DNA from: an uncultured Methylophaga sp. | GTDB taxonomy: Bacteria; Pseudomonadota; Gammaproteobacteria; Nitrosococcales; Methylophagaceae | Length of the DNA stretch: 64,000 bases | Reading direction: 5' to 3' | Assembly: GCA_913055695.1 (NCBI GenBank) | Contig: CAJXKF010000005.1 | Span: forward strand, 124,001-188,000 | In this document: positions 1 to 64,000 of the stretch, piece by piece | Layout of the letters: the number at the start of each line of letters is the position of its first letter | Position numbering within the stretch: the first letter of the stretch is position 1 | Program-made: the position numbers and the translations under genes | Notes under the pieces: generated by a model | The model's database searches: none | What the model was told of the DNA's origin: nothing | What the model saw: only the letters and a program-made list of their open reading frames with translations

Positions 1-129
1 TGGAGAAAATCAACCCCCAGTACTAATATCAAGTGGTGGGTGCGGTCCGCGACTGCGCCCCATCTTTTGATGCAGAACGCGGTCAAAATACGTATAATCT
101 GCCGCTCTAATTGATGTTTTCATCATCAC

Positions 130-206
130 GCGCCCGTAGCTCAGCTGGATAGAGTATCGGTTTCCGAAGCCGAGGGTCACAGGTTCAAGTCCTGTCGGGC
201 GCGCCA
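130..206 (+). tRNA. tRNA-Arg (anticodon CCG)
   Basis: Folds as a complete cloverleaf. The acceptor arm GCGCCCG pairs with CGGGCGC, the D arm is GCTC/GAGT, the anticodon stem TCGGT/GCCGA carries loop TTCCGAA (anticodon CCG), and the T arm is ACAGG/CCTGT with loop TTCAAGT. Discriminator G is followed by an encoded CCA. A TATAAT -10-like hexamer lies at 93-98, about 30 bases upstream, but I see no well-spaced -35. Confidence 0.96.
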
Positions 207-372
207 TTTTTCCCGCCATAAAAAAACCGCCACGAGCAAAAGCCCGCAGCGGTATAGAGGAAAACCAATAAAGCTATATCAGTTGGCTCCAGCTTAGCGC
301 TGCTCTGCCGCTACCGATATAGGATAAATTCCTTTTTTTGCTGTCTGCTGCGGTTCACTCTAGACTGCGGCT

Positions 373-1170
373 ATGAAACCCTTGTTCTCCACCCAATTAC
401 CCTGTCTGCTTTTGTTGTCGGCTTTGACCGGATCTGTTCAGGCTGACAAGCCTCACTGGCAGAAAAACGATTACATCCTCGACAGTTTCGTGGATATCTC
501 GCTGAACCGCGAACATGGCGGACGCAGTGGACAGGTCACTAAATGGTTGCGGCCAGTCCGGTATCAGATTGTTGATAGAACTGGAGATCAGCAGTTGCAT
601 CAAAAAATGGTAGCTGCGCACCTCTACCACCTTTCTTTCATCACCGGACTCGATATCAAGCCTGCGACCAACACAGAAAAGGCTAACCTGCATATTATTT
701 TCGGTTCAGAGCAGGATTTGGACAAGGCTTTGCTGAATGATTTCGGCCTCAGCAATGACACTTTCCGTCAGCAAATCGCTCACAGCAGTGTCTGCATTGC
801 GCGAGTTAAAGCTTCAGCAAAGGGGGAAATTACCAGCGCGGGGGTGATCATCCCGGTGGATCGGGCACGGGCTCATGGCAAGCTGATGAGCTGTGTTGTG
901 GAGGAGCTGACCCAGGTGCTTGGGCTGGTTAATGACTCAAGCCGGGTTTTCCCTTCCATCTTCAATGACCGCTCATACAATGACTTTCTCAGCGGTCTGG
1001 ATTATGTCCTGCTGAAATTGCTCTATGAACCGGGGATCAGAGCAGGTATGACTGAAACTGGACTCAGAAAAAAACTGGACATCATTCTGTCTCAGCCCGC
1101 TTTCCAGCCTGTAATTGATACCGCGGACCAGGCGGTGAGACAACATAGCCTGGAAAACTGGCTGAATTGA
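373..1170 (+). CDS. DUF2927 domain secreted protein
   Basis: Unknown function; 265 residues. An N-terminal Sec signal peptide (hydrophobic residues about 9-22, cleavage probably after QA at 24) predicts a periplasmic or exported protein. The body resembles DUF2927, with the conserved CVVEELTQVLGL stretch starting at Cys174, followed by PSIFND and a later LLYEPGIRAGM segment. Some members look like degenerate metalloprotease folds because the EE pair sits where a zinc-binding helix would be, but no HExxH motif is present, so I assign no enzymatic role. It is monocistronic, convergent with the OmpA-like gene, and shares the hairpin at 1183-1206. Confidence 0.75.
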   Translation: MKPLFSTQLPCLLLLSALTGSVQADKPHWQKNDYILDSFVDISLNREHGGRSGQVTKWLRPVRYQIVDRTGDQQLHQKMVAAHLYHLSFITGLDIKPATNTEKANLHIIFGSEQDLDKALLNDFGLSNDTFRQQIAHSSVCIARVKASAKGEITSAGVIIPVDRARAHGKLMSCVVEELTQVLGLVNDSSRVFPSIFNDRSYNDFLSGLDYVLLKLLYEPGIRAGMTETGLRKKLDIILSQPAFQPVIDTADQAVRQHSLENWLN

Positions 1171-1182
1171 CAGGTAAAAAAA

Positions 1183-1206
1183 AAGGGCCCTGCAAGCAGG
1201 GCCCTT
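1183..1206 (-). terminator. Intrinsic terminator of the OmpA-like gene
   Basis: An 11-base-pair perfect stem (AAGGGCCCTGC / GCAGGGCCCTT) with a 2-nt apparent loop. Read on the minus strand it is followed by a run of about nine T residues (complement of 1176-1184), which is ideal for the minus-strand OmpA gene. On the plus strand only two T residues follow, so it is a weaker stop for the DUF2927 gene. Confidence 0.85.
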
Positions 1207-1231
1207 CATAAGTGAACTTGGTGTTTACTTA

Positions 1232-2071
1232 TTATTGGTTAACATCAAACTCCACACGACGGTTCAGTGCGCGACCGGCGTCGGTGCTGTTGTCAGCAAT
1301 CGGGAAGTTTTCACCCAGACCTACTGGTACCAGGTAACGACCGTCGATGCCATTTGCAGTCAGGAAATCAACTACAGATTGGGCACGACGTTGTGACAGG
1401 TCCTGGTTATAAGCTTCGGTACCGATGCTGTCAGTGTGACCTTCAACGCGTACTTCAACGATTTGGTCAGTTTCTTTCAGCAGGGTAACAGCTTCTTGCA
1501 GGGTGTCTTTCGCTTCAGGAGTCAGTGTTGCTTTATCAAACTCGAAGTGAACGTCTGTCAGCGTCAGCAGGTTTTCACCTGGCAGCGGGCAGCCGTCTTG
1601 GTCAACGATGACACCTTCCGGGGTACCTGGACACAGATCGAGGTAATCAGCGACTGCGTCGTTATCAGAATCCAGCGGACAGCCCACGCGGTCAACGGTT
1701 ACACCTTCCGGTGTGTTACGGCAAAGGTCGATACCGTCGTAGACGCCATCACCATCAGTGTCGTAGGCACAGCCATTTTGATCCAGTAACGCGCCCGGTG
1801 GTGGTTCAACAGCACATACTGGCTCTTCAACCATAGGCTCTTTGGCCTCAGCTTCGTGAGGGCAGAGCAACAGACCGAGCATACCGCCTACTGCGGCACC
1901 ACCGGCGACACCAGAGCCACCGTCAACAGCTGCAGTTGCAGCACCACCAACCAGAGCACCACCAGCGGCACACATGAAGTTTTTACCTGCATCACGTTTG
2001 GCGGGACCAGAACAACCAGCTAACAAGGCTGCCATAAACAGCGCAGCAAATAATTTGCCTGATAGTCTCAT
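1232..2071 (-). CDS. OmpA family lipoprotein with TSP3 repeats
   Basis: Outer-membrane lipoprotein predicted to tether the envelope to peptidoglycan. The signal peptide ends in lipobox LLAGC with Cys20 lipidated; Ser21 rather than Asp favours outer-membrane sorting. A glycine/alanine-rich segment (about 32-68) resembles glycine-zipper sequences. Calcium-binding thrombospondin type 3 repeats follow (about 100-165, DTDGDGVYDGIDLC and similar). A C-terminal OmpA peptidoglycan-binding domain (about 170-279) contains VEGHTDSIG and LNRRVEF. The ATG at 2071 is preceded by AAGGAAG. Transcribed alone and ended by the strong hairpin at 1183-1206. The family is clear; the exact ortholog is not. Confidence 0.88.
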   Translation of the reverse strand: MRLSGKLFAALFMAALLAGCSGPAKRDAGKNFMCAAGGALVGGAATAAVDGGSGVAGGAAVGGMLGLLLCPHEAEAKEPMVEEPVCAVEPPPGALLDQNGCAYDTDGDGVYDGIDLCRNTPEGVTVDRVGCPLDSDNDAVADYLDLCPGTPEGVIVDQDGCPLPGENLLTLTDVHFEFDKATLTPEAKDTLQEAVTLLKETDQIVEVRVEGHTDSIGTEAYNQDLSQRRAQSVVDFLTANGIDGRYLVPVGLGENFPIADNSTDAGRALNRRVEFDVNQ

Positions 2072-2244
2072 TTTGCCTTCCTTATTGTTGCTTAGTGAAA
2101 AAAAATCGAATCGATATCGCCATACTCTTGTGCACGACTGATATCACACTGTTGTAGTTTGACTACATAATAGACCGGATTTCAAGTAACGTCTAATAAA
2201 TTTCTTTTATTTCGCTTTTTATTGTCGCAGAAAAACAACAGTGA

Positions 2245-3387
2245 TTACATTCTACCGATGACACCCGAGTCATCTGCTTCTAGAGACAATCCCTGGACCG
2301 ATTCATCTTCAGGCAATTCACCGGATTCAGCGCCGAGTTTGATCATCAGCCGGACTTCATTGGCCGAATCAGCATTTTTCAGGGCTTCCTCGTAGGAAAT
2401 TTCACCGGCCTTATAAAGATCATAAACCGCCTGATCGAAAGTCTGCATGCCCAGTTCTCTTGAACGTTTCATGACATCCTTGATTTCCGAGACTTTGCCT
2501 TTCTCAATCAAGTCACCAATCAGGGGCGTATTCAACAGCACTTCAACCGCGACCGTACGGCCGCTGCCGTCTTTCTTGGGAATCAAGCGCTGGGCAACCA
2601 CCGCTTTCAAATTGAGCGACATATCCAGAAACAGCTGTTTGTGACGCTCTTCCGGGAAGAAGTTGATAATCCTGTCCATCGCCTGGTTGGCGTTATTAGC
2701 ATGCAGTGTCGACAGGCAGAGGTGACCGGTTTCAGCAAAGGCAATACCGTAATCCATCGTATCGCGCGAGCGAATCTCGCCGATCATGATGACATCCGGG
2801 GCCTGCCTGAGAGAGTTTTTCAGGGCAATCTCATAAGAGTCAGTATCAATCCCCACCTCGCGCTGTGTTACCACACAGCCGGCATGTTTATGATCAAACT
2901 CAATCGGGTCTTCAATACTGAGTATGTGACCGGTACTGTTCTGATTGCGGTAACCGATCATCGCCGCCAGCGTGGTCGATTTACCACTGCCGGTGGCGCC
3001 GACAAAAATCACCAGCCCGCGCTTGGTCATTGCCAGTTCTTTGATGATTTCCGGTACATGTAACTCTTCAATGGTCGGAATTTCATCCTTGATCCGACGC
3101 AGTACCATCGCTACCCGGTTACGCTGGAACAGCGCGCTGACACGGAAACGGCCCGCCCCTTTGGTTTCGAGGGCATAGTTACATTCTTTGTCGCGCTCAA
3201 AAATTTTCTTCTGTTCATCTGACATGGTGCTAAGCACCAGATCCCGGGCTTCATCGTCCGATAGCGCTTCCTGCGACAATGTCGCCATCCGGCCGTTGAC
3301 CTTGAGTGTAACCGGGCGTCCAGCGGTAACAAAAATATCTGACGCGTCGTGTTTTACGGCAGCTTTTAAAATAGTGACGATTTCCAT
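2245..3387 (-). CDS. pilU: Type IV pilus twitching motility ATPase PilU
   Basis: Cytoplasmic hexameric ATPase that assists PilT in retracting type IV pili. At 380 residues it matches PilU length, longer than PilT because of a C-terminal tail. It has Walker A GATGSGKSTT, an ASP box around LRQAPDVIMIGEIRSRDT, and the His box LSTLHANNANQAMDRI. The start at 3387 follows TAGGAG. It lies 9 bases after the pilT stop, so the two are co-transcribed. No pilin or secretin genes are in the window, as is usual for pilTU. Confidence 0.96.
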   Translation of the reverse strand: MEIVTILKAAVKHDASDIFVTAGRPVTLKVNGRMATLSQEALSDDEARDLVLSTMSDEQKKIFERDKECNYALETKGAGRFRVSALFQRNRVAMVLRRIKDEIPTIEELHVPEIIKELAMTKRGLVIFVGATGSGKSTTLAAMIGYRNQNSTGHILSIEDPIEFDHKHAGCVVTQREVGIDTDSYEIALKNSLRQAPDVIMIGEIRSRDTMDYGIAFAETGHLCLSTLHANNANQAMDRIINFFPEERHKQLFLDMSLNLKAVVAQRLIPKKDGSGRTVAVEVLLNTPLIGDLIEKGKVSEIKDVMKRSRELGMQTFDQAVYDLYKAGEISYEEALKNADSANEVRLMIKLGAESGELPEDESVQGLSLEADDSGVIGRM

Positions 3388-3396
3388 CGTTAACTC

Positions 3397-4434
3397 CTAA
3401 CGGAATAAGTCTTTATTGACGGCGCGGGGCAGGGCTTCCTGTTTGGTGACCTGTTGACGTCTGACCAGGTCCTGCAGACACTGGTCCAGGGTCTGCATGC
3501 CCAGTGCGCCACCGGTCTGGATGGCGGAATACATTTGCGGCACTTTGTCTTCACGGATCAGATTACGAATCGCCGGGGTACCAATCATGATTTCATGCGC
3601 TGCCACACGTCCGCCCCCGACTTTTTTCATCAGCGTCTGGGAAATAACGGCCCGCAGCGACTCTGACAACATGGAGCGCACCATATCTTTCTCAGCAGCC
3701 GGGAACACGTCGATAATCCGGTCGATGGTTTTGGCGGCCGATGAGGTATGCAGCGTGCCGAAAACCAGGTGACCGGTTTCCGCCGCGGTCAGCGCCAGCC
3801 GAATGGTCTCAAGATCACGCAGCTCACCAACCAGAATAATATCCGGATCCTCACGCAGGGCACTACGCAGAGCTTCACTGAAGCCGAGCGTGTCACGGTG
3901 GACTTCGCGCTGGTTAACCAGACATTTCTTACTTTGATGAACAAATTCAATCGGGTCTTCGATGGTCAGGATATGTTCATTATCTTTTTCATTACGGTAA
4001 TCCACCATCGCCGCTAGCGTGGTGGATTTACCCGACCCGGTCGGCCCGGTGACCAGCACGATACCGCGGCGGTTATCGGCGATGGTTTTGAAAATCTCCG
4101 GCGCATTCAGATCCTCCAGAGTCAGTACTTCGGAAGGAATGGTCCGGAATACGGCGGCAGCACCCCGGTTCTGATTGAAAGCATTAACCCGGAACCGCGC
4201 CATATTAGGTACTTCAAAGGAAAAGTCGGTTTCCAGAAATTCTTCAAAGTCCTTACGCTGTTTGTCATTCATGATGTCATACACCATGGCGTGGACTTCT
4301 TTGTGTTCCATTGGTGGCAGATTGATACGCTTCACATCGCCGTCGACGCGGATCATTGGTGGTTCGCCAGCAGAAATGTGTAAGTCAGAAGCCTTGTTCT
4401 TGACGCTGAAGGCGAGCAATTCGGTGATATCCAT
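3397..4434 (-). CDS. pilT: Type IV pilus retraction ATPase PilT
   Basis: PilT powers pilus depolymerisation for twitching and DNA uptake. 345 residues, the family norm. It has an N-terminal PAS-like half, Walker A GPTGSGKSTT, Asp box LREDPDIILVGELRDLET and His box FGTLHTSSAAKTIDRIIDVFP. First gene of the pilTU operon, divergent from yggS with about 90 bases between the two starts. This pilT-pilU next to yggS-proC-yggT arrangement is widespread in Gammaproteobacteria and supports the calls on both sides. Confidence 0.97.
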   Translation of the reverse strand: MDITELLAFSVKNKASDLHISAGEPPMIRVDGDVKRINLPPMEHKEVHAMVYDIMNDKQRKDFEEFLETDFSFEVPNMARFRVNAFNQNRGAAAVFRTIPSEVLTLEDLNAPEIFKTIADNRRGIVLVTGPTGSGKSTTLAAMVDYRNEKDNEHILTIEDPIEFVHQSKKCLVNQREVHRDTLGFSEALRSALREDPDIILVGELRDLETIRLALTAAETGHLVFGTLHTSSAAKTIDRIIDVFPAAEKDMVRSMLSESLRAVISQTLMKKVGGGRVAAHEIMIGTPAIRNLIREDKVPQMYSAIQTGGALGMQTLDQCLQDLVRRQQVTKQEALPRAVNKDLFR

Positions 4435-4526
4435 CCACGTTCCCTTTACTGATTGGTGTAATCTATCCGCTTTGATAATTGAAGCGATTAAGCATTAAAG
4501 TAGCGCGCTGACTTCGGGCTTGCAAG

Positions 4527-5225
4527 ATGACTGAGATAAAAAAGCGTTTCCACTCCATCAACAACGATATCAGGCTGGCTGAACAGCAATCCGGGCGGGC
4601 TCCCGGTTCGGTGAAACTACTGGCGGTAAGCAAAACCTGGCCAGCTGAAAAACTGAGACTGGTCGCCGAAGAGGGACAACAGCGTTTCGGCGAAAATTAC
4701 CTTCAGGAAGCACTGGAAAAAATCGAGGCCCTTGCCGGTCTTGATTTGGAATGGCATTTCATCGGCCCAATTCAATCCAATAAAACCCGTGATATCGCTG
4801 CCCATTTTGACTGGGCGCAGAGTGTCGACCGGCTTAAAATCGCCCGTCGTCTCAATGAGCAACGGCCAGAAGATTTGCCACCGCTGAATGTCTGCATTCA
4901 GGTCAATATCGATGAAGAGGACAGTAAATCCGGCGTCAGCGCCAGTGAGGTTCTGTCACTCGCCGAAGCCATCAGCCAGCTGGACAGACTCAGATTACGC
5001 GGACTGATGGTGATTCCGGCCAGACAGGAAGATGAAGCGGCACAGCGGGACAGTTTCCACCGGGCATGGGATTTATTCGAGTCTATGCAGACTCAGTTTG
5101 AGGGGATCGATACCCTGTCAATGGGCATGACCGGAGATCTTAATGCTGCTATTGCCGAAGGCAGCACGATGGTCCGCATCGGTACCGCGCTGTTTGGTCA
5201 GCGTGATACCCGTCAGGCTGAATAA
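4527..5225 (+). CDS. yggS: Pyridoxal phosphate homeostasis protein YggS
   Basis: COG0325 / PROSC family: a PLP-binding TIM-barrel protein without known catalytic activity that buffers free pyridoxal phosphate. 232 residues. The PLP-lysine strand is LLAVSKTWP near residue 32. Conserved IGPIQSNK and the C-terminal LSMGMTGDLNAAIAEGSTMVRIGTALFG phosphate-binding region are present (given here in words beyond the core GMTGDLNAAI). The family consensus there is usually MSGD; here it is MTGD. First gene of yggS-proC-yggT. Confidence 0.95.
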   Translation: MTEIKKRFHSINNDIRLAEQQSGRAPGSVKLLAVSKTWPAEKLRLVAEEGQQRFGENYLQEALEKIEALAGLDLEWHFIGPIQSNKTRDIAAHFDWAQSVDRLKIARRLNEQRPEDLPPLNVCIQVNIDEEDSKSGVSASEVLSLAEAISQLDRLRLRGLMVIPARQEDEAAQRDSFHRAWDLFESMQTQFEGIDTLSMGMTGDLNAAIAEGSTMVRIGTALFGQRDTRQAE

Positions 5226-5268
5226 GCTTTACACTGGTGGCCAAGGCAAACCAAAACAAGAGGTTCAA

Positions 5269-6102
5269 ATGAAAGACTGTACGCTCGCTTTTATCGGCGG
5301 CGGAAATATGGCCCGCAGCCTCATCGGCGGTCTCGTCAATAACGGCTTTGCGCCACAATCGATTCACGTCGCCGATCCCAGCTCTGAAAGCCTGGAGCAG
5401 TTGTCTGCCCGTTACCCGGTGCAGACTTTCACTGAAAATGCAGCAGCGGTTGCCGATGCAGATGTGGTCATTCTTGCGGTTAAACCACAGCAGCTGCAGA
5501 AAGTCTGCCGCGAACTTGCCCCCCACTGGCAGCACAACAAACTGCTGATTTCGATTGCTGCCGGTATCCGGCTCGATGATATCAGCCGCTGGATTGGGCA
5601 GTCCGGTGCTGCTGTCGTCCGCGCCATGCCCAATACACCTTCGCTGGTTCGCGCCGGTGCCACGGCTTTATGTGCCAACGACCATGTCAGCAATGCGCAG
5701 CATGAACTGGCGGAGTCTATCCTGCGCGCAGTCGGTCTGGCTTTATGGGTCAAAGATGAAGCGCAGATGGATGCTGTCACAGCACTATCAGGCAGTGGCC
5801 CCGCCTATTTCTTCCTGGTGATGGAATCGATGCAGACTGCTGGCATGGAACTGGGACTGCCGGAGGAAACCGCCCGCCTGCTGGCGCTGGAAACGGCCTT
5901 CGGCGCGGCTAAAATGGCACTGGAAAGTGATGAGTCCGCCTGCGTGCTGCGTCAGCGGGTCACCTCTCCCGGTGGCACCACGGAGCGGGCACTGGACGTG
6001 TTCGAGGACGAGGATTTACGCGGCAGTTTCAAAAAAGCCCTGAATGCTGCTGCTGCACGGGCTGCAGAGCTGGCTGATCAATTGGGACAAGACTATGACT
6101 AA
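5269..6102 (+). CDS. proC: Pyrroline-5-carboxylate reductase
   Basis: Last step of proline synthesis: NAD(P)H-dependent reduction of pyrroline-5-carboxylate. The open frame extends back to 5143 inside yggS, but the ATG at 5269 is chosen because AAGAGG lies just upstream (5258-5263) and the protein then begins MKDCTLAFIGGGNMA, the family N terminus with the dinucleotide-binding glycine motif. 277 residues. Also visible: AVKPQQL, RAMPNTP and the C-terminal signature TALSGSGPAYFFLVMESM, followed by TSPGGTT. Its stop overlaps the yggT start by 8 bases. Confidence 0.96.
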   Translation: MKDCTLAFIGGGNMARSLIGGLVNNGFAPQSIHVADPSSESLEQLSARYPVQTFTENAAAVADADVVILAVKPQQLQKVCRELAPHWQHNKLLISIAAGIRLDDISRWIGQSGAAVVRAMPNTPSLVRAGATALCANDHVSNAQHELAESILRAVGLALWVKDEAQMDAVTALSGSGPAYFFLVMESMQTAGMELGLPEETARLLALETAFGAAKMALESDESACVLRQRVTSPGGTTERALDVFEDEDLRGSFKKALNAAAARAAELADQLGQDYD

Positions 6103-6661
6103 CGGTTATCTGGCTAATCCACTGATTTTTGTGGTTGAAACCCTGTTCTACCTTTATATGGTGGTAGTAGCACTGCGACTGGTGATGCAGTGGGCCAACT
6201 GGGAATATCACAATCCGCTGGTGCAATTCATCATCAAAGCGACTCAGCCGCCGGTCAAATTTCTGCGTCAGTTTCTGCCCGCGATGGGACGTTGGGATAC
6301 CGCGACCATCGTACTTTTACTGTTAGTGACACTGGCAAAAATTATGATTGTCGGGCTGATTGCCGGCGCCTGGCCTACCGGCCTGCTCTGGCTGAGCCTG
6401 ATCGCTGCCGAAATATTTTCTTTGTTTATCGGCATTTTTACCGTCAGTATCATTATCGAGGTCATTCTCAGCTGGGTCACGCCTCCCGGTAGCTATAATC
6501 CGGTAGCGCCGTTGGTAGAGCGGATGAATGCGCCCTTACTGCGACCGGTGAGACGTCTCATTCCCCCACTGGGCGGTGTCGATTTGTCGCCCCTGTTTGT
6601 GATTCTGGGCCTGCAGGTATTGTCGATGCTGGTCATGCCGCTGTTAACCGGACGAATTTAG
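6095..6661 (+). CDS. yggT: YggT family membrane protein
   Basis: Small integral membrane protein made of two YGGT repeats, each a pair of membrane helices. The open frame reaches back to 6044, but the ATG at 6095 gives MTNGYLANPLIF and a 188-residue protein, the family size. Repeat 1 contains LRLVMQWANWEYHNPLVQFI; repeat 2 has the parallel VILSWVTPPGSYNPVAPLVE. The family is linked to osmotic tolerance and cell-surface growth, but its biochemical function is unknown. It overlaps the proC stop by 8 bases, implying translational coupling. Confidence 0.9.
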   Translation: MTNGYLANPLIFVVETLFYLYMVVVALRLVMQWANWEYHNPLVQFIIKATQPPVKFLRQFLPAMGRWDTATIVLLLLVTLAKIMIVGLIAGAWPTGLLWLSLIAAEIFSLFIGIFTVSIIIEVILSWVTPPGSYNPVAPLVERMNAPLLRPVRRLIPPLGGVDLSPLFVILGLQVLSMLVMPLLTGRI

Positions 6662-6729
6662 GCTCTGAGATTGCGCTCACGGCGCTGTCTGATTAGACTT
6701 ATCGCTTTTTTTACAGGAATCAACCGTTT

Positions 6730-7878
6730 ATGCCGGAAACGATACCAGCCGACTCCGTTGGTTTGGTAAGCCCCTCCACCCTGCATGTCGACGCTCCGCT
6801 GAAACTCGACTGCGGACGCACACTGTCGAGCTATGATCTGGTCTATGAGACCTATGGTGAACTTAATGCCGATCACAGTAATGCCGTGCTGATCTGCCAT
6901 GCCTTGTCAGGCGATCATCACGCGGCGGGCTATCACACTATGGAAGATCGCAAGCCAGGCTGGTGGGACTCGGCGATAGGTCCCGGCAAGGCAATCGATA
7001 CCAACCGCTTTTTTGTGGTTTGCCCCAATAATCTTGGTGGCTGTAAAGGCTCCAGCGGCCCCAACACCATTAATCCTGACAACGGCGAGTTATACGGCCC
7101 CGACTTTCCGATTGTCACCGTACCCGACTGGGTACGCAGCCAGGCGGTGCTGGCAGATAAGCTGGGCATCAAACAATGGGCAGCGGTCATCGGCGGCAGC
7201 CTCGGGGGTATGCAGGCTTTACAATGGGCAATCAGTCTGCCGGAAAGAGTCAGACATACTGTGATAATTGCGGCTGCCCCCAAACTGTCGGCACAGAATA
7301 TCGCCTTTAACGAAGTGGCTCGCACTGCAATCAAATCCGATCCGGATTTCCACGACGGCCATTACATGCGATTCAACACGCTGCCTCGCCAGGGACTGGG
7401 TCTGGCACGCATGCTTGGGCATATTACCTATCTTTCCGATGAGGCGATGGGTCAGAAGTTCGGTCGTGAACTTCGCAGCGGCGCGATTCAATACGGTTAT
7501 GATGTCGAGTTCCAGATCGAAAGCTATCTCCGCTATCAGAGCACCAGCTTTGTCGAGCGTTTTGATGCCAACACCTATTTGCTGATGACCAAGGCGCTGG
7601 ACTATTTTGACCCGGCCAAGGAATTTGATGACGATCTGACCCGCACTGTCGCCCATATCGAGGCCAAGGCATTAGTCATGTCCTTTACCAGTGACTGGCG
7701 CTTCTCACCGATGCGTTCCAGGGAAATTGTCAATGCCATGCTGGCGGCCGGCAAACCGGTCACCTATGCTGAAATCGAAGCGCATCAGGGCCATGATGCG
7801 TTCCTGATGCCGATCCCGCGCTATCTCGATATCTTCGGTACCTATATGCGGCAAATCGCAACGGAGGTGACAGCATGA
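6730..7878 (+). CDS. metX: Homoserine O-acyltransferase MetX
   Basis: Activates homoserine for methionine synthesis by transferring acetyl or succinyl from CoA. The alpha/beta-hydrolase catalytic triad is visible as Ser157 in GGSLGGMQ, Asp322 in SDWRF and His355 in HQGHDAF. 382 residues. The [14 protein letters not shown] oxyanion region is typical. Many proteobacterial MetX enzymes use succinyl-CoA rather than acetyl-CoA, and I cannot decide that from the sequence. It overlaps metW by 4 bases (ATGA), the usual metX-metW pair. Confidence 0.96.
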
Positions 7879-8480
7879 GTTTGCGTATTGATCAGCAAAT
7901 CATCAGCGACTGGATCCCCGATGGTGCCAAAGTGCTGGATCTGGGCTGTGGCAACGGTGCCCTGCTGAATCATCTGCAACAGCGTAATATCACCGGCTAC
8001 GGGCTGGAGATCGATAACAGCAAGTTTGCCGACTGCATTCGCGCCGGCATTAGCGTATTGCAGGCTGATCTGGATGAAGGCCTGTCCCAGTTCGCTGATC
8101 AGAGCTTTGATTTTGTCATCCTGTCACAGACATTACAGGCGATTAAACGCCCTGATTTCCTTCTGCGTGAGATCGTGCGGGTGGGTAAAAAAGGCATTAT
8201 TGGCTTTCCCAACTTCGGTCACTGGCAGTGTCGCATGCAATTAGCGCTGGGCGGGCGTATGCCGGTCTCCAGGGCCCTGCCTAATGCCTGGTTCGAAACA
8301 CCGAATATCCATTTATGTACGATTCAGGACTTTGAGCAATTATGCGCCTCGCATAAGCTGACCGTGCTGAATCACAGCATTGTCAATCACGAGCACAAAG
8401 ACAGCCTCGGAGTCCGGCTTCTGCCTAATCTGTTCGGGCAGGTTGCCGTTTATCTGGTGCAACAACAAGACAACGAATGA
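7875..8480 (+). CDS. metW: Methionine biosynthesis protein MetW
   Basis: Class I SAM-methyltransferase fold protein. The SAM motif [15 protein letters not shown] is at residues about 20-34, followed by GLEID. MetW always accompanies MetX and is thought to be needed for its activity or for making homoserine available; its exact reaction is not settled. The C-terminal [11 protein letters not shown]-like segment (here [13 protein letters not shown]) is a MetW hallmark. 201 residues. The start overlaps the metX stop and the stop overlaps the pyrE start, each as ATGA. Confidence 0.94.
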
Positions 8481-9118
8481 AAGATTATCAACGCGAATTT
8501 ATTGAGTTTGCCCTGAAGACCGGGGTACTGAAGTTTGGTTCATTTACGCTGAAGTCGGGACGTCAGAGCCCTTACTTTTTCAATAGCGGCCTGTTTAACA
8601 CCGGTGCCTGCCTGGCCCGGCTGGGCCGTTTTTATGCCCGCACCATTGCCGAATCAGGCCTGGACTTCGATGTCCTGTTCGGGCCCGCCTATAAAGGCAT
8701 CCCACTGGCCTCAACCACTGTGGTAGCGCTGGCCGATCAGCATGAACGCGATGTGCCCTATGTATTCAACCGAAAGGAAGTCAAAGATCACGGTGAAGGC
8801 GGTCAGCTTGTCGGCGCTGAACTCAAAGGCAAAGTACTGATCATTGATGATGTGATTTCTGCCGGTACCTCAGTGCGGGAATCGGTCGACATTATTCGCG
8901 CCGCCGGCGCTGAACCGGCCGGTGTCATTATTGCTCTTGATCGTCAGGAACGCGGCCAGGGCGACTTATCAGCCATTCAGGAAGTGCAGGCCGAGCATCA
9001 TATTCCGGTTCTGAATATCATCTCACTCAATGATCTGCTGGGCTATCTGCAGGACAGTCCGGAACTGGGTGAGCACCTGCCAGCCGTACAGGCTTACCGC
9101 GATAAGTACGGCGTCTAA
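8477..9118 (+). CDS. pyrE: Orotate phosphoribosyltransferase
   Basis: Adds PRPP to orotate in pyrimidine synthesis. 213 residues. PRPP-binding signature [17 protein letters not shown] lies at about 122-138. [18 protein letters not shown] near the N terminus and [11 protein letters not shown] are family hallmarks. Translationally coupled to metW through an ATGA overlap, an unrelated pathway that probably reflects genome packing. The stop codon overlaps that of the convergent permease gene. Confidence 0.96.
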
Positions 9119-9870
9119 CCCAGAATCAGCTTGACTGAGACCAGCAGCGTAATCACCTCAAAAGCCCGTTTGATCCAGCGGTTACCGTGTTTGATAGCAA
9201 GATGCGATCCGAAGTAACCGCCAAGCAGCGACCCCAGTAACAGCGCCGGCAGCCAGTCCCAGCGGATATCGCCGAGTATGCCCAGTGTCACGGCACCGGT
9301 GCCATTCCAGAACAGCCCAACCAGAATCAAGGTATAGGCCACGGCGCGCTGATAATCCATACCGAACCACATCACCAGCCAAATGGTCACGAATAGGCCG
9401 GTGCCGGATGTCAAAGAGCCGTTGAGAAAGCCCAGAAAGAACAACATCAGGCCGCCCAGCATCAGTCCCTGTCGATCACGATGCCTTGGTAGATGCTGCT
9501 GGCCAAGATCGCTTTTCAGCATCGAATAGATACCGAGTCCCCCTGTCAGCAAGCCCAATGCAATTTCCGCCCAGCGATCCGGGACCTGCAGAATCACACT
9601 ACCGCCCAGTATCACGCCCGGCAGACCGCTCACCAGCATCAAGGCAACAAACTGACGTTCCAACTGGCTGGTGCGCAGATAGCGTAATACTGCGCCCAGC
9701 CCCAATGCCACGCTGGCTACTTTATGGGTGGCCAATGCCACCCCGAAACTCAAGCCCAAGAAAATCAGCACCGGAAACTGCAACAAGCCGGCGCCGCCAC
9801 CGCTGAAGGCAGAAAAAGTATTGGCTACCAATGACACAAGAAACAGGATAAATTGCTCAGTCAGGTTCAA
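9115..9870 (-). CDS. TauE/SafE family permease
   Basis: Membrane protein of the TauE/SafE (formerly DUF81) family, putative exporter or importer of sulfite, sulfoacetate or other organosulfonates; the substrate is not predictable here. 251 residues with about seven or eight hydrophobic helices. Two family repeats begin at [14 protein letters not shown] and at [19 protein letters not shown]. The start is TTG at 9870 because an in-frame TGA lies two codons upstream and no ATG follows in the first 60 codons. Divergent from the DUF4124-like gene. Confidence 0.85.
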
Positions 9871-9904
9871 CTTTCAGCGGACTCTCATTAGAATAAAGGT
9901 CATG

Positions 9905-10570
9905 ATGATACGTAAATTCCCAAGCCTCAGCATCTTTGTACTTGCGTTTGTTTCTTTTAACACCCAGGCAGGCCAGCTTTACCGCTTTCCGGACGAAAAC
10001 GGTGTACCGACCCTGAGCCGCAGTCTGCCACCGGAAGCCGCTCAGAAAGGCTATGACATTATCGACGACAAGAGCATGCGCCTGATTGAGCGGGTCCCGC
10101 CGGCACCGACCGAAGCTGAGATTGAGGCATTCAAAGCGGAACAGGCACGTGAGGCTGAACGTCAGCGTCAACAGGCTATAGAAGCCAGACAACTCGAGCA
10201 GGCACAACAAAAACAGCGACAATATGACCGCACTCTGCTGCTCACTTACCCGACTGAATCGGACCTGATCGCGGCCCGTGACCGGGATATCGGCTACCGT
10301 CAGGAGCAGATAGATTTATTATCGGAAAAGCTGCCAAAGTTGCAGGAAAGGCTGGAAACCGTACAGAAAGAAGCGGCTGAACGCGAACTCAATGGCGGTA
10401 AGATTACCGCCAATATGCAAAAGCGTCTCGATGCCGCTAAGGAAGAAATTCAGGTACGTAAACAGGCCATCGAGAAATACCAGGCCGAAATCAAACAGCT
10501 ACAGGCTCAGTACCAACAGGATATGCAACGTCTGAGACAACTGCGCGGTACGCAGGCCAGGCAGGACTAG
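9905..10570 (+). CDS. Secreted coiled-coil protein with DUF4124-like N terminus
   Basis: Predicted periplasmic protein of unknown function. Two adjacent ATGs at 9902 and 9905 are possible; the second has the better spacing to AAAGG (9895-9899). A signal peptide ends at about NTQA-G. The next residues, [20 protein letters not shown], resemble the DUF4124 pattern (tyrosine, short strand, DxxG). From about residue 65 the protein is almost entirely charged and glutamine-rich, consistent with two long coiled coils separated by a short [12 protein letters not shown] break. The 3' end overlaps the convergent hisC by 4 bases. Confidence 0.7.
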
Positions 10571-11622
10571 ACCAGCGTATCGATCACCGATAGCAGGTGC
10601 TGATTTTCGCTCGGTGTGCCGATAGTTATTCGCAGAAACTGATCAATACGGCGCTTGTTGAAGTGACGCACAATCACCCCCTCTTTGCGTAAACCGGCAG
10701 CCAGATCGGCGGCATCATGTTCCGGATGACGGACAAACACAAAATTGGCCGCGGATGGCAGCACTTCAAAACCCAGCTCCTCTAGTCCCTGAGTCACCTT
10801 ATCCCGGCTCAGAATTACCTTGTCACAGGTCTCTTTGAAGTAGGGCCGGTCACGGAAAGCAGCCACCGCTGCAGCTTCGGCCAGACTGTCCAGCGGATAG
10901 GAGTTAAAGCTGTCCTTGACCCTTACCAGCGCCTCAATCAAATCAGCATGGCCCACGGCAAAGCCAATCCGCATGCCTGCCAGTGAGCGGGATTTGGACA
11001 GCGTCTGGGTCACCAGCAGGTTGGGATATTGCTGGGTCAGCGGAATGGCCGTTTCGCCGCCAAAATCGATATAGGCTTCATCCACCACCACCACCGAATC
11101 CTGATTGTTCTGCAGCAAACGTTCAATCTCAGCCACGCTCAGCAGACAGCCGGTAGGGGCATTGGGATTAGGGAAAATAATACCGCCGTTATCACGCAGG
11201 TAATCATTGATATCGACCTGGAAATCCGCCGTCAGCGGCACTGTCTGATAGTCGATTTTATAGAGCTGGCAGTAAACCGGATAAAAGCTGTAAGTTATAT
11301 CCGGAAACAGCAAGGGCGGTTCATGCTGAAACAGGGCATGGAAGATATGCCCCAGCACTTCATCGGAACCGTTACCGACAAACACATTCGCTGTGTTGAC
11401 CTTGTAATAATCGGCAATGGTCTGTTTCAGCTCATGTGAGGTGGGATCCGGATACAGCCGCAGACGATCGCTGACACCCAGTTGAATCGCTTCCAGTACC
11501 TTGGGTGAAGGTCCGTAAGGATTCTCATTGGTGTTGAGCTTGACCAGGTTAGCCATTTTCGGCTGTTCACCCGGCACATAGGGCTGCAGATTATGGACAA
11601 AGGCGCTCCAGTAGCGACTCAT
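10567..11622 (-). CDS. hisC: Histidinol-phosphate aminotransferase
   Basis: PLP-dependent class II aminotransferase that converts imidazole acetol phosphate to histidinol phosphate. 351 residues. The PLP-lysine segment is [30 protein letters not shown] and [11 protein letters not shown] are also characteristic. It lies 2 bases after hisD and ends the mla-murA-hisGDC run. The his genes here are hisG, hisD and hisC only; the remaining his genes must lie elsewhere. Confidence 0.95.
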
Positions 11623-11624
11623 GT

Positions 11625-12926
11625 TTAATCCTTCAGACGATATTCAGCACTGCGCGCATGCGCGCTCAGGCTCTCACCCCGGGCTAACACCGAGGCGACT
11701 TTGCCCAGGGTCTGAGCTCCCTGATCAGAAACCTGGATCAGGCTGGAACGCTTCTGGAAATCATACACACCAAGTGGTGAGCTGAAACGGGCGGTCCGTG
11801 AAGTCGGCAGCACGTGGTTAGGGCCGGCGCAATAGTCGCCCAGCGCTTCCGGTGTATAACGCCCCAGGAAAATCGCACCGGCGTGGCGGATTTTCTTAGC
11901 CATTTCCATCGGCTCATCAACCGATAATTCCAGGTGTTCGGCAGCGATAAAGTTAGCGACTTCAATCGCTTTATCCATATCGTCAACATGAATCAAAGCA
12001 GCCCGGTTCTGCAGTGAGGTGCTAATGATGTCTTTGCGTTCCATGGTCGGTAACAGGCGATCAATCGCCTCTTTAACTTTGACCAGGAAACCGGCATCGG
12101 GTGAAATCAGAATCGACTGGGCATCTTCATCATGTTCGGCCTGCGAGAACAGATCCATCGCAATCCAGTCCGGATCGGTCTTACCGTCACAAATCACCAG
12201 AATTTCAGACGGACCGGCAATCATATCGATACCGACGGTGCCAAATACCATGCCTTTGGCCGTCGCTACAAAAATATTACCGGGGCCGACAATCTTGTCG
12301 ACCTGTGGAATGGTCTCAGTGCCATAGGCTAAAGCGGCCACTGCCTGAGCACCACCAATCGCAAAAATACGATCGACACCGGCAACAGCAGCGGCAGCCA
12401 ATACCAGTTCATTGACTTCACCGTCCGGGGTCGGTACCACCATGATGAGTTCACCCACACCGGCGACTTTGGCAGGAATCGCATTCATCAGCACCGATGA
12501 GGGATAAGCCGCCTTGCCACCCGGCACATAGAGACCGGCCCGGTCCAATGGCGTCACCTGCTGCCCCAGCACTGTGCCGTCGGCTTCGGTATAACTCCAG
12601 GATTCCTGTTTCTGATGCTCGTGATATTTGCGGACGCGATCAGCAGCGGCTTCCAGCGCCTGGCGCTGATTCTGAGGGATATTTTTCAGCGCGGCATGGG
12701 CGCGATCCAGTGAAATCTCCAGATCGGCCATAGTCTCGGCGGTGACCCGATCAAAACGGCGGCTGTATTCAATCACCGCGGCATCGCCATTTGATTTCAC
12801 CGCTGCCAGGATTTCTCTGACAATGGAAGTGACTTTGTCATCTGACACGCCTTCCCAGGCCAGCAGGGTTTCCAGTTGCGGCCAGAAATCCGCCTGTGCG
12901 GCATCCAACTGTTTAATTTCAAGCAT
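11625..12926 (-). CDS. hisD: Histidinol dehydrogenase
   Basis: Catalyses the last two steps of histidine synthesis, oxidising histidinol to histidine with two NAD. 433 residues, the family norm. Zinc-site and signature regions include [20 protein letters not shown] and [28 protein letters not shown] is the conserved central strand. The start overlaps the hisG stop by 8 bases, so translation is coupled. Confidence 0.97.
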
Positions 12927-13562
12927 TACTCTGTTCTCTTACTGCGTTGCGGATTTGTTCGATAAACGTCTGAATCCGCTTATGCTTCATTTTCATCGAC
13001 GCTTTATTGACCACTAAACGCGAGCTGATATCCGCGATATGTTCCATTGGTACCAGACCGTTGGCGCGCAGTGTGTTGCCGGTGTCCACTACATCAACAA
13101 TACGGTCTGCAAGACCGACCAGCGGCGCCAGTTCCATCGAACCGTAGAGTTTGATGATTTCCACCTGTTCGCCCTTCTCGGCATAAAAACGGCGGGTACT
13201 CTCAACAAATTTGGTAGCGACCTTGAGGCGTCCGTTGGATACCGGCTCATCAGGCTTACCGGCGGTCATCAGCTTGCAGCAGGCGATTCTCAGATCAACC
13301 GGCTCATACAGCTCGGCATGAGGATGTTCCATCAGGACATCTTTACCGGCGACCCCGATGTCGGCACCACCATATTCAACATAGGTCGGCACATCGGAAG
13401 CGCGGACGATAATCAGATTGACATCAGGCTGGTTGGTTTCCAGTATCAGCTTGCGGCTGGTTTCAGGATCATCCAGCGGTTCGATACCGGCGGCCTTGAG
13501 TAATGGCAGGGTTTCTTTGAAGATCCGCCCTTTTGACAATGCCAGCGTCAATGTTTCAGACA

Positions 13563-13563
<1 letters not shown>
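12919..13563 (-). CDS. hisG: ATP phosphoribosyltransferase, short form
   Basis: First and feedback-controlled step of histidine synthesis. At 214 residues this is the short HisG(S) form, which lacks the C-terminal ACT-like regulatory domain and works only in complex with HisZ. The motif [32 protein letters not shown] (about 150-180) is the PRPP-binding region. No hisZ is in the window. The start abuts the murA stop (one base shared). Confidence 0.95.
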
Positions 13564-14852
<1,289 letters not shown>

Positions 14853-14868
14853 TCAGGCTCGCGTCAGC

Positions 14869-15093
14869 TTAACGGGGGGCGGATGTTTTCAGGCCCAGTG
14901 CGTGCAGTTCACCACTGGTAAAACGGTCACCTAAAGTCGCCTTGACCATCTTGTGCTGTTCAATCAGGCTCTTGCCGGCAAAGGAGGCACTGACGACCAC
15001 AGCATCAAAATGCTGACCGTCATCACCTTTCACTTCCACCTCGGCATCGGGCAGACCTGCTTCGATCAGGGCTTTTATTTCAGAAGCTTTCAT
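14869..15093 (-). CDS. ibaG: BolA/IbaG family protein
   Basis: Small BolA-fold protein, 74 residues. Family members act with monothiol glutaredoxins in iron-sulfur cluster handling and acid stress. The helix-turn segment SLIEQHKMVKATLGDRF and the following SGELHALGLKT are characteristic. Its place between mlaB and murA is the standard ibaG (yrbA) locus, which favours IbaG over BolA itself. Confidence 0.92.
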   Translation of the reverse strand: MKASEIKALIEAGLPDAEVEVKGDDGQHFDAVVVSASFAGKSLIEQHKMVKATLGDRFTSGELHALGLKTSAPR

Positions 15094-15116
15094 ATCAGAT
15101 TATCAATTCGATTTGG

Positions 15117-15422
15117 TTATTTAACAGGTAAAATCTCATCCAGGCCGCTGGCCTTGGCAATCGCCAGCATTTGTGCCGGGACATGCTGAAATTCAATAGG
15201 CTTGCTTCCCTGCCGGGCCTGGCGCATCCATGACACCAGTAAAGCCAAACCCGCACTGTCGGCGCGGGTTACATTGGCAAGATCGATATCCAGTCTGGCG
15301 GCAGTGTCGAACAGGCTCGTCGACTTTGACAAGACTGCTGTGGCGGTTTCCAGAGTCAGCTCACCGCTGACGTTGTATACCTGACTGTCAGTGTCAAAGC
15401 TGATGCTGAATAAGTCGCTCAT
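15117..15422 (-). CDS. mlaB: Phospholipid transport STAS protein MlaB
   Basis: STAS-domain cytoplasmic subunit that binds MlaF and stabilises the MlaFEDB lipid transporter. 101 residues. The anti-sigma-antagonist-like core includes DIDLANVTRADSAGLALLVSW, whose DSAG turn is the conserved STAS helix start. Its start overlaps the mlaC stop by 4 bases. A low-similarity subunit, called mainly from the STAS motif and operon position. Confidence 0.9.
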   Translation of the reverse strand: MSDLFSISFDTDSQVYNVSGELTLETATAVLSKSTSLFDTAARLDIDLANVTRADSAGLALLVSWMRQARQGSKPIEFQHVPAQMLAIAKASGLDEILPVK

Positions 15423-16057
15423 GTTTTAACTTTTTGATTACGTTCAGCCAGGTCCTTGATCAGCTGGTCCATACCACCGCTGCGGATTTCGTTGGCAAAG
15501 CTGGAGCGATAGTTGGTCACCAGGCTGATGCCATCAATTTTGACGTCATACACTTTCCAGGCATCCTGTTTGTTCTGATACAGGGACAGAGACATACCGA
15601 TTGACGGGCCGCCTTTTTGCACCACTTCCATCGGCACCGTCACCCGTTTGCGGCTCAGATCATCGCGAAACGGCAGCATCAGGATTTCTTCGTCAGTGTA
15701 CTCCAGCATCGCGGTTGAATAAGTTCTGATTAACAGGAGACGAAATTCTTCGATGAAGCGCTCGCGCTGATCGGCATTGGCTGCACGCCAGTTTTTACCC
15801 AGAGCCAGTTTCGACATTTTCTCAAAGTCGAAATGTGGCATCAGTATATCCTCAACCAGTTCGTAGATTTTCTCGGGATCCGCTTCAAGCTCGGCTTCAT
15901 TATCCTTCAATGCTTTGAGCATATCGTCCGAGGCTTTTTTAACCAGTGCCTGTGGTTCCGGCATCGCTTCCGCTGAGGCTTTAACTGGACTGAAAGCCAG
16001 CATTAATGCTGCCAGCATCAGCAGCGCCTGCATCATGGTTTTATTCAGCATGGTCAT
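15419..16057 (-). CDS. mlaC: Periplasmic phospholipid shuttle MlaC
   Basis: Soluble periplasmic carrier of phospholipids between the outer-membrane MlaA complex and MlaFEDB. 212 residues with a signal peptide ending near SAEA. Contains the MlaC/Ttg2D core with DFEKMSKLALGKNW and VYDVKIDGISLVTNYRSSF, the second of which is the most conserved stretch. mlaA is not in the window. Confidence 0.94.
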   Translation of the reverse strand: MTMLNKTMMQALLMLAALMLAFSPVKASAEAMPEPQALVKKASDDMLKALKDNEAELEADPEKIYELVEDILMPHFDFEKMSKLALGKNWRAANADQRERFIEEFRLLLIRTYSTAMLEYTDEEILMLPFRDDLSRKRVTVPMEVVQKGGPSIGMSLSLYQNKQDAWKVYDVKIDGISLVTNYRSSFANEIRSGGMDQLIKDLAERNQKVKT

Positions 16058-16524
16058 TATTCTTCACCTTCCGCTTTGCTATAGAGGAATTGTCCGATGA
16101 CCTGTTCAAGCACCAGGGCGGGCTGGGTCAGGTCTATGACATCCCCGTCTTGTAAAAATTCTTCTTCAGCACCGGCTACCAGACCGATGTACTGTTCACC
16201 CAACAGGCCTGCAGTGTAGATGCTGGCAGAGGTGTCGTATGGAATATTGTCAAACTGGGAATACATGTTGATGGTGACTTCAGCATTATAAGTCGTCGGG
16301 TCAAGATTAATCGATGAGACCCGGCCCACACGTACACCCGCCATCGTCACCGGAGCCCGGACCTTGAGGCCGCCGATATTCTCGAATTCTGCAGTGACCT
16401 GGTAACCGGCTTCATCGGTGAAGTCACCCAGATTGCTGACTTTCATCGCCAGCATAAACAGGGCAGCAATACCCGCGGCAACAAACATCCCGACAATAAT
16501 TTCGGTACTCTTATTCTGCATCAT
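16057..16524 (-). CDS. mlaD: MCE-domain protein MlaD
   Basis: Inner-membrane anchored, hexameric MCE ring subunit of the MlaFEDB transporter. 155 residues. One N-terminal membrane helix (about 9-27) is followed by a single MCE domain, with GLKVRAPVTMAGVRVGRVSSI as its signature and ASIYTAGLLGEQYIGL in the pore-loop region. Starts 2 bases after the mlaE stop and shares a base with mlaC. Confidence 0.95.
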   Translation of the reverse strand: MMQNKSTEIIVGMFVAAGIAALFMLAMKVSNLGDFTDEAGYQVTAEFENIGGLKVRAPVTMAGVRVGRVSSINLDPTTYNAEVTINMYSQFDNIPYDTSASIYTAGLLGEQYIGLVAGAEEEFLQDGDVIDLTQPALVLEQVIGQFLYSKAEGEE

Positions 16525-16526
16525 TA

Positions 16527-17309
16527 TTATTCATCTCCAAACATCAACGCAGTCAGCACAAAGTCCAGCCCCAGAATCGCAAACGCAGAATGCACTACTG
16601 TGCGCGTCGTTGCTCTTCCGACCCCTTCTGAAGTCGGTATGGCATCATGCCCCTCAAACAAAGCAATCCAGGTCACTACAAACCCGAACACAACACTTTT
16701 GATGACGCCGTTCATGATGTCATCGTAAAAATCGGTTTTGGCCTGCATCTGTGACCAGAACGCACCGTCATCAACGCCGAGCAAGCCATGCCCCACCAGG
16801 AAGGCACCAATAATACCCACCGCACTGAAAATAGCTGCCAGTAAGGGCATGGAAATAAGACCTGCCATAAAACGCGGTGCGATAACGCGGCGAATCGGAT
16901 CCACCGCCATCATTTCCATGCCGGACAGTTGTTCGGTGCTTTTCATCAGACCGATTTCTGCCGTCAGCGCAGAACCGGCTCGACCGGCAAACAGCAGGGC
17001 ACTGACTACAGGCCCGAGTTCACGTACCAGTGACAGTGATACCAACACGCCCAGCGATTCCTCAGCACCGAAATCCACCAGCGTATTATACCCCTGCAGG
17101 CCTAGTACCATACCCACGAACAGGCCTGAAATAAGGATAATCAGCAGCGACAGAACACCGACCGAGTAGACCTGTTGAATCACCAGCGAAAAACGCAGAA
17201 ACAGGCCTGGAATACCAGCCAGAATATGCAGCAGGAACAGGTGGCCCCTGCCAAGACGCTCGAAAGTGCCCAGTCCCCAGCGGCCGAGACTGCGAATCAG
17301 GTTAATCAT
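16527..17309 (-). CDS. mlaE: Lipid ABC transporter permease MlaE
   Basis: Permease of the retrograde or anterograde phospholipid ABC transporter. 260 residues, with about five to six hydrophobic segments. The conserved [25 protein letters not shown] and REIGPVV-like (here [19 protein letters not shown]) regions identify the MlaE/Ttg2B family. Overlaps mlaF by 4 bases (start inside the mlaF stop region). Confidence 0.95.
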
Positions 17310-18124
17310 GCATATTCCTCTGGCTTGAGTAAGTCTTCGTCAAAGTCGGGACCGGCATAATGGAACGGCACCGGACCGTCCGGTAAGCCTTGCATAAACT
17401 GCTGTACCCATTGCGAGCCGGAACGGCGCAACTGCACCGGCGAGCCATGCTCAATAATCTTGCCGCCTGATAATAAATAGATATAGTCAGCAATTTCCGC
17501 TGTTTCGGCCACATCATGTGACACCACGATGCTGGTCAGCCCCATTGCATCGTTCATACGATGGATCAGGTTCACCAGGGTGCCCATCGAAATCGGATCC
17601 TGACCGGTGAAGGGCTCGTCGTACATGATCATCATCGGTTCCAGCGCAACCGCACGAGCCAGCGCTACGCGACGCGCCATACCACCAGACAGTTCGGCTG
17701 GTTGTAGATTACGGGCATTGCGCAGACCCACTGCCTGCAGTTTCATCAGCACCAGATCACGAATCATCGACTCGGGCAGGTTAGTATGCTCTCTGAGGGG
17801 AAAAGCCACATTATCGTAAACGGTGAGGTCAGTCAGCAAGGCGCCGCTCTGAAACAACATGCCCATCCGCTTACGCAGCTCATAGAGATCTGAGCGGGAA
17901 AGCTTGTGAACATTCTGACCATCAACTTCAATCGTGCCTTTGTCAGGACGAAGCTGACCGCCAATCAACTTTAATAAAGTGGTTTTACCGGTGCCGCTTG
18001 GGCCCATGATAGCCGTAACTTTGCCGCGCTCAATATCAATGTTGACGCCTTCAAAGATGGCACGGTTACCACGATAAAAGTGCAAGTCCCTGATCTTTAT
18101 CAGTGGCACAGGTTTCTCCAGCAT
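17306..18124 (-). CDS. mlaF: Lipid ABC transporter ATP-binding protein MlaF
   Basis: ATPase of the MlaFEDB complex. Walker [18 protein letters not shown]-loop region, ABC signature [16 protein letters not shown] and Walker [14 protein letters not shown] are all present. The frame is open to a GTG at 18169, but neither site has a clear ribosome-binding sequence; the ATG at 18124 gives [19 protein letters not shown], which fits the family N terminus. First gene of mlaFEDCB-ibaG-murA-hisGDC, divergent from the mxaD-like gene. Confidence 0.94.
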
Positions 18125-18332
18125 TATCAGTCGTGAATGAAAGGTCGTTAATTTTGGTGAATAAGCCACACTAAGTCAAATTGGCTTATGGAAAAAAACA
18201 GGCTTATCCGCTAGAGTGTGCACACCAGTTTTTGGTCTTAAGGGAATAATTCACATTGGCATCTGTTCAGATTCCGTTCAGACTTCCTGTGCTAATGTCC
18301 TTTACGCATTCATAATAAATCGGAGAGATATG

Positions 18333-18896
18333 ATGAAGAAGTTTTTACAATTCTTTGCAACTGCCCTGATGGTAGTCCCAATGCTGGCAGTGGCCCACGG
18401 TCCGACCCGCCAGCAGGTCAAAGAAAGCGTTTTCATTAACGCTGCCCCTGAGAAAGTCTGGGAAGTTGTCGGTGACTTTGCGGGTCTGCACAACTGGCAT
18501 CCTGCTGTCGCCAGCACTGAAATGAAAAACGATAAAGTTCGTGTTTTGACACTGAAAACCGAAGGTAATCCAACTATCACCGAAGAACTGGATAAACTCG
18601 ACGACGAAAAAATGATGCTGGTTTACACCATCGAAGATATGAGCGTTGTCAAAACCATCACCTTCAACAGCCAGGACACGCCTTATTACACCCTGCCGGT
18701 CAACAACTACAAAGCATGGTTGACCGTTAAACCGAAAGACGGTGGTTCTGAAGTCACCTGGAAAGCGAAATTCTATCGTGCTTTCATGGCCAACCCTCCA
18801 GTGCCTGAAGGTCAAAGTGATGAAGATGCTGTCAAAGCAATCGAAGACGTCGCTAAAGCCGGCCTGAACAACCTGAAAGCGATTCTGGAAAAATAA
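18333..18896 (+). CDS. MxaD-like SRPBCC periplasmic protein
   Basis: Exported lipid/START-fold (SRPBCC) protein. The frame is open from 18216, but GGAGAG at 18322-18327 points to the tandem ATGs at 18330 or 18333 and a signal peptide cut after AVA. The mature start HGPTRQQVKESVFINAAPEKVW closely resembles MxaD of methanol-oxidising bacteria, which aids electron transfer from methanol dehydrogenase to cytochrome cL. LPVNNYKAWLTVKP and EVTWKAKFYRAF are further similar segments. No other mxa genes are nearby, so the exact role is inferred. Its stop overlaps the next ATG by one base. Confidence 0.8.
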   Translation: MKKFLQFFATALMVVPMLAVAHGPTRQQVKESVFINAAPEKVWEVVGDFAGLHNWHPAVASTEMKNDKVRVLTLKTEGNPTITEELDKLDDEKMMLVYTIEDMSVVKTITFNSQDTPYYTLPVNNYKAWLTVKPKDGGSEVTWKAKFYRAFMANPPVPEGQSDEDAVKAIEDVAKAGLNNLKAILEK

Positions 18897-19891
18897 TGCG
18901 ATTCGCGCTGAATCAGCCAAACAAAAAGGCGACCCGGTTACGGGTCGCCTTTTTTGTGACACTTGCGCTGACACTCACAGGCTGTTTTGGTGACGACAAG
19001 CAATATGCCCTTATCACCAATCAGCTTGCCGACAATGTCAGTGTGATTGACGTCGAGGCCGGTGAAGTCATCAAGGAAATCACTGTCGGAGATGCACCCG
19101 CGGGTGTGGCTGTCAGCACTGAGGCTGCCCGTGCTTTCGTGACCAATCCGGACAGTCGAACTGTCTCTGTTATTAACCTGCAGACTCTCGAAGAGTTACG
19201 TCAGATAAAAGTCGGCGCAGGCCCAGTCGGCATTGTCGCAGACCGTCGTGGTGAACGTGTCTATGTCGCTGACTGGTACGAAAACCGCATCAGCGTCGTT
19301 GAACCGGGGTCCGGTGACATCATTCAGACTATTCCTGTCGGCAAGTCACCAGCCGGCATGGTGCTGGACGAGAGCAAACAGCGACTCTATGTCGCCAATC
19401 GAGACGATAATGCGATAGCCTTTGTTGATCTTGAAAAAGGACAGGTGGTTCGGAGCGTCAGTGTCGGTAAGTCTCCGTTTGGCATGGCCATAACACCAGA
19501 CGGACGCTATATCTACAGCGTTAATGTACAAAGCAGTAATGTCACGGTGATTGATACCGAAACCGCGGAAGTGGTGACAACCATTCCGGTCGGTGAATGG
19601 CCTTACTGTGCAGTGGTCAGCCCGGATGGCAGCAAGCTCTATGTTACCAATCAGGATGACAGCACCCTCTCAATCATTGATGTTAAAACCCATCAGGTCA
19701 CCAATACCGTCGCTGTTGAAGACACGCCGGAAGGCGTCGACACCTCGGCTGATGGCAGTCTGGTTTATGTCGCTAACTGGGGGAATGGGACCGTTTCCGT
19801 GATTGATGCCATCACTGAAAAGCCACTCAACACCATCAAGGCCGCCACCGGCAGCCGTGCTTTCGGTGAGTTTATAACCACCCTTGAATGA
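18896..19891 (+). CDS. YVTN beta-propeller lipoprotein
   Basis: Predicted lipoprotein: charged n-region NKKATRLR, hydrophobic core and lipobox LTGC with Cys about residue 35, followed by a seven-bladed 40-residue propeller. Blades repeat the YVTN pattern (VYVADWYENRISVVE, LYVANRDDNAIAFVD, LYVTNQDDSTLSIID). Similar proteins accompany PQQ-dependent dehydrogenases in methylotrophs, though YVTN propellers are found widely. It begins on the last base of the mxaD-like stop codon. Unusually, a strong intrinsic terminator (18923-18955) lies inside its signal-peptide codons, so its expression is probably set well below that of the upstream gene. Confidence 0.85.
   Translation: MRFALNQPNKKATRLRVAFFVTLALTLTGCFGDDKQYALITNQLADNVSVIDVEAGEVIKEITVGDAPAGVAVSTEAARAFVTNPDSRTVSVINLQTLEELRQIKVGAGPVGIVADRRGERVYVADWYENRISVVEPGSGDIIQTIPVGKSPAGMVLDESKQRLYVANRDDNAIAFVDLEKGQVVRSVSVGKSPFGMAITPDGRYIYSVNVQSSNVTVIDTETAEVVTTIPVGEWPYCAVVSPDGSKLYVTNQDDSTLSIIDVKTHQVTNTVAVEDTPEGVDTSADGSLVYVANWGNGTVSVIDAITEKPLNTIKAATGSRAFGEFITTLE
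18923..18955 (+). terminator. Intrinsic terminator inside the beta-propeller coding start
   Basis: A perfect 9-bp stem GGCGACCCG / CGGGTCGCC (18928-18936 with 18941-18949) with loop GTTA is followed by six T residues (18950-18955) and preceded by five A residues. By shape it is as good as any terminator in the window, yet it falls within codons 10-20 of the downstream gene. It probably ends most transcripts of the mxaD-like gene. Confidence 0.8.
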
Positions 19892-20636
19892 TAAAGCGAT
19901 TGCTATCGTAGCGCTGGATGACCAGGCGATCGGTCGTGCTCAGGCACTGGCTGATCGTCTGGGCCTTGAACTGGCTACAATCGAGGCGGACAACAGTCAG
20001 CTCTGGCTGAGTGAGCACAGGCTTGCTCTCAAAGTGCCGGACTTCAAACAGCCTTTCTCGATTGATTTCAGCAGCGGTAAATATGATCATCGCCGCCGCT
20101 TCGGTGGCGGCCGCGGTCAAGCGATTGCCCGCGCTGTCGGTTTAAAGCAAGGCCAGACACCCAGTGTGATTGATGCTACCGCAGGCTTTGCCCGGGATGC
20201 CTTTGTGCTGGCAAGTCTGGGCTGTCAGGTCACCATGATTGAGCAAAACCTTGTCATGAGCCTGTTGATTGAGGATGCGCTGTTACGGGCTGCTGATGAC
20301 CCTGACATTGCTGAGATTGCAGATCGGATGCAGCTTCATCAGGCTAATGCGATCAATATACTGGCTGAGGGTAAACTCCAGGCTGATGTGATTTACCTGG
20401 ACCCGATGTACCCCGGCCGCGACAAATCCGCCCTGGTCAAAAAGGAAATGCAGTTATTGCATCAATTGGTCGGCACCGATATCGACAGCGCCGAACTGCT
20501 TGCTGCAGCCCGGGCTAAAGCCGGCAAACGGGTGGTGGTGAAACGCCCCAAAGGCGCCGAATTTGTCGGCGGGCAGAAACCGGCCGCCAGTGTGCACAGT
20601 AAAAATACCCGTTATGATATTTATCCGACGCGCTGA
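19884..20636 (+). CDS. rsmJ: 16S rRNA (guanine1516-N2) methyltransferase RsmJ
   Basis: SAM-dependent methyltransferase that modifies G1516 of 16S rRNA. 250 residues. Visible motifs: FGGGRGQAIARAVG, SAM motif VIDATAGFARDAFVLASLG, and catalytic-loop region YLDPMYPGRDKSALVKKEM, followed by VVVKRPKGA, all typical of RsmJ (YhiQ). The start is taken as TTG at 19884: an in-frame TAA lies just upstream, the ATG at 19888 is in another frame, and the protein N terminus matches the family length. Overlaps the beta-propeller stop by 8 bases. Confidence 0.92.
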   Translation: MNDKAIAIVALDDQAIGRAQALADRLGLELATIEADNSQLWLSEHRLALKVPDFKQPFSIDFSSGKYDHRRRFGGGRGQAIARAVGLKQGQTPSVIDATAGFARDAFVLASLGCQVTMIEQNLVMSLLIEDALLRAADDPDIAEIADRMQLHQANAINILAEGKLQADVIYLDPMYPGRDKSALVKKEMQLLHQLVGTDIDSAELLAAARAKAGKRVVVKRPKGAEFVGGQKPAASVHSKNTRYDIYPTR

Positions 20637-20638
20637 GC

Positions 20639-21967
20639 TCAGCCTCTATACTGCTTGTCTAGCTCGCGCAGCCTGGCCAGCTTCTCGGCGATTTTGATTT
20701 CAAGACCGCGATTGACCGGCTCATAATAGCTGCGATCACGCATCGAATCAGGAAAGTACTGCTCGCCAGCCGCATAGGCTTCGGGCTCATCATGCGCATA
20801 GCGATATTCCTTACCGTAGCCCAGCTCCTTCATCAGCTTGGTCGGTGCATTACGTAGATGCACCGGCACTTCCGCACTGCCATGGGTTTTGGCATCGTTC
20901 ATGGCTGCTTTGAAAGCCACATATACCGCATTACTTTTCGGCGCGCAGGCGAGATAAACCACTGCCTGGGCAATCGCCAGTTCGCCTTCCGGGCTGCCCA
21001 GCTTGTCGAAACTTTCCCAGGCATCCAGCGCAATACGCAGGCCCCGTGGATCGGCATTGCCGATATCCTCGGTCGCCATACGCACGATTCGGCGCATCAG
21101 ATAAACCGGGTCACAGCCCCCGTCCAGCATCCGGCAGAGCCAGTACAGAGCCGCATCAGGCGCTGAGCCTCGCACGCATTTGTGCAGTGCTGATATCTGA
21201 TCATAAAAGGCTTCACCGCCTTTATCGAAACGGCGAATCGTGCCTGACAGCACTTCCGCCAGATCGTTTTCATCCACTTCGGTCTGACCTTTGCTGTCGG
21301 CCAGATCGACCGCGATTTCCAGCAGGTTCAGAACCCGGCGGCCATCTCCGTCGGCGGTTTGTGCCAGTTGATCCCGTAACGCGTCAGAAATTGTAATACC
21401 ACGATCGGCGAGGCCGAGCTCACTGTCTGCCATGGCCCGGTCAATGATTTGCCTGAGGTCGGCTGCTTCCAGAGACTTCAATACATAAACACGGGCACGC
21501 GACAACAGGGCGTTATTGAGCTCAAATGAAGGATTTTCGGTCGTGGCGCCGATAAAGGTAAATGTTCCGTCCTCAACATAAGGCAGAAACGCATCCTGCT
21601 GCGATTTGTTGAAACGATGCACCTCATCGACAAACAACATGGTGCGTCGACCCTGCTCCTGCTGCAGTTGCTGGGCACGGGCTACGGCTGCCCGGACTTC
21701 CTTGACCCCGGCGAGCACCGCGGAAATAGTCATGAACTCGGCATCACAGTAACCGGCAATCAGTTTGGCCAGTGTCGTTTTGCCGGTACCGGGCGGGCCC
21801 CAGAAAATCATCGAATGCGGATGGCCGGAGGCAATGGCCTGCCTCAGCGGCTTTCCGGCTCCCAGCAAATGGGTCTGGCCGATATATTCATCGAGGGTTT
21901 TGGGCCGCATCCGGTCCGCCAGCGGACGGCTCGCCGGATCGGCCTCGATTTGGTCAAATAAACTCAC
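20639..21967 (-). CDS. rarA: Replication-associated recombination protein A
   Basis: AAA+ ATPase (MgsA/RarA, WRNIP1 family) that acts at stalled replication forks. 442 residues. Walker [17 protein letters not shown], Walker [18 protein letters not shown] and sensor 1 [13 protein letters not shown] are present, followed by the tetramerisation domain with [19 protein letters not shown]. Lies 15 bases after lolA. The ftsK-lolA-rarA order is a common gammaproteobacterial cluster. Confidence 0.96.
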
Positions 21968-21982
21968 TTATCGGCTGACTCT

Positions 21983-22612
21983 TTATTGGCTGTCACCAAC
22001 GACATCGACCCCGGCCGGCGGTGTAAAGCTGAATAGTTCTTTGTCGAATGTCGGGTTTTCTTCAACCTGGCTGAATACCAGCCGGGTGCGCTGGTCAAAG
22101 CTGTCGCGCATGATCATCTGTGCAAGGGTATCGCCGTCAAACACCAGCGTGACAGCCTGGAAGTTGGAATCCGGTTCTTTGGGTGTCAGCTCAACCCACA
22201 GCCGGCCATCATCCGAAGGCAGGTTCTGTATGTGATATTTATCAGCCGGTACTACCTCACCGGAAAGCAGAGTGGCAGGGGTATCAGCCAGAGCTTCCTG
22301 CTGCGACTTGACGGTGACCTGTTCCAGCTCGACATCATAGAACCAGATTTTTTCACCATCAGCGACAATTTTCTGCGGATAGGGCTGCTGGTAATCCCAG
22401 CGGAATTTGCCCGGACGCTCAAGCTGGAATTCGCCCTCAGCCTCTTCCAGTAAATTGCCCTCGGCGTCGATCACCATCTGTTCAAAATGCGCAGAAAAAG
22501 TATGCACATTGTCTACAAACTGCTGCAGTTTCTCGGTCGCGCCATCAGCGGCTACAGCGATGGAAGAAAAGAAAATGCTCAACAGCAGGGCTGAAGATTT
22601 AATCAAGGTCAT
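21983..22612 (-). CDS. lolA: Outer-membrane lipoprotein carrier LolA
   Basis: Periplasmic chaperone that carries lipoproteins from LolCDE to LolB. 209 residues. Signal peptide cut near AVAA-DG. LolA-type core: FSAHFEQMVIDAEGNLLEEAEGEFQLERPGKFRW, then KIVADGEKIWFYDVELEQVTVK. Between ftsK and rarA, the canonical position. Confidence 0.95.
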   Translation of the reverse strand: MTLIKSSALLLSIFFSSIAVAADGATEKLQQFVDNVHTFSAHFEQMVIDAEGNLLEEAEGEFQLERPGKFRWDYQQPYPQKIVADGEKIWFYDVELEQVTVKSQQEALADTPATLLSGEVVPADKYHIQNLPSDDGRLWVELTPKEPDSNFQAVTLVFDGDTLAQMIMRDSFDQRTRLVFSQVEENPTFDKELFSFTPPAGVDVVGDSQ

Positions 22613-22677
22613 GCACTGACTCCATTGTCTTGTGGTAATTGAGCAGACTGCGCAAACGCAGCGGGGTTCCGCCAGGA

Positions 22678-24975
22678 TTAGTCGCGTGGCGGCGGTGCCA
22701 GCACTTCGCGACTGCCATTGCCCTGCATCGCTGACACCACACCGGCAGCCTCCATGGCTTCAACAATTCTGGCTGCCCGGTTGTAACCAATCTTCAGCCG
22801 GCGCTGAATACCGGACACCGAAGCACGGCGGCTTTCGGTCACTATCTGTACCGCCTGGTCGTAGAGCGGATCGGACTCGGCGTCACTGGGATCGCCCAGA
22901 CCACCCTCGCCTTCATCGCCCGCCGGATCCTGGGTAATTTCATCCAGATAATTAGGCGCCGCCATTTTTTTCAGATGTTCGACCACCGCATGAACTTCAT
23001 GATCATCGACAAAAGCCCCATGCACCCGTTCCGGCAGACCGCTGCCCGGTGGCAAGTAGAGCATATCGCCCTGCCCCAGCAACTGCTCGGCTCCCATCTG
23101 ATCCAGAATGGTTCGTGAGTCGATTCGGGAGGATACCTGGAAGGCAATCCGGGTCGGAATATTGGCTTTGATCAAACCGGTGATGACATCCACCGATGGC
23201 CGCTGGGTCGCCAGTATCAAATGAATACCTGACGCACGGGCTTTCTGGGCCAGCCTCGCAATCAGTTCCTCGACCTGTTTGCCCACCACCATCATCATAT
23301 CGGCCAGCTCGTCGATAACCACCACGATAAACGGCAACGGCTCCAGCGTTGGTGCCACTTCACCCGGCTCCACATCGATGGTCGGATCTTTAATGGGTTC
23401 ACCGCGTTCAATCGCATCACGGACTTTTTTGTTATAGCCGGCAATGTTTCTGACCCCTAAAGCGGCCATAAGCGGGTAGCGGCGCTCCATTTCCGCCACA
23501 CACCAGCGCAATGCGTTGGCGGCTTCCTTCATATCGGTCACAACCGGGGCCAGAAGATGCGGAATATCTTCGTAGACTGACAATTCCAGCATCTTCGGAT
23601 CGACCATGATCATGCGCACCTGTTCCGGTGTCGCCTTGTAAAGAATGCTCAGAATCATCGCGTTGACGGCGACTGACTTACCGGAGCCGGTGGTACCCGC
23701 CACCAGCAGATGAGGCATCTTTTCCAGATTGGCGACGGTGGGTCGGCCGGCTATATCCTTACCCAGCGCGAGTTCCAGCAGGGATTTGCTGTTTTCATAA
23801 TCATCACAGGCAAGGATTTCCCGCAGCCGGACGATTTCACGGGTTTCGTTGGGGATTTCCAGCCCCACCACCGGTTTGCCGGGGATGACTTCAACAATAC
23901 GGACACTGCTGACAGACAAGGCGCGGGCCAGATCTTTGGCAAGACCACTGATGCGACTGACCTTGATACCGGGGGCGGGCTGCAGTTCAAAGCGGGTGAC
24001 CACGGGGCCGGGTTGCACTTCCACTACCTGCACATCGACACCGAAGTCCTTGAGTTTGAGTTCAACCTGACGTGACAGAGCCTGCAGGACTTCCTCACTG
24101 TAGGCGCTCTGACTGGCCTTGGGCATATCCAGTAATGCCAGCGCCGGCATGCCGGGAGCGTCCGGGGTTTCAAATAGCGGAACCTGTTTTTCCTTCTCTT
24201 CCCGCTTGCTGGGTTCTTTTTTCTCCAGCACGGGTTCGATCCGGACCTTGGCCTTATGCTGTAGTTTTTCTTTCTGTTCGCGGAAGGTTTCTTCGCGCTG
24301 CTGACGGGTGCGGCGTGCCTGCAAATCGTCTTTCATTTCCCGCAGCCAGCGGCTGGCATGCACTACGGCGATCATCGCCACACTGCCCAACTTGTCGATA
24401 ACCATCAGCCAGGACAGGCCGGTAAATAGGGTGACCCCTGTGAGCAGCACCGCCAGCAGTAACAGACTGGTACCGGAGGCACCGAATACGGATTCAAAGC
24501 CATGGCCAACGACTTCGCCGAGCACGCCACCAGCACCCATCGGCATTAATTGGGCGTATTGGGTCAGGCTCAGAGAAGCCAGGCCACTGGCTGCAGCCAG
24601 CGCCATCAGCAGACCGGCCATTTTCAGAATCCAGAAATGCATGGCATCGGCACTGTCAGCGCGCTTGCCCCAGCTGAACAGCAACCAGCCGGAAAAGCCA
24701 ACCATGAAGGGGAACAGATAGGCCGGGAAACCAAAGCCATACAGCAGCGCATCGGCAAGCCATGCCCCCACAATACCGCCGCTGTTGGCAATCACGTCAT
24801 CGGCACCGGTAGTCGACCAGCCCGGATCGGTGGGCTCATAGCTTGCTAATGACAGTAACAGATAAGCGGCCAGCGCGACGGCCAGGATCAGGGCCGCTTC
24901 CCGCAACCGAAAGCCGACTGCGCCGCTCGCTTCATTCTGTTTCTGTTTGTCATTGACTCTTGTCGCTTGTGCCAC
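22678..24975 (-). CDS. ftsK: DNA translocase FtsK
   Basis: Septal DNA pump that clears chromosome ends and activates XerCD. 765 residues, short relative to E. coli (about 1330) because the linker is brief and charged (around [16 protein letters not shown]), but all domains are present. About four or five N-terminal membrane helices; the motor domain has Walker [17 protein letters not shown] and Walker [16 protein letters not shown]. The C-terminal winged-helix gamma domain (about 695-760) reads KOPS sites and includes [19 protein letters not shown]. Divergent from trxB. Confidence 0.97.
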
Positions 24976-25087
24976 GGTGATATTTCCAACTCAGCCAATA
25001 AATTAACGTCTGATTTTAACACAGCTTTTGAACTAAGATGCTTGTCCAAAGTCACAGCAGTGGTTACTCTACGTGCTACTCGATTAA

Positions 25088-26044
<957 letters not shown>

Positions 26045-26056
26045 AGTCATACAATG

Positions 26057-26083
26057 AAAGGGCGGCTTGACCGCCCTTTTTTT
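26057..26083 (+). terminator. Intrinsic terminator after trxB
   Basis: A 9-bp stem AAAGGGCGG / CCGCCCTTT with loop CTTGA (26066-26070), followed by a T run to 26083. It lies directly before the ribosome-binding sequence of the stress-protein gene, which must therefore have its own promoter nearby or be read at reduced level. Confidence 0.88.
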
Positions 26084-26098
26084 ATTGGAGGAGCGCAC

Positions 26099-26545
26099 AT
26101 GGATTCTGATTATCAGCACATTCTGATCGCCGTGGATTTTTCCAGCCATACCGAGGAGGTCTGTAGCAAAGCGCAGGCCCTGGCGCAGCGCAATAACGCC
26201 AGACTCAGTATCTGCCATATCGTGGAGGACTTTCCGCTCACCGATTTTGCCTATGAGCCGATGATCAGCGTTGATATCGATATGCGCGAAGCCCTGCTTG
26301 AGGCCGGCAAAAAACAGCTTGGCAAGCGGGCCGAGGAGATGGGGATCCCCGCTTCTCAGCAATGGGTGGAATGCGGCAGCCCCGGTCATAATCTGGTGCG
26401 GATTGCCGATGAAAACCAGGTTGACTTGATTGTGGTCGGCTCTCATGGTCGACATGGCATTAAAATGTTGCTGGGTTCTACTGCCAATGCGGTCTTGCAC
26501 CACGCTCACTGTGATGTGCTCGCGGTCCGGCTCAAAGATGACTGA
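26099..26545 (+). CDS. Universal stress protein (UspA family)
   Basis: Single-domain Usp, 148 residues, starting at the ATG preceded by GGAGGAG (26087-26093). The N-terminal strand is HILIAVDFS. The C-terminal ATP-binding pattern G-x2-G-x9-G(S/T) is visible in VVGSHGRHGIKMLLGSTANAV, so it is probably a nucleotide-binding member. The role is stress survival in general; no specific trigger can be read. The MFS transporter gene follows 17 bases later. Confidence 0.9.
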   Translation: MDSDYQHILIAVDFSSHTEEVCSKAQALAQRNNARLSICHIVEDFPLTDFAYEPMISVDIDMREALLEAGKKQLGKRAEEMGIPASQQWVECGSPGHNLVRIADENQVDLIVVGSHGRHGIKMLLGSTANAVLHHAHCDVLAVRLKDD

Positions 26546-26562
26546 CGCCTGAAGACTGTTTC

Positions 26563-27840
26563 GTGAAAAAATCCAATCTGCTGGAGACTGCCGGCCTGCC
26601 CGGTTTTATCAGTTTTCTGGCTGTCGCTTTCATCAATGCGATGGTCGACCTGGGTCACAAAATCCTGATTCAGAACACGATTTTTAAAATCTATGATGAT
26701 GCTACCCAGGTCGGTCTAACTGCCATTGTCAATGCCCTGATTCTGCTGCCTTTTATTCTGTTGTTCACACCGGCCGCTTATCTTTCTGACCGTTTTGCCA
26801 AACCCCATCTGATGCGCGTCACCGCTTTTGCCGCGATTTTAATCACGCTGCTGATCACGCTGGCTTATTATCAGGGCTGGTTTCTATTTGCCTTTGCGCT
26901 GACCCTGCTGCTGGCGGCGCAAAGCGCGCTCTACTCCCCCGCCAAGTACGGCTATATCCGCGAACTTGCTGGCAATGAAAGACTGTCACCGGCTAACGGT
27001 TTTATTCAGGCCACCACGATTGTGGCGATTTTGAGTGGCATTTTTCTTTTCACCATCCTGTTTGAAACCAAGCTGAGCGGCCATGTCTACCACAATGAAG
27101 CAGAATTAATTCAGCATATCGCGCCGATAGGCTGGCTGCTGGTGCTGTTCAGCGTGATTGAGTTTGTGCTGGCCTGCCGCCTGCCGATGACAAGTTCGGC
27201 CCAGCCTGATCAGCGCTTTGACTGGCAGCGCTACCGGCGCGGACATATTCTGCATGAGAACCTGCAGCGACTGTACCGCAATCCGGTCATCTGGTATGCG
27301 ATTCTGGGTTTATCCATGTTCTGGGGAATTTCCCAGACTTTTCTGGCTACCTTCCCGGCATTTGCCAAGATTGTGCTTGCCGAAGATAACACGATTATTA
27401 TCCAGGGCCTGCTGGCCTGTTCCGGGGTCGGCATTATTATCGGTTCGCTGGTCGCCGGCAGTGGTCGTAAAGGCCAGATCACAACCGGATTGATCCCGAC
27501 CGGCGCTATTGGCATGTGCCTGGTGTTATTTATCATGCCTATGCTGGCATCAACGCCGGCGTTTGCACTGGCGATCCTTGGCTTCGGTTTCTTCGGCGGT
27601 CTGTTCATCATCCCGCTCAATGCGTTGATTCAACTACATGCACCGGCCAGTCAATTGGGTACGATTCTGGCCGGGAATAACTGGGTACAGAATATCGTGA
27701 TGATTTTTTTCCTGCTGATTACCCTGTTCGCAGCACTGTTTGCAATATCCAGCCAGCTCATGATTGAGGCCATTCCGGTCATCACGGTTCTGCTTGCACT
27801 AGCACTGGCAAGATACGCACACAAAGCAAGGCAGACTTGA
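26563..27840 (+). CDS. MFS transporter, LplT-like
   Basis: Twelve-helix major facilitator, 425 residues, resembling the lysophospholipid transporter LplT and the transporter half of LplT-Aas fusions (FINAMVDLGHKILIQNTIFK and QSALYSPAKYGYIREL are typical). LplT brings lysophospholipids inward for re-acylation by Aas. Here there is no acyltransferase domain and no aas gene next door, so substrate is an inference. The start is GTG at 26563; no in-frame ATG lies close by. Confidence 0.8.
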   Translation: MKKSNLLETAGLPGFISFLAVAFINAMVDLGHKILIQNTIFKIYDDATQVGLTAIVNALILLPFILLFTPAAYLSDRFAKPHLMRVTAFAAILITLLITLAYYQGWFLFAFALTLLLAAQSALYSPAKYGYIRELAGNERLSPANGFIQATTIVAILSGIFLFTILFETKLSGHVYHNEAELIQHIAPIGWLLVLFSVIEFVLACRLPMTSSAQPDQRFDWQRYRRGHILHENLQRLYRNPVIWYAILGLSMFWGISQTFLATFPAFAKIVLAEDNTIIIQGLLACSGVGIIIGSLVAGSGRKGQITTGLIPTGAIGMCLVLFIMPMLASTPAFALAILGFGFFGGLFIIPLNALIQLHAPASQLGTILAGNNWVQNIVMIFFLLITLFAALFAISSQLMIEAIPVITVLLALALARYAHKARQT

Positions 27841-27904
27841 TATTCCTGCAGTTTTGGGGGATTCTCTTAGCTCATGTAAGGTTAATTCATATTGAGAGCC
27901 ACGC

Positions 27905-28486
27905 GTGAGCAAAGTAACGTCGTTCCCCCCGGTCTACGACCACGAATTCCAACAGGCATCTGAAAACCTTCGGCGCACGCTTCCTCTCGTTAATCAGCAC
28001 AAAACCCCGGTTAACCCGGTCAATTATGCGGTCTGGTATGAATATGTCTCCGGCGACAATGCCGAGCTCGTCAGTGCTATCGATACCCGCCTCAGCAAAA
28101 ACCAGCCGATTACTGCAGAAGTCACTCAATATCTTTACGAGAAATATGTGCTGATGGGCATGCCTGAGCGCCTGAATCACACCAACAATGGTCTGAAGCT
28201 CGTGGTTGATAATACCTTACACAATATCAACCGGGTGGAAGCCGCGGCGACATCCTGCAGCTCCGGTCTGAGCCAGAGTCAGTCGCTGCTCGAAAAGTGT
28301 AATGATATTCAGGAACTGAAAGGCCTGGTCACGCAGATACTGAATAATACCCAGCAACTGACTCAGAGCAGCCATGAGCTTAAAAATGAACTGGCCCGTT
28401 CCTCAGAGGAAATCCTGAAACTGCGTCAGGAACTGGAAGCCGTCAAACATTCTGCGCGCACTGATGGGCCTGACCGGTCTGCTTAA
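27905..28486 (+). CDS. Diguanylate cyclase, N-terminal part (frameshifted)
   Basis: First part of a gene interrupted by a one-base frameshift. Starts at GTG 27905. The 193-residue product has a helical N-terminal region (NPVNYAVWYEYVSG near 37-50, as in many GGDEF proteins) and a predicted coiled coil (about 135-185) leading into ARTDG, the normal beginning of a GGDEF domain. It then leaves frame at the GGG of 28466-28468 and stops at 28486. Removing one G restores ARTDGLTGLLNRGTF and joins the gene to 28464-28940. Could be a true null allele, phase variation, or a sequencing error. Confidence 0.75.
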   Translation: MSKVTSFPPVYDHEFQQASENLRRTLPLVNQHKTPVNPVNYAVWYEYVSGDNAELVSAIDTRLSKNQPITAEVTQYLYEKYVLMGMPERLNHTNNGLKLVVDNTLHNINRVEAAATSCSSGLSQSQSLLEKCNDIQELKGLVTQILNNTQQLTQSSHELKNELARSSEEILKLRQELEAVKHSARTDGPDRSA

Positions 28487-28940
28487 TCGCGGTACATTCA
28501 ACCGCGAACTGGCTCATCTTTGCCAGGACCATGATATGACCTTCTCACTGGCTTTGTTTGATATCGATCATTTCAAACGGCTCAACGACAGCTTCGGTCA
28601 TCTTCTGGGTGATAAGGTACTGCAATATTTTGCATCGATCCTCAATGCCCACCGCGATGACATGCATCTTGCCGCCCGTTTCGGCGGCGAGGAAATGGCA
28701 ATGATTTTCCTTCATAGCAGTCTCGAGGAAACTTTCATCATGGCAGAGAAGATTCGTGAGACATTCGCTGCCAGCCGCCTCAAGAAAAAAGGCAGTGACG
28801 AATCAATCGGTCAGGTGACTGTCTCGGTTGGCATTACCCATCTGCAACCGGGCGACACACCGAGAGACTTGATCGAGCGGGCCGACCGGGCCTTGTATCA
28901 ATCCAAAACCGATGGCCGTAACCGCGTCAACTTCGCCTAG
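28464..28940 (+). CDS. Diguanylate cyclase, GGDEF part (frameshifted)
   Basis: Second part of the interrupted cyclase. The 158-residue frame starts at ATG 28464 inside the preceding fragment and holds a complete GGDEF domain: DGLTGLLNR-like start, LALFDIDHFKRLNDSFGH metal and substrate region, active-site loop RFGGEEM (GGEEM for GGDEF) and a late VSVGIT strand. Both acidic active-site residues are present, so the domain could be active if the frames were joined. No RxxD inhibitory site is obvious just before the loop. The joined protein would be about 345 residues. Confidence 0.8.
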   Translation: MGLTGLLNRGTFNRELAHLCQDHDMTFSLALFDIDHFKRLNDSFGHLLGDKVLQYFASILNAHRDDMHLAARFGGEEMAMIFLHSSLEETFIMAEKIRETFAASRLKKKGSDESIGQVTVSVGITHLQPGDTPRDLIERADRALYQSKTDGRNRVNFA

Positions 28941-29215
28941 AAACGGTAAAAACGGCTGTTGAGATAATCCACCACCGCCTTTTGCTGATCCTGATCCCAG
29001 CTGACATCGGCTGCCCGCATACAAAACTGCAGCCGACTTTCCAGATCCTGCAAGGAGCGCACTTTACGATCGTCGCGTTGATACAAATGATAAGGGTCAC
29101 CATCACCGAGCGAAGCATGGCATTCCATACAGGCAGCATCATGCAGTGCTTTACCACTCTGCGCCATGACGCCACTGCTGAACAGAAAAGCCAGTGATAA
29201 CAACAGCAAACGCAT
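28937..29215 (-). CDS. Small c-type cytochrome
   Basis: Exported cytochrome of 92 residues. The frame opens at 29275 inside the neighbouring protease gene, but the ATG at 29215 begins a proper signal peptide (MRLLLLSLAFLFSSGVMAQ). Haem is attached at C29-M-E-C32-H33 (CMECH). A candidate Met ligand is in FCMRAADVSW. The family appears in many proteobacteria as a small electron carrier of unknown partner. It lies 2 bases after the M48 protease gene, and its stop overlaps that of the convergent cyclase fragment. Confidence 0.85.
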   Translation of the reverse strand: MRLLLLSLAFLFSSGVMAQSGKALHDAACMECHASLGDGDPYHLYQRDDRKVRSLQDLESRLQFCMRAADVSWDQDQQKAVVDYLNSRFYRF

Positions 29216-29216
29216 T

Positions 29217-30461
29217 TTAAGCAGCCCCCGATTGCAGGTGGACAATCCGCAGCGCCGCAGGCGGATGTGAATCATAGACTGCAGACACCAACGGGTCCGG
29301 TGTCAGCGTGCTGGCATTTTCTTTGTACAGTGCCACCAGCGCCGCAATCAGATCATCGGCATTGGCCACCGAGGCCGCATAATCATCGGCCTCGTATTCA
29401 TATTTGCGTGACAGCGCGGTCATCAGCGGATGCAGGAAAAACAGGAACACAGGAATCACCAGCATAAACAGCGCCAGTGCCATCGCATTTGACTCGGTAT
29501 TGGCACCCAGCCCTTCAAAGAACCAGGACTCTCCCGACGCCCAGCCCAGCAGGGCCAGACCCAACAGACTCAGCCCCGCCATTACAAACATGTTTTTGAC
29601 CACATGCTTGCGGCTGAAGTGACCCAGTTCATGGGCAAGTACCGCCTCGATCTGATCTTCATTGAGCGTGTTAAGTAAGGTGTCGAAAAACACAATGCGT
29701 TTGTTGCTGCCCATACCGGTAAAGTAGGCATTGCCGTGACCGCTACGGCGTGAACCGTCCATCACAAAAATGCCCTGGCTCTTGAAACCACAACGAGTCA
29801 ACAGGTTCTCGACCCGTTTTTGCAGCTGTTCATCTTCCAGCGGGGTGAACTTGTTAAACAAGGGCGCAATAAAAGCCGGATAAGCCCACATCATAAACAC
29901 CGCAAAGCCCATCCAGGCAGCCCACAGATAAAGCCACCACAACTCGCCGGCGCTGTTCATCATCCACAAAGCAACCCAGATAAGCAGCCCGCCGACCACC
30001 AGCATCAGGATGGTTTGTTTGAGAAAATCGGAGAAAAACAGCCCCGGCGTCTGCCGGTTGAAACCGAATTTATCCTCAAGCACAAACGTCTTGTAGTAGG
30101 AGAACGGTAATTCCAGCAGCGAACCGATTAAAAGAAAACTGAGGAAAAAGATAATGCCGCCCAGCATCGGTCCCATATCGAATTGTGACCAGGCGCCGTA
30201 GAGCACGGCGAGCCCGCCGCCCAGGGTCCAGAGCAGCAGAATGATCATGCTATAGAAGGTTTCGCTGCGCTTGAACTTGCCTTTGGCGACCGTGTAATCG
30301 GCTGCTTTCTGATGCGCACTCAGGCTGATTTGTTCTTTGAATGCAGTGGGCACTTCGTCGCGATGGGCAGCAACATAACGTCCCTGTCTGAATGACAACC
30401 AGATTTCCACCGCTGTCATCAGCAACACCGCAGCCAAAAAGATCCAACTGAATTCGTTCAT
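29217..30461 (-). CDS. M48 family metalloprotease (STE24-like)
   Basis: Membrane zinc protease of the CAAX prenyl protease 1 / Ste24 type, 414 residues. Several membrane helices precede the zinc motif HELGH in [18 protein letters not shown]; the third ligand Glu is in [11 protein letters not shown]. Bacterial members probably act in membrane protein quality control, since prenylated CAAX substrates are absent. Operon with the small cytochrome c. Divergent from orn. Confidence 0.92.
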
Positions 30462-30568
30462 ATGCTAAGCCTAAGTTTTTCCATATAAAAATGTCATGCA
30501 GAGTAGCCTTTGATACAATCTCTGGCAAGTTAGTTCATCCCACCTCATCAACGATAAAGACGGAGACC

Positions 30569-31126
30569 ATGGCCAAAAGTAAAAATAACCTGATTTGGAT
30601 TGACCTGGAAATGACCGGTCTCGACACCAACAACGATTATATTATCGAAATCGCCACCGTCGTCACTGACAGTGAATTAAATGTTCTGGGTGAGGGTCCT
30701 GTCTTTGCCATTCATCAACCCGACTCAGTACTGGATGGAATGGATGAGTGGAATACCCGCCAGCATGGTAAATCAGGCCTCACCGAACGGGTGCGCGAGA
30801 GCACCATCAGCGAGGCTATTGCTGAAGAAAAGACGCTGGAGTTTTTGCGTAAGCATGTCCCGGCCGGTGTATCGCCGATGTGCGGCAACAGCATCTGCCA
30901 GGATCGTCGTTTTCTGGCGCGCTGCATGCCGGAACTGGAAGCCTTTTTTCACTACCGCAACCTGGATGTCAGCAGCCTCAAGGAACTGGCACGCCGCTGG
31001 GCGCCGAAAGTGGAGAAATCATTCAAGAAAAATGCCTCGCATCTCGCAATGGATGATATCAAGGACTCTATCCGTGAACTGCAGCATTACCGCGAGCATA
31101 TGATTAAGCTGCCAGAAACCGTCTAG
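30569..31126 (+). CDS. orn: Oligoribonuclease
   Basis: Degrades 2-5 nt RNA and pGpG, ending RNA turnover and c-di-GMP breakdown. The frame is open from 30491, but GGAG (30562-30565) precedes the ATG at 30569. 185 residues. DEDDh exonuclease residues are seen in [21 protein letters not shown] and the late [11 protein letters not shown] (His and Asp). Relevant here because two GGDEF genes lie in the window. Confidence 0.97.
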
Positions 31127-31186
31127 ATTCACATCGTTTTCACGGACTGAAAGCGAGATTTACAGCTCTGTTTTCAGTACCGTGAC

Positions 31187-31330
31187 ATGGTCCATCAAAA
31201 ACCACATCTGCCAAGCAAAATCTGCCCTGTGTGTGAACGTCCTTTCAACTGGCGCAAGAAATGGCGCAGGGACTGGGATCAGGTTAAATATTGTTCTGAA
31301 CGCTGCCGCAGGCAGTCACATCAATTGTAA
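31187..31330 (+). CDS. DUF2256 zinc-ribbon-like small protein
   Basis: A 47-residue gene with ATG at 31187 and stop at 31328-31330. It contains four cysteines as C-x2-C and C-x3-C (ICPVCERPF and YCSERCRR), with the RKKWRRDW segment between them, matching DUF2256. The cysteines suggest one bound metal. DUF2256 genes are often found next to photolyase/cryptochrome-family genes, as here. The last base of its stop is the first base of the next ATG. Confidence 0.85.
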
Positions 31331-32793
31331 TGGCTGATTTATCCGCATTTCCGTCGCGAATGGTATTGCTCGACTGTGAGACCACAGGAGGTCGTGCCAG
31401 TCGAGACCGTATGACCGAGCTGGCGCTGATACAGGTCGATGATGGTGTGGTGGTAGATCGCTGGCAGACATTGATCAATCCCGGCATCGCCATTCCGCCC
31501 TGGATTACACGCCTCACCGGCATCAGCAACCCGATGGTGGAAGAGGCACCGCTGTTTGAAGACATTGCCAGCGAATTGTTTGAGCGCCTGCAGGATCGGG
31601 TCATCGTCGCCCACAACGCGCGGTTTGATTACAGTTTTCTCAAACAGTCTTTTCAGCGCAGCGGTTTTCAGTTCAACAGTAAAACCCTGTGCTCAGTCAG
31701 ACTGAGCCGCAAGCTGTATCCTCAGCATCGTTATCACGGCCTGGATCGCATTATCGAAAGACTCGGCATCGAAATCGATGAGCGCCACCGGGCCATGGCC
31801 GATACCGAAGTCATTCTGGCCTTTTTTCAACATGTCAGTGAACATTTCCCTGCGCAAGAGATTGAGGCAGTCTGCAAACAGCTGCTGAAACGCCCGAGTC
31901 TGCCCAGTCATATCAGCCAGGAACAGATTGATGCCCTGCCCGACTTGCCCGGCATTTACCGTTTTCTCGACGCGGAAGGCGTGCCGCTGTATATCGGTAA
32001 GTCGGTCAATATCCGTGAGCGGGTCTTAAGCCACTTCAGTCAGGACCACCAGAATTCGAAAGAGCTCGATATCAGTAAGGCCCTGCATCATATCGAGTTC
32101 GAACAGACGCCATCAGATTTTGGTGCGCAGTTGCTGGAAAACACCGAAATCAAACAATTCTCGCCCCGTTTCAACCGCCGTCAAACCAAAAGCAAAACCC
32201 TCTACCAGATCTCGCTGACAGAGAATGCTGAAGGCTTACTGCTGACTGAAGTTGTGGCAACCGATATGACCGCGATCGAGGATATTACCCGCCGCTACGG
32301 TCTGTTTCGCAGCCGTAAACAGGCGCAGAACAGCTTACTGGAACTGATACAAACGCATCAGCTGTGTCAGAAACTCTGTGGTCTGGAAAAACGTCAGAAA
32401 GGCGCCTGTTTCGGCTTCCAGCTCAGAAAATGCAAGGGTGCCTGCTGTGGTAAAGAGAGTGCTCTCAGCTACAACCTGCGTCTCAAAATGGCACTGGATA
32501 GTCTGAAAAATCAACAATGGCCCTGGCCCGGTCCGGTTCTCATCGAAGAGCATCCGCTACATCAGGACTGGGATTCTGTTCACTATCATCTGGTTGACCA
32601 GTGGCGCTACCTGGGCCAGGTCGAAGATGAGACTGACTGCCAGCAGCTGCTGACTAAAAATCAGCTTAACCCGGCTTATTTCGACCGCGACAGCTACAAA
32701 ATACTGGTGCGCTTTCTGCTCAATCCGGACAGACAGAAACACCAGCGTCTGGTCATAAAACCTCTTTCTTTGGATCAAACGGAGCTTGTCTGA
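31330..32793 (+). CDS. DnaQ-like exonuclease fused to GIY-YIG (Cho/UvrC-like) nuclease
   Basis: Two-nuclease fusion, 487 residues. The N-terminal DEDDh domain (about 12-170) has LLDCETTGG, AHNARFDYSFL and HRAMADTEV. The GIY-YIG domain begins at about 200, with GIY at 208-210 and LYIGKS at 221-226 as in UvrC N termini. The C-terminal stretch GACFGFQLRKCKGACCG is the cysteine-rich UvrC/Cho-like region. It is likely a nucleotide-excision or end-processing nuclease, but the substrate of these fusions is not established. Translation is coupled to DUF2256 upstream and DUF3429 downstream. Confidence 0.9.
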   Translation: MADLSAFPSRMVLLDCETTGGRASRDRMTELALIQVDDGVVVDRWQTLINPGIAIPPWITRLTGISNPMVEEAPLFEDIASELFERLQDRVIVAHNARFDYSFLKQSFQRSGFQFNSKTLCSVRLSRKLYPQHRYHGLDRIIERLGIEIDERHRAMADTEVILAFFQHVSEHFPAQEIEAVCKQLLKRPSLPSHISQEQIDALPDLPGIYRFLDAEGVPLYIGKSVNIRERVLSHFSQDHQNSKELDISKALHHIEFEQTPSDFGAQLLENTEIKQFSPRFNRRQTKSKTLYQISLTENAEGLLLTEVVATDMTAIEDITRRYGLFRSRKQAQNSLLELIQTHQLCQKLCGLEKRQKGACFGFQLRKCKGACCGKESALSYNLRLKMALDSLKNQQWPWPGPVLIEEHPLHQDWDSVHYHLVDQWRYLGQVEDETDCQQLLTKNQLNPAYFDRDSYKILVRFLLNPDRQKHQRLVIKPLSLDQTELV

Positions 32794-33188
32794 TGAAAAC
32801 ACACCATCGCTACCTGGGTTATGCCGGCCTGATCCCCTTTGTTGTAATGGCGATTTTCAGTCTGTTCGACAGCCGTCATGCCGAGATTTTTCTACTGGAT
32901 TATGCCGCGCTGATTTTCAGTTTTCTCGGCGGCATACTGTGGAGTTTGAGTATAAAAGAACCAATGCCGGCGCATGTGTCCCTGGTCTCAGTCAGCGCCA
33001 TGCTCTGGGCCTGGTTATGGTTGCTCACTCCGGCCTATAACTGGTTCTGGCTGGCAGCCCTGTCGTATGTGGCTTTATGGTTATACGAATGGTTTCTGCT
33101 GAGACGCTTCATTGCGCATGACTTTCTGATCCTGCGCGGTCAACTCAGCCTGATTGCCGCGCTCTCACTGGTACTGGCCAATTTCTGA
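32793..33188 (+). CDS. DUF3429 membrane protein
   Basis: Integral membrane protein of 131 residues with about four to five hydrophobic helices and a conserved DYAALIFSFLGGILWSL segment typical of DUF3429. Function unknown. It is repeatedly found beside FeS-type photolyase genes in marine proteobacteria. Overlaps its neighbours by single bases at both ends, so it belongs to the same operon. Confidence 0.82.
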   Translation: MKTHHRYLGYAGLIPFVVMAIFSLFDSRHAEIFLLDYAALIFSFLGGILWSLSIKEPMPAHVSLVSVSAMLWAWLWLLTPAYNWFWLAALSYVALWLYEWFLLRRFIAHDFLILRGQLSLIAALSLVLANF

Positions 33189-34735
33189 TGCGCCTCAATC
33201 TGATCCTGGGCGATCAACTTAACCGTGACAGCCTGCTGTTTGAAGATGTCGACAAAGATCAGGATCAGTTCTGGATGGCCGAAGTGCTTAATGCTTCCAG
33301 TGAGACGCCGTCCAGCAAGCAACGCAGCGTGCTGTTTCTGTCTGCGATGCGGCATTTTGCCCAGTCCCTGGACATCGAAGGTTTCAACTTACATTACGCC
33401 ACCTTAAGTGACGGTTATCAGAGCTTCAACCAAGCCCTCTCAGACACGCTGAAACAGCAGAGTATCAGCCATATCCGCTGCGTATTGCCGGGTGATGTTG
33501 CCGTGATGCAGGAACTGGCTGACTGCTGTCAGCGCCACCAGCTTGAAATTGAATGGCTGGCCGATAATCACTTCATCAGCCGCCGCGGCGAGTTCAAACA
33601 GTGGATGCAGGACCGGCGCCAACCCAGAATGGAGCACTGGTACCGGCATTTGCGGCAGGACCGGCAGATCCTGATGGATGATAATAATGAGCCAGAAGGC
33701 GGCCAGTGGAATTTTGATAAGGATAACCGCAAAACCTTCGGTAAAAGTGGTCCTGACGCTGTGCCTGAGCCTGTCGAGTTCAGACCTGATGCCATCACAC
33801 GGGCAGTCATTAACGATATTGAACAATTCCTGCCGGATTTACCGGGTGAGATTGAGGAATTCAACTGGCCGGTCAACCGTGAACAGGCACTGAAGCAACT
33901 GGATGATTTTATCGCTAGGCGTTTGCCACAGTTCGGTGATTTTCAGGATGCCATGTGGACCGGGCAACCGTTTCTCTATCATGCCCGACTGTCAGGCTGT
34001 CTCAACCTGAAACTGTTGCACCCAATGGAAGTCATTGAGGTAGCTGAAAAAGCCTACCGGGATAAGAAAGCACCACTCAATGCGGTCGAGGGCTTTATCC
34101 GTCAGATTCTGGGCTGGCGTGAATATGTCCGTGGTCTTTACTGGTATTACCGTGACAACTGGCTGGACTATAACGCCCTGGATTATGACCGGGAACTGCC
34201 CGGTTTTTACTGGAACGCCAAGACCGATATGACCTGTATGCGCGAATCGATATCGCAAGTGCTCAGTTACGGTTATGGCCATCATATACAGAGACTGATG
34301 GTCACCGGTCTTTTTTCTTTGTTATGGGGTACCAGACCGGAACAGATTCACCGTTGGTATCTCGGCATGTATATCGATGCCGTGGCCTGGGTGGAAATTC
34401 CCAACACCATCGGCATGAGCCAGTATGCCGATGGCGGCATCGTCGGCTCCAAACCCTATATTGCCAGCGGTGCCTATATCAAACGCATGTCCAACTACTG
34501 CGATGACTGCCAGTTTAATCCCAAGCAGGCCAGTGGCGATAAAGCCTGCCCGTTCACCACCCTGTATTGGTCGTTTATTGATCATCATCAGAACTGGTTG
34601 TCGCGTAATCCGCGGCTGGGAATGCAGGTACGGAACTGGGACAATAAAAGCGATGACGAAAAGCAGGCGATTCGCGAACGCAGCAACTGGCTGTATCAAC
34701 ACCTGGATCAATCTGGCTATAAGGAGCAGGGATGA
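33188..34735 (+). CDS. FeS-BCP cryptochrome/photolyase family protein (PhrB-like)
   Basis: COG3046 photolyase-related protein, 515 residues, of the clade that includes bacterial (6-4) photolyases carrying a 4Fe-4S cluster and a ribolumazine antenna. N-terminal LILGDQLNRDS differs from class I enzymes. The FeS cysteines are candidates in DMTCMRES, SNYCDDCQFNP and KACPFTTLYWSF, four in total as expected. FAD-binding C-terminal region includes GYGHHIQRLMVTGLF. It probably repairs (6-4) photoproducts, though specificity is inferred from family. Overlaps phrA by 4 bases (ATGA). Confidence 0.9.
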   Translation: MRLNLILGDQLNRDSLLFEDVDKDQDQFWMAEVLNASSETPSSKQRSVLFLSAMRHFAQSLDIEGFNLHYATLSDGYQSFNQALSDTLKQQSISHIRCVLPGDVAVMQELADCCQRHQLEIEWLADNHFISRRGEFKQWMQDRRQPRMEHWYRHLRQDRQILMDDNNEPEGGQWNFDKDNRKTFGKSGPDAVPEPVEFRPDAITRAVINDIEQFLPDLPGEIEEFNWPVNREQALKQLDDFIARRLPQFGDFQDAMWTGQPFLYHARLSGCLNLKLLHPMEVIEVAEKAYRDKKAPLNAVEGFIRQILGWREYVRGLYWYYRDNWLDYNALDYDRELPGFYWNAKTDMTCMRESISQVLSYGYGHHIQRLMVTGLFSLLWGTRPEQIHRWYLGMYIDAVAWVEIPNTIGMSQYADGGIVGSKPYIASGAYIKRMSNYCDDCQFNPKQASGDKACPFTTLYWSFIDHHQNWLSRNPRLGMQVRNWDNKSDDEKQAIRERSNWLYQHLDQSGYKEQG

Positions 34736-36129
34736 CAACAACACAACTGGTCTGGCTGAGAAATGACTTGAGACTGGATGACAATCCGGCTTTATATCTC
34801 GCCCGGCAACAGGGCGATATTGAGGTGGTGTTTGTGGCCTGTCCTGACCAGTGGCAGCAGCACGACGAATCCGCTGCCAAGCAGGGGCTCAAAGCCGATA
34901 GTCTGAAAGATATACAACAACAGCTGGCCGCTAAAGGCATACCGTTTCACCTGCTGGAAACACCGCTGTTTGCCGACGTTCCTGCGCTGTTAGTGGATTT
35001 CTGCCAGTCTCATCAATTCACTGCCATCTGGTTTAACCAGGAAACGCCGCTGGACGAACGGCGCCGGGATCAGGCCGTGGTGGAAACATTCACTGAAGCC
35101 GGTATTGCCTGCCATGCACTGGAAACCGATCTGCTGGTCGCCCTGCCGGTGCTGACCCAGCAGGATGAGCCTTTTAAAGTCTTCACCCCCTACTATCGCC
35201 GCTGGCTGCAAATCCTGCAGGAAACCCAACGGGAACCTTATCTGGCCCCGGAAAAACAGGGCAAAACACTCAAAGTCAATTGGAAAAAGCCCGAATGGGC
35301 CGGTGATTACCGTGACGATATCTGGCCAGCGACTGAAGACAAGATTTTGGAGAAACTGGACAAGTTCTGTCAGAAAAGACTCAAAGCCTATTCAGAGCGG
35401 CGTGATTTTCCGGCGGAACCCGCCACCAGCTTGTTATCACCCTATCTCGCCCTTGGCAGAATCGGCCCGCGTCGGCTGCTGGCGACGATTCAATATCATT
35501 GCAGTGCCCAAAAACTGCACTGGCAGGATAATGTCTGGCTGCAGGAGTTGGCCTGGCGAGATTTTTACCGGCAGTTGCTGCTGCATTTCCCGCGCCTCAG
35601 TATGGAAAAACCATTCAAACCGGAAACCGATCAGGTGATCTGGTCCGATAATGAAGCCGGCTTCAAAGCCTGGTGCGAGGGTAAAACCGGATTCCCGATT
35701 GTCGATGCTGCGATGCGCCAGCTTTTGCAAACCGGCTGGATGCATAACCGGCTAAGAATGATTACGGCCAGTTTTCTCAGCAAGCTGCTGTTAATCGACT
35801 GGCGCCGTGGCGAACAATTTTTTATGCAGCATCTGATTGATGGTGAATTTGCCGCCAATAATGGCGGCTGGCAATGGAGTGCTTCGACCGGCTGCGATGC
35901 CGCGCCCTACTTCAGAGTATTCAACCCCACACGTCAGTCGGAACGTTTTGATCCGGAAGGGGAATTTATCCGTCGGTTTGTGCCGGAACTGGCAGATCTC
36001 AGCAACAAACATATTCACGATCCGAGCGACGAGCAACGCTCAAAACTGGCTTATCCGTCACCGGTCATAGACTACAAGCCGGCCCGCAAACAGGCGATCG
36101 AAGCCTTTGCCGATCTGAAAAACAGCTGA
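34732..36129 (+). CDS. phrA: Deoxyribodipyrimidine photolyase, class I (CPD)
   Basis: Light-driven repair of cyclobutane pyrimidine dimers. 465 residues. N-terminal antenna domain starts LVWLRNDLRLDDNPAL. The FAD domain has WQDNVWLQELAWRDFYRQLL, FPIVDAAMRQLLQTGWMHNRLRM and the C-terminal WQWSASTGCDAAPYFRVFNP signature, all typical of class I photolyases. Pairs with the FeS photolyase so that both main UV lesions are covered. Confidence 0.95.
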   Translation: MTTTQLVWLRNDLRLDDNPALYLARQQGDIEVVFVACPDQWQQHDESAAKQGLKADSLKDIQQQLAAKGIPFHLLETPLFADVPALLVDFCQSHQFTAIWFNQETPLDERRRDQAVVETFTEAGIACHALETDLLVALPVLTQQDEPFKVFTPYYRRWLQILQETQREPYLAPEKQGKTLKVNWKKPEWAGDYRDDIWPATEDKILEKLDKFCQKRLKAYSERRDFPAEPATSLLSPYLALGRIGPRRLLATIQYHCSAQKLHWQDNVWLQELAWRDFYRQLLLHFPRLSMEKPFKPETDQVIWSDNEAGFKAWCEGKTGFPIVDAAMRQLLQTGWMHNRLRMITASFLSKLLLIDWRRGEQFFMQHLIDGEFAANNGGWQWSASTGCDAAPYFRVFNPTRQSERFDPEGEFIRRFVPELADLSNKHIHDPSDEQRSKLAYPSPVIDYKPARKQAIEAFADLKNS

Positions 36130-36188
36130 CTTTCGCCCTGTTAAGCCAATGTGGTATCTTCAGCGCTTATTTTGCCTGATAGATACGT

Positions 36189-37586
36189 ATGGCTCATCCT
36201 CAATTACACGGTTATCTGGATCCGTCACTACCCGCGCTGGATGCGGCCACTATCAGTGAACTGAACCAGCATGCGGCTCAGGATCTGGCCAAACGTTCCA
36301 TCCCCGGTGGACTGATAGTCTTGCTGGCGCTACTGATCTCGGCCATCGCCTCGCCGATAATGAACGGTAGCTGCAGCCTTATCTGCGCTTTATTTACCGT
36401 GATGACACTGGTCGTTCTGCTTCGACTTTTCAGTATTCGTCTGCTGTTCAAACAGCAAATCAGTCTGCAAAACTGGCGCCGTCTCAGCTATGTCATGTTC
36501 TCCGTCTCTGCTGCAGTCTGGGGCTTTTATGTCGCGGCCAGCTTTTATCTGTTTCAGAACATCACTATCAACATGGTTATCATGATGTTCACTATTGGCA
36601 TTGCTGCCGGTTCTGCGACCAGCCTGTTTATCTGGAAACGCATGACCCAAATCTATCTGCTGCTGATTTTTCTGCCGATAATATCCGTGGTGTTTTTTCA
36701 GTGGAATGCCCTGACCGCCAGTCTGATATTCGGTTTATCAGCTTATCTGGTTTTTCTGCTGGTTCAGGCCAAACGCGCCAATACTGAATACTGGCGGGCA
36801 CTGTGCGTTAATAAGTTATTGCAAAAACAGACTGATGAACTGGTGGCCGCCAAGGAGCAGGCGGAAAAAGCCAGTCAGGCCAAAACCGAATTTTTGTCGA
36901 GCATGAGCCATGAACTCAGAACCCCGCTCAATGCCATCCTCGGCTTTACCCAACTGCTGGCGACTGATCCGGAATCCCCACCGACCCGGCAGCAGAAAGA
37001 CAGCCTGAATCATATTCTCAAAGCGAGTAACCATTTACTGACGCTGATCAATCAGGTGCTGGATTTATCGAAAGTCGAGTCCGGCAAACTGGAACTGAAC
37101 CTGACTGAACTGCATATCGGTAAGCTGGTCGACGACTGCCTGCCACTGATCAAAACCCTGGCTGACGAAAAAGCGGTATCGCTGAATATCTCTGCTGCAC
37201 CGGAGACCCTTGTGATCGCTGATGCGATGCGGCTGAAACAGGTTTTGCTTAATCTGCTCAATAATGGCGTTAAGTACAATCGCAAAGGCGGCACACTGTC
37301 ATTGAGCTATGACAGGCTGGGAGATCATCTGCGGGTCAGAATCAGGGATAGCGGTATCGGTATTTCCGAGAAACATCAGGAAATGATGTTCCGCTCTTTC
37401 TCAAGATTAGGTCAGGAAAACTCGACGACTGAAGGCAGCGGCGTGGGTCTGGTGATCACCAAAAACCTGCTGGAAGCCATGAACGGGAAGCTCGACTTCG
37501 ACAGTCAGAAAAACCGGGGTTCCACTTTCTGGTTCGACCTGCCACTGGCATCATCATCCCTTAATCAGCCTGTTTCAGTTGCCTGA
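36189..37586 (+). CDS. Membrane sensor histidine kinase
   Basis: Orphan hybrid-less histidine kinase, 465 residues. About six membrane helices occupy residues 35-200; a short coiled linker follows ([21 protein letters not shown]). HisKA H-box [17 protein letters not shown] is near residue 240. HATPase_c boxes: [12 protein letters not shown] (N), IRDSGIGIS (G1) and GSGVGLVI (G2). No periplasmic sensor of note and no adjacent response regulator. The 3' end overlaps the chemoreceptor gene by 26 bases, convergently. Confidence 0.9.
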
Positions 37587-39504
37587 CCAGTTGTTCCAGC
37601 GTGCGGCTGATGCGGGTCAGCCCTTGCCCGGCCTGATTGATATCGCTGACATAAAGATCCACCTGCTGGGAGTCGAGTTTGATTTGCTCTGTGGTGCGGG
37701 CAATCTCATCTACCGTGGTGGTCTGTTCCCGGGTGGCGGCGGCGATGGCGGCATTGATCTCATTGATGTTTCTGATTGCCAGAACCACCGGTTCCATCGC
37801 TGAACGCGCCATGGCAGTCTGTCTGGCACAGTCTGTTGCCGCCAGGCTCTGACGGCTGACGATGGCAGTGGCTTCACTACCGGAGCTGGTGAGTTGCTCG
37901 ATAATGCTGCGGATTTCTTCGGTCGATTGTGTGGTTCGGGATGCCAGCTGCCGCACTTCATCTGCCACAACCGCAAAACCGCGACCATGTTCACCGGCAC
38001 GGGCGGCTTCAATAGCTGCATTCAACGCCAGCAGATTGGTCTGTTCAGCAACGCCCTGGATGACTTCCAGCATGGCACGGATGTTATTACCGTTTTGCTC
38101 CAGCTTGCTCATCACCTTCTCTACCTCCATCAGATCCGCGGCCAGTTTTTCACTGGCTTGTGTCGCTTCACTCAGGGTCTGGCGTGCGGTCTGGGTTGCC
38201 TGATTCGCATCACTGGCAGATCTTGATGCCTGGCTGGCATTATCTGCCACTTCCTTGAAAGAATAGGACAGTTCGGTCACCGCGGTAGCGACCTGGTCGG
38301 TGGCATTGTGCTGCTGACGGCTTAATTCTGAAGTCGACGCCGATATGCCTTGCATCGACTCACTGGCACTGGTGACGCTCTGAGCCTGTGCTTCCAGTTT
38401 GGCAATGAGTTCCGCCAGATAAGCCTGCAGATGATTGGCGGAATCCGCCACTGAGCGGGTCTCATCAAAACGACTCTCCAGCGTTAAAGTCTGATCGAAA
38501 TTCCCTTTCTGCATGCCCCGGAAAAAAGCTTCCAGATTCAACAGGGACGTCAGGGTCAGCTTTTGCAGTAATGCCTGCAGGCTGACCGCAATCACAATCA
38601 GCACGACGGCCACCAGCATGGCCCAGCGTACCTGACTGGTGATGCTGCTTTTAATCTCGACGATTTGCTGCTGCAAACGGTCAAGCGTGCTCTGTAAAGT
38701 CAGAATCTGCTGATTGAGCGCTGCCCTGCTGTCTTCAACCTGCTGCATCAAACTGAGGGTGTTGGCGATTTCCTTGTCATAACGCCGGGTCAGGCTCTCT
38801 AAAGAGGCGATGCTGACCTCGCCAATTTCATCCGGCTCCTTGGGGATTAGAGACATGTCATCGACTTCGGTAAAAATCCCGAACCGCGGCATCGATGCCA
38901 GTTTGGCAACAAGTGCCGCGAATGTCTGATTCTGAGCCAGCAATGCCTGATGTTGGGCGTCATTCTGTTGTTCAAAGAAGGCCTGCCGCTGGTGTGACAG
39001 CTGGTTCAGGCTCTGGCCCATTGCTGCCAGCGTAGACAGAAACACAAGCTGTTGATCACGGAACTGATAATCTGCCTGCTCGGCATATTTGACCAGCATA
39101 CCGATATCTCCAGCCCTTTCCCGCTCATTGTTAATCAGCAATGTCTGAGGGTTAGCAGCCAATTTGCCCGCCGCCCGCACATCCTGCACACTGAGCTGCA
39201 ATTGACTGATGGCTTCATGAATCTGCTGATTTTCTTTATCGCTCAGCCAGGTGAATGACTGTTCGCTGAGGGTGGTGAGCTTGTCTTCCGCTGCCTGCAA
39301 TAAATCCGCCTGACCACTGGCAAGATAGCGTTCCAGCAGAATGCGGACGTCAATATCAAAGGTATTGCGGTAGTGCTGAAATCCAGTAGCAATCTGGTAG
39401 GGTTTATCCAGTTGTCGCCAGCCCCACACAGCTGTCAATGCTGACAGGATCAGTAACGCGACAATGGAAAAGGTAATAAGACGTGAGACAAGAGACAGTT
39501 TCAT
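37561..39504 (-). CDS. Methyl-accepting chemotaxis protein
   Basis: Chemoreceptor of 647 residues. First membrane helix at about 11-30, a long helical, glutamine-rich periplasmic region (30-290) and a second helix at about 293-313, then HAMP-like segment. The signalling tip is the conserved [35 protein letters not shown]. The ligand is unknown. No C-terminal CheR-tether pentapeptide is seen. No che genes are in the window. Confidence 0.94.
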
Positions 39505-39561
39505 AGCAGCCGATCACATTCAAAATGCAATCTGCGAGCTTACTGGTCGTCAATGACAAAT

Positions 39562-40632
39562 TTATGACAGGGCGTGCTGCGCCAGCGCCCAGTTCACATG
39601 CTCTCTGACCAAATCAGACGGGTGCGCCTGTTTTTGCTTCAAGGCTTCAATGACTGCCTCTGAAGTCTCGGCATTACCCAGCGCGACGGCAATATTACGC
39701 AGCCAGCATGGATAGCCGATACGGCGAATCGGACTGCCTTCCAACTTCTGCAGAAATTCCTGTTCGGTCCAGCTGAACAAATCAATCAATTGCGGTGCAT
39801 CCAGCCCCTCGCGGGGCAGATAGTCTGATTCCACGGTGGCCTGGGCGTATTTATTCCAGGGACAAACCAGTTGGCAATCATCACAGCCATAGATGCGGTT
39901 ACCCATCAGCGGCCGCAAGGATTCGGGAATCGATCCGCGCAGCTCAATAGTCAGATAGGAAATACAGCGACGGGCATCCAGTTGATACGGCGCCACTATC
40001 GCCTGAGTCGGACAGATATCAATACAGGCGCTACAGCTGCCGCAATGCGGCGTGGTGGCTTCGGTCAGAGGCAATGGCAGATCGGTATAGATCTCGCCCA
40101 GAAAAAAATAAGAGCCGGCTTCACGGCTCAGCACATTGGTGTGCTTGCCAATCCAGCCCAGCCCCGCTTTTTCGGCAATCGCCTTCTCCATCACCGGTGC
40201 ACTGTCGGTAAACACGCGATAACCCATCGGCCCGACTTCTTTTTCCATGTTTGCCGCCAGCCTGGCCAGGCGCTTACGCATCAGTTTGTGATAATCACGC
40301 CCCAGCGCATACCGGGAGATAAATGCCTTACCAGCATCATTAATGACCTGCCAGGGTTCAGCCGCCTCCCCCGGCCAGTAATCCATCCGGACGCTTATCA
40401 CCCTGACTGTGCCCTCAACCAGCAATTCGGGCCGGGTCCGCTTTTCACCGTGCTTATGCATAAAGGCCATTTCGCCATGAAACCCCTTAGCCAGCCAGTT
40501 TTGCAGCTTCTGCTCAGCATCGCGCAGATCGATATCGCTCACCCCCAGTGCCTGAAAGCCCAGAGAACGCGCCCAGCGCTGCATTCTGTCGAGTAATGCC
40601 TGCGATTCGGAGGCTGTGAATTTTTCACTCAT
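39562..40632 (-). CDS. queG: Epoxyqueuosine reductase QueG
   Basis: Cobalamin-dependent iron-sulfur enzyme making queuosine in tRNA. 356 residues. Two 4Fe-4S motifs: CGSCSACIDICPTQAI and CDDCQLVCPWN. Also DSAPVMEKAIAEKAGLGWIGKHTN, the cobalamin-site neighbourhood. A C-terminal HEAT-like segment is present. Divergent from the nnr-tsaE-amiC-mutL operon, the normal gammaproteobacterial arrangement. Confidence 0.96.
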   Translation of the reverse strand: MSEKFTASESQALLDRMQRWARSLGFQALGVSDIDLRDAEQKLQNWLAKGFHGEMAFMHKHGEKRTRPELLVEGTVRVISVRMDYWPGEAAEPWQVINDAGKAFISRYALGRDYHKLMRKRLARLAANMEKEVGPMGYRVFTDSAPVMEKAIAEKAGLGWIGKHTNVLSREAGSYFFLGEIYTDLPLPLTEATTPHCGSCSACIDICPTQAIVAPYQLDARRCISYLTIELRGSIPESLRPLMGNRIYGCDDCQLVCPWNKYAQATVESDYLPREGLDAPQLIDLFSWTEQEFLQKLEGSPIRRIGYPCWLRNIAVALGNAETSEAVIEALKQKQAHPSDLVREHVNWALAQHALS

Positions 40633-40679
40633 GCACGTTATTATAAATCTTTATGCAATGGTAATTGGGACCGGGCTTT

Positions 40680-42167
40680 ATGCTGAATCTGCCGCACGAA
40701 CTGTTTAGTGCTGAACAGACCCGTGAACTCGACCGACTGGTCATTGAACATCACCATATTCCCGGCGCTCAATTGATGGCGCGTGCCGGTGCGGCGGCAT
40801 TGAAAGCGCTGAAATATTTCTGGCCACAGGCAAAACAGATCGTCGTGGTCTGCGGTGGTGGCAATAACGGCGGGGATGGTTATGAGCTGGCGCGGCAGGC
40901 TGTACTCGACAATTACCAGGTCAGTCTGATTGAACTCGGCAAAGTCGAAAAAATGAGCGAGGAAACGCGGGCCGCGCGTGACGCATTAAACGCCGTTGCC
41001 GACGTCATACATCCTTTCGAAAACAGCTTACCCCATGCCGATGTGATTGTAGACACACTGTTTGGCACCGGTCTCGACCGGGATGTTGAAGGCCGATATG
41101 CAAAAGCCATCCAGACGATTGATGCCCATTATCCCACACCGGTTTTATCACTGGATGTGCCTTCTGGTATTCATGCTGACACTGGCAAGGCACTGGGTAG
41201 CGCCGTATCGGCCTCGGTCACACTCAGTTTTATTGGTCTCAATAAAGGCCTGTTTACCGGAGATGCGCCGGATTACTGCGGCCAAATCTGTTTTGACTCA
41301 CTAGAGATCCCGGCTGAAGCCTATCAGGCTGTTCAAGCTGACGCATTGCGTCTTGACCTGTCGCAATACCGGCATCTGCTCAGCCCCCGTCCACGCACAG
41401 CTCACAAGGGAGCCTATGGTCACCTGCTGGTCATTGGTGGTGATAATGGCATGCCCGGCGCTGCACGTGTTGCAGCGGAAGCCGGTGCCCGTGTCGGTAG
41501 CGGATTGACCAGTGTTGCCACCCATTACGCGCATAGTGCCATCTTGAACCAGGCGCGGCCGGAGCTGATGTGTCACGGAATTGAACAGGCGGATGATCTT
41601 GCACCACTCGTGGAAAAAGCCAGTGTTCTGGCAATTGGTCCCGGACTCGGTCAGAGCAGCTGGAGTCAGTCCTTACATAAGGTGATTATGGCATCTGAAC
41701 AGTCCATGGTGGTCGATGCCGATGCACTCAATCTGCTCAGCCACACACCGCAAAAACGCGATAACTGGATTCTGACACCGCATCCCGGTGAAGCGGGCCG
41801 GCTGCTGGCTTGCAGCAGCAGCGAAATTCAAGCCAATCGATTTGAGGCCGTTAAAGCATTGCAGCAGCGCTATGGTGGCGTGATTGTGCTGAAAGGTGCC
41901 GGCACATTGATTTATGATGGCCAGTCTCCTGTGAAGCTCTGTACGGCCGGTAACCCCGGAATGGCTAGCGGCGGCATGGGGGATGCGCTCACCGGTGTGA
42001 TCGCCGGGCTGCTGGCTCAGAAACTGAGCCTGGCGGATGCGGCCTGTCTCGGCGTGCTGCTGCATGCCATGGCAGCCGATAAAGCAGCTGAAGCGTCGGG
42101 CGAACGCGGCATGCTGGCCATGGACTTAATGCCGCATCTGCGGCAACTGGTTAACCTGCGATACTGA
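40680..42167 (+). CDS. nnr: Bifunctional NAD(P)H-hydrate epimerase/dehydratase
   Basis: Repairs hydrated NAD(P)H. A YjeF_N epimerase domain (about 10-215; [18 protein letters not shown]) is fused to an ADP- or ATP-dependent dehydratase domain (about 225-490; [25 protein letters not shown] and [20 protein letters not shown]). The frame could begin at TTG 40665, but the ATG at 40680 sits properly behind GGGA. 495 residues. tsaE follows 11 bases later. Confidence 0.95.
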
Positions 42168-42178
42168 GGGAACTCGAT

Positions 42179-42634
42179 TTGCAAACATTTCTGGCGGATG
42201 AACAGGCAACTCTCGCACTGGGTGCGAAACTGGCGGCTGCCTGCCCGGATTCATTGTGTGTGATTCATCTGGAAGGCGAGCTCGGCGCCGGTAAAACCAC
42301 GCTGACGCGTGGTTTTCTGCAGGCACTGGGCCATCAGGGCAAAGTCAAAAGCCCTACCTACACGCTGGTTGAGCATTATCAACTGCAGGACCGGCCTGTT
42401 TATCACTTTGATTTGTACCGGCTCAGTGACCCGGGTGAACTGGAATTTCTCGGCCTGGATGATTACATCAGCCAGGATGCCATCTGCCTGATTGAGTGGG
42501 CTCAACGCGGTAGTGAGTATTTACCAGAACCGGATCTGCTGATTGATTTACAGTACCGGAATGAGGGACGACAGGCGAGCATTTCAGCACAATCCGGAGG
42601 GGGCGAAAAAATCTGTGCAAAACTTCACATTTAA
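42179..42634 (+). CDS. tsaE: tRNA t6A biosynthesis ATPase TsaE
   Basis: P-loop ATPase needed with TsaB, TsaC and TsaD to form threonylcarbamoyl-adenosine. 151 residues. Walker [17 protein letters not shown]; later [11 protein letters not shown] and HFDLYRL. The start is TTG at 42179, supported by GAGGGA at 42166-42171 with a 7-base spacer; no ATG fits. Standard neighbour of nnr and amiC. Confidence 0.94.
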
Positions 42635-42732
42635 TTAAGGTTTCAATTCTATCTTGCTTATTTAAAAAGAAAACTTGATTTTTACCTTGCTGCTCTACAA
42701 AATGTTAACCAAGTCGTTTATAGGATGATGAG

Positions 42733-44085
42733 ATGTTCCGTCTCCTGCTAAGTTTTTGCTTATTGTTTGCTAGTGCTTTTGCCTGGGCGGATTCGGTTCA
42801 GGGGATCCGCGTGTCTCATGATGACCGCAGTGCCCGTCTGGTCTTCGATCTCAATGCCCGCGCAGACTACAACACGTTCACGCTGGAAAATCCCAACCGT
42901 CTGGTGATTGATATCAAAGATTTTCGCCAGCGCAATAAGCTCATCATTCCCTCGCTTGCAGAGACCCCGGTCAAGTCTGTGCGCTATGCGGCCTATGATC
43001 GTGAAACGCTGCGTATCGTCCTCGACCTGGCGCATGAAGTACAGTATGAGACGCAGACACTCGGCCCCAATAAAGGTTATCCGCACCGTCTGGTTGTTGA
43101 TCTCAGCTATACGGCCAAACAGGCCAAGCAACCGCTGATTGCGGCACAGGAAGAGGCCGAAGCCCAGAACGAGCCCGGCAATGCTGCTGCACAGGAAAGC
43201 AGAGCCCGGGAAAAGGTCGTCAAAACCAGTAAAGTACTGCCCCGTCGCGATATCATCATTGCCATCGACCCGGGCCATGGCGGCCAGGATCCCGGTGCTA
43301 TCGGCCCCAGAGGCACCAAGGAAAAAGACATTGTGCTCTCAGTCGCCAAACGCCTGGCGAGACTGGTCGATCAGGAGCCTGGCATGCGCTCTTACCTGAC
43401 CCGTGATACCGACGTCTTTATCAGCCTGCGTGATCGTATTCGTCGTGCTCACGAAAACGGCGCGGATATGTTTATTTCCATTCATGCTGATGCTTTCCAT
43501 AATCACCGCGCCCGCGGTTCCTCGGTCTACGTGTTATCCGAACGCGGTGCCAGTAGTGAGGCAGCGCAAATCCTGGCTGACCGTGAAAACGCCGCCGATC
43601 TGGCTGGTGGAATCAGCCTTGAAGACAAAGATGATTTGCTGGCTTCGGTTCTGCTCGACTTATCACAGACCGCCAGCCTGGAAGCCAGTCTGGAAGTCGC
43701 TAATACCGTGTTATCGGGCCTCAAGCGGGTGGGACACGTACACAAAAAACAGGTCGAGTCTGCTGCCTTTGTTGTATTGAAATCACCCGATATTCCGTCA
43801 GTACTGGTCGAAACTGCCTTTATTTCCAACCCGGAAGAAGAGCGTCGCCTGCGCACCGACAGCCATCAGGCCAAACTGGCACAAGCGATGATGGTCGGCA
43901 TTCGTAATTACTTCCAGCGTAATCCACTGCCAGGCACCAGCCTGCCTCAACAGCATATTGTCAGTGCCGGCGATACCCTGAGTATGATCGCCCAGCGTTA
44001 TCAGGTCAGCATGGCCGATATTCGCTCGGTGAATAATATGTCGAGCACCAGCATTCAAATCGGTGATGTCCTGAAAATCCCCTAG
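42733..44085 (+). CDS. amiC: N-acetylmuramoyl-L-alanine amidase (AmiB/AmiC type) with LysM
   Basis: Septal peptidoglycan amidase for daughter-cell separation. 450 residues: signal peptide ending AWA, AMIN septal-targeting domain (about 22-130), linker, Amidase_3 zinc domain (about 178-400) and one C-terminal LysM (about 405-450; HIVSAGDTLSMIAQRY). Zinc-site motifs include IAIDPGHGGQDPGA, SIHADAF and VLVETAFISNPEEE. AmiB and AmiC are hard to tell apart here: the LysM favours AmiB-like architecture, so the symbol is provisional. Confidence 0.92.
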   Translation: MFRLLLSFCLLFASAFAWADSVQGIRVSHDDRSARLVFDLNARADYNTFTLENPNRLVIDIKDFRQRNKLIIPSLAETPVKSVRYAAYDRETLRIVLDLAHEVQYETQTLGPNKGYPHRLVVDLSYTAKQAKQPLIAAQEEAEAQNEPGNAAAQESRAREKVVKTSKVLPRRDIIIAIDPGHGGQDPGAIGPRGTKEKDIVLSVAKRLARLVDQEPGMRSYLTRDTDVFISLRDRIRRAHENGADMFISIHADAFHNHRARGSSVYVLSERGASSEAAQILADRENAADLAGGISLEDKDDLLASVLLDLSQTASLEASLEVANTVLSGLKRVGHVHKKQVESAAFVVLKSPDIPSVLVETAFISNPEEERRLRTDSHQAKLAQAMMVGIRNYFQRNPLPGTSLPQQHIVSAGDTLSMIAQRYQVSMADIRSVNNMSSTSIQIGDVLKIP

Positions 44086-44106
44086 GGTTGAAATTGACTG
44101 ATAGAA

Positions 44107-44294
44107 GCACAGAGGCACAGAGGGTAAATCAGTAGCGACTTTAAGGCGTTTTTTTGATCATAAAAGGCCTTAAGGTGGACTGGTAATTATCAAATTTGTC
44201 AGATATAGCCTAATGACCAATCACGGCTTCAGCTTCAGCGTTTACTAACCCGCTCTGAAAAATGATTATGCTCTGTGAACTGAGCCTCTGTGGT
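44107..44294. repeat. Empty inverted-repeat element A (CACAGAGG family)
   Basis: A 188-bp segment between amiC and mutL. Left arm GCACAGAGGCACAGAGGG (44107-44124); right arm is the reverse-complement type, ending CCTCTGTGGT at 44294. The interior has no ORF of note and contains AAGGCCTTAAGG at about 44167-44175. It is the most degraded of four such elements in the window. I see no RNA gene in the rest of this 255-base gap. Confidence 0.6.
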
Positions 44295-44340
44295 CAGTTA
44301 TACCTCTCGCCTGCTGATGATGAACTGCTAAACTAACGCC

Positions 44341-45984
44341 ATGAACAATCGTATTCATGCGCTGCCCCTGCACCTTGCCAACCAGATAGCCGCCGGCGAG
44401 GTAGTCGAACGCCCGGCCTCCGTGCTCAAGGAACTGGTCGAGAACAGCATCGACGCCGGTGCCACACAGATCGATATTCAGATTGAAGGTGCTGGCAGGC
44501 AACTGATTAAAGTGTCTGATAATGGCGGCGGCATTCACCCTGATGATCTCCCTTTGGCACTTAGCCGTCATGCCACCAGCAAAATCAACAGCAGTGAACA
44601 GCTCAGTCATATCGGCAGTCTGGGCTTTCGTGGTGAAGCCTTGCCCAGTATCGCCTCGGTTTCCCGGCTGACCCTGATTTCAAAACAGGCCGATCAGGAC
44701 TGTGGCTGGCAACTGGTCAGTGAAGCAGACAAGCCTGAACCTGCCGCTCATCCGGACGGCACCAGCGTCAGTGTCGCCGAGCTGTTTTTCAACCTGCCAG
44801 CCAGACGCCGTTTTCTGCGCAGTGATAAAACCGAACTGCAGCATCTACTTACCACCTTTAACCGACTGGCTTTGAGCCGGTTTGATGTCGGCTTTAGTGG
44901 CCGCTTCAATGACAGTCAAATGATAAAACTGCCCGCGCTGACTGATCCGGCTCTGCACGCCCAGCGCATCAGCAAAATCTGCGGTCAGGCTTTCACCCTC
45001 AACGCCAGTTATCTGGATCAGCAATTTGAAAATATCCGGCTGCATGGCTGGGTAGGAAAACGCAGTGCCCACCGAGCTCAGACCGATGTGCAGTACTTTT
45101 TTATTAATGGCCGGGTTATCCGCGACCGCATCATTAACCATGCGGTGCGGCAGGCATATGGGGAGACGCTGCCGCCGGGCAGACAACCTGCTTATGTGCT
45201 GTATCTGACTCTGCCGCTGGACCGCGTTGATGTGAATGTGCATCCCACCAAGCATGAAGTCCGGTTTCGTGATGCCCGTCTGATTCATGGCCTCATTACC
45301 CGCGCGGTGGCAGAAGCCCTGGATCATGAGGCCCCCAGTATTCAGGATGAACTGCCTTTGCCCACGGTGTCCGCACAGGTCAAAGAACAAGCCACAAGCT
45401 ATCACTCGCATCCGCCTGCAAAGCCGATAAGAATGCCTGAACCGACGCCACTTCAACGCCGCCAGGATGATGTTCTGATCCTGCATCAGCGCTTTGCGCT
45501 GACTCTGCATGAAGAGCCGCTACTGATTGATTTACAGGCTGCTGAGCGGCATTTTCGTCAGCTGCAGCTTCGCCTGGCAGTTGACCGAGGTGAACTGACA
45601 TCAAGACCGATTCTGGTACCGATGCGGCTGACCTTACCAAGTCCTGCGCTGACGCTACTGGATCAGCATCAGCCTCTACTTGAACAGCTTGCGATTATCA
45701 TTGACATAGATGCCAAGACAGCAGCGGTTAAACGCATTCCCTACCTGCTGTCCCAGGTTGATCTGCAACAGCTCATCGAGACAGTGGTCAACACATTGAA
45801 TAAATATGGCAATGAACGCACAGCGCTGCTAACTGCTCTCTGTGAATTAATCCCGCTGTCACCGGTGACGTCACAGGAGCAGGCACGGCAAATTATCAGT
45901 CAATTGCAGCAGGCACCGGAAGCAATGGCACGCTGGCAACAGAAACTTGATCCGGCGACATTGACTGGCTTATTCTCAAACTGA
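44341..45984 (+). CDS. mutL: DNA mismatch repair protein MutL
   Basis: GHKL ATPase linking MutS to MutH and UvrD. 547 residues, shorter than E. coli (615) through a compact linker (about 350-385). N-terminal motifs: IAAGEVVERPASVLKELVENS, DNGGGI and GFRGEALPSIASV. The C-terminal dimerisation domain is present but has no DQHAxxE endonuclease motif, as expected for a MutH-type system. miaA and hfq, which often follow mutL, are not here. Confidence 0.96.
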   Translation: MNNRIHALPLHLANQIAAGEVVERPASVLKELVENSIDAGATQIDIQIEGAGRQLIKVSDNGGGIHPDDLPLALSRHATSKINSSEQLSHIGSLGFRGEALPSIASVSRLTLISKQADQDCGWQLVSEADKPEPAAHPDGTSVSVAELFFNLPARRRFLRSDKTELQHLLTTFNRLALSRFDVGFSGRFNDSQMIKLPALTDPALHAQRISKICGQAFTLNASYLDQQFENIRLHGWVGKRSAHRAQTDVQYFFINGRVIRDRIINHAVRQAYGETLPPGRQPAYVLYLTLPLDRVDVNVHPTKHEVRFRDARLIHGLITRAVAEALDHEAPSIQDELPLPTVSAQVKEQATSYHSHPPAKPIRMPEPTPLQRRQDDVLILHQRFALTLHEEPLLIDLQAAERHFRQLQLRLAVDRGELTSRPILVPMRLTLPSPALTLLDQHQPLLEQLAIIIDIDAKTAAVKRIPYLLSQVDLQQLIETVVNTLNKYGNERTALLTALCELIPLSPVTSQEQARQIISQLQQAPEAMARWQQKLDPATLTGLFSN

Positions 45985-46010
45985 CTCCTAAGCCGCGAAG
46001 CAGAAACCTT

Positions 46011-47135
46011 ATGGCCAAATCAGCCCGCCCCTCACCATCGCTCATACCCGCCATGCTGGCACTCATCGTCCTGGTTGTGCTGGGTTATGTGCTGTTTGCT
46101 GATCTGCAGCCATCACGCACTGAACATACCGTGACTCCGCCGATTGAAATCGAAGAGCCGGAATTAGAAATCATCACCGAAGAAACGCTGCAACCGGCAA
46201 TTAAGCAAGCGCAGATAGCCGAGCAGGAGGCAGAAACTTTCGTCGGTAACCTGGCACCAACGCCGGATGAAAATGAAGCTGTAGTGATCACCGAAGAACA
46301 GGGTGAATTTGTTCGTCATGACGGTATCATCGCTATTCCCAGGCTGGAGCATCGTAACACCACGGTGGGTGACTTATTAAAAGATAAGACCATTACTGCC
46401 GACACGCCCCTGACCCTGCACTACACTGAAACCGAAGAGTCAGAGACGACACTGCGGGAGCTTGAGCAACAAATAGAAGACAAAACCCGGCGTATTACGC
46501 TGGCGCAACCTGATGGCAGCCGCCGTGAAGCGCCGCTGGCAGATTTACTCAATGATAAAAACCTGGATCCTGATGCTGTAATCACTGTCATCACGGAAAA
46601 AAAGCAAACCCGTCAACTCACCGCAGGGGAACTGGCAGCCTCAGAGCTTGATCCCTCACAGGAAGTGATTGCCAGTATTAATCGCGGCGTTGAAGAGTTA
46701 TCGGTTAAGGATATCGTGCAATCCGGCGAGTTACCGGACAATGCCCTGTTTTATCTGCATCGCGTTACCGAGGAGGATCAACAGGGCTTATGGGGCATTA
46801 TTCAGAGCGGCCTGATTCAGCGATTCCGCCAAGGGCTTACATTAGAAGGGATTGCCAGCAACAAAGATATGGTCAAGGTAACGATACCTGCTGACGCGGA
46901 TGAACCACTGCCAACCGGTTTAAGTTCATTCCTGGGTAAAATTCTGAACCAGAAAGTCGAGTCCAGCTATATCTACAACTTCAGCACCCATACGATGGGG
47001 CATAATCCGAACCTGATTCATCCCGGCCAGCAATTAATCCTGATTCATTTCAGCCCTGAAGAACTCAAACGTATCTACCTGTTCTTTGCCGAACAGCGTA
47101 ATGAACAGGCGCAAAGTTTCTCTATTAAACCCTGA
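46011..47135 (+). CDS. Membrane-anchored protein with C-terminal LysM-like segment, unknown function
   Basis: Not assigned to a named family. 374 residues. One N-terminal membrane helix (about 13-30) follows a short basic tail, so the body is probably periplasmic. A long acidic region (about 40-110, with EIEEPELEIITEE) is followed by mixed segments and a C-terminal part (about 265-350) ending in NPNLIHPGQQLILI, which looks like the end of a LysM peptidoglycan-binding unit. Lies 26 bases after mutL and is followed directly by a 23-codon membrane micro-ORF. Confidence 0.65.
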   Translation: MAKSARPSPSLIPAMLALIVLVVLGYVLFADLQPSRTEHTVTPPIEIEEPELEIITEETLQPAIKQAQIAEQEAETFVGNLAPTPDENEAVVITEEQGEFVRHDGIIAIPRLEHRNTTVGDLLKDKTITADTPLTLHYTETEESETTLRELEQQIEDKTRRITLAQPDGSRREAPLADLLNDKNLDPDAVITVITEKKQTRQLTAGELAASELDPSQEVIASINRGVEELSVKDIVQSGELPDNALFYLHRVTEEDQQGLWGIIQSGLIQRFRQGLTLEGIASNKDMVKVTIPADADEPLPTGLSSFLGKILNQKVESSYIYNFSTHTMGHNPNLIHPGQQLILIHFSPEELKRIYLFFAEQRNEQAQSFSIKP

Positions 47136-47206
47136 TGCTTGATTTACTGTTTTTACTGATCGTGGTCGGCATTATTGCCATTGCCTTCCTGATACCGCTG
47201 GACTAA
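47135..47206 (+). CDS. Putative 23-residue membrane micropeptide
   Basis: An ATG at 47135 overlaps the TGA of the preceding gene (TGATG) and opens 23 codons ending TAA at 47204-47206. The product MLDLLFLLIVVGIIAIAFLI plus PLD is one near-perfect membrane helix with acidic ends. The overlap would allow coupled translation. Length alone cannot prove it is expressed; conservation in relatives would. Confidence 0.45.
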   Translation: MLDLLFLLIVVGIIAIAFLIPLD

Positions 47207-47252
47207 ATGCAGCGTCGCTCAATTTTCGAACCAGGTAGCCGCTCAAGACTTA

Positions 47253-50200
47253 TCATGGCAGCTCGGAACGGTGTTGACTGCGGGCCCGTTTGATTGTCAG
47301 GGTTTCATTCTCCTGCCGGTTGAATTTGCCGTAGCGTAACATCACACTGGGCAGTACCAGCAGGTTCAGAATGGTTGAGGACACCAGACCACCGATAATG
47401 ATCGCCGCCATCGGTCCCATAATCTCACGCCCCGGATTATCCGAATTGACCGCAATCGGCAGCATTGCCAGCGCAGTCACCAGAGCCGTAATCAAAATCG
47501 ATGGCAGGCGCTCCTGTGCGCCGCGTATCGCGGTGTCCAGATTCCACTGTGCGCCTTCTTCAACCACCAGATACTGATAGTGAGAGACCAGCATTATCGA
47601 ATTACGCAGGGTAATACCGAACAGGGTGACAAACCCCACCATCGAACCAATCGACAGCACACCATTAGTGACCAGCACCGCAATCACACCGCCCACCAGC
47701 GAAAACGGCAGGTTGATCAGCACCAGTGTGACATTTCTGACACTGCGCAGAGCCAGGAACAACAGCAGCAACACTGCGATACCTGCCAGACTGGAATGAA
47801 CAATCAGATCCTCCCGCGACTCCGCCTGGGCAATGGCCGCACCGGTAAACTCAGGATAAATGTCGGCGCTGAACTCAACCTCCTCGTGCACCCGCTCACG
47901 CAGTTCATTAAAGAAAGAGGTCAGGTCGCGACCACTGACATTACTGGTCACCGTCTGCAGCCGCTGGGCATCACGGTGCAGAATCGCATGACGACCTGAT
48001 ACCTGCTGTATCGTTGCGACATCCTGCAGGCTCAGCATAAAACCGTCAGCTGCACGAATCGGTAATTCACGCACATGACGGGGTTGCTGACGCAATTCTT
48101 CCGGCACGATAACGACCACATCAAAGACCTGGTTACCTTCATACACCTGACCCACAGTGACCCCGTCATAGGCGGTTTTCAGGGTATTCATTACCTCTTT
48201 CGGGGTCAGTCCCCAGAACGCCAGACTGTCGAGATCGAGTCTGATTTCAAGCTGTGGCTCACTTGGTGGCGCACGTAGCTGCACATCCGCGGCGCCTTCG
48301 ATGTCCTGCATGACGGCAGCGACTTCCTTGGCTTTGCGGTCCAGCGCCTCCAGATCCTTGCCATATATATTGACCACCACCGGTGAGGTATAGCCGGAGA
48401 TGGTCTCGTCGATCCGCTCGGTCAGGAAGGAGTTCACCTCCGAATTAATGCCGGGGAAGGCCTCAAGAATCTCACGAATCTCATCCAGCACCCGTTGCTG
48501 ACCGGCACCGTCCATCGGTTCCAGATCGATCTCATACTCACTGTAATAGGTGCCGAAGGTATCGGCGCCCCGCTCAGCCCGACCGGCCCACTGTGAAGTT
48601 GAACGAACGCCAGGGATTTCAGCGACCCGCTTTTCAATCTCGCCACCAATTCGCAGTGACTCACCGATAGAGGTGCCGGGCAGACTCGCGGTGTGAATAA
48701 TATAGTGACCTTCCCGCAATTCCGGCAGGAAGCTGCCCCCTAACAGCGGCAGAATACCGACACCCGCTGCACAGAAAATCAGTACGCCGGCAATCGTCAT
48801 CCGCGGTGCCTGACTCACTCTTCGTAGCGTCCTGCCATAGAGGGGTTTCAGCCATTGAATGACCGGTGGTTCACGGTCGCTGATGTCGCCTTTATTGGCG
48901 AGCAGAATATGACACAGTGCCGGTGTCACGGTCAGCGCTACCAAAAGCGAAGCAAAAATGGCCAGAATATAAGCTTCACCCAGGGGTTCGAACATGCGGC
49001 CGGCGACGCCACTCAGCGTCAGCAGCGGCACAAAGACCAGCATGACGATAAAGCTGGCATAGACGACCGAGCTTCGCACTTCCATGGAAGCGTCATAGAC
49101 CACATCCAGCGTCGAGCGCGGCGAGGCCAGGGCCGCATTTTCCCTCAGCCTGCGGAAAATATTCTCGGTATCGATAATCGCATCATCGACCACTTCACCC
49201 AAAGCAATCGCCAGACCGCCCAGCACCATAATATTGATGTTGATACCAAGATGCAGGAGCACAATCAGCGCAGCCATAATCGACAGCGGAATCGCCGTTA
49301 ATGAAATCAAAGCGGTGCGCAGGTTGAACAAAAACAGAACCAGTACCAGCATCACCAGGCCGCCACCGACATAGAGATGCTCCTGGATATTCACCAGTGA
49401 GCTTTGTATGTAATTAGCAGGGCGGAACAAATCATCATGCAGTGTGATACCTTCCGCCTCGAAACCATCCTTGAATTCGGCCAGCGCCGCTTCAACCCCT
49501 TCGGTAATCGCCAGCGTTTCGGCGTCATACTGACCAATGACCATCAGCACGACGCCCGGCACAGTGCCTACCGCAGCCCCACCGATGGTCGGGGCCGGCG
49601 CGGTTTTGACGGTAGCAACATCGCCCAGATGAAGAATATCGACGCCGTTTTTACGAATGACTACTTTGGCCAGTTGCTCGGCGGTCAGTGGCTGACCAAT
49701 TACCTGCAGTGCCAGACGCTGATTGGGGTTTTCGATATAGCCGGCGCCCATAATGCCGGTGGCCTGCCGTGCTGCCTGGGTGACTTCCTCAACAGAGAGA
49801 TCAAACTGCGCCAGCTTGTTCGGGTCGATTTGAATCTGCAGTTGCCGTTCATGACCGCCAAACACATTGATATCAGCGACGCCCTCTACGCTGAGCAGTC
49901 TCGGGCCCAGCGTCCAGTCCACCAGCGAACGTAATTCCATCAGATTATGGCGCTCGGAGGTCATACCAATGGTCATGACCGTTCCGGATGACGACTCCAG
50001 CGGCACCATAACGGGTGTTTCCACCCCGGCAGGCAGTTTGTCCTGCAAGCCCAACAACCGCTCTGAGACCAGTTGCCGGTCGAGATAAATATCCGTGCTG
50101 TCATAGAAAGTGAGGATCAGCACCGATAAGCTTGGAATAGACTGTGAGCGAATCGACTGCAGGCCGACCAGTCCGCGCAGCGCATTTTCCAGCGGCTGGG

Positions 50201-50396
50201 TGACCAGAATCTCGACCTGCTCAGCAGTCAGCCCCTGCGCCTCGGTCTGAATAATCACCTGCTTGGGCGCAAACTCCGGGAAGATATCCAGACTGGCATT
50301 GGACAACTTATAGGCACCGTAGATCAGCATCAGTGAGGCCAGTGCCACCACCACACCACGGAAACGAACCGAGAAGGCAACCAGCTTAGACAGCAT
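47253..50396 (-). CDS. Heavy-metal type RND efflux permease (CusA/CzcA family)
   Basis: Inner-membrane proton-driven pump of 1047 residues, the HME-RND size, with twelve predicted helices and two large periplasmic loops. N-terminal DIFPEFAPKQVIIQTEAQGL and the TM4 segment ALGEVVDDAIIDTENIFRRL place it in the CusA/CzcA-like class; the metal or other substrate cannot be read. Encoded 92 bases after an adaptor gene. No outer-membrane factor is adjacent. Confidence 0.92.
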   Translation of the reverse strand: MLSKLVAFSVRFRGVVVALASLMLIYGAYKLSNASLDIFPEFAPKQVIIQTEAQGLTAEQVEILVTQPLENALRGLVGLQSIRSQSIPSLSVLILTFYDSTDIYLDRQLVSERLLGLQDKLPAGVETPVMVPLESSSGTVMTIGMTSERHNLMELRSLVDWTLGPRLLSVEGVADINVFGGHERQLQIQIDPNKLAQFDLSVEEVTQAARQATGIMGAGYIENPNQRLALQVIGQPLTAEQLAKVVIRKNGVDILHLGDVATVKTAPAPTIGGAAVGTVPGVVLMVIGQYDAETLAITEGVEAALAEFKDGFEAEGITLHDDLFRPANYIQSSLVNIQEHLYVGGGLVMLVLVLFLFNLRTALISLTAIPLSIMAALIVLLHLGININIMVLGGLAIALGEVVDDAIIDTENIFRRLRENAALASPRSTLDVVYDASMEVRSSVVYASFIVMLVFVPLLTLSGVAGRMFEPLGEAYILAIFASLLVALTVTPALCHILLANKGDISDREPPVIQWLKPLYGRTLRRVSQAPRMTIAGVLIFCAAGVGILPLLGGSFLPELREGHYIIHTASLPGTSIGESLRIGGEIEKRVAEIPGVRSTSQWAGRAERGADTFGTYYSEYEIDLEPMDGAGQQRVLDEIREILEAFPGINSEVNSFLTERIDETISGYTSPVVVNIYGKDLEALDRKAKEVAAVMQDIEGAADVQLRAPPSEPQLEIRLDLDSLAFWGLTPKEVMNTLKTAYDGVTVGQVYEGNQVFDVVVIVPEELRQQPRHVRELPIRAADGFMLSLQDVATIQQVSGRHAILHRDAQRLQTVTSNVSGRDLTSFFNELRERVHEEVEFSADIYPEFTGAAIAQAESREDLIVHSSLAGIAVLLLLFLALRSVRNVTLVLINLPFSLVGGVIAVLVTNGVLSIGSMVGFVTLFGITLRNSIMLVSHYQYLVVEEGAQWNLDTAIRGAQERLPSILITALVTALAMLPIAVNSDNPGREIMGPMAAIIIGGLVSSTILNLLVLPSVMLRYGKFNRQENETLTIKRARSQHRSELP

Positions 50397-50488
50397 CTGA
50401 TTCCTCCTTAGACGCTGAGCATAAGTTATGAGTCTTTTTTGTTTTATGACCGCTTAAAAAAATGGCTTTGAGAGTGGCACAACAACAA

Positions 50489-51589
50489 TCAATCATCATC
50501 TTCATCCAGGATCTGCCAGCGGAATTCTTCTGATAACAACATCTGGGAACCGGCCACGACCAGTGACTCGCCTTCCTCAAACTCTGACTGGATAAAGATG
50601 CCGCCGGTTACCGACTCACCATCGTCCAGGGGGCGCCGACGGTAGACCTGTTCATCCTGCTGCACATAAGTCCAGGGTTTACCCGAATACCAGACAATGG
50701 CGCGTTCCGGAATAAAGAAACCCTTCAGTCCTTCCGCATTACGTGGAATCCAGGCATGCAGCCGCATCCCCAGCCGCAACTTGCCCGTAGCCATCTTGAA
50801 ATAATAGGTTTCACCCTGAGCAGCATAGTTAGCCACAAAGGCCGGTGAGACGAAATAGGCTTTTCTGGCATTTTCCCGCTGGCCCTGACGTGACACCCGA
50901 ATCACATTAACGTCGGCCGGAAGACTCAGTGCCACCGGTAAGGTAATCTGAATCAAGGTGTCCTGACGGGTCACCAGGCGTTCAAATTCCTTTGAATCCG
51001 GATCTGTGACCCAGGAAGCAATCACAGCCCCCCAGCTCTGGATAAGCTCGGTTCTGGCAGCTTCTAATGTGAGCTCAGCAGCCTCCCGTTTTGCCCTCGC
51101 CTGCTGCCAGTTAGACTCGGCATAGTTGATATTTTTACTGGCAATACTGCCGGTGGCTTCAGCCAGTTTTCTTAGACGGTTGAGTTCCTGTAACTGCGCT
51201 TTCTCTTCCATTTGCGCCAGTTCCAGTTCCAATTCCAGTTGTTTGAGCCGGGTCCGCCACTGAATGAGATCACGCACATCCACAACGCTGGCATAAGCTC
51301 TCGATTCTGGATAATAGATATCCTGTTGCAGATTCATCAATTCAATGCCGGCTGAGTTTTTCACCTCGTCATTGATCTCGACCCGCATCGGCTGACCGTT
51401 CTCACGCTCGCCATCGTCCTCTTCTTCCTCGCCGATTTGTGAGGCGCGCTCCGCTGCATCCAGATAGCGCTCTACACCAGCATCAATAAGAGATGACCAG
51501 GACTTATCAGTTGCCAACGGTACCCCGAAGGCAACCACAAGCAGCACAGCCAGTGTCAGCCATAAAGAAAATTTGTTGCGTGATGCCAT
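50489..51589 (-). CDS. RND periplasmic adaptor (HlyD/CusB-like)
   Basis: Membrane-fusion protein for the pump downstream. 366 residues. N-terminal anchor helix (about 7-25), then an unusual acidic stretch IGEEEEDDGERENG (about 52-66), a coiled-coil hairpin (about 110-185, rich in QLELELELAQMEEKAQL), and beta-barrel domains. The C terminus ends in four acidic residues. It is shorter than a typical four-domain adaptor with a metal-binding tail. First gene of the pair. Confidence 0.82.
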   Translation of the reverse strand: MASRNKFSLWLTLAVLLVVAFGVPLATDKSWSSLIDAGVERYLDAAERASQIGEEEEDDGERENGQPMRVEINDEVKNSAGIELMNLQQDIYYPESRAYASVVDVRDLIQWRTRLKQLELELELAQMEEKAQLQELNRLRKLAEATGSIASKNINYAESNWQQARAKREAAELTLEAARTELIQSWGAVIASWVTDPDSKEFERLVTRQDTLIQITLPVALSLPADVNVIRVSRQGQRENARKAYFVSPAFVANYAAQGETYYFKMATGKLRLGMRLHAWIPRNAEGLKGFFIPERAIVWYSGKPWTYVQQDEQVYRRRPLDDGESVTGGIFIQSEFEEGESLVVAGSQMLLSEEFRWQILDEDDD

Positions 51590-51862
51590 CTTATTCCCAA
51601 CTTATTCATGACAAAATCAGCAGCCATTAGAGCACGCTGCCATAAACCCGACAAGTTCGAGCCGGAACCGGGCTGCAATGGCGTTTTCATTACATCACCT
51701 GAATTGCGATGCTCATTTGAACCATGTGCATGCTTGTAGCACTGATTACTCACAATCGACTGAATCAGCTCAAACTCAAGCTGAGGTCGATTGTAGACAT
51801 GGGTTCATTAACCCAAGGTTAATTTCTTAAGCGATAACTGGATAATTAATCCGCAGTTACCC
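51590..51862. other. Intergenic region upstream of the RND adaptor
   Basis: About 270 bases between the adaptor start and the tRNA-Phe promoter. A minus-strand frame (stop at 51556, possible ATG around 51690) gives a short peptide with SNLSGLWQRALMAADFVMN, but it overlaps the adaptor start and has no family match I recognise. A short inverted repeat involving TCGATTG / CAATCGA (about 51748-51794) may be an operator or terminator-like structure. Nothing else supported. Confidence 0.35.
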
Positions 51863-51891
51863 TTGACACATGGCCCCACACAAGGTTTAAT
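51863..51891 (+). promoter_or_regulatory. Sigma-70 promoter of tRNA-Phe
   Basis: Perfect -35 TTGACA at 51863-51868 and -10 TTTAAT at 51886-51891 with a 17-base spacer. The predicted start lies about 7 bases before the tRNA 5' end. One of the clearest promoters in the window. Confidence 0.75.
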
Positions 51892-51904
51892 ACGCAGCCT
51901 TATC

Positions 51905-51980
51905 GGCTCGATAGCTCAGTTGGTAGAGCAAGGGATTGAAAATCCCTGTGTCCCTGGTTCGATTCCAGGTCGAGCCACCA
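51905..51980 (+). tRNA. tRNA-Phe (anticodon GAA)
   Basis: Complete cloverleaf: acceptor GGCTCGA / TCGAGCC, D arm GCTC/GAGC, anticodon stem AGGGA/TCCCT with loop TTGAAAA (anticodon GAA), T arm CCTGG/CCAGG with loop TTCGATT, discriminator A and encoded CCA. Own promoter at 51863 and terminator at 51990. Confidence 0.98.
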
Positions 51981-51989
51981 CGAACACGA

Positions 51990-52022
51990 AAGCCCTGTCA
52001 GTTTTGCTGACAGGGCTTTTTT
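51990..52022 (+). terminator. Intrinsic terminator of tRNA-Phe
   Basis: An 11-bp stem AAGCCCTGTCA / TGACAGGGCTT (51990-52000 with 52008-52018), loop GTTTTGC, then a T run. Ends the tRNA transcript. Confidence 0.9.
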
Positions 52023-52042
52023 GTTTTTGCTGTTGTGAAATT

Positions 52043-52331
52043 AACCACACAGGCACAGAGGACACACAGGACACAGAGTCAAGTAACAGAGCAGCCTCTG
52101 ATTTATTATGTCTTCTTCAATGTGACTCTGATTCTCAACCCCGTGTTTATTGCAGACAATAACGTCTCATCACATTGCTTTGCCTAACCAAAAACAATTT
52201 CACTTTTTTGTAGGTAATATGAGACGTAATGGTTCAGCTCAACAGGAATACTGTCAATTCATTCTCTGAACTATGCCTGGCACAGTCTCATATTCAATGG
52301 TTGTTTATCTTTTCTCTGTGCCTCTGTGGTT
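52043..52331. repeat. Empty inverted-repeat element B (CACAGAGG family)
   Basis: A 289-bp segment between tRNA-Phe and the porin gene. Left arm AACCACACAGGCACAGAGG (52043-52061, with related units to 52078); right arm TCTCTGTGCCTCTGTGGTT mapped at 52314-52331. Inside is a second inverted repeat, ACGTCTCAT (52162-52170) with ATGAGACGT (52219-52227). The short frames that cross it look random. It lies upstream of the porin promoter area. Confidence 0.65.
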
Positions 52332-52507
52332 GGATACGATGTGTTGTAAAAAACACACAGATTTGTGATTTTTTTGTGATTAATGAAATTTTTGTTGTAA
52401 AAGTGTTGCATTCGCTTTTTTTCTGTGCAAAATAAGCTATCAACCGTGATTCAATCCGGTTGCGAGAGAAATTAAAGTAATCTGTTAACAATAGAAGGTG
52501 AAACAGA

Positions 52508-53641
52508 ATGAAATCATTGAAAAAAACAACTCTGGCCTCTCTGGTCGGCGCAGCTGCTCTGGCAACAGCCGGTGCTGCTAACGCCACCATCGTGGTTGGC
52601 GGCGAAAACGGCTACGAATTCAGCGTAGACGGCAACATCAACCAATTCTTTGTTCATACTGATGCTGATAACGCTTCAGACAACATCAACGAAGTACGTA
52701 ACGGCCTGCTGCCAACTTTCTTCGGCTTCAATGTTTCCGCTCCGGAAATCAACGGTCTGAAAATTGGTGCCCGTGTTTCTATTTCTCCATCAACCAACGG
52801 TACTAGCTATGTTGCTGGTGGCGACCAAAACGCTATGGAACAACGTGAAGCGTTTGCAACGGTAGAAGGTTCTTTCGGTCAAGTTTTGATGGGTAAGGCG
52901 TTGGGCCTGTATGGTTCACACAACATCCTGACTGAACAAACTCTGTACGGTGTGGGTTATGGTACTGGTAACAATGGTCAGACCACTCTTGGTGGCATTG
53001 GCTTTGGTTATGATTACGCTGATTGGCGTTCACAGTTCCGTTACACCACTCCTGACATGAATGGCTTCAAAGCTGCATTCGCAGTTGTTGACTCTGCAGG
53101 TCCTGCTGTAAACCTAGGCCCTGGCCCAACTGGTCCAATTGGCGATAACTCAGACTCTGAAGATCTTCGTTATGAAGCAGACTTGAGCTATGCTGGTGCG
53201 TTCGATAGCGGTAGCTATATGCTGTGGTTGAGCGGTGTTACACAGCAACAAGACGATCTCGATGATGATCATCGTGCATGGACTGTTGGTGGTACTCTGA
53301 AAGTGTCTGGATTTGAGTTTATGGCTCAATATTCTGATGCAGAAAATTCATATGCTCAGTCTGCGAACCCATTGGTTGATGATTCTGTTGAATATGATCA
53401 ATACGTAGTCCAAGCTGGCTATCGTTTTGCAGGTACTACTCTGGTATCAGCCAACTACTCTGAGTTGAAAGATGATTCTCCAAGTGTTGGTTCTGACGAC
53501 ACTGCAGAACGTATTACTGCTGGTATTTACCACGATGTAAACTCTAACCTGAAACTGGTTGCTGAATACACCAAAATCGAAAATGATGCAGAAACAATTG
53601 ATGCAGACATCTTCGCTCTGGGTGGTTTCGTAACCTGGTAG
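52508..53641 (+). CDS. Gram-negative general porin
   Basis: Outer-membrane trimeric porin, 377 residues. Signal peptide ending NA-T, a beta-rich body with alternating aromatic residues and acidic loops, and the C-terminal strand ending in FVTW. The terminal Trp replaces the more usual Phe recognised by BAM. FAFATVEGSFGQVLMGKALGLYG-like region (here EAFATVEGSFGQVLMGK) is the porin_4 constriction-loop area. Codons are strongly biased, as for an abundant protein. A TTGCAT hexamer at 52406-52411 may be its -35. Ends at the terminator 53688-53721. Confidence 0.88.
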   Translation: MKSLKKTTLASLVGAAALATAGAANATIVVGGENGYEFSVDGNINQFFVHTDADNASDNINEVRNGLLPTFFGFNVSAPEINGLKIGARVSISPSTNGTSYVAGGDQNAMEQREAFATVEGSFGQVLMGKALGLYGSHNILTEQTLYGVGYGTGNNGQTTLGGIGFGYDYADWRSQFRYTTPDMNGFKAAFAVVDSAGPAVNLGPGPTGPIGDNSDSEDLRYEADLSYAGAFDSGSYMLWLSGVTQQQDDLDDDHRAWTVGGTLKVSGFEFMAQYSDAENSYAQSANPLVDDSVEYDQYVVQAGYRFAGTTLVSANYSELKDDSPSVGSDDTAERITAGIYHDVNSNLKLVAEYTKIENDAETIDADIFALGGFVTW

Positions 53642-53687
53642 TCAGCAGTTTCAGTATCAAGTCCTCGGATTTGATACAAAAACTGAA

Positions 53688-53721
53688 AAAAGCCTCAACT
53701 TTCGGGTTGGGGCTTTTTTTT
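53688..53721 (+). terminator. Intrinsic terminator of the porin gene
   Basis: Stem AAAGCCTCAAC / GTTGGGGCTTT with one T-G wobble, loop TTTCGG, then eight T residues. It separates the porin from element C. Confidence 0.88.
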
Positions 53722-53738
53722 GCTTTTTAAAAATTCTC

Positions 53739-53918
53739 AACCACAGAGGCACAGAGGCACAGAGGCACAGAGGCCACAGAGATTTTTTACTGATTTTTTT
53801 ATCTTACCGGGGGTAGCGGATAAGATTTCTCGACTTCGCTCGAAATGACAGCCTGATTCTTATTTTCACTATTTCCGGTGATTTTTATTTTCTCTGTGTA
53901 CTCTGTGCCTCTGTGGTT
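53739..53918. repeat. Empty inverted-repeat element C (CACAGAGG family)
   Basis: A 180-bp segment. The left arm (53739-53783) has four tandem CACAGAGG units starting AACCACAGAGG; the right arm (53891-53918) is the inverted form ending CCTCTGTGGTT. The interior holds an imperfect ATCTTA / TAAGAT inverted repeat and a CTCGACTTCGCTCGAAA palindrome-like stretch. It stands 59 bases before the dhaL start and forms one side of an inverted-repeat bracket around dhaL. Confidence 0.7.
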
Positions 53919-53920
53919 CA

Positions 53921-53949
53921 TTTAATTAAGAGGAACAAGGCTTTATAAT
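53921..53949 (+). promoter_or_regulatory. Candidate dhaL promoter at the edge of element C
   Basis: A perfect TATAAT at 53944-53949 lies 29 bases before the dhaL ATG. The hexamer 17 bases upstream of it (53921-53926, TTTAAT) is a weak -35. It begins 2 bases after the repeat arm ends, so dhaL may depend on sequence brought next to it by the element. Confidence 0.4.
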
Positions 53950-53977
53950 TCATTAAAGACTTAGAAAAGGAAGCCCA

Positions 53978-54607
53978 ATGACCATCAGCACCCAATCCAT
54001 CCCACATTTTCTTAAAGCCATCAAAGCCGAGATTGCAGCTAACGCCGACGAAGTCACCGCGCTGGATCAGGCGATTGGTGATGGTGATCATGTGACCAAC
54101 CTGCTTCGGGGATTGGAAGCGTTAGAAAAGCAATCATCTGAACTAGCTGAAATGGAATGGTCTGACGCGTTGATGAAAATCGGTATGACGCTGATGTCGA
54201 CCATGGGCGGCGCATCGGGCTCACTGTATGGCAGCTTGTTTGTGGCGATGGGTAAAGAAGCCAAGAACAATACAATGAGCCTACAGAGTTTGGCCGAGAT
54301 TTTTCACGCCGGCGTGCAGGCGGTAAAAACACGGGGTAAAGCTGAACTCGGCGAAAAAACCATGCTGGACACACTCATACCAGCCTCACATGCCTTGAAT
54401 GTCAAAGCCGATGCAGAAGCTTCTGATGTTTTGGATGCGATCAAACAAGCAGCATATGACGGTATGCTGTCCACCAAGGATATGCTCGCCACCAAAGGCC
54501 GGGCATCATTTTTAGGAGAACGGGCCCGTGGTCATATCGATGCTGGTGCAAGGACCAGTCAATTGATTATTTGTGCTATTGCGGATGTGATGGAAAAATC
54601 TGATTAA
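53978..54607 (+). CDS. dhaL: Dihydroxyacetone kinase subunit DhaL
   Basis: ADP/ATP-binding subunit that phosphorylates dihydroxyacetone held on DhaK. 209 residues. Metal-binding loop DQAIGDGDHVTNLLRG (Asp residues near 29-36), GGASGSLYGSLF nucleotide loop and C-terminal GRASFLGERARGHIDAGA are the DhaL hallmarks. Split DhaK and DhaL usually act with a PTS protein DhaM, which is not in the window. It is convergent with dhaK instead of following it, with a repeat element between. AAGGAAG precedes the ATG. Confidence 0.93.
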   Translation: MTISTQSIPHFLKAIKAEIAANADEVTALDQAIGDGDHVTNLLRGLEALEKQSSELAEMEWSDALMKIGMTLMSTMGGASGSLYGSLFVAMGKEAKNNTMSLQSLAEIFHAGVQAVKTRGKAELGEKTMLDTLIPASHALNVKADAEASDVLDAIKQAAYDGMLSTKDMLATKGRASFLGERARGHIDAGARTSQLIICAIADVMEKSD

Positions 54608-54608
54608 T

Positions 54609-55087
54609 AACCACAGAGGCACAGAGGCCACAGAGATTTCTAATTATTGGTTCAACATCCTGACAATCCCCTGCCGCATAGTCGGGACATTGAAGTTAAG
54701 CAAAAGGCCATACCTCAGTTCTGTGATTTTCAGGTACGTCAATAATTGCGCCTTGTGAATTTCTGCAATTTTATCGACCGTTTTTAATTCAACTACAACT
54801 TTATTCTCGACAAGCAGATTGCAACGATACACGCTATTAAGTTGCTTACCTTTATATGTGACCGGAATCGGATATTGGTTGACCGTCGCCAAGCCTCTCT
54901 GGGTTAACTCAGCCAAAAGACACTCTTCGTAAATTGACTCTAGAAGTCCCGGTCCAAGCTGTCGGTGAACTTCAATAGCCGAGCCAATAATCTTATGTGT
55001 TAAATCATTACTCATAAGCCTCCTCCCTGAGGCTGTAATTTCTAAATATTCAAATTAATACTCTGTGCCCTCTGTGCCTCTGTGGTT
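54609..55087. mobile_element. Inverted-repeat element D carrying a GxxExxY gene
   Basis: A 479-bp segment that starts one base after the dhaL stop and ends 18 bases before the dhaK stop. Left arm AACCACAGAGGCACAGAGG (54609-54627, extended to 54635). Right arm 55061-55087, ending GCCTCTGTGGTT. Almost the whole interior is the minus-strand GxxExxY gene. The same arms bound three empty segments in this window. No transposase is encoded and clear target duplications are not visible (AAT flanks both sides but is too short), so mobility is an inference. Confidence 0.6.
54644..55015 (-). CDS. GxxExxY protein (PD-(D/E)XK nuclease-like)
   Basis: 123 residues. The family name motif is G23-L-L-E26-S-I-Y29 in LGPGLLESIYEECL. 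The second half has the core of a PD-(D/E)XK nuclease fold: N66 in YRCNLLVEN, then E76 and K78 in VVVELK, followed by AQLLTYLKITELRYGLLLNFN. Members usually have Asp where N66 sits, so catalysis may be altered or lost. The family is common in environmental bacteria, often in multiple copies; its function is not established. It lies inside inverted arms and has no operon partner. Confidence 0.88.
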   Translation of the reverse strand: MSNDLTHKIIGSAIEVHRQLGPGLLESIYEECLLAELTQRGLATVNQYPIPVTYKGKQLNSVYRCNLLVENKVVVELKTVDKIAEIHKAQLLTYLKITELRYGLLLNFNVPTMRQGIVRMLNQ

Positions 55088-55105
55088 AATTAATTTCTGC
55101 ACCTA

Positions 55106-56095
55106 TCAACAAGCCCAGCGAAGTGCGGCTGTATGAACCGGTGCATCCCAGTACTGAATCATTTCATCATCCAGCAACGTCACGGTGACAGAACAACCAG
55201 CCATATCCAATGAGGTGGTGTAGTTACCGACGAGCGATCGTGTCACCTCGACACCACGATCGCTGAAATACTGCGCTGCCAGATCGAATACCAGATACAG
55301 TTCCATTAAAGGCGTCGCACCAAACCCATTCACATGGAGCAGAATTTTCTGCCCCTTGGTTGGCATCAGGTCTTTGTCTATTGCTGCTGCCAAGTGTTCA
55401 ACAATTTCACTGGCACTGCTGAGGTCCATCGGTTCACGGCCGCGTTCACCATGGATGCCGACCCCCATTTCAATTTCATTATCACCGATATCAAAAGTGG
55501 GTTTTCCCAAAGCCGGCACGGTACAACTGCTCAATGCCACACCCATTGAGGCCGTAGAAGTGGCGACCTTATCACCCAGCTTTTTACAGGTAGCGAGATC
55601 AGCGCCTGCCTCAGCAGCAGCGCCAACAATTTTCTCGACGATGAGTGTACCGGCAACACCCCGGCGACCGGTGCTGTGGTCTTTGGGAAGAGACACATCA
55701 TCACTCACCAGCACGGTATTATGTTCGCACTCCAGCATTTCGGCAGCAATTTCAAAGTTCATCACGTCACCGGCATAGTTTTTAACGATGAACAGCACAC
55801 CGGCACCGTTTTCCACCTCCTGGGCCGCCATCATCATTTGATCCGGTGTCGGTGATGTGAATATCTGGCCGGGACAGGCGGCATCGAGCATCCCTTTCCC
55901 TATCAGACCAATATGCAGCGGCTCATGGCCTGAACCGCCACCTGAGATCAGGGCAACTTTAGGCCTATCAACCGGCGCCTTGCGGGTCACAAAATGCGGC
56001 TGGTGATTGAGCTTGATAATGTCTTCATGCGCCCTGGCAAAGCCATTCAGGCTCTCTTCCAGAACGCTTTCGACGCCGTTGATCATTTTTTTCAT
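55106..56095 (-). CDS. dhaK: Dihydroxyacetone kinase subunit DhaK
   Basis: Substrate-binding subunit that holds dihydroxyacetone through a histidine hemiaminal. 329 residues. GGGSGHEPLHIGLIGKGMLDAA at the N terminus and the substrate His in GVGIHGERG (about 218) are diagnostic, as is HVNGFGATPLMELY. In a RuMP methylotroph it may return dihydroxyacetone to the triose pool. Probably co-transcribed with the HAD phosphatase upstream (15 bases). Its partner dhaL is on the opposite strand. Confidence 0.95.
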   Translation of the reverse strand: MKKMINGVESVLEESLNGFARAHEDIIKLNHQPHFVTRKAPVDRPKVALISGGGSGHEPLHIGLIGKGMLDAACPGQIFTSPTPDQMMMAAQEVENGAGVLFIVKNYAGDVMNFEIAAEMLECEHNTVLVSDDVSLPKDHSTGRRGVAGTLIVEKIVGAAAEAGADLATCKKLGDKVATSTASMGVALSSCTVPALGKPTFDIGDNEIEMGVGIHGERGREPMDLSSASEIVEHLAAAIDKDLMPTKGQKILLHVNGFGATPLMELYLVFDLAAQYFSDRGVEVTRSLVGNYTTSLDMAGCSVTVTLLDDEMIQYWDAPVHTAALRWAC

Positions 56096-56110
56096 TGTTC
56101 TCTCCCGTTC

Positions 56111-56962
56111 TTACAGAGCTTGTTTGAGGGCTTCAGTCACTGCATGCAGATCCTCTAATACCCAGGTCGGCTGATAGTCGATATGTTGCAAATCCTCTCT
56201 GGAGGACACGCCTGTCAATACCATTATGCTGCGGATACCGGCATTGACCGCGCCCAGAATGTCGGTGTTGAGACGATCGCCTATGGCAACCGTATTCGTC
56301 AGATCGGTGCCCAGCTGTTTCAGTGCCTGCTGGTATAAAATCGGTTCAGGCTTACCGATACAGACGGGCTCCACGCCGGTTGCAGCCTGCAAAGCGGCCA
56401 GAGTACCGCCGTTACCAATGACTTCGCCCAGTTCTGTCGGCAAAGTGGTATCGGCATTGGTCGCATAAAACAAGGCGCCAGCGCGGATGTTGAGTGTTGC
56501 CGTGGCAAGTTTGTCCCAGGTCAGCGTACGATCAAGTCCGGACACCACGATATCGGCGCCTTCATCAGTAATGCCTTTTGCCGGCTGGTTAACCTGATAA
56601 AGGTCGGTCAGAATAAAGCCCTCTGCTTCCAGAGGCTTTCTGAGACCATCTTCACCGATGACGAAAACACGTTTCTTATCAGCCGGCAGATTTTCGCGCA
56701 GATAAGTGGCGGTCGCCATGCTGGAGGTCAAAATTTCATCATTGCTGACCGAGATCCCCATCTCAGCCAGTTTCTCTATATATTGTTGCTGGGTCAGGCT
56801 GGCATTATTGGTGGCAAGTACAAACGGTAATCGCTTCTCTCTGAGCAGTGCAAAAAAAGCATCCAGCCCGGGCAAAGGCTTTTTGCCATGCCAGAGTACG
56901 CCGTCCATATCTATAATGAGTCCGCCGATGTTTTCCAGTATCGTGGTTTTCGCCGTTGTCAA
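56111..56962 (-). CDS. HAD-IIA (NagD-like) phosphatase
   Basis: HAD-superfamily sugar- or glycerol-phosphate phosphatase. The frame is open to GTG 57007, but AGAGGA lies 6 bases before a TTG at 56962, giving 283 residues. Motif I DMDGVLWHG (nucleophile Asp), motif II near VLATNNAS, and motif III/IV IGKPEPILYQQ and IGDRLNTDILGAVNAG are present, with the C2 cap between. Substrate unknown; its place next to dhaK suggests a triose or sugar phosphate. Confidence 0.88.
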   Translation of the reverse strand: MTTAKTTILENIGGLIIDMDGVLWHGKKPLPGLDAFFALLREKRLPFVLATNNASLTQQQYIEKLAEMGISVSNDEILTSSMATATYLRENLPADKKRVFVIGEDGLRKPLEAEGFILTDLYQVNQPAKGITDEGADIVVSGLDRTLTWDKLATATLNIRAGALFYATNADTTLPTELGEVIGNGGTLAALQAATGVEPVCIGKPEPILYQQALKQLGTDLTNTVAIGDRLNTDILGAVNAGIRSIMVLTGVSSREDLQHIDYQPTWVLEDLHAVTEALKQAL

Positions 56963-57065
56963 AACAGGTCCTCTGATTGTCAGAATAGGGTTCAAAGCGT
57001 CGCACACATCAAATCGTCCTGTCTAGCAGCTAAAAAGTCGGAATTTGTCGGTTTTTTGGCAAAAA

Positions 57066-57095
57066 TTGACATATTCGATGCAACTGCTTTATAGT
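57066..57095 (+). promoter_or_regulatory. Sigma-70 promoter of the first hps gene
   Basis: -35 TTGACA at 57066-57071 and -10 TATAGT at 57090-57095, spacer 18. A second TATAAT at 57124-57129 lacks a fitting -35. Strong elements agree with the heavily biased codons of the gene. Confidence 0.65.
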
Positions 57096-57157
57096 CTGCG
57101 AGCGTATTTCTTAACGTATACCCTATAATCTCAAACTAACATTAGGAGCATGTCAGC

Positions 57158-57799
57158 ATGGCAAAAGCACTTATTCAAATGGCACTGGACTCTCTGGATT
57201 TCGATCAAACAATGGCACTGGCTGAACAAGTCGCGCCTTACGTTGACATTCTGGAAGTCGGTACTCCTTGCATCAAATACAACGGTCTGGAAATTGTTAC
57301 TGCACTGAAAAACAAATTCCCTAACAACCTGATCCTGGTTGACCTGAAAACAATGGACGCTGGTGAATACGAAGCGACTCCATTCTACGAAGCAGGTGCT
57401 GACATCTGTACTGTTCTGGGTGTTTCTGACAAAGCCACCATGGGCGGCGTTATCAAAGCGGCCAACGCGAACAACGCAGAAGCTCAAATCGACCTGATCA
57501 GCGTTAAAGACAAAAAAGCCGTTGCTACCGAAGCAGCTAAAAACGGTGCGCAAATCATCGGTGTTCACACTGGTCTGGACGCACAAGCAGCAGGTCAAAC
57601 TCCATTTGCTGACCTGAAAGACATTGCTGGTCTGAACCTGGGTGTTCGTATCTCTGTTGCTGGTGGTCTGAACAAAGACACCATCCAGGATACCGTTCGC
57701 GCTGGTGCTACCATCGTTGTTGTTGGTGCAGCTATCTACGGTGCCGACTCTCCAGCAGAATCTGCTAAAGAACTGCGCGCACTGGTTGACGCAGCCTAA
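57158..57799 (+). CDS. hps: 3-hexulose-6-phosphate synthase, copy 1
   Basis: Fixes formaldehyde onto ribulose 5-phosphate to give hexulose 6-phosphate, the entry step of the RuMP cycle. 213 residues of the OMP decarboxylase superfamily. Active-site strand LVDLKTMDAGEYEA has Asp62, Lys64 and Asp67; IGVHTGLDAQAAGQ and VAGGLNKDTI form later phosphate-binding regions. AGGAG at 57144-57148. Strong codon bias suggests very high expression. Followed by a terminator, so it forms a unit separate from the second copy. Confidence 0.97.
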   Translation: MAKALIQMALDSLDFDQTMALAEQVAPYVDILEVGTPCIKYNGLEIVTALKNKFPNNLILVDLKTMDAGEYEATPFYEAGADICTVLGVSDKATMGGVIKAANANNAEAQIDLISVKDKKAVATEAAKNGAQIIGVHTGLDAQAAGQTPFADLKDIAGLNLGVRISVAGGLNKDTIQDTVRAGATIVVVGAAIYGADSPAESAKELRALVDAA

Positions 57800-57831
57800 G
57801 CGGAAACCAATTTGCACTGAGCAAAGAAAAG

Positions 57832-57861
57832 AACGAGTGGCCCTGGCCGCTCGTTTTTTTT
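57832..57861 (+). terminator. Intrinsic terminator after hps copy 1
   Basis: Stem AACGAGTGG / CCGCTCGTT (one T-G pair) around CCCTGG, followed by eight T residues. It uncouples hps copy 1 from the downstream RuMP genes. Confidence 0.88.
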
Positions 57862-58145
57862 CAGTGCTACATCAGAGACTGTTCTGCTCGTCATGACAGT
57901 CTCTAGTGTCAAAAGCTTTACAAGATGGGTTAAAGTGTTGATGCCAGTCAGAAAAAAACCTGTGTCTGGCACAGGCGGACTGAATAAAAATAAGCATGTG
58001 GCGACACACCGGAATCGATTCATCCTGGCTCAATCGTGAAACTGCTTCTGGGTTGCCACATAATAACGAAAATAGTAATTTACCCGTTGCACCAACCTCG
58101 TTATGTTGGGCAGATGGGGTTTAAAAATGTAACAGGGGTATAATC
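57862..58145. other. Intergenic region between hps copy 1 and the TGVE repeat gene
   Basis: 284 bases. A 9-bp inverted repeat AGAGACTGT (57874-57882) / ACAGTCTCT (57896-57904) lies just after the terminator and could be an operator or RNA hairpin. The remainder presumably holds the promoter of the repeat-protein gene, but I cannot pick convincing hexamers. A minus-strand frame across it (57796-58023) looks random. Confidence 0.4.
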
Positions 58146-58439
58146 ATGAATGAAAATAAAGGTCTATTTGCTTCGATTTGTGGCTTCTTTAAAAGCTTGT
58201 TCTCACCCAGTCCGGCAGCAGAAAGTAAGCCGGCTGCATCTGCCGATGGTCTGACAGGTGTCGAACGTTACATCAGAAACAAGGCTCAGGGTGGTTCCAA
58301 TCTGACCGGTGTTGAAAAATACATCAGAAACAAAACCACGAACGGCAAGCCACTGACCGGTGTCGAACAATATGTTCGCAACCAGTCTCAAGCAAAACCA
58401 ATGACGGGTGTAGAACGTTACATCCAAAGCAAAGGCTAA
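58146..58439 (+). CDS. TGVE-Y tandem repeat protein, unknown function
   Basis: No family recognised. 97 residues. The N terminus (about 6-20, GLFASICGFFKSLFS) could form an amphipathic helix. A Pro/Ala-rich linker follows, then four repeats starting at L36, L53, L70 and M86 with consensus LTGVE-x-YIRNK and spacing 17, 17 and 16. The repeats are basic and look like short linear motifs joined by flexible glycine/asparagine/proline linkers. AGGGGT precedes the ATG. Position inside the RuMP locus suggests a role with these enzymes, perhaps binding several copies of one partner, but this is inference. Confidence 0.8.
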   Translation: MNENKGLFASICGFFKSLFSPSPAAESKPAASADGLTGVERYIRNKAQGGSNLTGVEKYIRNKTTNGKPLTGVEQYVRNQSQAKPMTGVERYIQSKG

Positions 58440-58589
58440 TCAGTCTTTAACCCCATCATGGTGATACGTGGCTGCGTCCATGACGCAGCCAGCCCAACGT
58501 GACGTATCCCGGACAATTTCAAAACTTACAGTCTGCGCTCTTTCAAGCGTGATTGTTGTTTTTAACTTTGAAAACTAAAGGTACATAAC

Positions 58590-59579
58590 ATGGCAAATTT
58601 ACTTGATCAGCTTAAGGAAATGACCGTTGTTGTTGCTGATACGGGTGATCTTGAAGCAATCAAGAAGTACACCCCGCGTGACGCAACCACCAACCCTTCC
58701 CTGATTACTGCCGCCGCTCAAATGCCACAGTATCAAGACATCGTTGACGATACACTGAAAGCCGCTCGTGAATCACTGGGTGATGACGCTCCGGCTTCTG
58801 AAGTGGTTTCACTGGCATTTGACCGCCTGGCTGTTTCTTTCGGTCTGAAAATCCTGGACATCATTCCAGGTCGTGTTTCGACTGAAGTGGATGCGCGTCT
58901 GTCTTACGACACTGAAGCTACCATCGCAAAAGGTCGTGACCTGATCGCTCAATATGAAGCCGCTGGCGTTGACCGCAACCGTATCCTGATCAAAATCGCC
59001 TCTACCTGGGAAGGTATTCAGGCCGCTGCGGTTCTGGAAAAAGAAGGCATTCACTGCAACCTGACCCTGCTGTTCGGTCTGCACCAAGCCATCGCCTGTG
59101 CCGAAAACGGTATTACTTTGATTTCACCGTTCGTTGGTCGTATTCTTGACTGGTATAAAGCAGACACGGGTCGTGACTCTTACGAGCCACATGAAGATCC
59201 GGGTGTTCTGTCAGTAACCGCGGTTTACGAGTACTACAAGAAGTTCGGTTACAAAACTGAAGTTATGGGCGCAAGCTTCCGTAACATGGGTGAAATCACC
59301 GAACTGGCCGGTGTTGATCTGCTGACCATCTCTCCAAAACTGCTGGAAGAGCTGCAAAATACAGAAGGCAAACTGGAACAAAAACTGTCTCCGGAAATTT
59401 CTGCCAAGTCTGACATTGAGAAAATCTCAATGGATAAAGACACCTTCGACAAGATGCATGCAGAAAACCGCATGGCTCAGGAAAAACTGACCGAAGGTAT
59501 CGATGGCTTTGCTAAAGCACTGGAAACACTGGAAGAATTGCTTGCCGATCGTCTGGCAAGCCTGGAAAGCGTAGTTTAA
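58590..59579 (+). CDS. tal: Transaldolase
   Basis: Transfers a dihydroxyacetone unit between sugar phosphates in the regeneration part of the RuMP cycle. 329 residues, TalB-like. Schiff-base Lys135 lies in [11 protein letters not shown]; the N-terminal DATTNPSLI signature is present, as is [31 protein letters not shown]. Codon bias matches hps. Downstream are inverted repeats (CCCGCTC / GAGCGGG at about 59609-59627) without a long T tail. Confidence 0.96.
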
Positions 59580-59742
59580 AACTACTCAAGCTTTCACACG
59601 TATTCAGCCCGCTCCACTATGAGCGGGCGGGAATGCAGCGGAAAACGGCTTCATTGACTTGATGCCGTTTTCTGCATATAGTCCCGCTTCACTTTTTGTT
59701 AAGCGTGAACAATCATTTTTACTACATTTAGGAGTATGTAAC

Positions 59743-60378
59743 ATGGCTGAAATCCAAATGGCACTCGACTCTCTGGACTTCGACGCAACTATGGCTCTGG
59801 CTGAACAAGTCGCGCCTTACGTCGACATTCTGGAAATTGGTACACCATGCATCAAGTACAACGGTCTGAAACTGGTTAAAGCACTGAAAGCTGCTCACCC
59901 AGACAAGAAAATCCTGGTTGACCTGAAAACAATGGACGCTGGTGAATACGAAGCCACTCCTTTCTTTGAAGCCGGTGGTGACATCACTACTGTACTGGGT
60001 GCTTCTGACATGGCGACCATCAAAGGCGTTATCAAAGCAGCAAACGCTAACAACGCTGAAGCTCAAATCGACCTGATTGGTGTTGAAGACAAATCAGCAG
60101 TTGCTAAAGAAGCCGCTCAAAACGGTGCGCACATCATCGGTGTTCACACTGGTCTGGACGCTCAAGCAGCTGGTCAAACTCCATTCGAAGACCTGAAAAC
60201 CATTACTGGTCTGGGTCTGGGCGTTAAAGTTTCAGTTGCCGGTGGTATCAACAAAGACACCATCCAAAGCTGTGTCCAAGCTGGCGCTGCTATCGTTGTC
60301 GTTGGTGCTGCTATCTATGGTGCACCTTCTCCAGCTGAATCTGCTAAAGAACTGCGCGCTCTGGTTGACGCAGCATAA
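59743..60378 (+). CDS. hps: 3-hexulose-6-phosphate synthase, copy 2
   Basis: Second HPS, 211 residues, about 83 percent identical by eye to copy 1 over 208 aligned positions. The frame reaches back to 59659, but AGGAG at 59730-59734 directs initiation to the ATG at 59743. Catalytic Asp60, Lys62 and Asp65 are kept in LVDLKTMDAGEYEA. It is 11 bases from the isomerase gene and forms the classical hps-phi pair, unlike copy 1. Confidence 0.97.
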   Translation: MAEIQMALDSLDFDATMALAEQVAPYVDILEIGTPCIKYNGLKLVKALKAAHPDKKILVDLKTMDAGEYEATPFFEAGGDITTVLGASDMATIKGVIKAANANNAEAQIDLIGVEDKSAVAKEAAQNGAHIIGVHTGLDAQAAGQTPFEDLKTITGLGLGVKVSVAGGINKDTIQSCVQAGAAIVVVGAAIYGAPSPAESAKELRALVDAA

Positions 60379-60389
60379 GGATTAGTACA

Positions 60390-60929
60390 ATGACAATGCA
60401 TCGTGATCTAGTTCTTAACAAAATCACTGATATCCTGGGAGCCACTGACGACTCTCTTGAAGCAGAATTCGTTGCTATGTGTGACGGTGCCAAGCGCATC
60501 TTCATCACAGGTGCGGGCCGCTCAAGACTGGTCGGCAACTTCCTCGGTATGAGGTTGATGCATAGTGGTTATACTGTATACGTTCAAGGTGAAATCAGCA
60601 CACCCAGCATCCGTGAAGGCGATCTGTTGATCGTGATTTCGGGTTCTGGTGAAACCACACAGCTGGTGTCATTCGCGAACAAAGCCAAATCTGAGAACGC
60701 CAAAGTGGTTTTGATTTGCTCAAAATCCAGTTCAACGATTGGTGATATGGCGGATAAAACAATTCAAATCGGTAACGATGACAGCTTTGCTCCGACTAAG
60801 GGCATGCCGATGGGGACCATGTTTGAATTGTCTACGCTGATCTTCCTGGAAGCTATCGTGTCTCACCTGATTCACGAAAAAGGCATTCCCGAAGAAGAAA
60901 TGCGTTACAGACACGCTAATATGGAATAA
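60390..60929 (+). CDS. hxlB: 6-phospho-3-hexuloisomerase
   Basis: Converts hexulose 6-phosphate to fructose 6-phosphate, completing formaldehyde fixation. 179 residues, one SIS domain: FITGAGRSRLVGNFLGMRLMH and VISGSGETTQLVSFANKAK form the sugar-phosphate site; the C terminus has AIVSHLIHEKGIPEEEMRYRHANME. Downstream of hps copy 2 in the same transcript. Terminator at 60958. Confidence 0.96.
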   Translation: MTMHRDLVLNKITDILGATDDSLEAEFVAMCDGAKRIFITGAGRSRLVGNFLGMRLMHSGYTVYVQGEISTPSIREGDLLIVISGSGETTQLVSFANKAKSENAKVVLICSKSSSTIGDMADKTIQIGNDDSFAPTKGMPMGTMFELSTLIFLEAIVSHLIHEKGIPEEEMRYRHANME

Positions 60930-60957
60930 TCACTTTTCCTTAGCAGAAAGTCAGAAA

Positions 60958-60987
60958 ACGGGTAGCCTTCGGGTTACCCGTTTTTTT
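60958..60987 (+). terminator. Intrinsic terminator of the hps-hxlB transcript
   Basis: A 10-bp stem ACGGGTAGCC / GGTTACCCGT (one G-T pair) closed by a stable TTCG tetraloop (60968-60971), followed by a T run to 60987. Marks the end of the RuMP locus. Confidence 0.92.
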
Positions 60988-61065
60988 ATGTCCGCCGGAT
61001 GGATAGAGCTTGTCCGGTGAAAACGCTATAATAAGCTGTTATCCATTTAATTGATTTTGAATTCT

Positions 61066-62475
61066 ATGTCCGCCAAAACGCTTTACGACAAACTCTGGGA
61101 ACAACATGTGGTCCGCACCGATGCAGACGGCACAGCGCTGCTCTATATCGATCGCCACCTGGTTCATGAAGTCACCTCCCCGCAGGCTTTTGAAGGACTG
61201 CGTCTGGCACATCGCAAACCCTATCGTCTGAACACGATTCTGGCGACACCGGACCATAATGTACCAACCTCCGATCGCGACAAAGGGATTGCTGATCCGG
61301 TCTCGCGTCTTCAGGTCGAAACCCTGGATCTGAACTGTAATGAGTTCGGTATTACCGAGTTCGGCCTCAACGATCTGCGCCAGGGTATTGTTCACGTCGT
61401 GGGTCCCGAACAGGGCGCAACCCTGCCCGGCATGACCGTGGTCTGCGGTGACTCGCATACCTCCACGCATGGCGCTTTCGGTGCGCTGGCCTTTGGTATC
61501 GGTACGTCTGAAGTTGAACATGTCATGGCAACGCAGTGCCTGATTCAACGTAAATCCAAGAATATGCAGGTTCGTGTCGAGGGCCATGTTAAACCCGGCA
61601 TCACCGCCAAGGACATTGTGCTCGCCATTATCGGTGAAATCGGCACTGCCGGCGGTACCGGTTATGCCATCGAGTTTGCCGGTGAGGCCATTCAGGCGCT
61701 GAGCATGGAAGGTCGCATGACTGTCTGCAATATGACTATCGAGGCCGGTGCCCGCGCCGGCATGATTGCCGTCGATGACACTACCATCGAATACCTGCGT
61801 GAACGTCCATTCGCGCCACAGGGTGACAACTGGGATAAAGCCGTCGCCGCCTGGCGTGAGCTGCATTCCGATGACGGTGCGCACTTCGATAAAGTCGTGA
61901 CGCTAAAGGCTGAAGAGATAAAACCTCAGGTCACCTGGGGCACCTCACCGGAAATGGTAGTACCAGTTACGGCCAATATTCCCGACCCGACAGTTGAAAC
62001 TGACGCCGTTAAGCGAAATGGTATGGAAAAAGCCCTGAAATACATGGGCCTCAATGCCAACCAGCCGATTACGGATATTCATCTGGACCGCGTCTTTATC
62101 GGTTCCTGCACCAACTCACGTATTGAAGATCTGCGTGAAGCAGCCAGTGCGATTAAAGGTGGCAAAGTCTCTGCCAGCGTCAAACAGGCGATGGTCGTGC
62201 CGGGCTCAGGTCTGGTCAAGCAGCAGGCGGAACAGGAAGGTCTGGATAAAATCTTTATCGAAGCCGGTTTTGAATGGCGTGATCCGGGCTGCTCAATGTG
62301 TCTCGCAATGAACGCTGACCGCCTGGAATCAGGTGAACACTGCGCTTCCACTTCGAACCGCAACTTTGAAGGTCGTCAGGGTCAGGGTGGCAGAACCCAT
62401 CTGGTGAGCCCGGCGATGGCGGCTGCGGCAGCAATTGCCGGCCACTTTGTTGATATTACCCAGCAAAGCGCATGA
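61066..62475 (+). CDS. leuC: 3-isopropylmalate dehydratase large subunit
   Basis: Aconitase-fold 4Fe-4S enzyme isomerising isopropylmalate in leucine synthesis. The frame is open from TTG 61051, but the ATG at 61066 gives [16 protein letters not shown], the family start, and 469 residues. Cluster cysteines: one in [14 protein letters not shown] and a pair in [38 protein letters not shown] is diagnostic. The usual leuD and leuB partners do not follow; prmB does, with a 4-base ATGA overlap. Confidence 0.96.
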
Positions 62476-63398
62476 CCGATTACGCATCGGTACAGACCGA
62501 ACTGCTGACACTCCGCGATTTTCTGCGCTGGACGACATCCCGCTTCTTTGAGGCGGGATTGTTTTATGGGCATGGTAATGAGGACGCGTTTAATGAAGCC
62601 TCTCAGCTGGTCCTCAGCAGTCTGAACCTGCCCGTCCATGAACTACCGGACCTGTTCCTCGATGCCCGTCTCAGTAACGAGGAGAAAGAAAAGCTTCTGA
62701 GCCTGATTGAAAAGCGCATAGAGCAGCGAATCCCCTTGCCTTATCTCACTCATGAAGCCTGGTTTGCCGGCCTGCCGTTTTATGTCGATGAACGCGTGCT
62801 GATCCCGCGCTCACCTTTTGCCGAACTTATCGACAATCAGTTTGAGCCCTGGCTGGAGAATCCGGAGCAAGTTGGCCGTATTCTGGATCTCTGCACTGGC
62901 AGCGGCTGTATTGCCATTGCCCTGGCGATGGCTTTTCCTGACGCTGCTGTTGATGCGGTTGATATCAGCGAAGACGCGCTGGCGGTGGCCGACATCAATA
63001 TCAGAAAGCATGAACTGCAGGATCAGGTCCGGGCGATTCAATCCGATTGCTGGCAGGCCATTGAGCCGCAACAGCAATATGATCTCATTGTCAGCAATCC
63101 GCCTTATGTCGGGGCTGAAGAGATGGCTGGCCTACCCGCGGAGTACCGGCATGAACCGACTTCCGCGCTGGAAGCCGCCGATAATGGTCTGGCTCTGGTC
63201 AGAAACATTCTGCTCAATGCTGCCGATTATTTGAGTGATAACGGTTTATTGTTTGTTGAGGTCGGCAACAGTGATCTTGCGGTCGACGCTGCCTGGCCGG
63301 ATATGGCCTTTATGTGGCTCGAATTTGAACTGGGTGGTCATGGCATTTTTATGCTCGATAAATCACAATGCATCGAGTTCAGGCAGAAATACGCCTAG
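62472..63398 (+). CDS. prmB: Ribosomal protein L3 N5-glutamine methyltransferase
   Basis: SAM-dependent enzyme methylating a glutamine of L3. 308 residues. Catalytic VSNPPYV and SAM motif [16 protein letters not shown] are present. The N-terminal helical domain with [19 protein letters not shown] distinguishes PrmB from PrmC. Translation is coupled to leuC. Convergent with the GGDEF gene, 3 bases apart. Confidence 0.95.
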
Positions 63399-63401
63399 AG
63401 C

Positions 63402-64000
63402 TTAAGCAGTTTCACTTTCTTCCTGATAGGTCACTACACAGTCCCTCCCCGCCATCTTAGCCTGATACATGGCTTTATCCGCCCGCTCAAACAGGCTGTT
63501 CAGTGTGTCGTTATTGTCTTTGGATAACTCTGCAATACCGACACTGACCGTGACCGATTTCTCCAGCCCGGCCGGTTTGAATTTACGCAGCCGATCCAGC
63601 ATGCGATCCATCAGGCCATTGGCCGAGTCCAGATCACAGCCCGGCAGAATGAATACCATTTCATCACCGGCCCAGCGGGCAATCATATCAACATCGCGAA
63701 CATGCCGTTTGAGCCAGGCCCCCAGTTCGGACAAGAGTTGATCGCCATGCTGAAAACCATGACTCTCATTGATTTGCTTCATGTGATCGATATCCATCAC
63801 TGCCAGTGACAGAGTGCGATCAAAGCGATAAGCCTCACTGAAATATTTACCGGCAAACTCACGCAGCGCGTGGCGGTTGAACAGACCGGAAGTCTCATCC
63901 AGCATCGCCAGGCTGTACAAAGATTGCTGCTGAGTACGCAGTTCTCTCAGGGTCTGGTAGCTGGTAATGTGATTAAACACACGCTGGCGCAATTCTTCCC
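63402..64000 (-). CDS. GGDEF domain protein (partial, runs off the window)
   Basis: C-terminal part of a predicted diguanylate cyclase; the frame stays open to the right edge, so the true start is outside. A helical segment leads into DETSGLFNRHALREF, then the metal region LAVMDIDHMKQINESHGF, active-site loop RWAGDEMVFIL (AGDEM for GGDEF) and VTVSVGIAEL. AGDE loops can be active, and both acidic residues are kept. Sensor domain not visible. Confidence 0.88.
   Translation of the reverse strand, partial: EELRQRVFNHITSYQTLRELRTQQQSLYSLAMLDETSGLFNRHALREFAGKYFSEAYRFDRTLSLAVMDIDHMKQINESHGFQHGDQLLSELGAWLKRHVRDVDMIARWAGDEMVFILPGCDLDSANGLMDRMLDRLRKFKPAGLEKSVTVSVGIAELSKDNNDTLNSLFERADKAMYQAKMAGRDCVVTYQEESETA

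Follow-up and report, generated by a model that had tools for sequence, protein, structure and literature searches.

Genomic context of the GxxExxY gene

The DNA analysed here, called the window as a whole, spans 64,000 nucleotides (G000:C5:124001-188000) of a 2.6 Mb genome (G000) that has one GxxExxY gene. This gene, preceded by the strong ribosome-binding site GGGAGGAGG, lies between two neighbours that we take to be dhaL-like and dhaK-like, and is enclosed by a pair of inverted arms (Table 1). The encoded protein gave 153.1 bits against TIGR04256, whose curated cut-off is 35, and thus belongs to this family; its match to PF13366 reached 149.5 bits (cut-off 22). No other ORF of at least 60 aa is present between the arms, where PDDEXK_3 is the only Pfam family found.

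Table 1. Position of the GxxExxY gene, its arms, its neighbours and the empty elements in the window
Feature	Position	Strand	Remarks
Empty element	about 44105..44296		degraded right arm
Empty element A	52043..52331		after tRNA-Phe gene
Empty element B	53739..53918		after porin gene
dhaL-like gene	53978..54607	+	left neighbour
Insert	54608..55105		between stop codons of convergent dhaL and dhaK
Left arm	54609..54635	+	AACCACAGAGGCACAGAGGCCACAGAG, 27 nt, three CACAGAG units
GxxExxY gene (TIGR04256/PF13366)	54644..55015	-	123 aa, PD-(D/E)XK fold; ORF call and profile matches
Right arm	55061..55087	-	CTCTGTGCCCTCTGTGCCTCTGTGGTT, inverted copy, three CTCTGTG units on the + strand
dhaK-like gene	55106..56095	-	right neighbour, convergent

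The two arms are part of a pair with 96% complementarity over 28 nt. Framing was measured by local matching of the 250 bp left of a gene to the reverse-complemented 250 bp on its right; the best match was scored, with a threshold of 13. The window arm pair scored 27. For 229 sham genes of equal length placed in the window, the median was 8 and the maximum 13, a value reached by two of them. The framing of the gene by arms like those of three empty segments, from which a sequence-only reading of this DNA had started, is thus real and beyond chance.

Elsewhere in the window, two genes at 57173-57800 and 59752-60379, presumably hexulose-6-phosphate-synthase-like, are about 85% identical, and a 33-nt motif is present in four copies at 58250-58432 with a spacing of 48-51 nt.

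Fold, motif and distribution of the protein

The structural model of the GxxExxY protein, with a pLDDT of 95.3, is closest among solved folds to the Cas4 protein SSO0001 (Z 9.8, 101 residues, 4.3 A, 18% identity). Further matches were obtained with other nuclease-fold proteins, Hjc resolvases and lambda-type exonucleases at Z values of about 6-8, which, when below 8, may reflect merely a common arrangement. Residues E26, D66, E76, K78, Q90 and Y94 are kept in 154-157 of 157 proteins. D66 is present in 154 of them, the three others being the window copy (N), L034 (G) and L120 (E, with a stop). The fold and the D-ExK with QxxxY, which we take to be the D-ExK-QxxxY motif, place the family in the PD-(D/E)XK nuclease superfamily, the window copy having N66. 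With N at the catalytic D66, the window protein may be inactive, and the window copy (D66N) is probably an inactivated member still marking the system. In the family, dN/dS was 0.06-0.11 in six of the eight pairs with unsaturated dS; the two other pairs, with few changes, gave 0.34 and 0.66.

By sequence, no relative was found in the PDB at E 1, and the Cas4 profile matched the query, the window protein or its near subfamily, weakly and partially (E 8e-5). The same query gave no match at E 1e-5 in 50,697 phage records, rare matches in plasmids (8 of 72,556 records), one viral contig, weak Cas4 and PDC matches only in PADLOC, and a best E of 0.017 in PHROGs. A defence or phage origin was rejected on these grounds. 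In the literature covered by PMC, we found neither a function for GxxExxY nor a GxxExxY gene with such arms.

Framing of GxxExxY genes in other genomes

Among 369 genomes of the class, 62 contain GxxExxY, with 92 matches in total. The best 70 of these were read and 69 scored, L081 being dropped because of a contig end; the 22 unread matches comprise full-length ones in G312, G121 and G265, near-full and weak ones in G291, G183 and G043, and otherwise partial ones. Inverted arms scoring at least 13 framed 64 of the 69 loci, in 50 of 52 genomes, and 60 loci scored at least 15, a value that none of the 229 sham genes of the window attained. The arms typically consist of three tandem units of 7-10 nt. 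In the same way, a cross-phylum set, formed by the best 80 of 585 confirmed stretches and close to the LGPGLLES subfamily, was scored for 77 loci after L265, L269 and L271 were dropped. These loci belong to Bacteroidota, Chloroflexota, Planctomycetota, Acidobacteriota, Verrucomicrobiota, Cyanobacteria and others, and 52 of them scored at least 13, against 2 of 132 sham genes in those loci. The sole archaeal locus of this set (L192, Methanothrix) scored 8 and is not framed by this measure. When flanks of 350 bp were used on the class, genus and cross-phylum loci together, 127 of 150 scored at least 13; one locus enters this count twice, as it is present in the class set (L044) and in the cross-phylum set (L252).

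Most of the GxxExxY genes examined therefore have inverted-arm flanks in both surveys, as expected if the link noticed in the window is not accidental, and a widespread cassette made of the gene plus its arms is well supported. One locus, L152, holds its GxxExxY gene within a near-perfect inverted repeat of 150 nt in which CACAGAG, CGCAGAT and then again CACAGAG arms are found.

Other small gene families were scored identically, with the best 30 of a longer list for each. None of the 30 ParE toxin genes was framed. By contrast, framing was found for 23 of 30 genes of the four-helix-bundle IVP family (PF05635; L121-L150, class genomes) and for 6 of 30 GIY-YIG genes (L420, L433, L436, L441, L443 and L444). 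The IVP arms are mostly 7-nt periodic, as in AGGGAATAGGGAGTAGGG, and of AGGGAAT, CAGTGTT and GTGAGGA types, some being low in complexity; those of GIY-YIG are a GTCATTCC-like repeat, near-palindromic and so able to imitate inverted framing. Framing is therefore no general property of small genes, and the repeats vary from one framed family to the next. The IVP and GIY-YIG genes are leads for a wider class, not proof of it.

Co-variation of arm type and protein type

Over the 64 class loci, arm similarity, measured by 4-mers, followed protein similarity in between-genome pairs with a Mantel r of 0.32, whereas 2000 permutations gave an SD of 0.031 and a maximum of 0.12. Arm similarity to the nearest protein in another genome was 0.56, compared to 0.20 when shuffled. 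After removal of the 48 pairs with common flanking DNA, r was 0.27 (permutation maximum 0.14) and the arms of nearest proteins gave 0.44 against 0.20. By eye as well, the arm unit follows the GxxExxY subfamily in the class loci. Genes of different subfamilies carry different arms inside one genome in G064, G084, G277, G334, G236 and G386. As two subfamilies with two arm types coexist in one genome, base composition is not the cause. Arm type and protein subfamily, which the sequence-only reading had proposed to compare, thus do co-vary, also without the shared-flank pairs. The same pattern would arise if arm and gene had descended together as one unit. It shows joint transmission of the two and does not show binding of one by the other.

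Arm-only elements

Reading of the G000 genome gave 16 two-armed elements, the gene-bearing one included, whose ends are mostly AACC...GGTT. The genome contains 41 matches to CACAGAGGCACAGAG with at most two mismatches, compared to one for the reversed control. An effect of chance or composition, by which low-complexity intergenic repeats would merely look like arms, finds a basis in the simple tandem units of which the arms are made; considering the sham genes (2/229 and 2/132), the unframed ParE genes and the single match of the reversed pattern, it is of negligible probability.

The interiors of 13 elements of G000 are unrelated, with an identity of 53.5% against 52.5% for shuffled ones, and the arms of different elements are 83.6% alike. 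In these 13 elements, the left and right arms of the same element have a likeness of 0.831, and arms across elements one of 0.835. Since belonging to one element does not make two arms more alike, it is the consensus, and not pairing as such, that is maintained. Arms that are alike around unrelated interiors fit better with recognition of a consensus than with a need for pairing, and the pattern does not fit ordinary MITE copying.

The same values bear on a role at the RNA level: base pairing of the arms within the transcript, of the kind seen in 23S rRNA intervening sequences, would insulate the gene inside an operon or lead to its excision. Some cassettes do lie between same-strand neighbours, e.g. 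at the presumed carA/carB and accB/accC sites, and a comparable layout is found in the IVP family, known from rRNA intervening sequences. Considering that same-element arms match each other no better than others do in G000, and that the window cassette stands between convergent genes, we regard such a role as very improbable.

On account of the unrelated interiors, the simple MITE model, in which empty copies are deletion derivatives, was rejected for G000. A search of 40 element loci with eight GxxExxY proteins revealed no convincing gene remnant in solo elements: it found the gene-bearing L285 and otherwise two matches, with E values of 0.53 and 0.71. The proposal that the empty copies are non-autonomous derivatives of the gene-bearing element hence did not hold in the form of simple internal deletions. 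In G064 there is one near-identical arm-only pair (94% over 199 nt), and likenesses are also seen among the elements of G279.

No target duplication stood out consistently in the 16 elements. Same-element matches of 3-mers at offset 2 numbered 3 for 0.47 expected, and there was one 5-mer match at offset 1 for 0.0 expected. In the same way, the six elements common to G000 and G380 gave no sign of purifying selection on solo arms, identical positions being 254/312 (81%) in arms, 783/953 (82%) in interiors and 2645/2948 in flanks. When arm quality was compared by the type of the resident gene, G000 being left out, the ratio was 38:16 against 13:25 (Fisher p=7e-4), with the provisos that the sites were chosen on G000, that G375 goes the opposite way (6:9) and that the loose scan also matches the reversed control. 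This split points to a decay of arms without a matching gene.

Among relatives, the sites of arm-only elements are empty or hold CACAGAG arms, CGCAGAT arms or both nested. At the site of element A, several relatives have concentric CACAGAG/CGCAGAT arms, and the orthologous site of element B shows another interior, another arm type or nothing. In L332 and L333 (G381 and G371), a different palindromic repeat, TGTCATGCCGAC...GAGATGCCTCGGCTTCGCTCGGCATGACA, is found at the element B site.

Regular spacing of arms was seen in some genomes. In L447-L455 (G084), arm starts lie about 150 bp apart in six of the eight arm-only elements read, whose interiors look unrelated. Contigs C17, C40, C70 and C75 of G371 and C4 of G379 present arms at fixed spacing, like tandem arrays of elements, the recurring distances being about 237, 191, 119, 217 and 53 bp.

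Dispersed arms and the resident gene

CACAGAG arms in both orientations were present in 24 of the 369 genomes. GxxExxY was found in 17 of these 24, against 45 of the 345 others (p=1.2e-9), and 16 of the 17 have a LGPGLLES-like gene. The sole GxxExxY gene of G246, a genome with 28 CACAGAG matches, belongs to another subfamily and has other arms. Additionally, in several CACAGAG-arm genomes the gene's own arms are CGCAAAG-like, not CACAGAG. The CACAGAG test therefore ties arms to the gene and not to one subfamily. Seven of the 24 genomes (G021, G090, G131, G137, G239, G290 and G346) have no GxxExxY match; G239 has 48 CACAGAG matches, and in G090 the reversed control also matches. Within the genus, the gene is present in 10 of 14 genomes with CACAGAG matches and in 1 of 10 without (p=0.0045).

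Nine genomes have CGCAGAT arms in both orientations. The TYAIIGAAM subfamily, identified in six genomes among the loci read, accompanies these arms in 5/9, compared to 1/360 elsewhere (p=1.4e-8). Among the loci read, the four other genomes (G000, G021, G047 and G207) have no TYAII gene. CACAGAG arms in both orientations are absent from all six TYAIIGAAM genomes, and G000 is the only one of the 17 genomes with CACAGAG arms and GxxExxY in which CGCAGAT arms occur in both orientations. As to the concern that arms might be equally common without any gene, CACAGAG arms are enriched with the gene, and 7 of the 24 genomes carrying them are without a match.

These counts bear on the view that the gene is a passenger, some other machinery making and moving the arms and GxxExxY being one of several small genes that end up inside. 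The unrelated interiors of the arm-only elements, the arms without gene in 7/24 genomes and the framing of IVP (23/30) and GIY-YIG (6/30) by inverted repeats are all in line with it. Nevertheless, the kind of repeat is specific to each family, with mostly 7-nt periodicity in IVP and a GTCATTCC-like form in GIY-YIG; among GxxExxY genes, arm type changes with protein type even when they share a genome; and ParE genes are unframed (0/30). We consider this view unlikely.

Mobility and occupied or empty sites

In G277, two copies (L098 and L102) are 90.5% identical over 464 nt, the likeness being bounded by the arms, TCCACGAAA / TTTCGTGGA. Their flanks differ, and L098 has a stop codon. A second pair, L235 and L268, comes from two genomes of Bacteroidota and shows 85% identity over 702 nt; in L235, this likeness stops at an inverted repeat of 18 nt that is of a different kind.

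The L102 copy, which has CACGAAA arms, interrupts a palindrome, TGACGTTACGCA...TGCGTAACATCA, at its centre. Insertion into palindrome centres, hinted at by L102 and by the concentric arms of the genus, was tried and rejected, as outward complementarity was 2.4 vs 2.4% in the swapped null. Second arm pairs were found in 6 of 127 loci, against 8 of 635 swapped ones.

In the genus, the GxxExxY gene adjoins dhaK in 11 genomes, of which G386 has a second one elsewhere. The dhaL-dhaK gap is occupied in 10 genomes, with both neighbours seen, and empty in nine, where only 2-27 bp separate the aligned coding ends of dhaL and dhaK; at least four further genomes stand outside these counts. Five occupied sites hold the CGCAGAT-arm subfamily, four beside CACAGAG arm remnants. 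Other GxxExxY subfamilies are found at sites common to distant genomes, whose neighbours are presumably carA/carB, trpE/trpD, accB/accC and ribF/ileS; at carA/carB, L211, with CACAGAG arms, has flanks in common with CGCAAAT-arm members. One clear within-genome pair, one between-genome pair and presence or absence at shared sites together support the mobility of the cassette.

Two same-site pairs have a cassette much more alike than its flanks, L156/L159 with 97.7 vs 80.4% and L039/L051 with 99.3 vs 87.7%, and in both the identity declines across some 100-300 bp, the trace expected from repair-driven copying. The opposite holds for 96 of the 125 same-site pairs, whose flanks are more alike than the cassette, so that turnover or fast change is the rule.

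These data relate to homing, in which the nuclease would cut the allele that is free of the cassette or carries another one, repair would copy the cassette across, and transposition to new sites would be rare. This is a special form of the mobile-cassette explanation, and the odds of the two overlap. The gene beside dhaK in 11 genus genomes, with nine empty gaps and two subfamilies at one site, the cassette-centred identity peaks of the two pairs and the other sites common to distant genomes agree with homing. As the peak is seen in only 2/125 same-site pairs, homing was rejected as a general rule, and the dispersed arm-only copies, like L098 and L102 at different sites, need movement to new places. 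We regard homing as possible but short of probable.

Proposed mechanism

The most economical reading is that the GxxExxY gene and its two arms form one mobile cassette and that the GxxExxY nuclease acts on the arms; we give it a probability of about 0.6. As a small nuclease with a single domain, of the Cas4/lambda-exonuclease/RecB kind, the protein would recognise the repeat unit of its own arms and cut at the arm ends or at the base of a paired-arm structure. Host repair would then copy the cassette, either to new places or to the corresponding site of a different strain. The arm-only elements would be substrates served in trans, having the recognition arms in common, with an interior that is whatever DNA lay between them. 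Considering that no target duplication stands out, a PD-(D/E)XK nuclease alone does not explain integration.

Tied to its arms, GxxExxY gains a directly testable substrate, and repeat families such as CACAGAGGCACAGAG and CGCAGATTACGCAGAT gain a likely origin. If GxxExxY acts on its arms, the cassette is a mobile element driven by a Cas4-like nuclease and not by a known transposase. More widely, the GxxExxY nuclease, IVP and solo GIY-YIG may belong to a class of transposase-less mobile cassettes, each with a dedicated arm-recognising protein, a tentative proposal to which we give slightly less than an even chance. If it is true, many unexplained dispersed intergenic repeats would be arm-only members of this class.

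Comparison with known systems

The cassette resembles insertion sequences and MITEs in its inverted terminal arms, its gene-bearing and arm-only copies, its intergenic location and its presence or absence at given sites. What sets it apart from them is the lack of a DDE/HUH transposase and of a clear target duplication, together with arms built of about three tandem units and the unrelated interiors of the arm-only copies. The window element has no transposase inside, as a DDE insertion sequence would have, and the elements of G000 are short and intergenic with inverted ends, as MITEs are, without the shared interiors of the latter.

REP elements, inverted repeats dispersed over intergenic regions, are associated with a chromosomal protein, RAYT, a Y1 HUH enzyme. 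The GxxExxY arms are likewise inverted, intergenic and dispersed, and associated with a chromosomal protein, relatives of the window protein being rare on plasmids and not found in the phage records searched; unlike RAYT, GxxExxY is of the PD-(D/E)XK kind, and its arms frame the gene directly.

Homing endonuclease genes are small nuclease genes whose site is occupied or empty in relatives. The same holds for the cassette, the dhaL-dhaK site being occupied in 10 genomes and empty in 9, and two of the 125 same-site pairs have cassette-centred peaks, whereas its own inverted arms, its dispersed arm-only copies and its intergenic sites set it apart.

With the intervening sequences of 23S rRNA that carry IVP, it shares a small ORF between inverted repeats, but the GxxExxY protein is unrelated, the arm units differ and the location here is not in rRNA, the window cassette lying between dhaL and dhaK. 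Finally, the fold and the D-ExK-QxxxY motif are common to GxxExxY and the nucleases of the Cas4, lambda exonuclease and RecB type as well as Hjc, from which GxxExxY differs by being a single small domain framed by arms.
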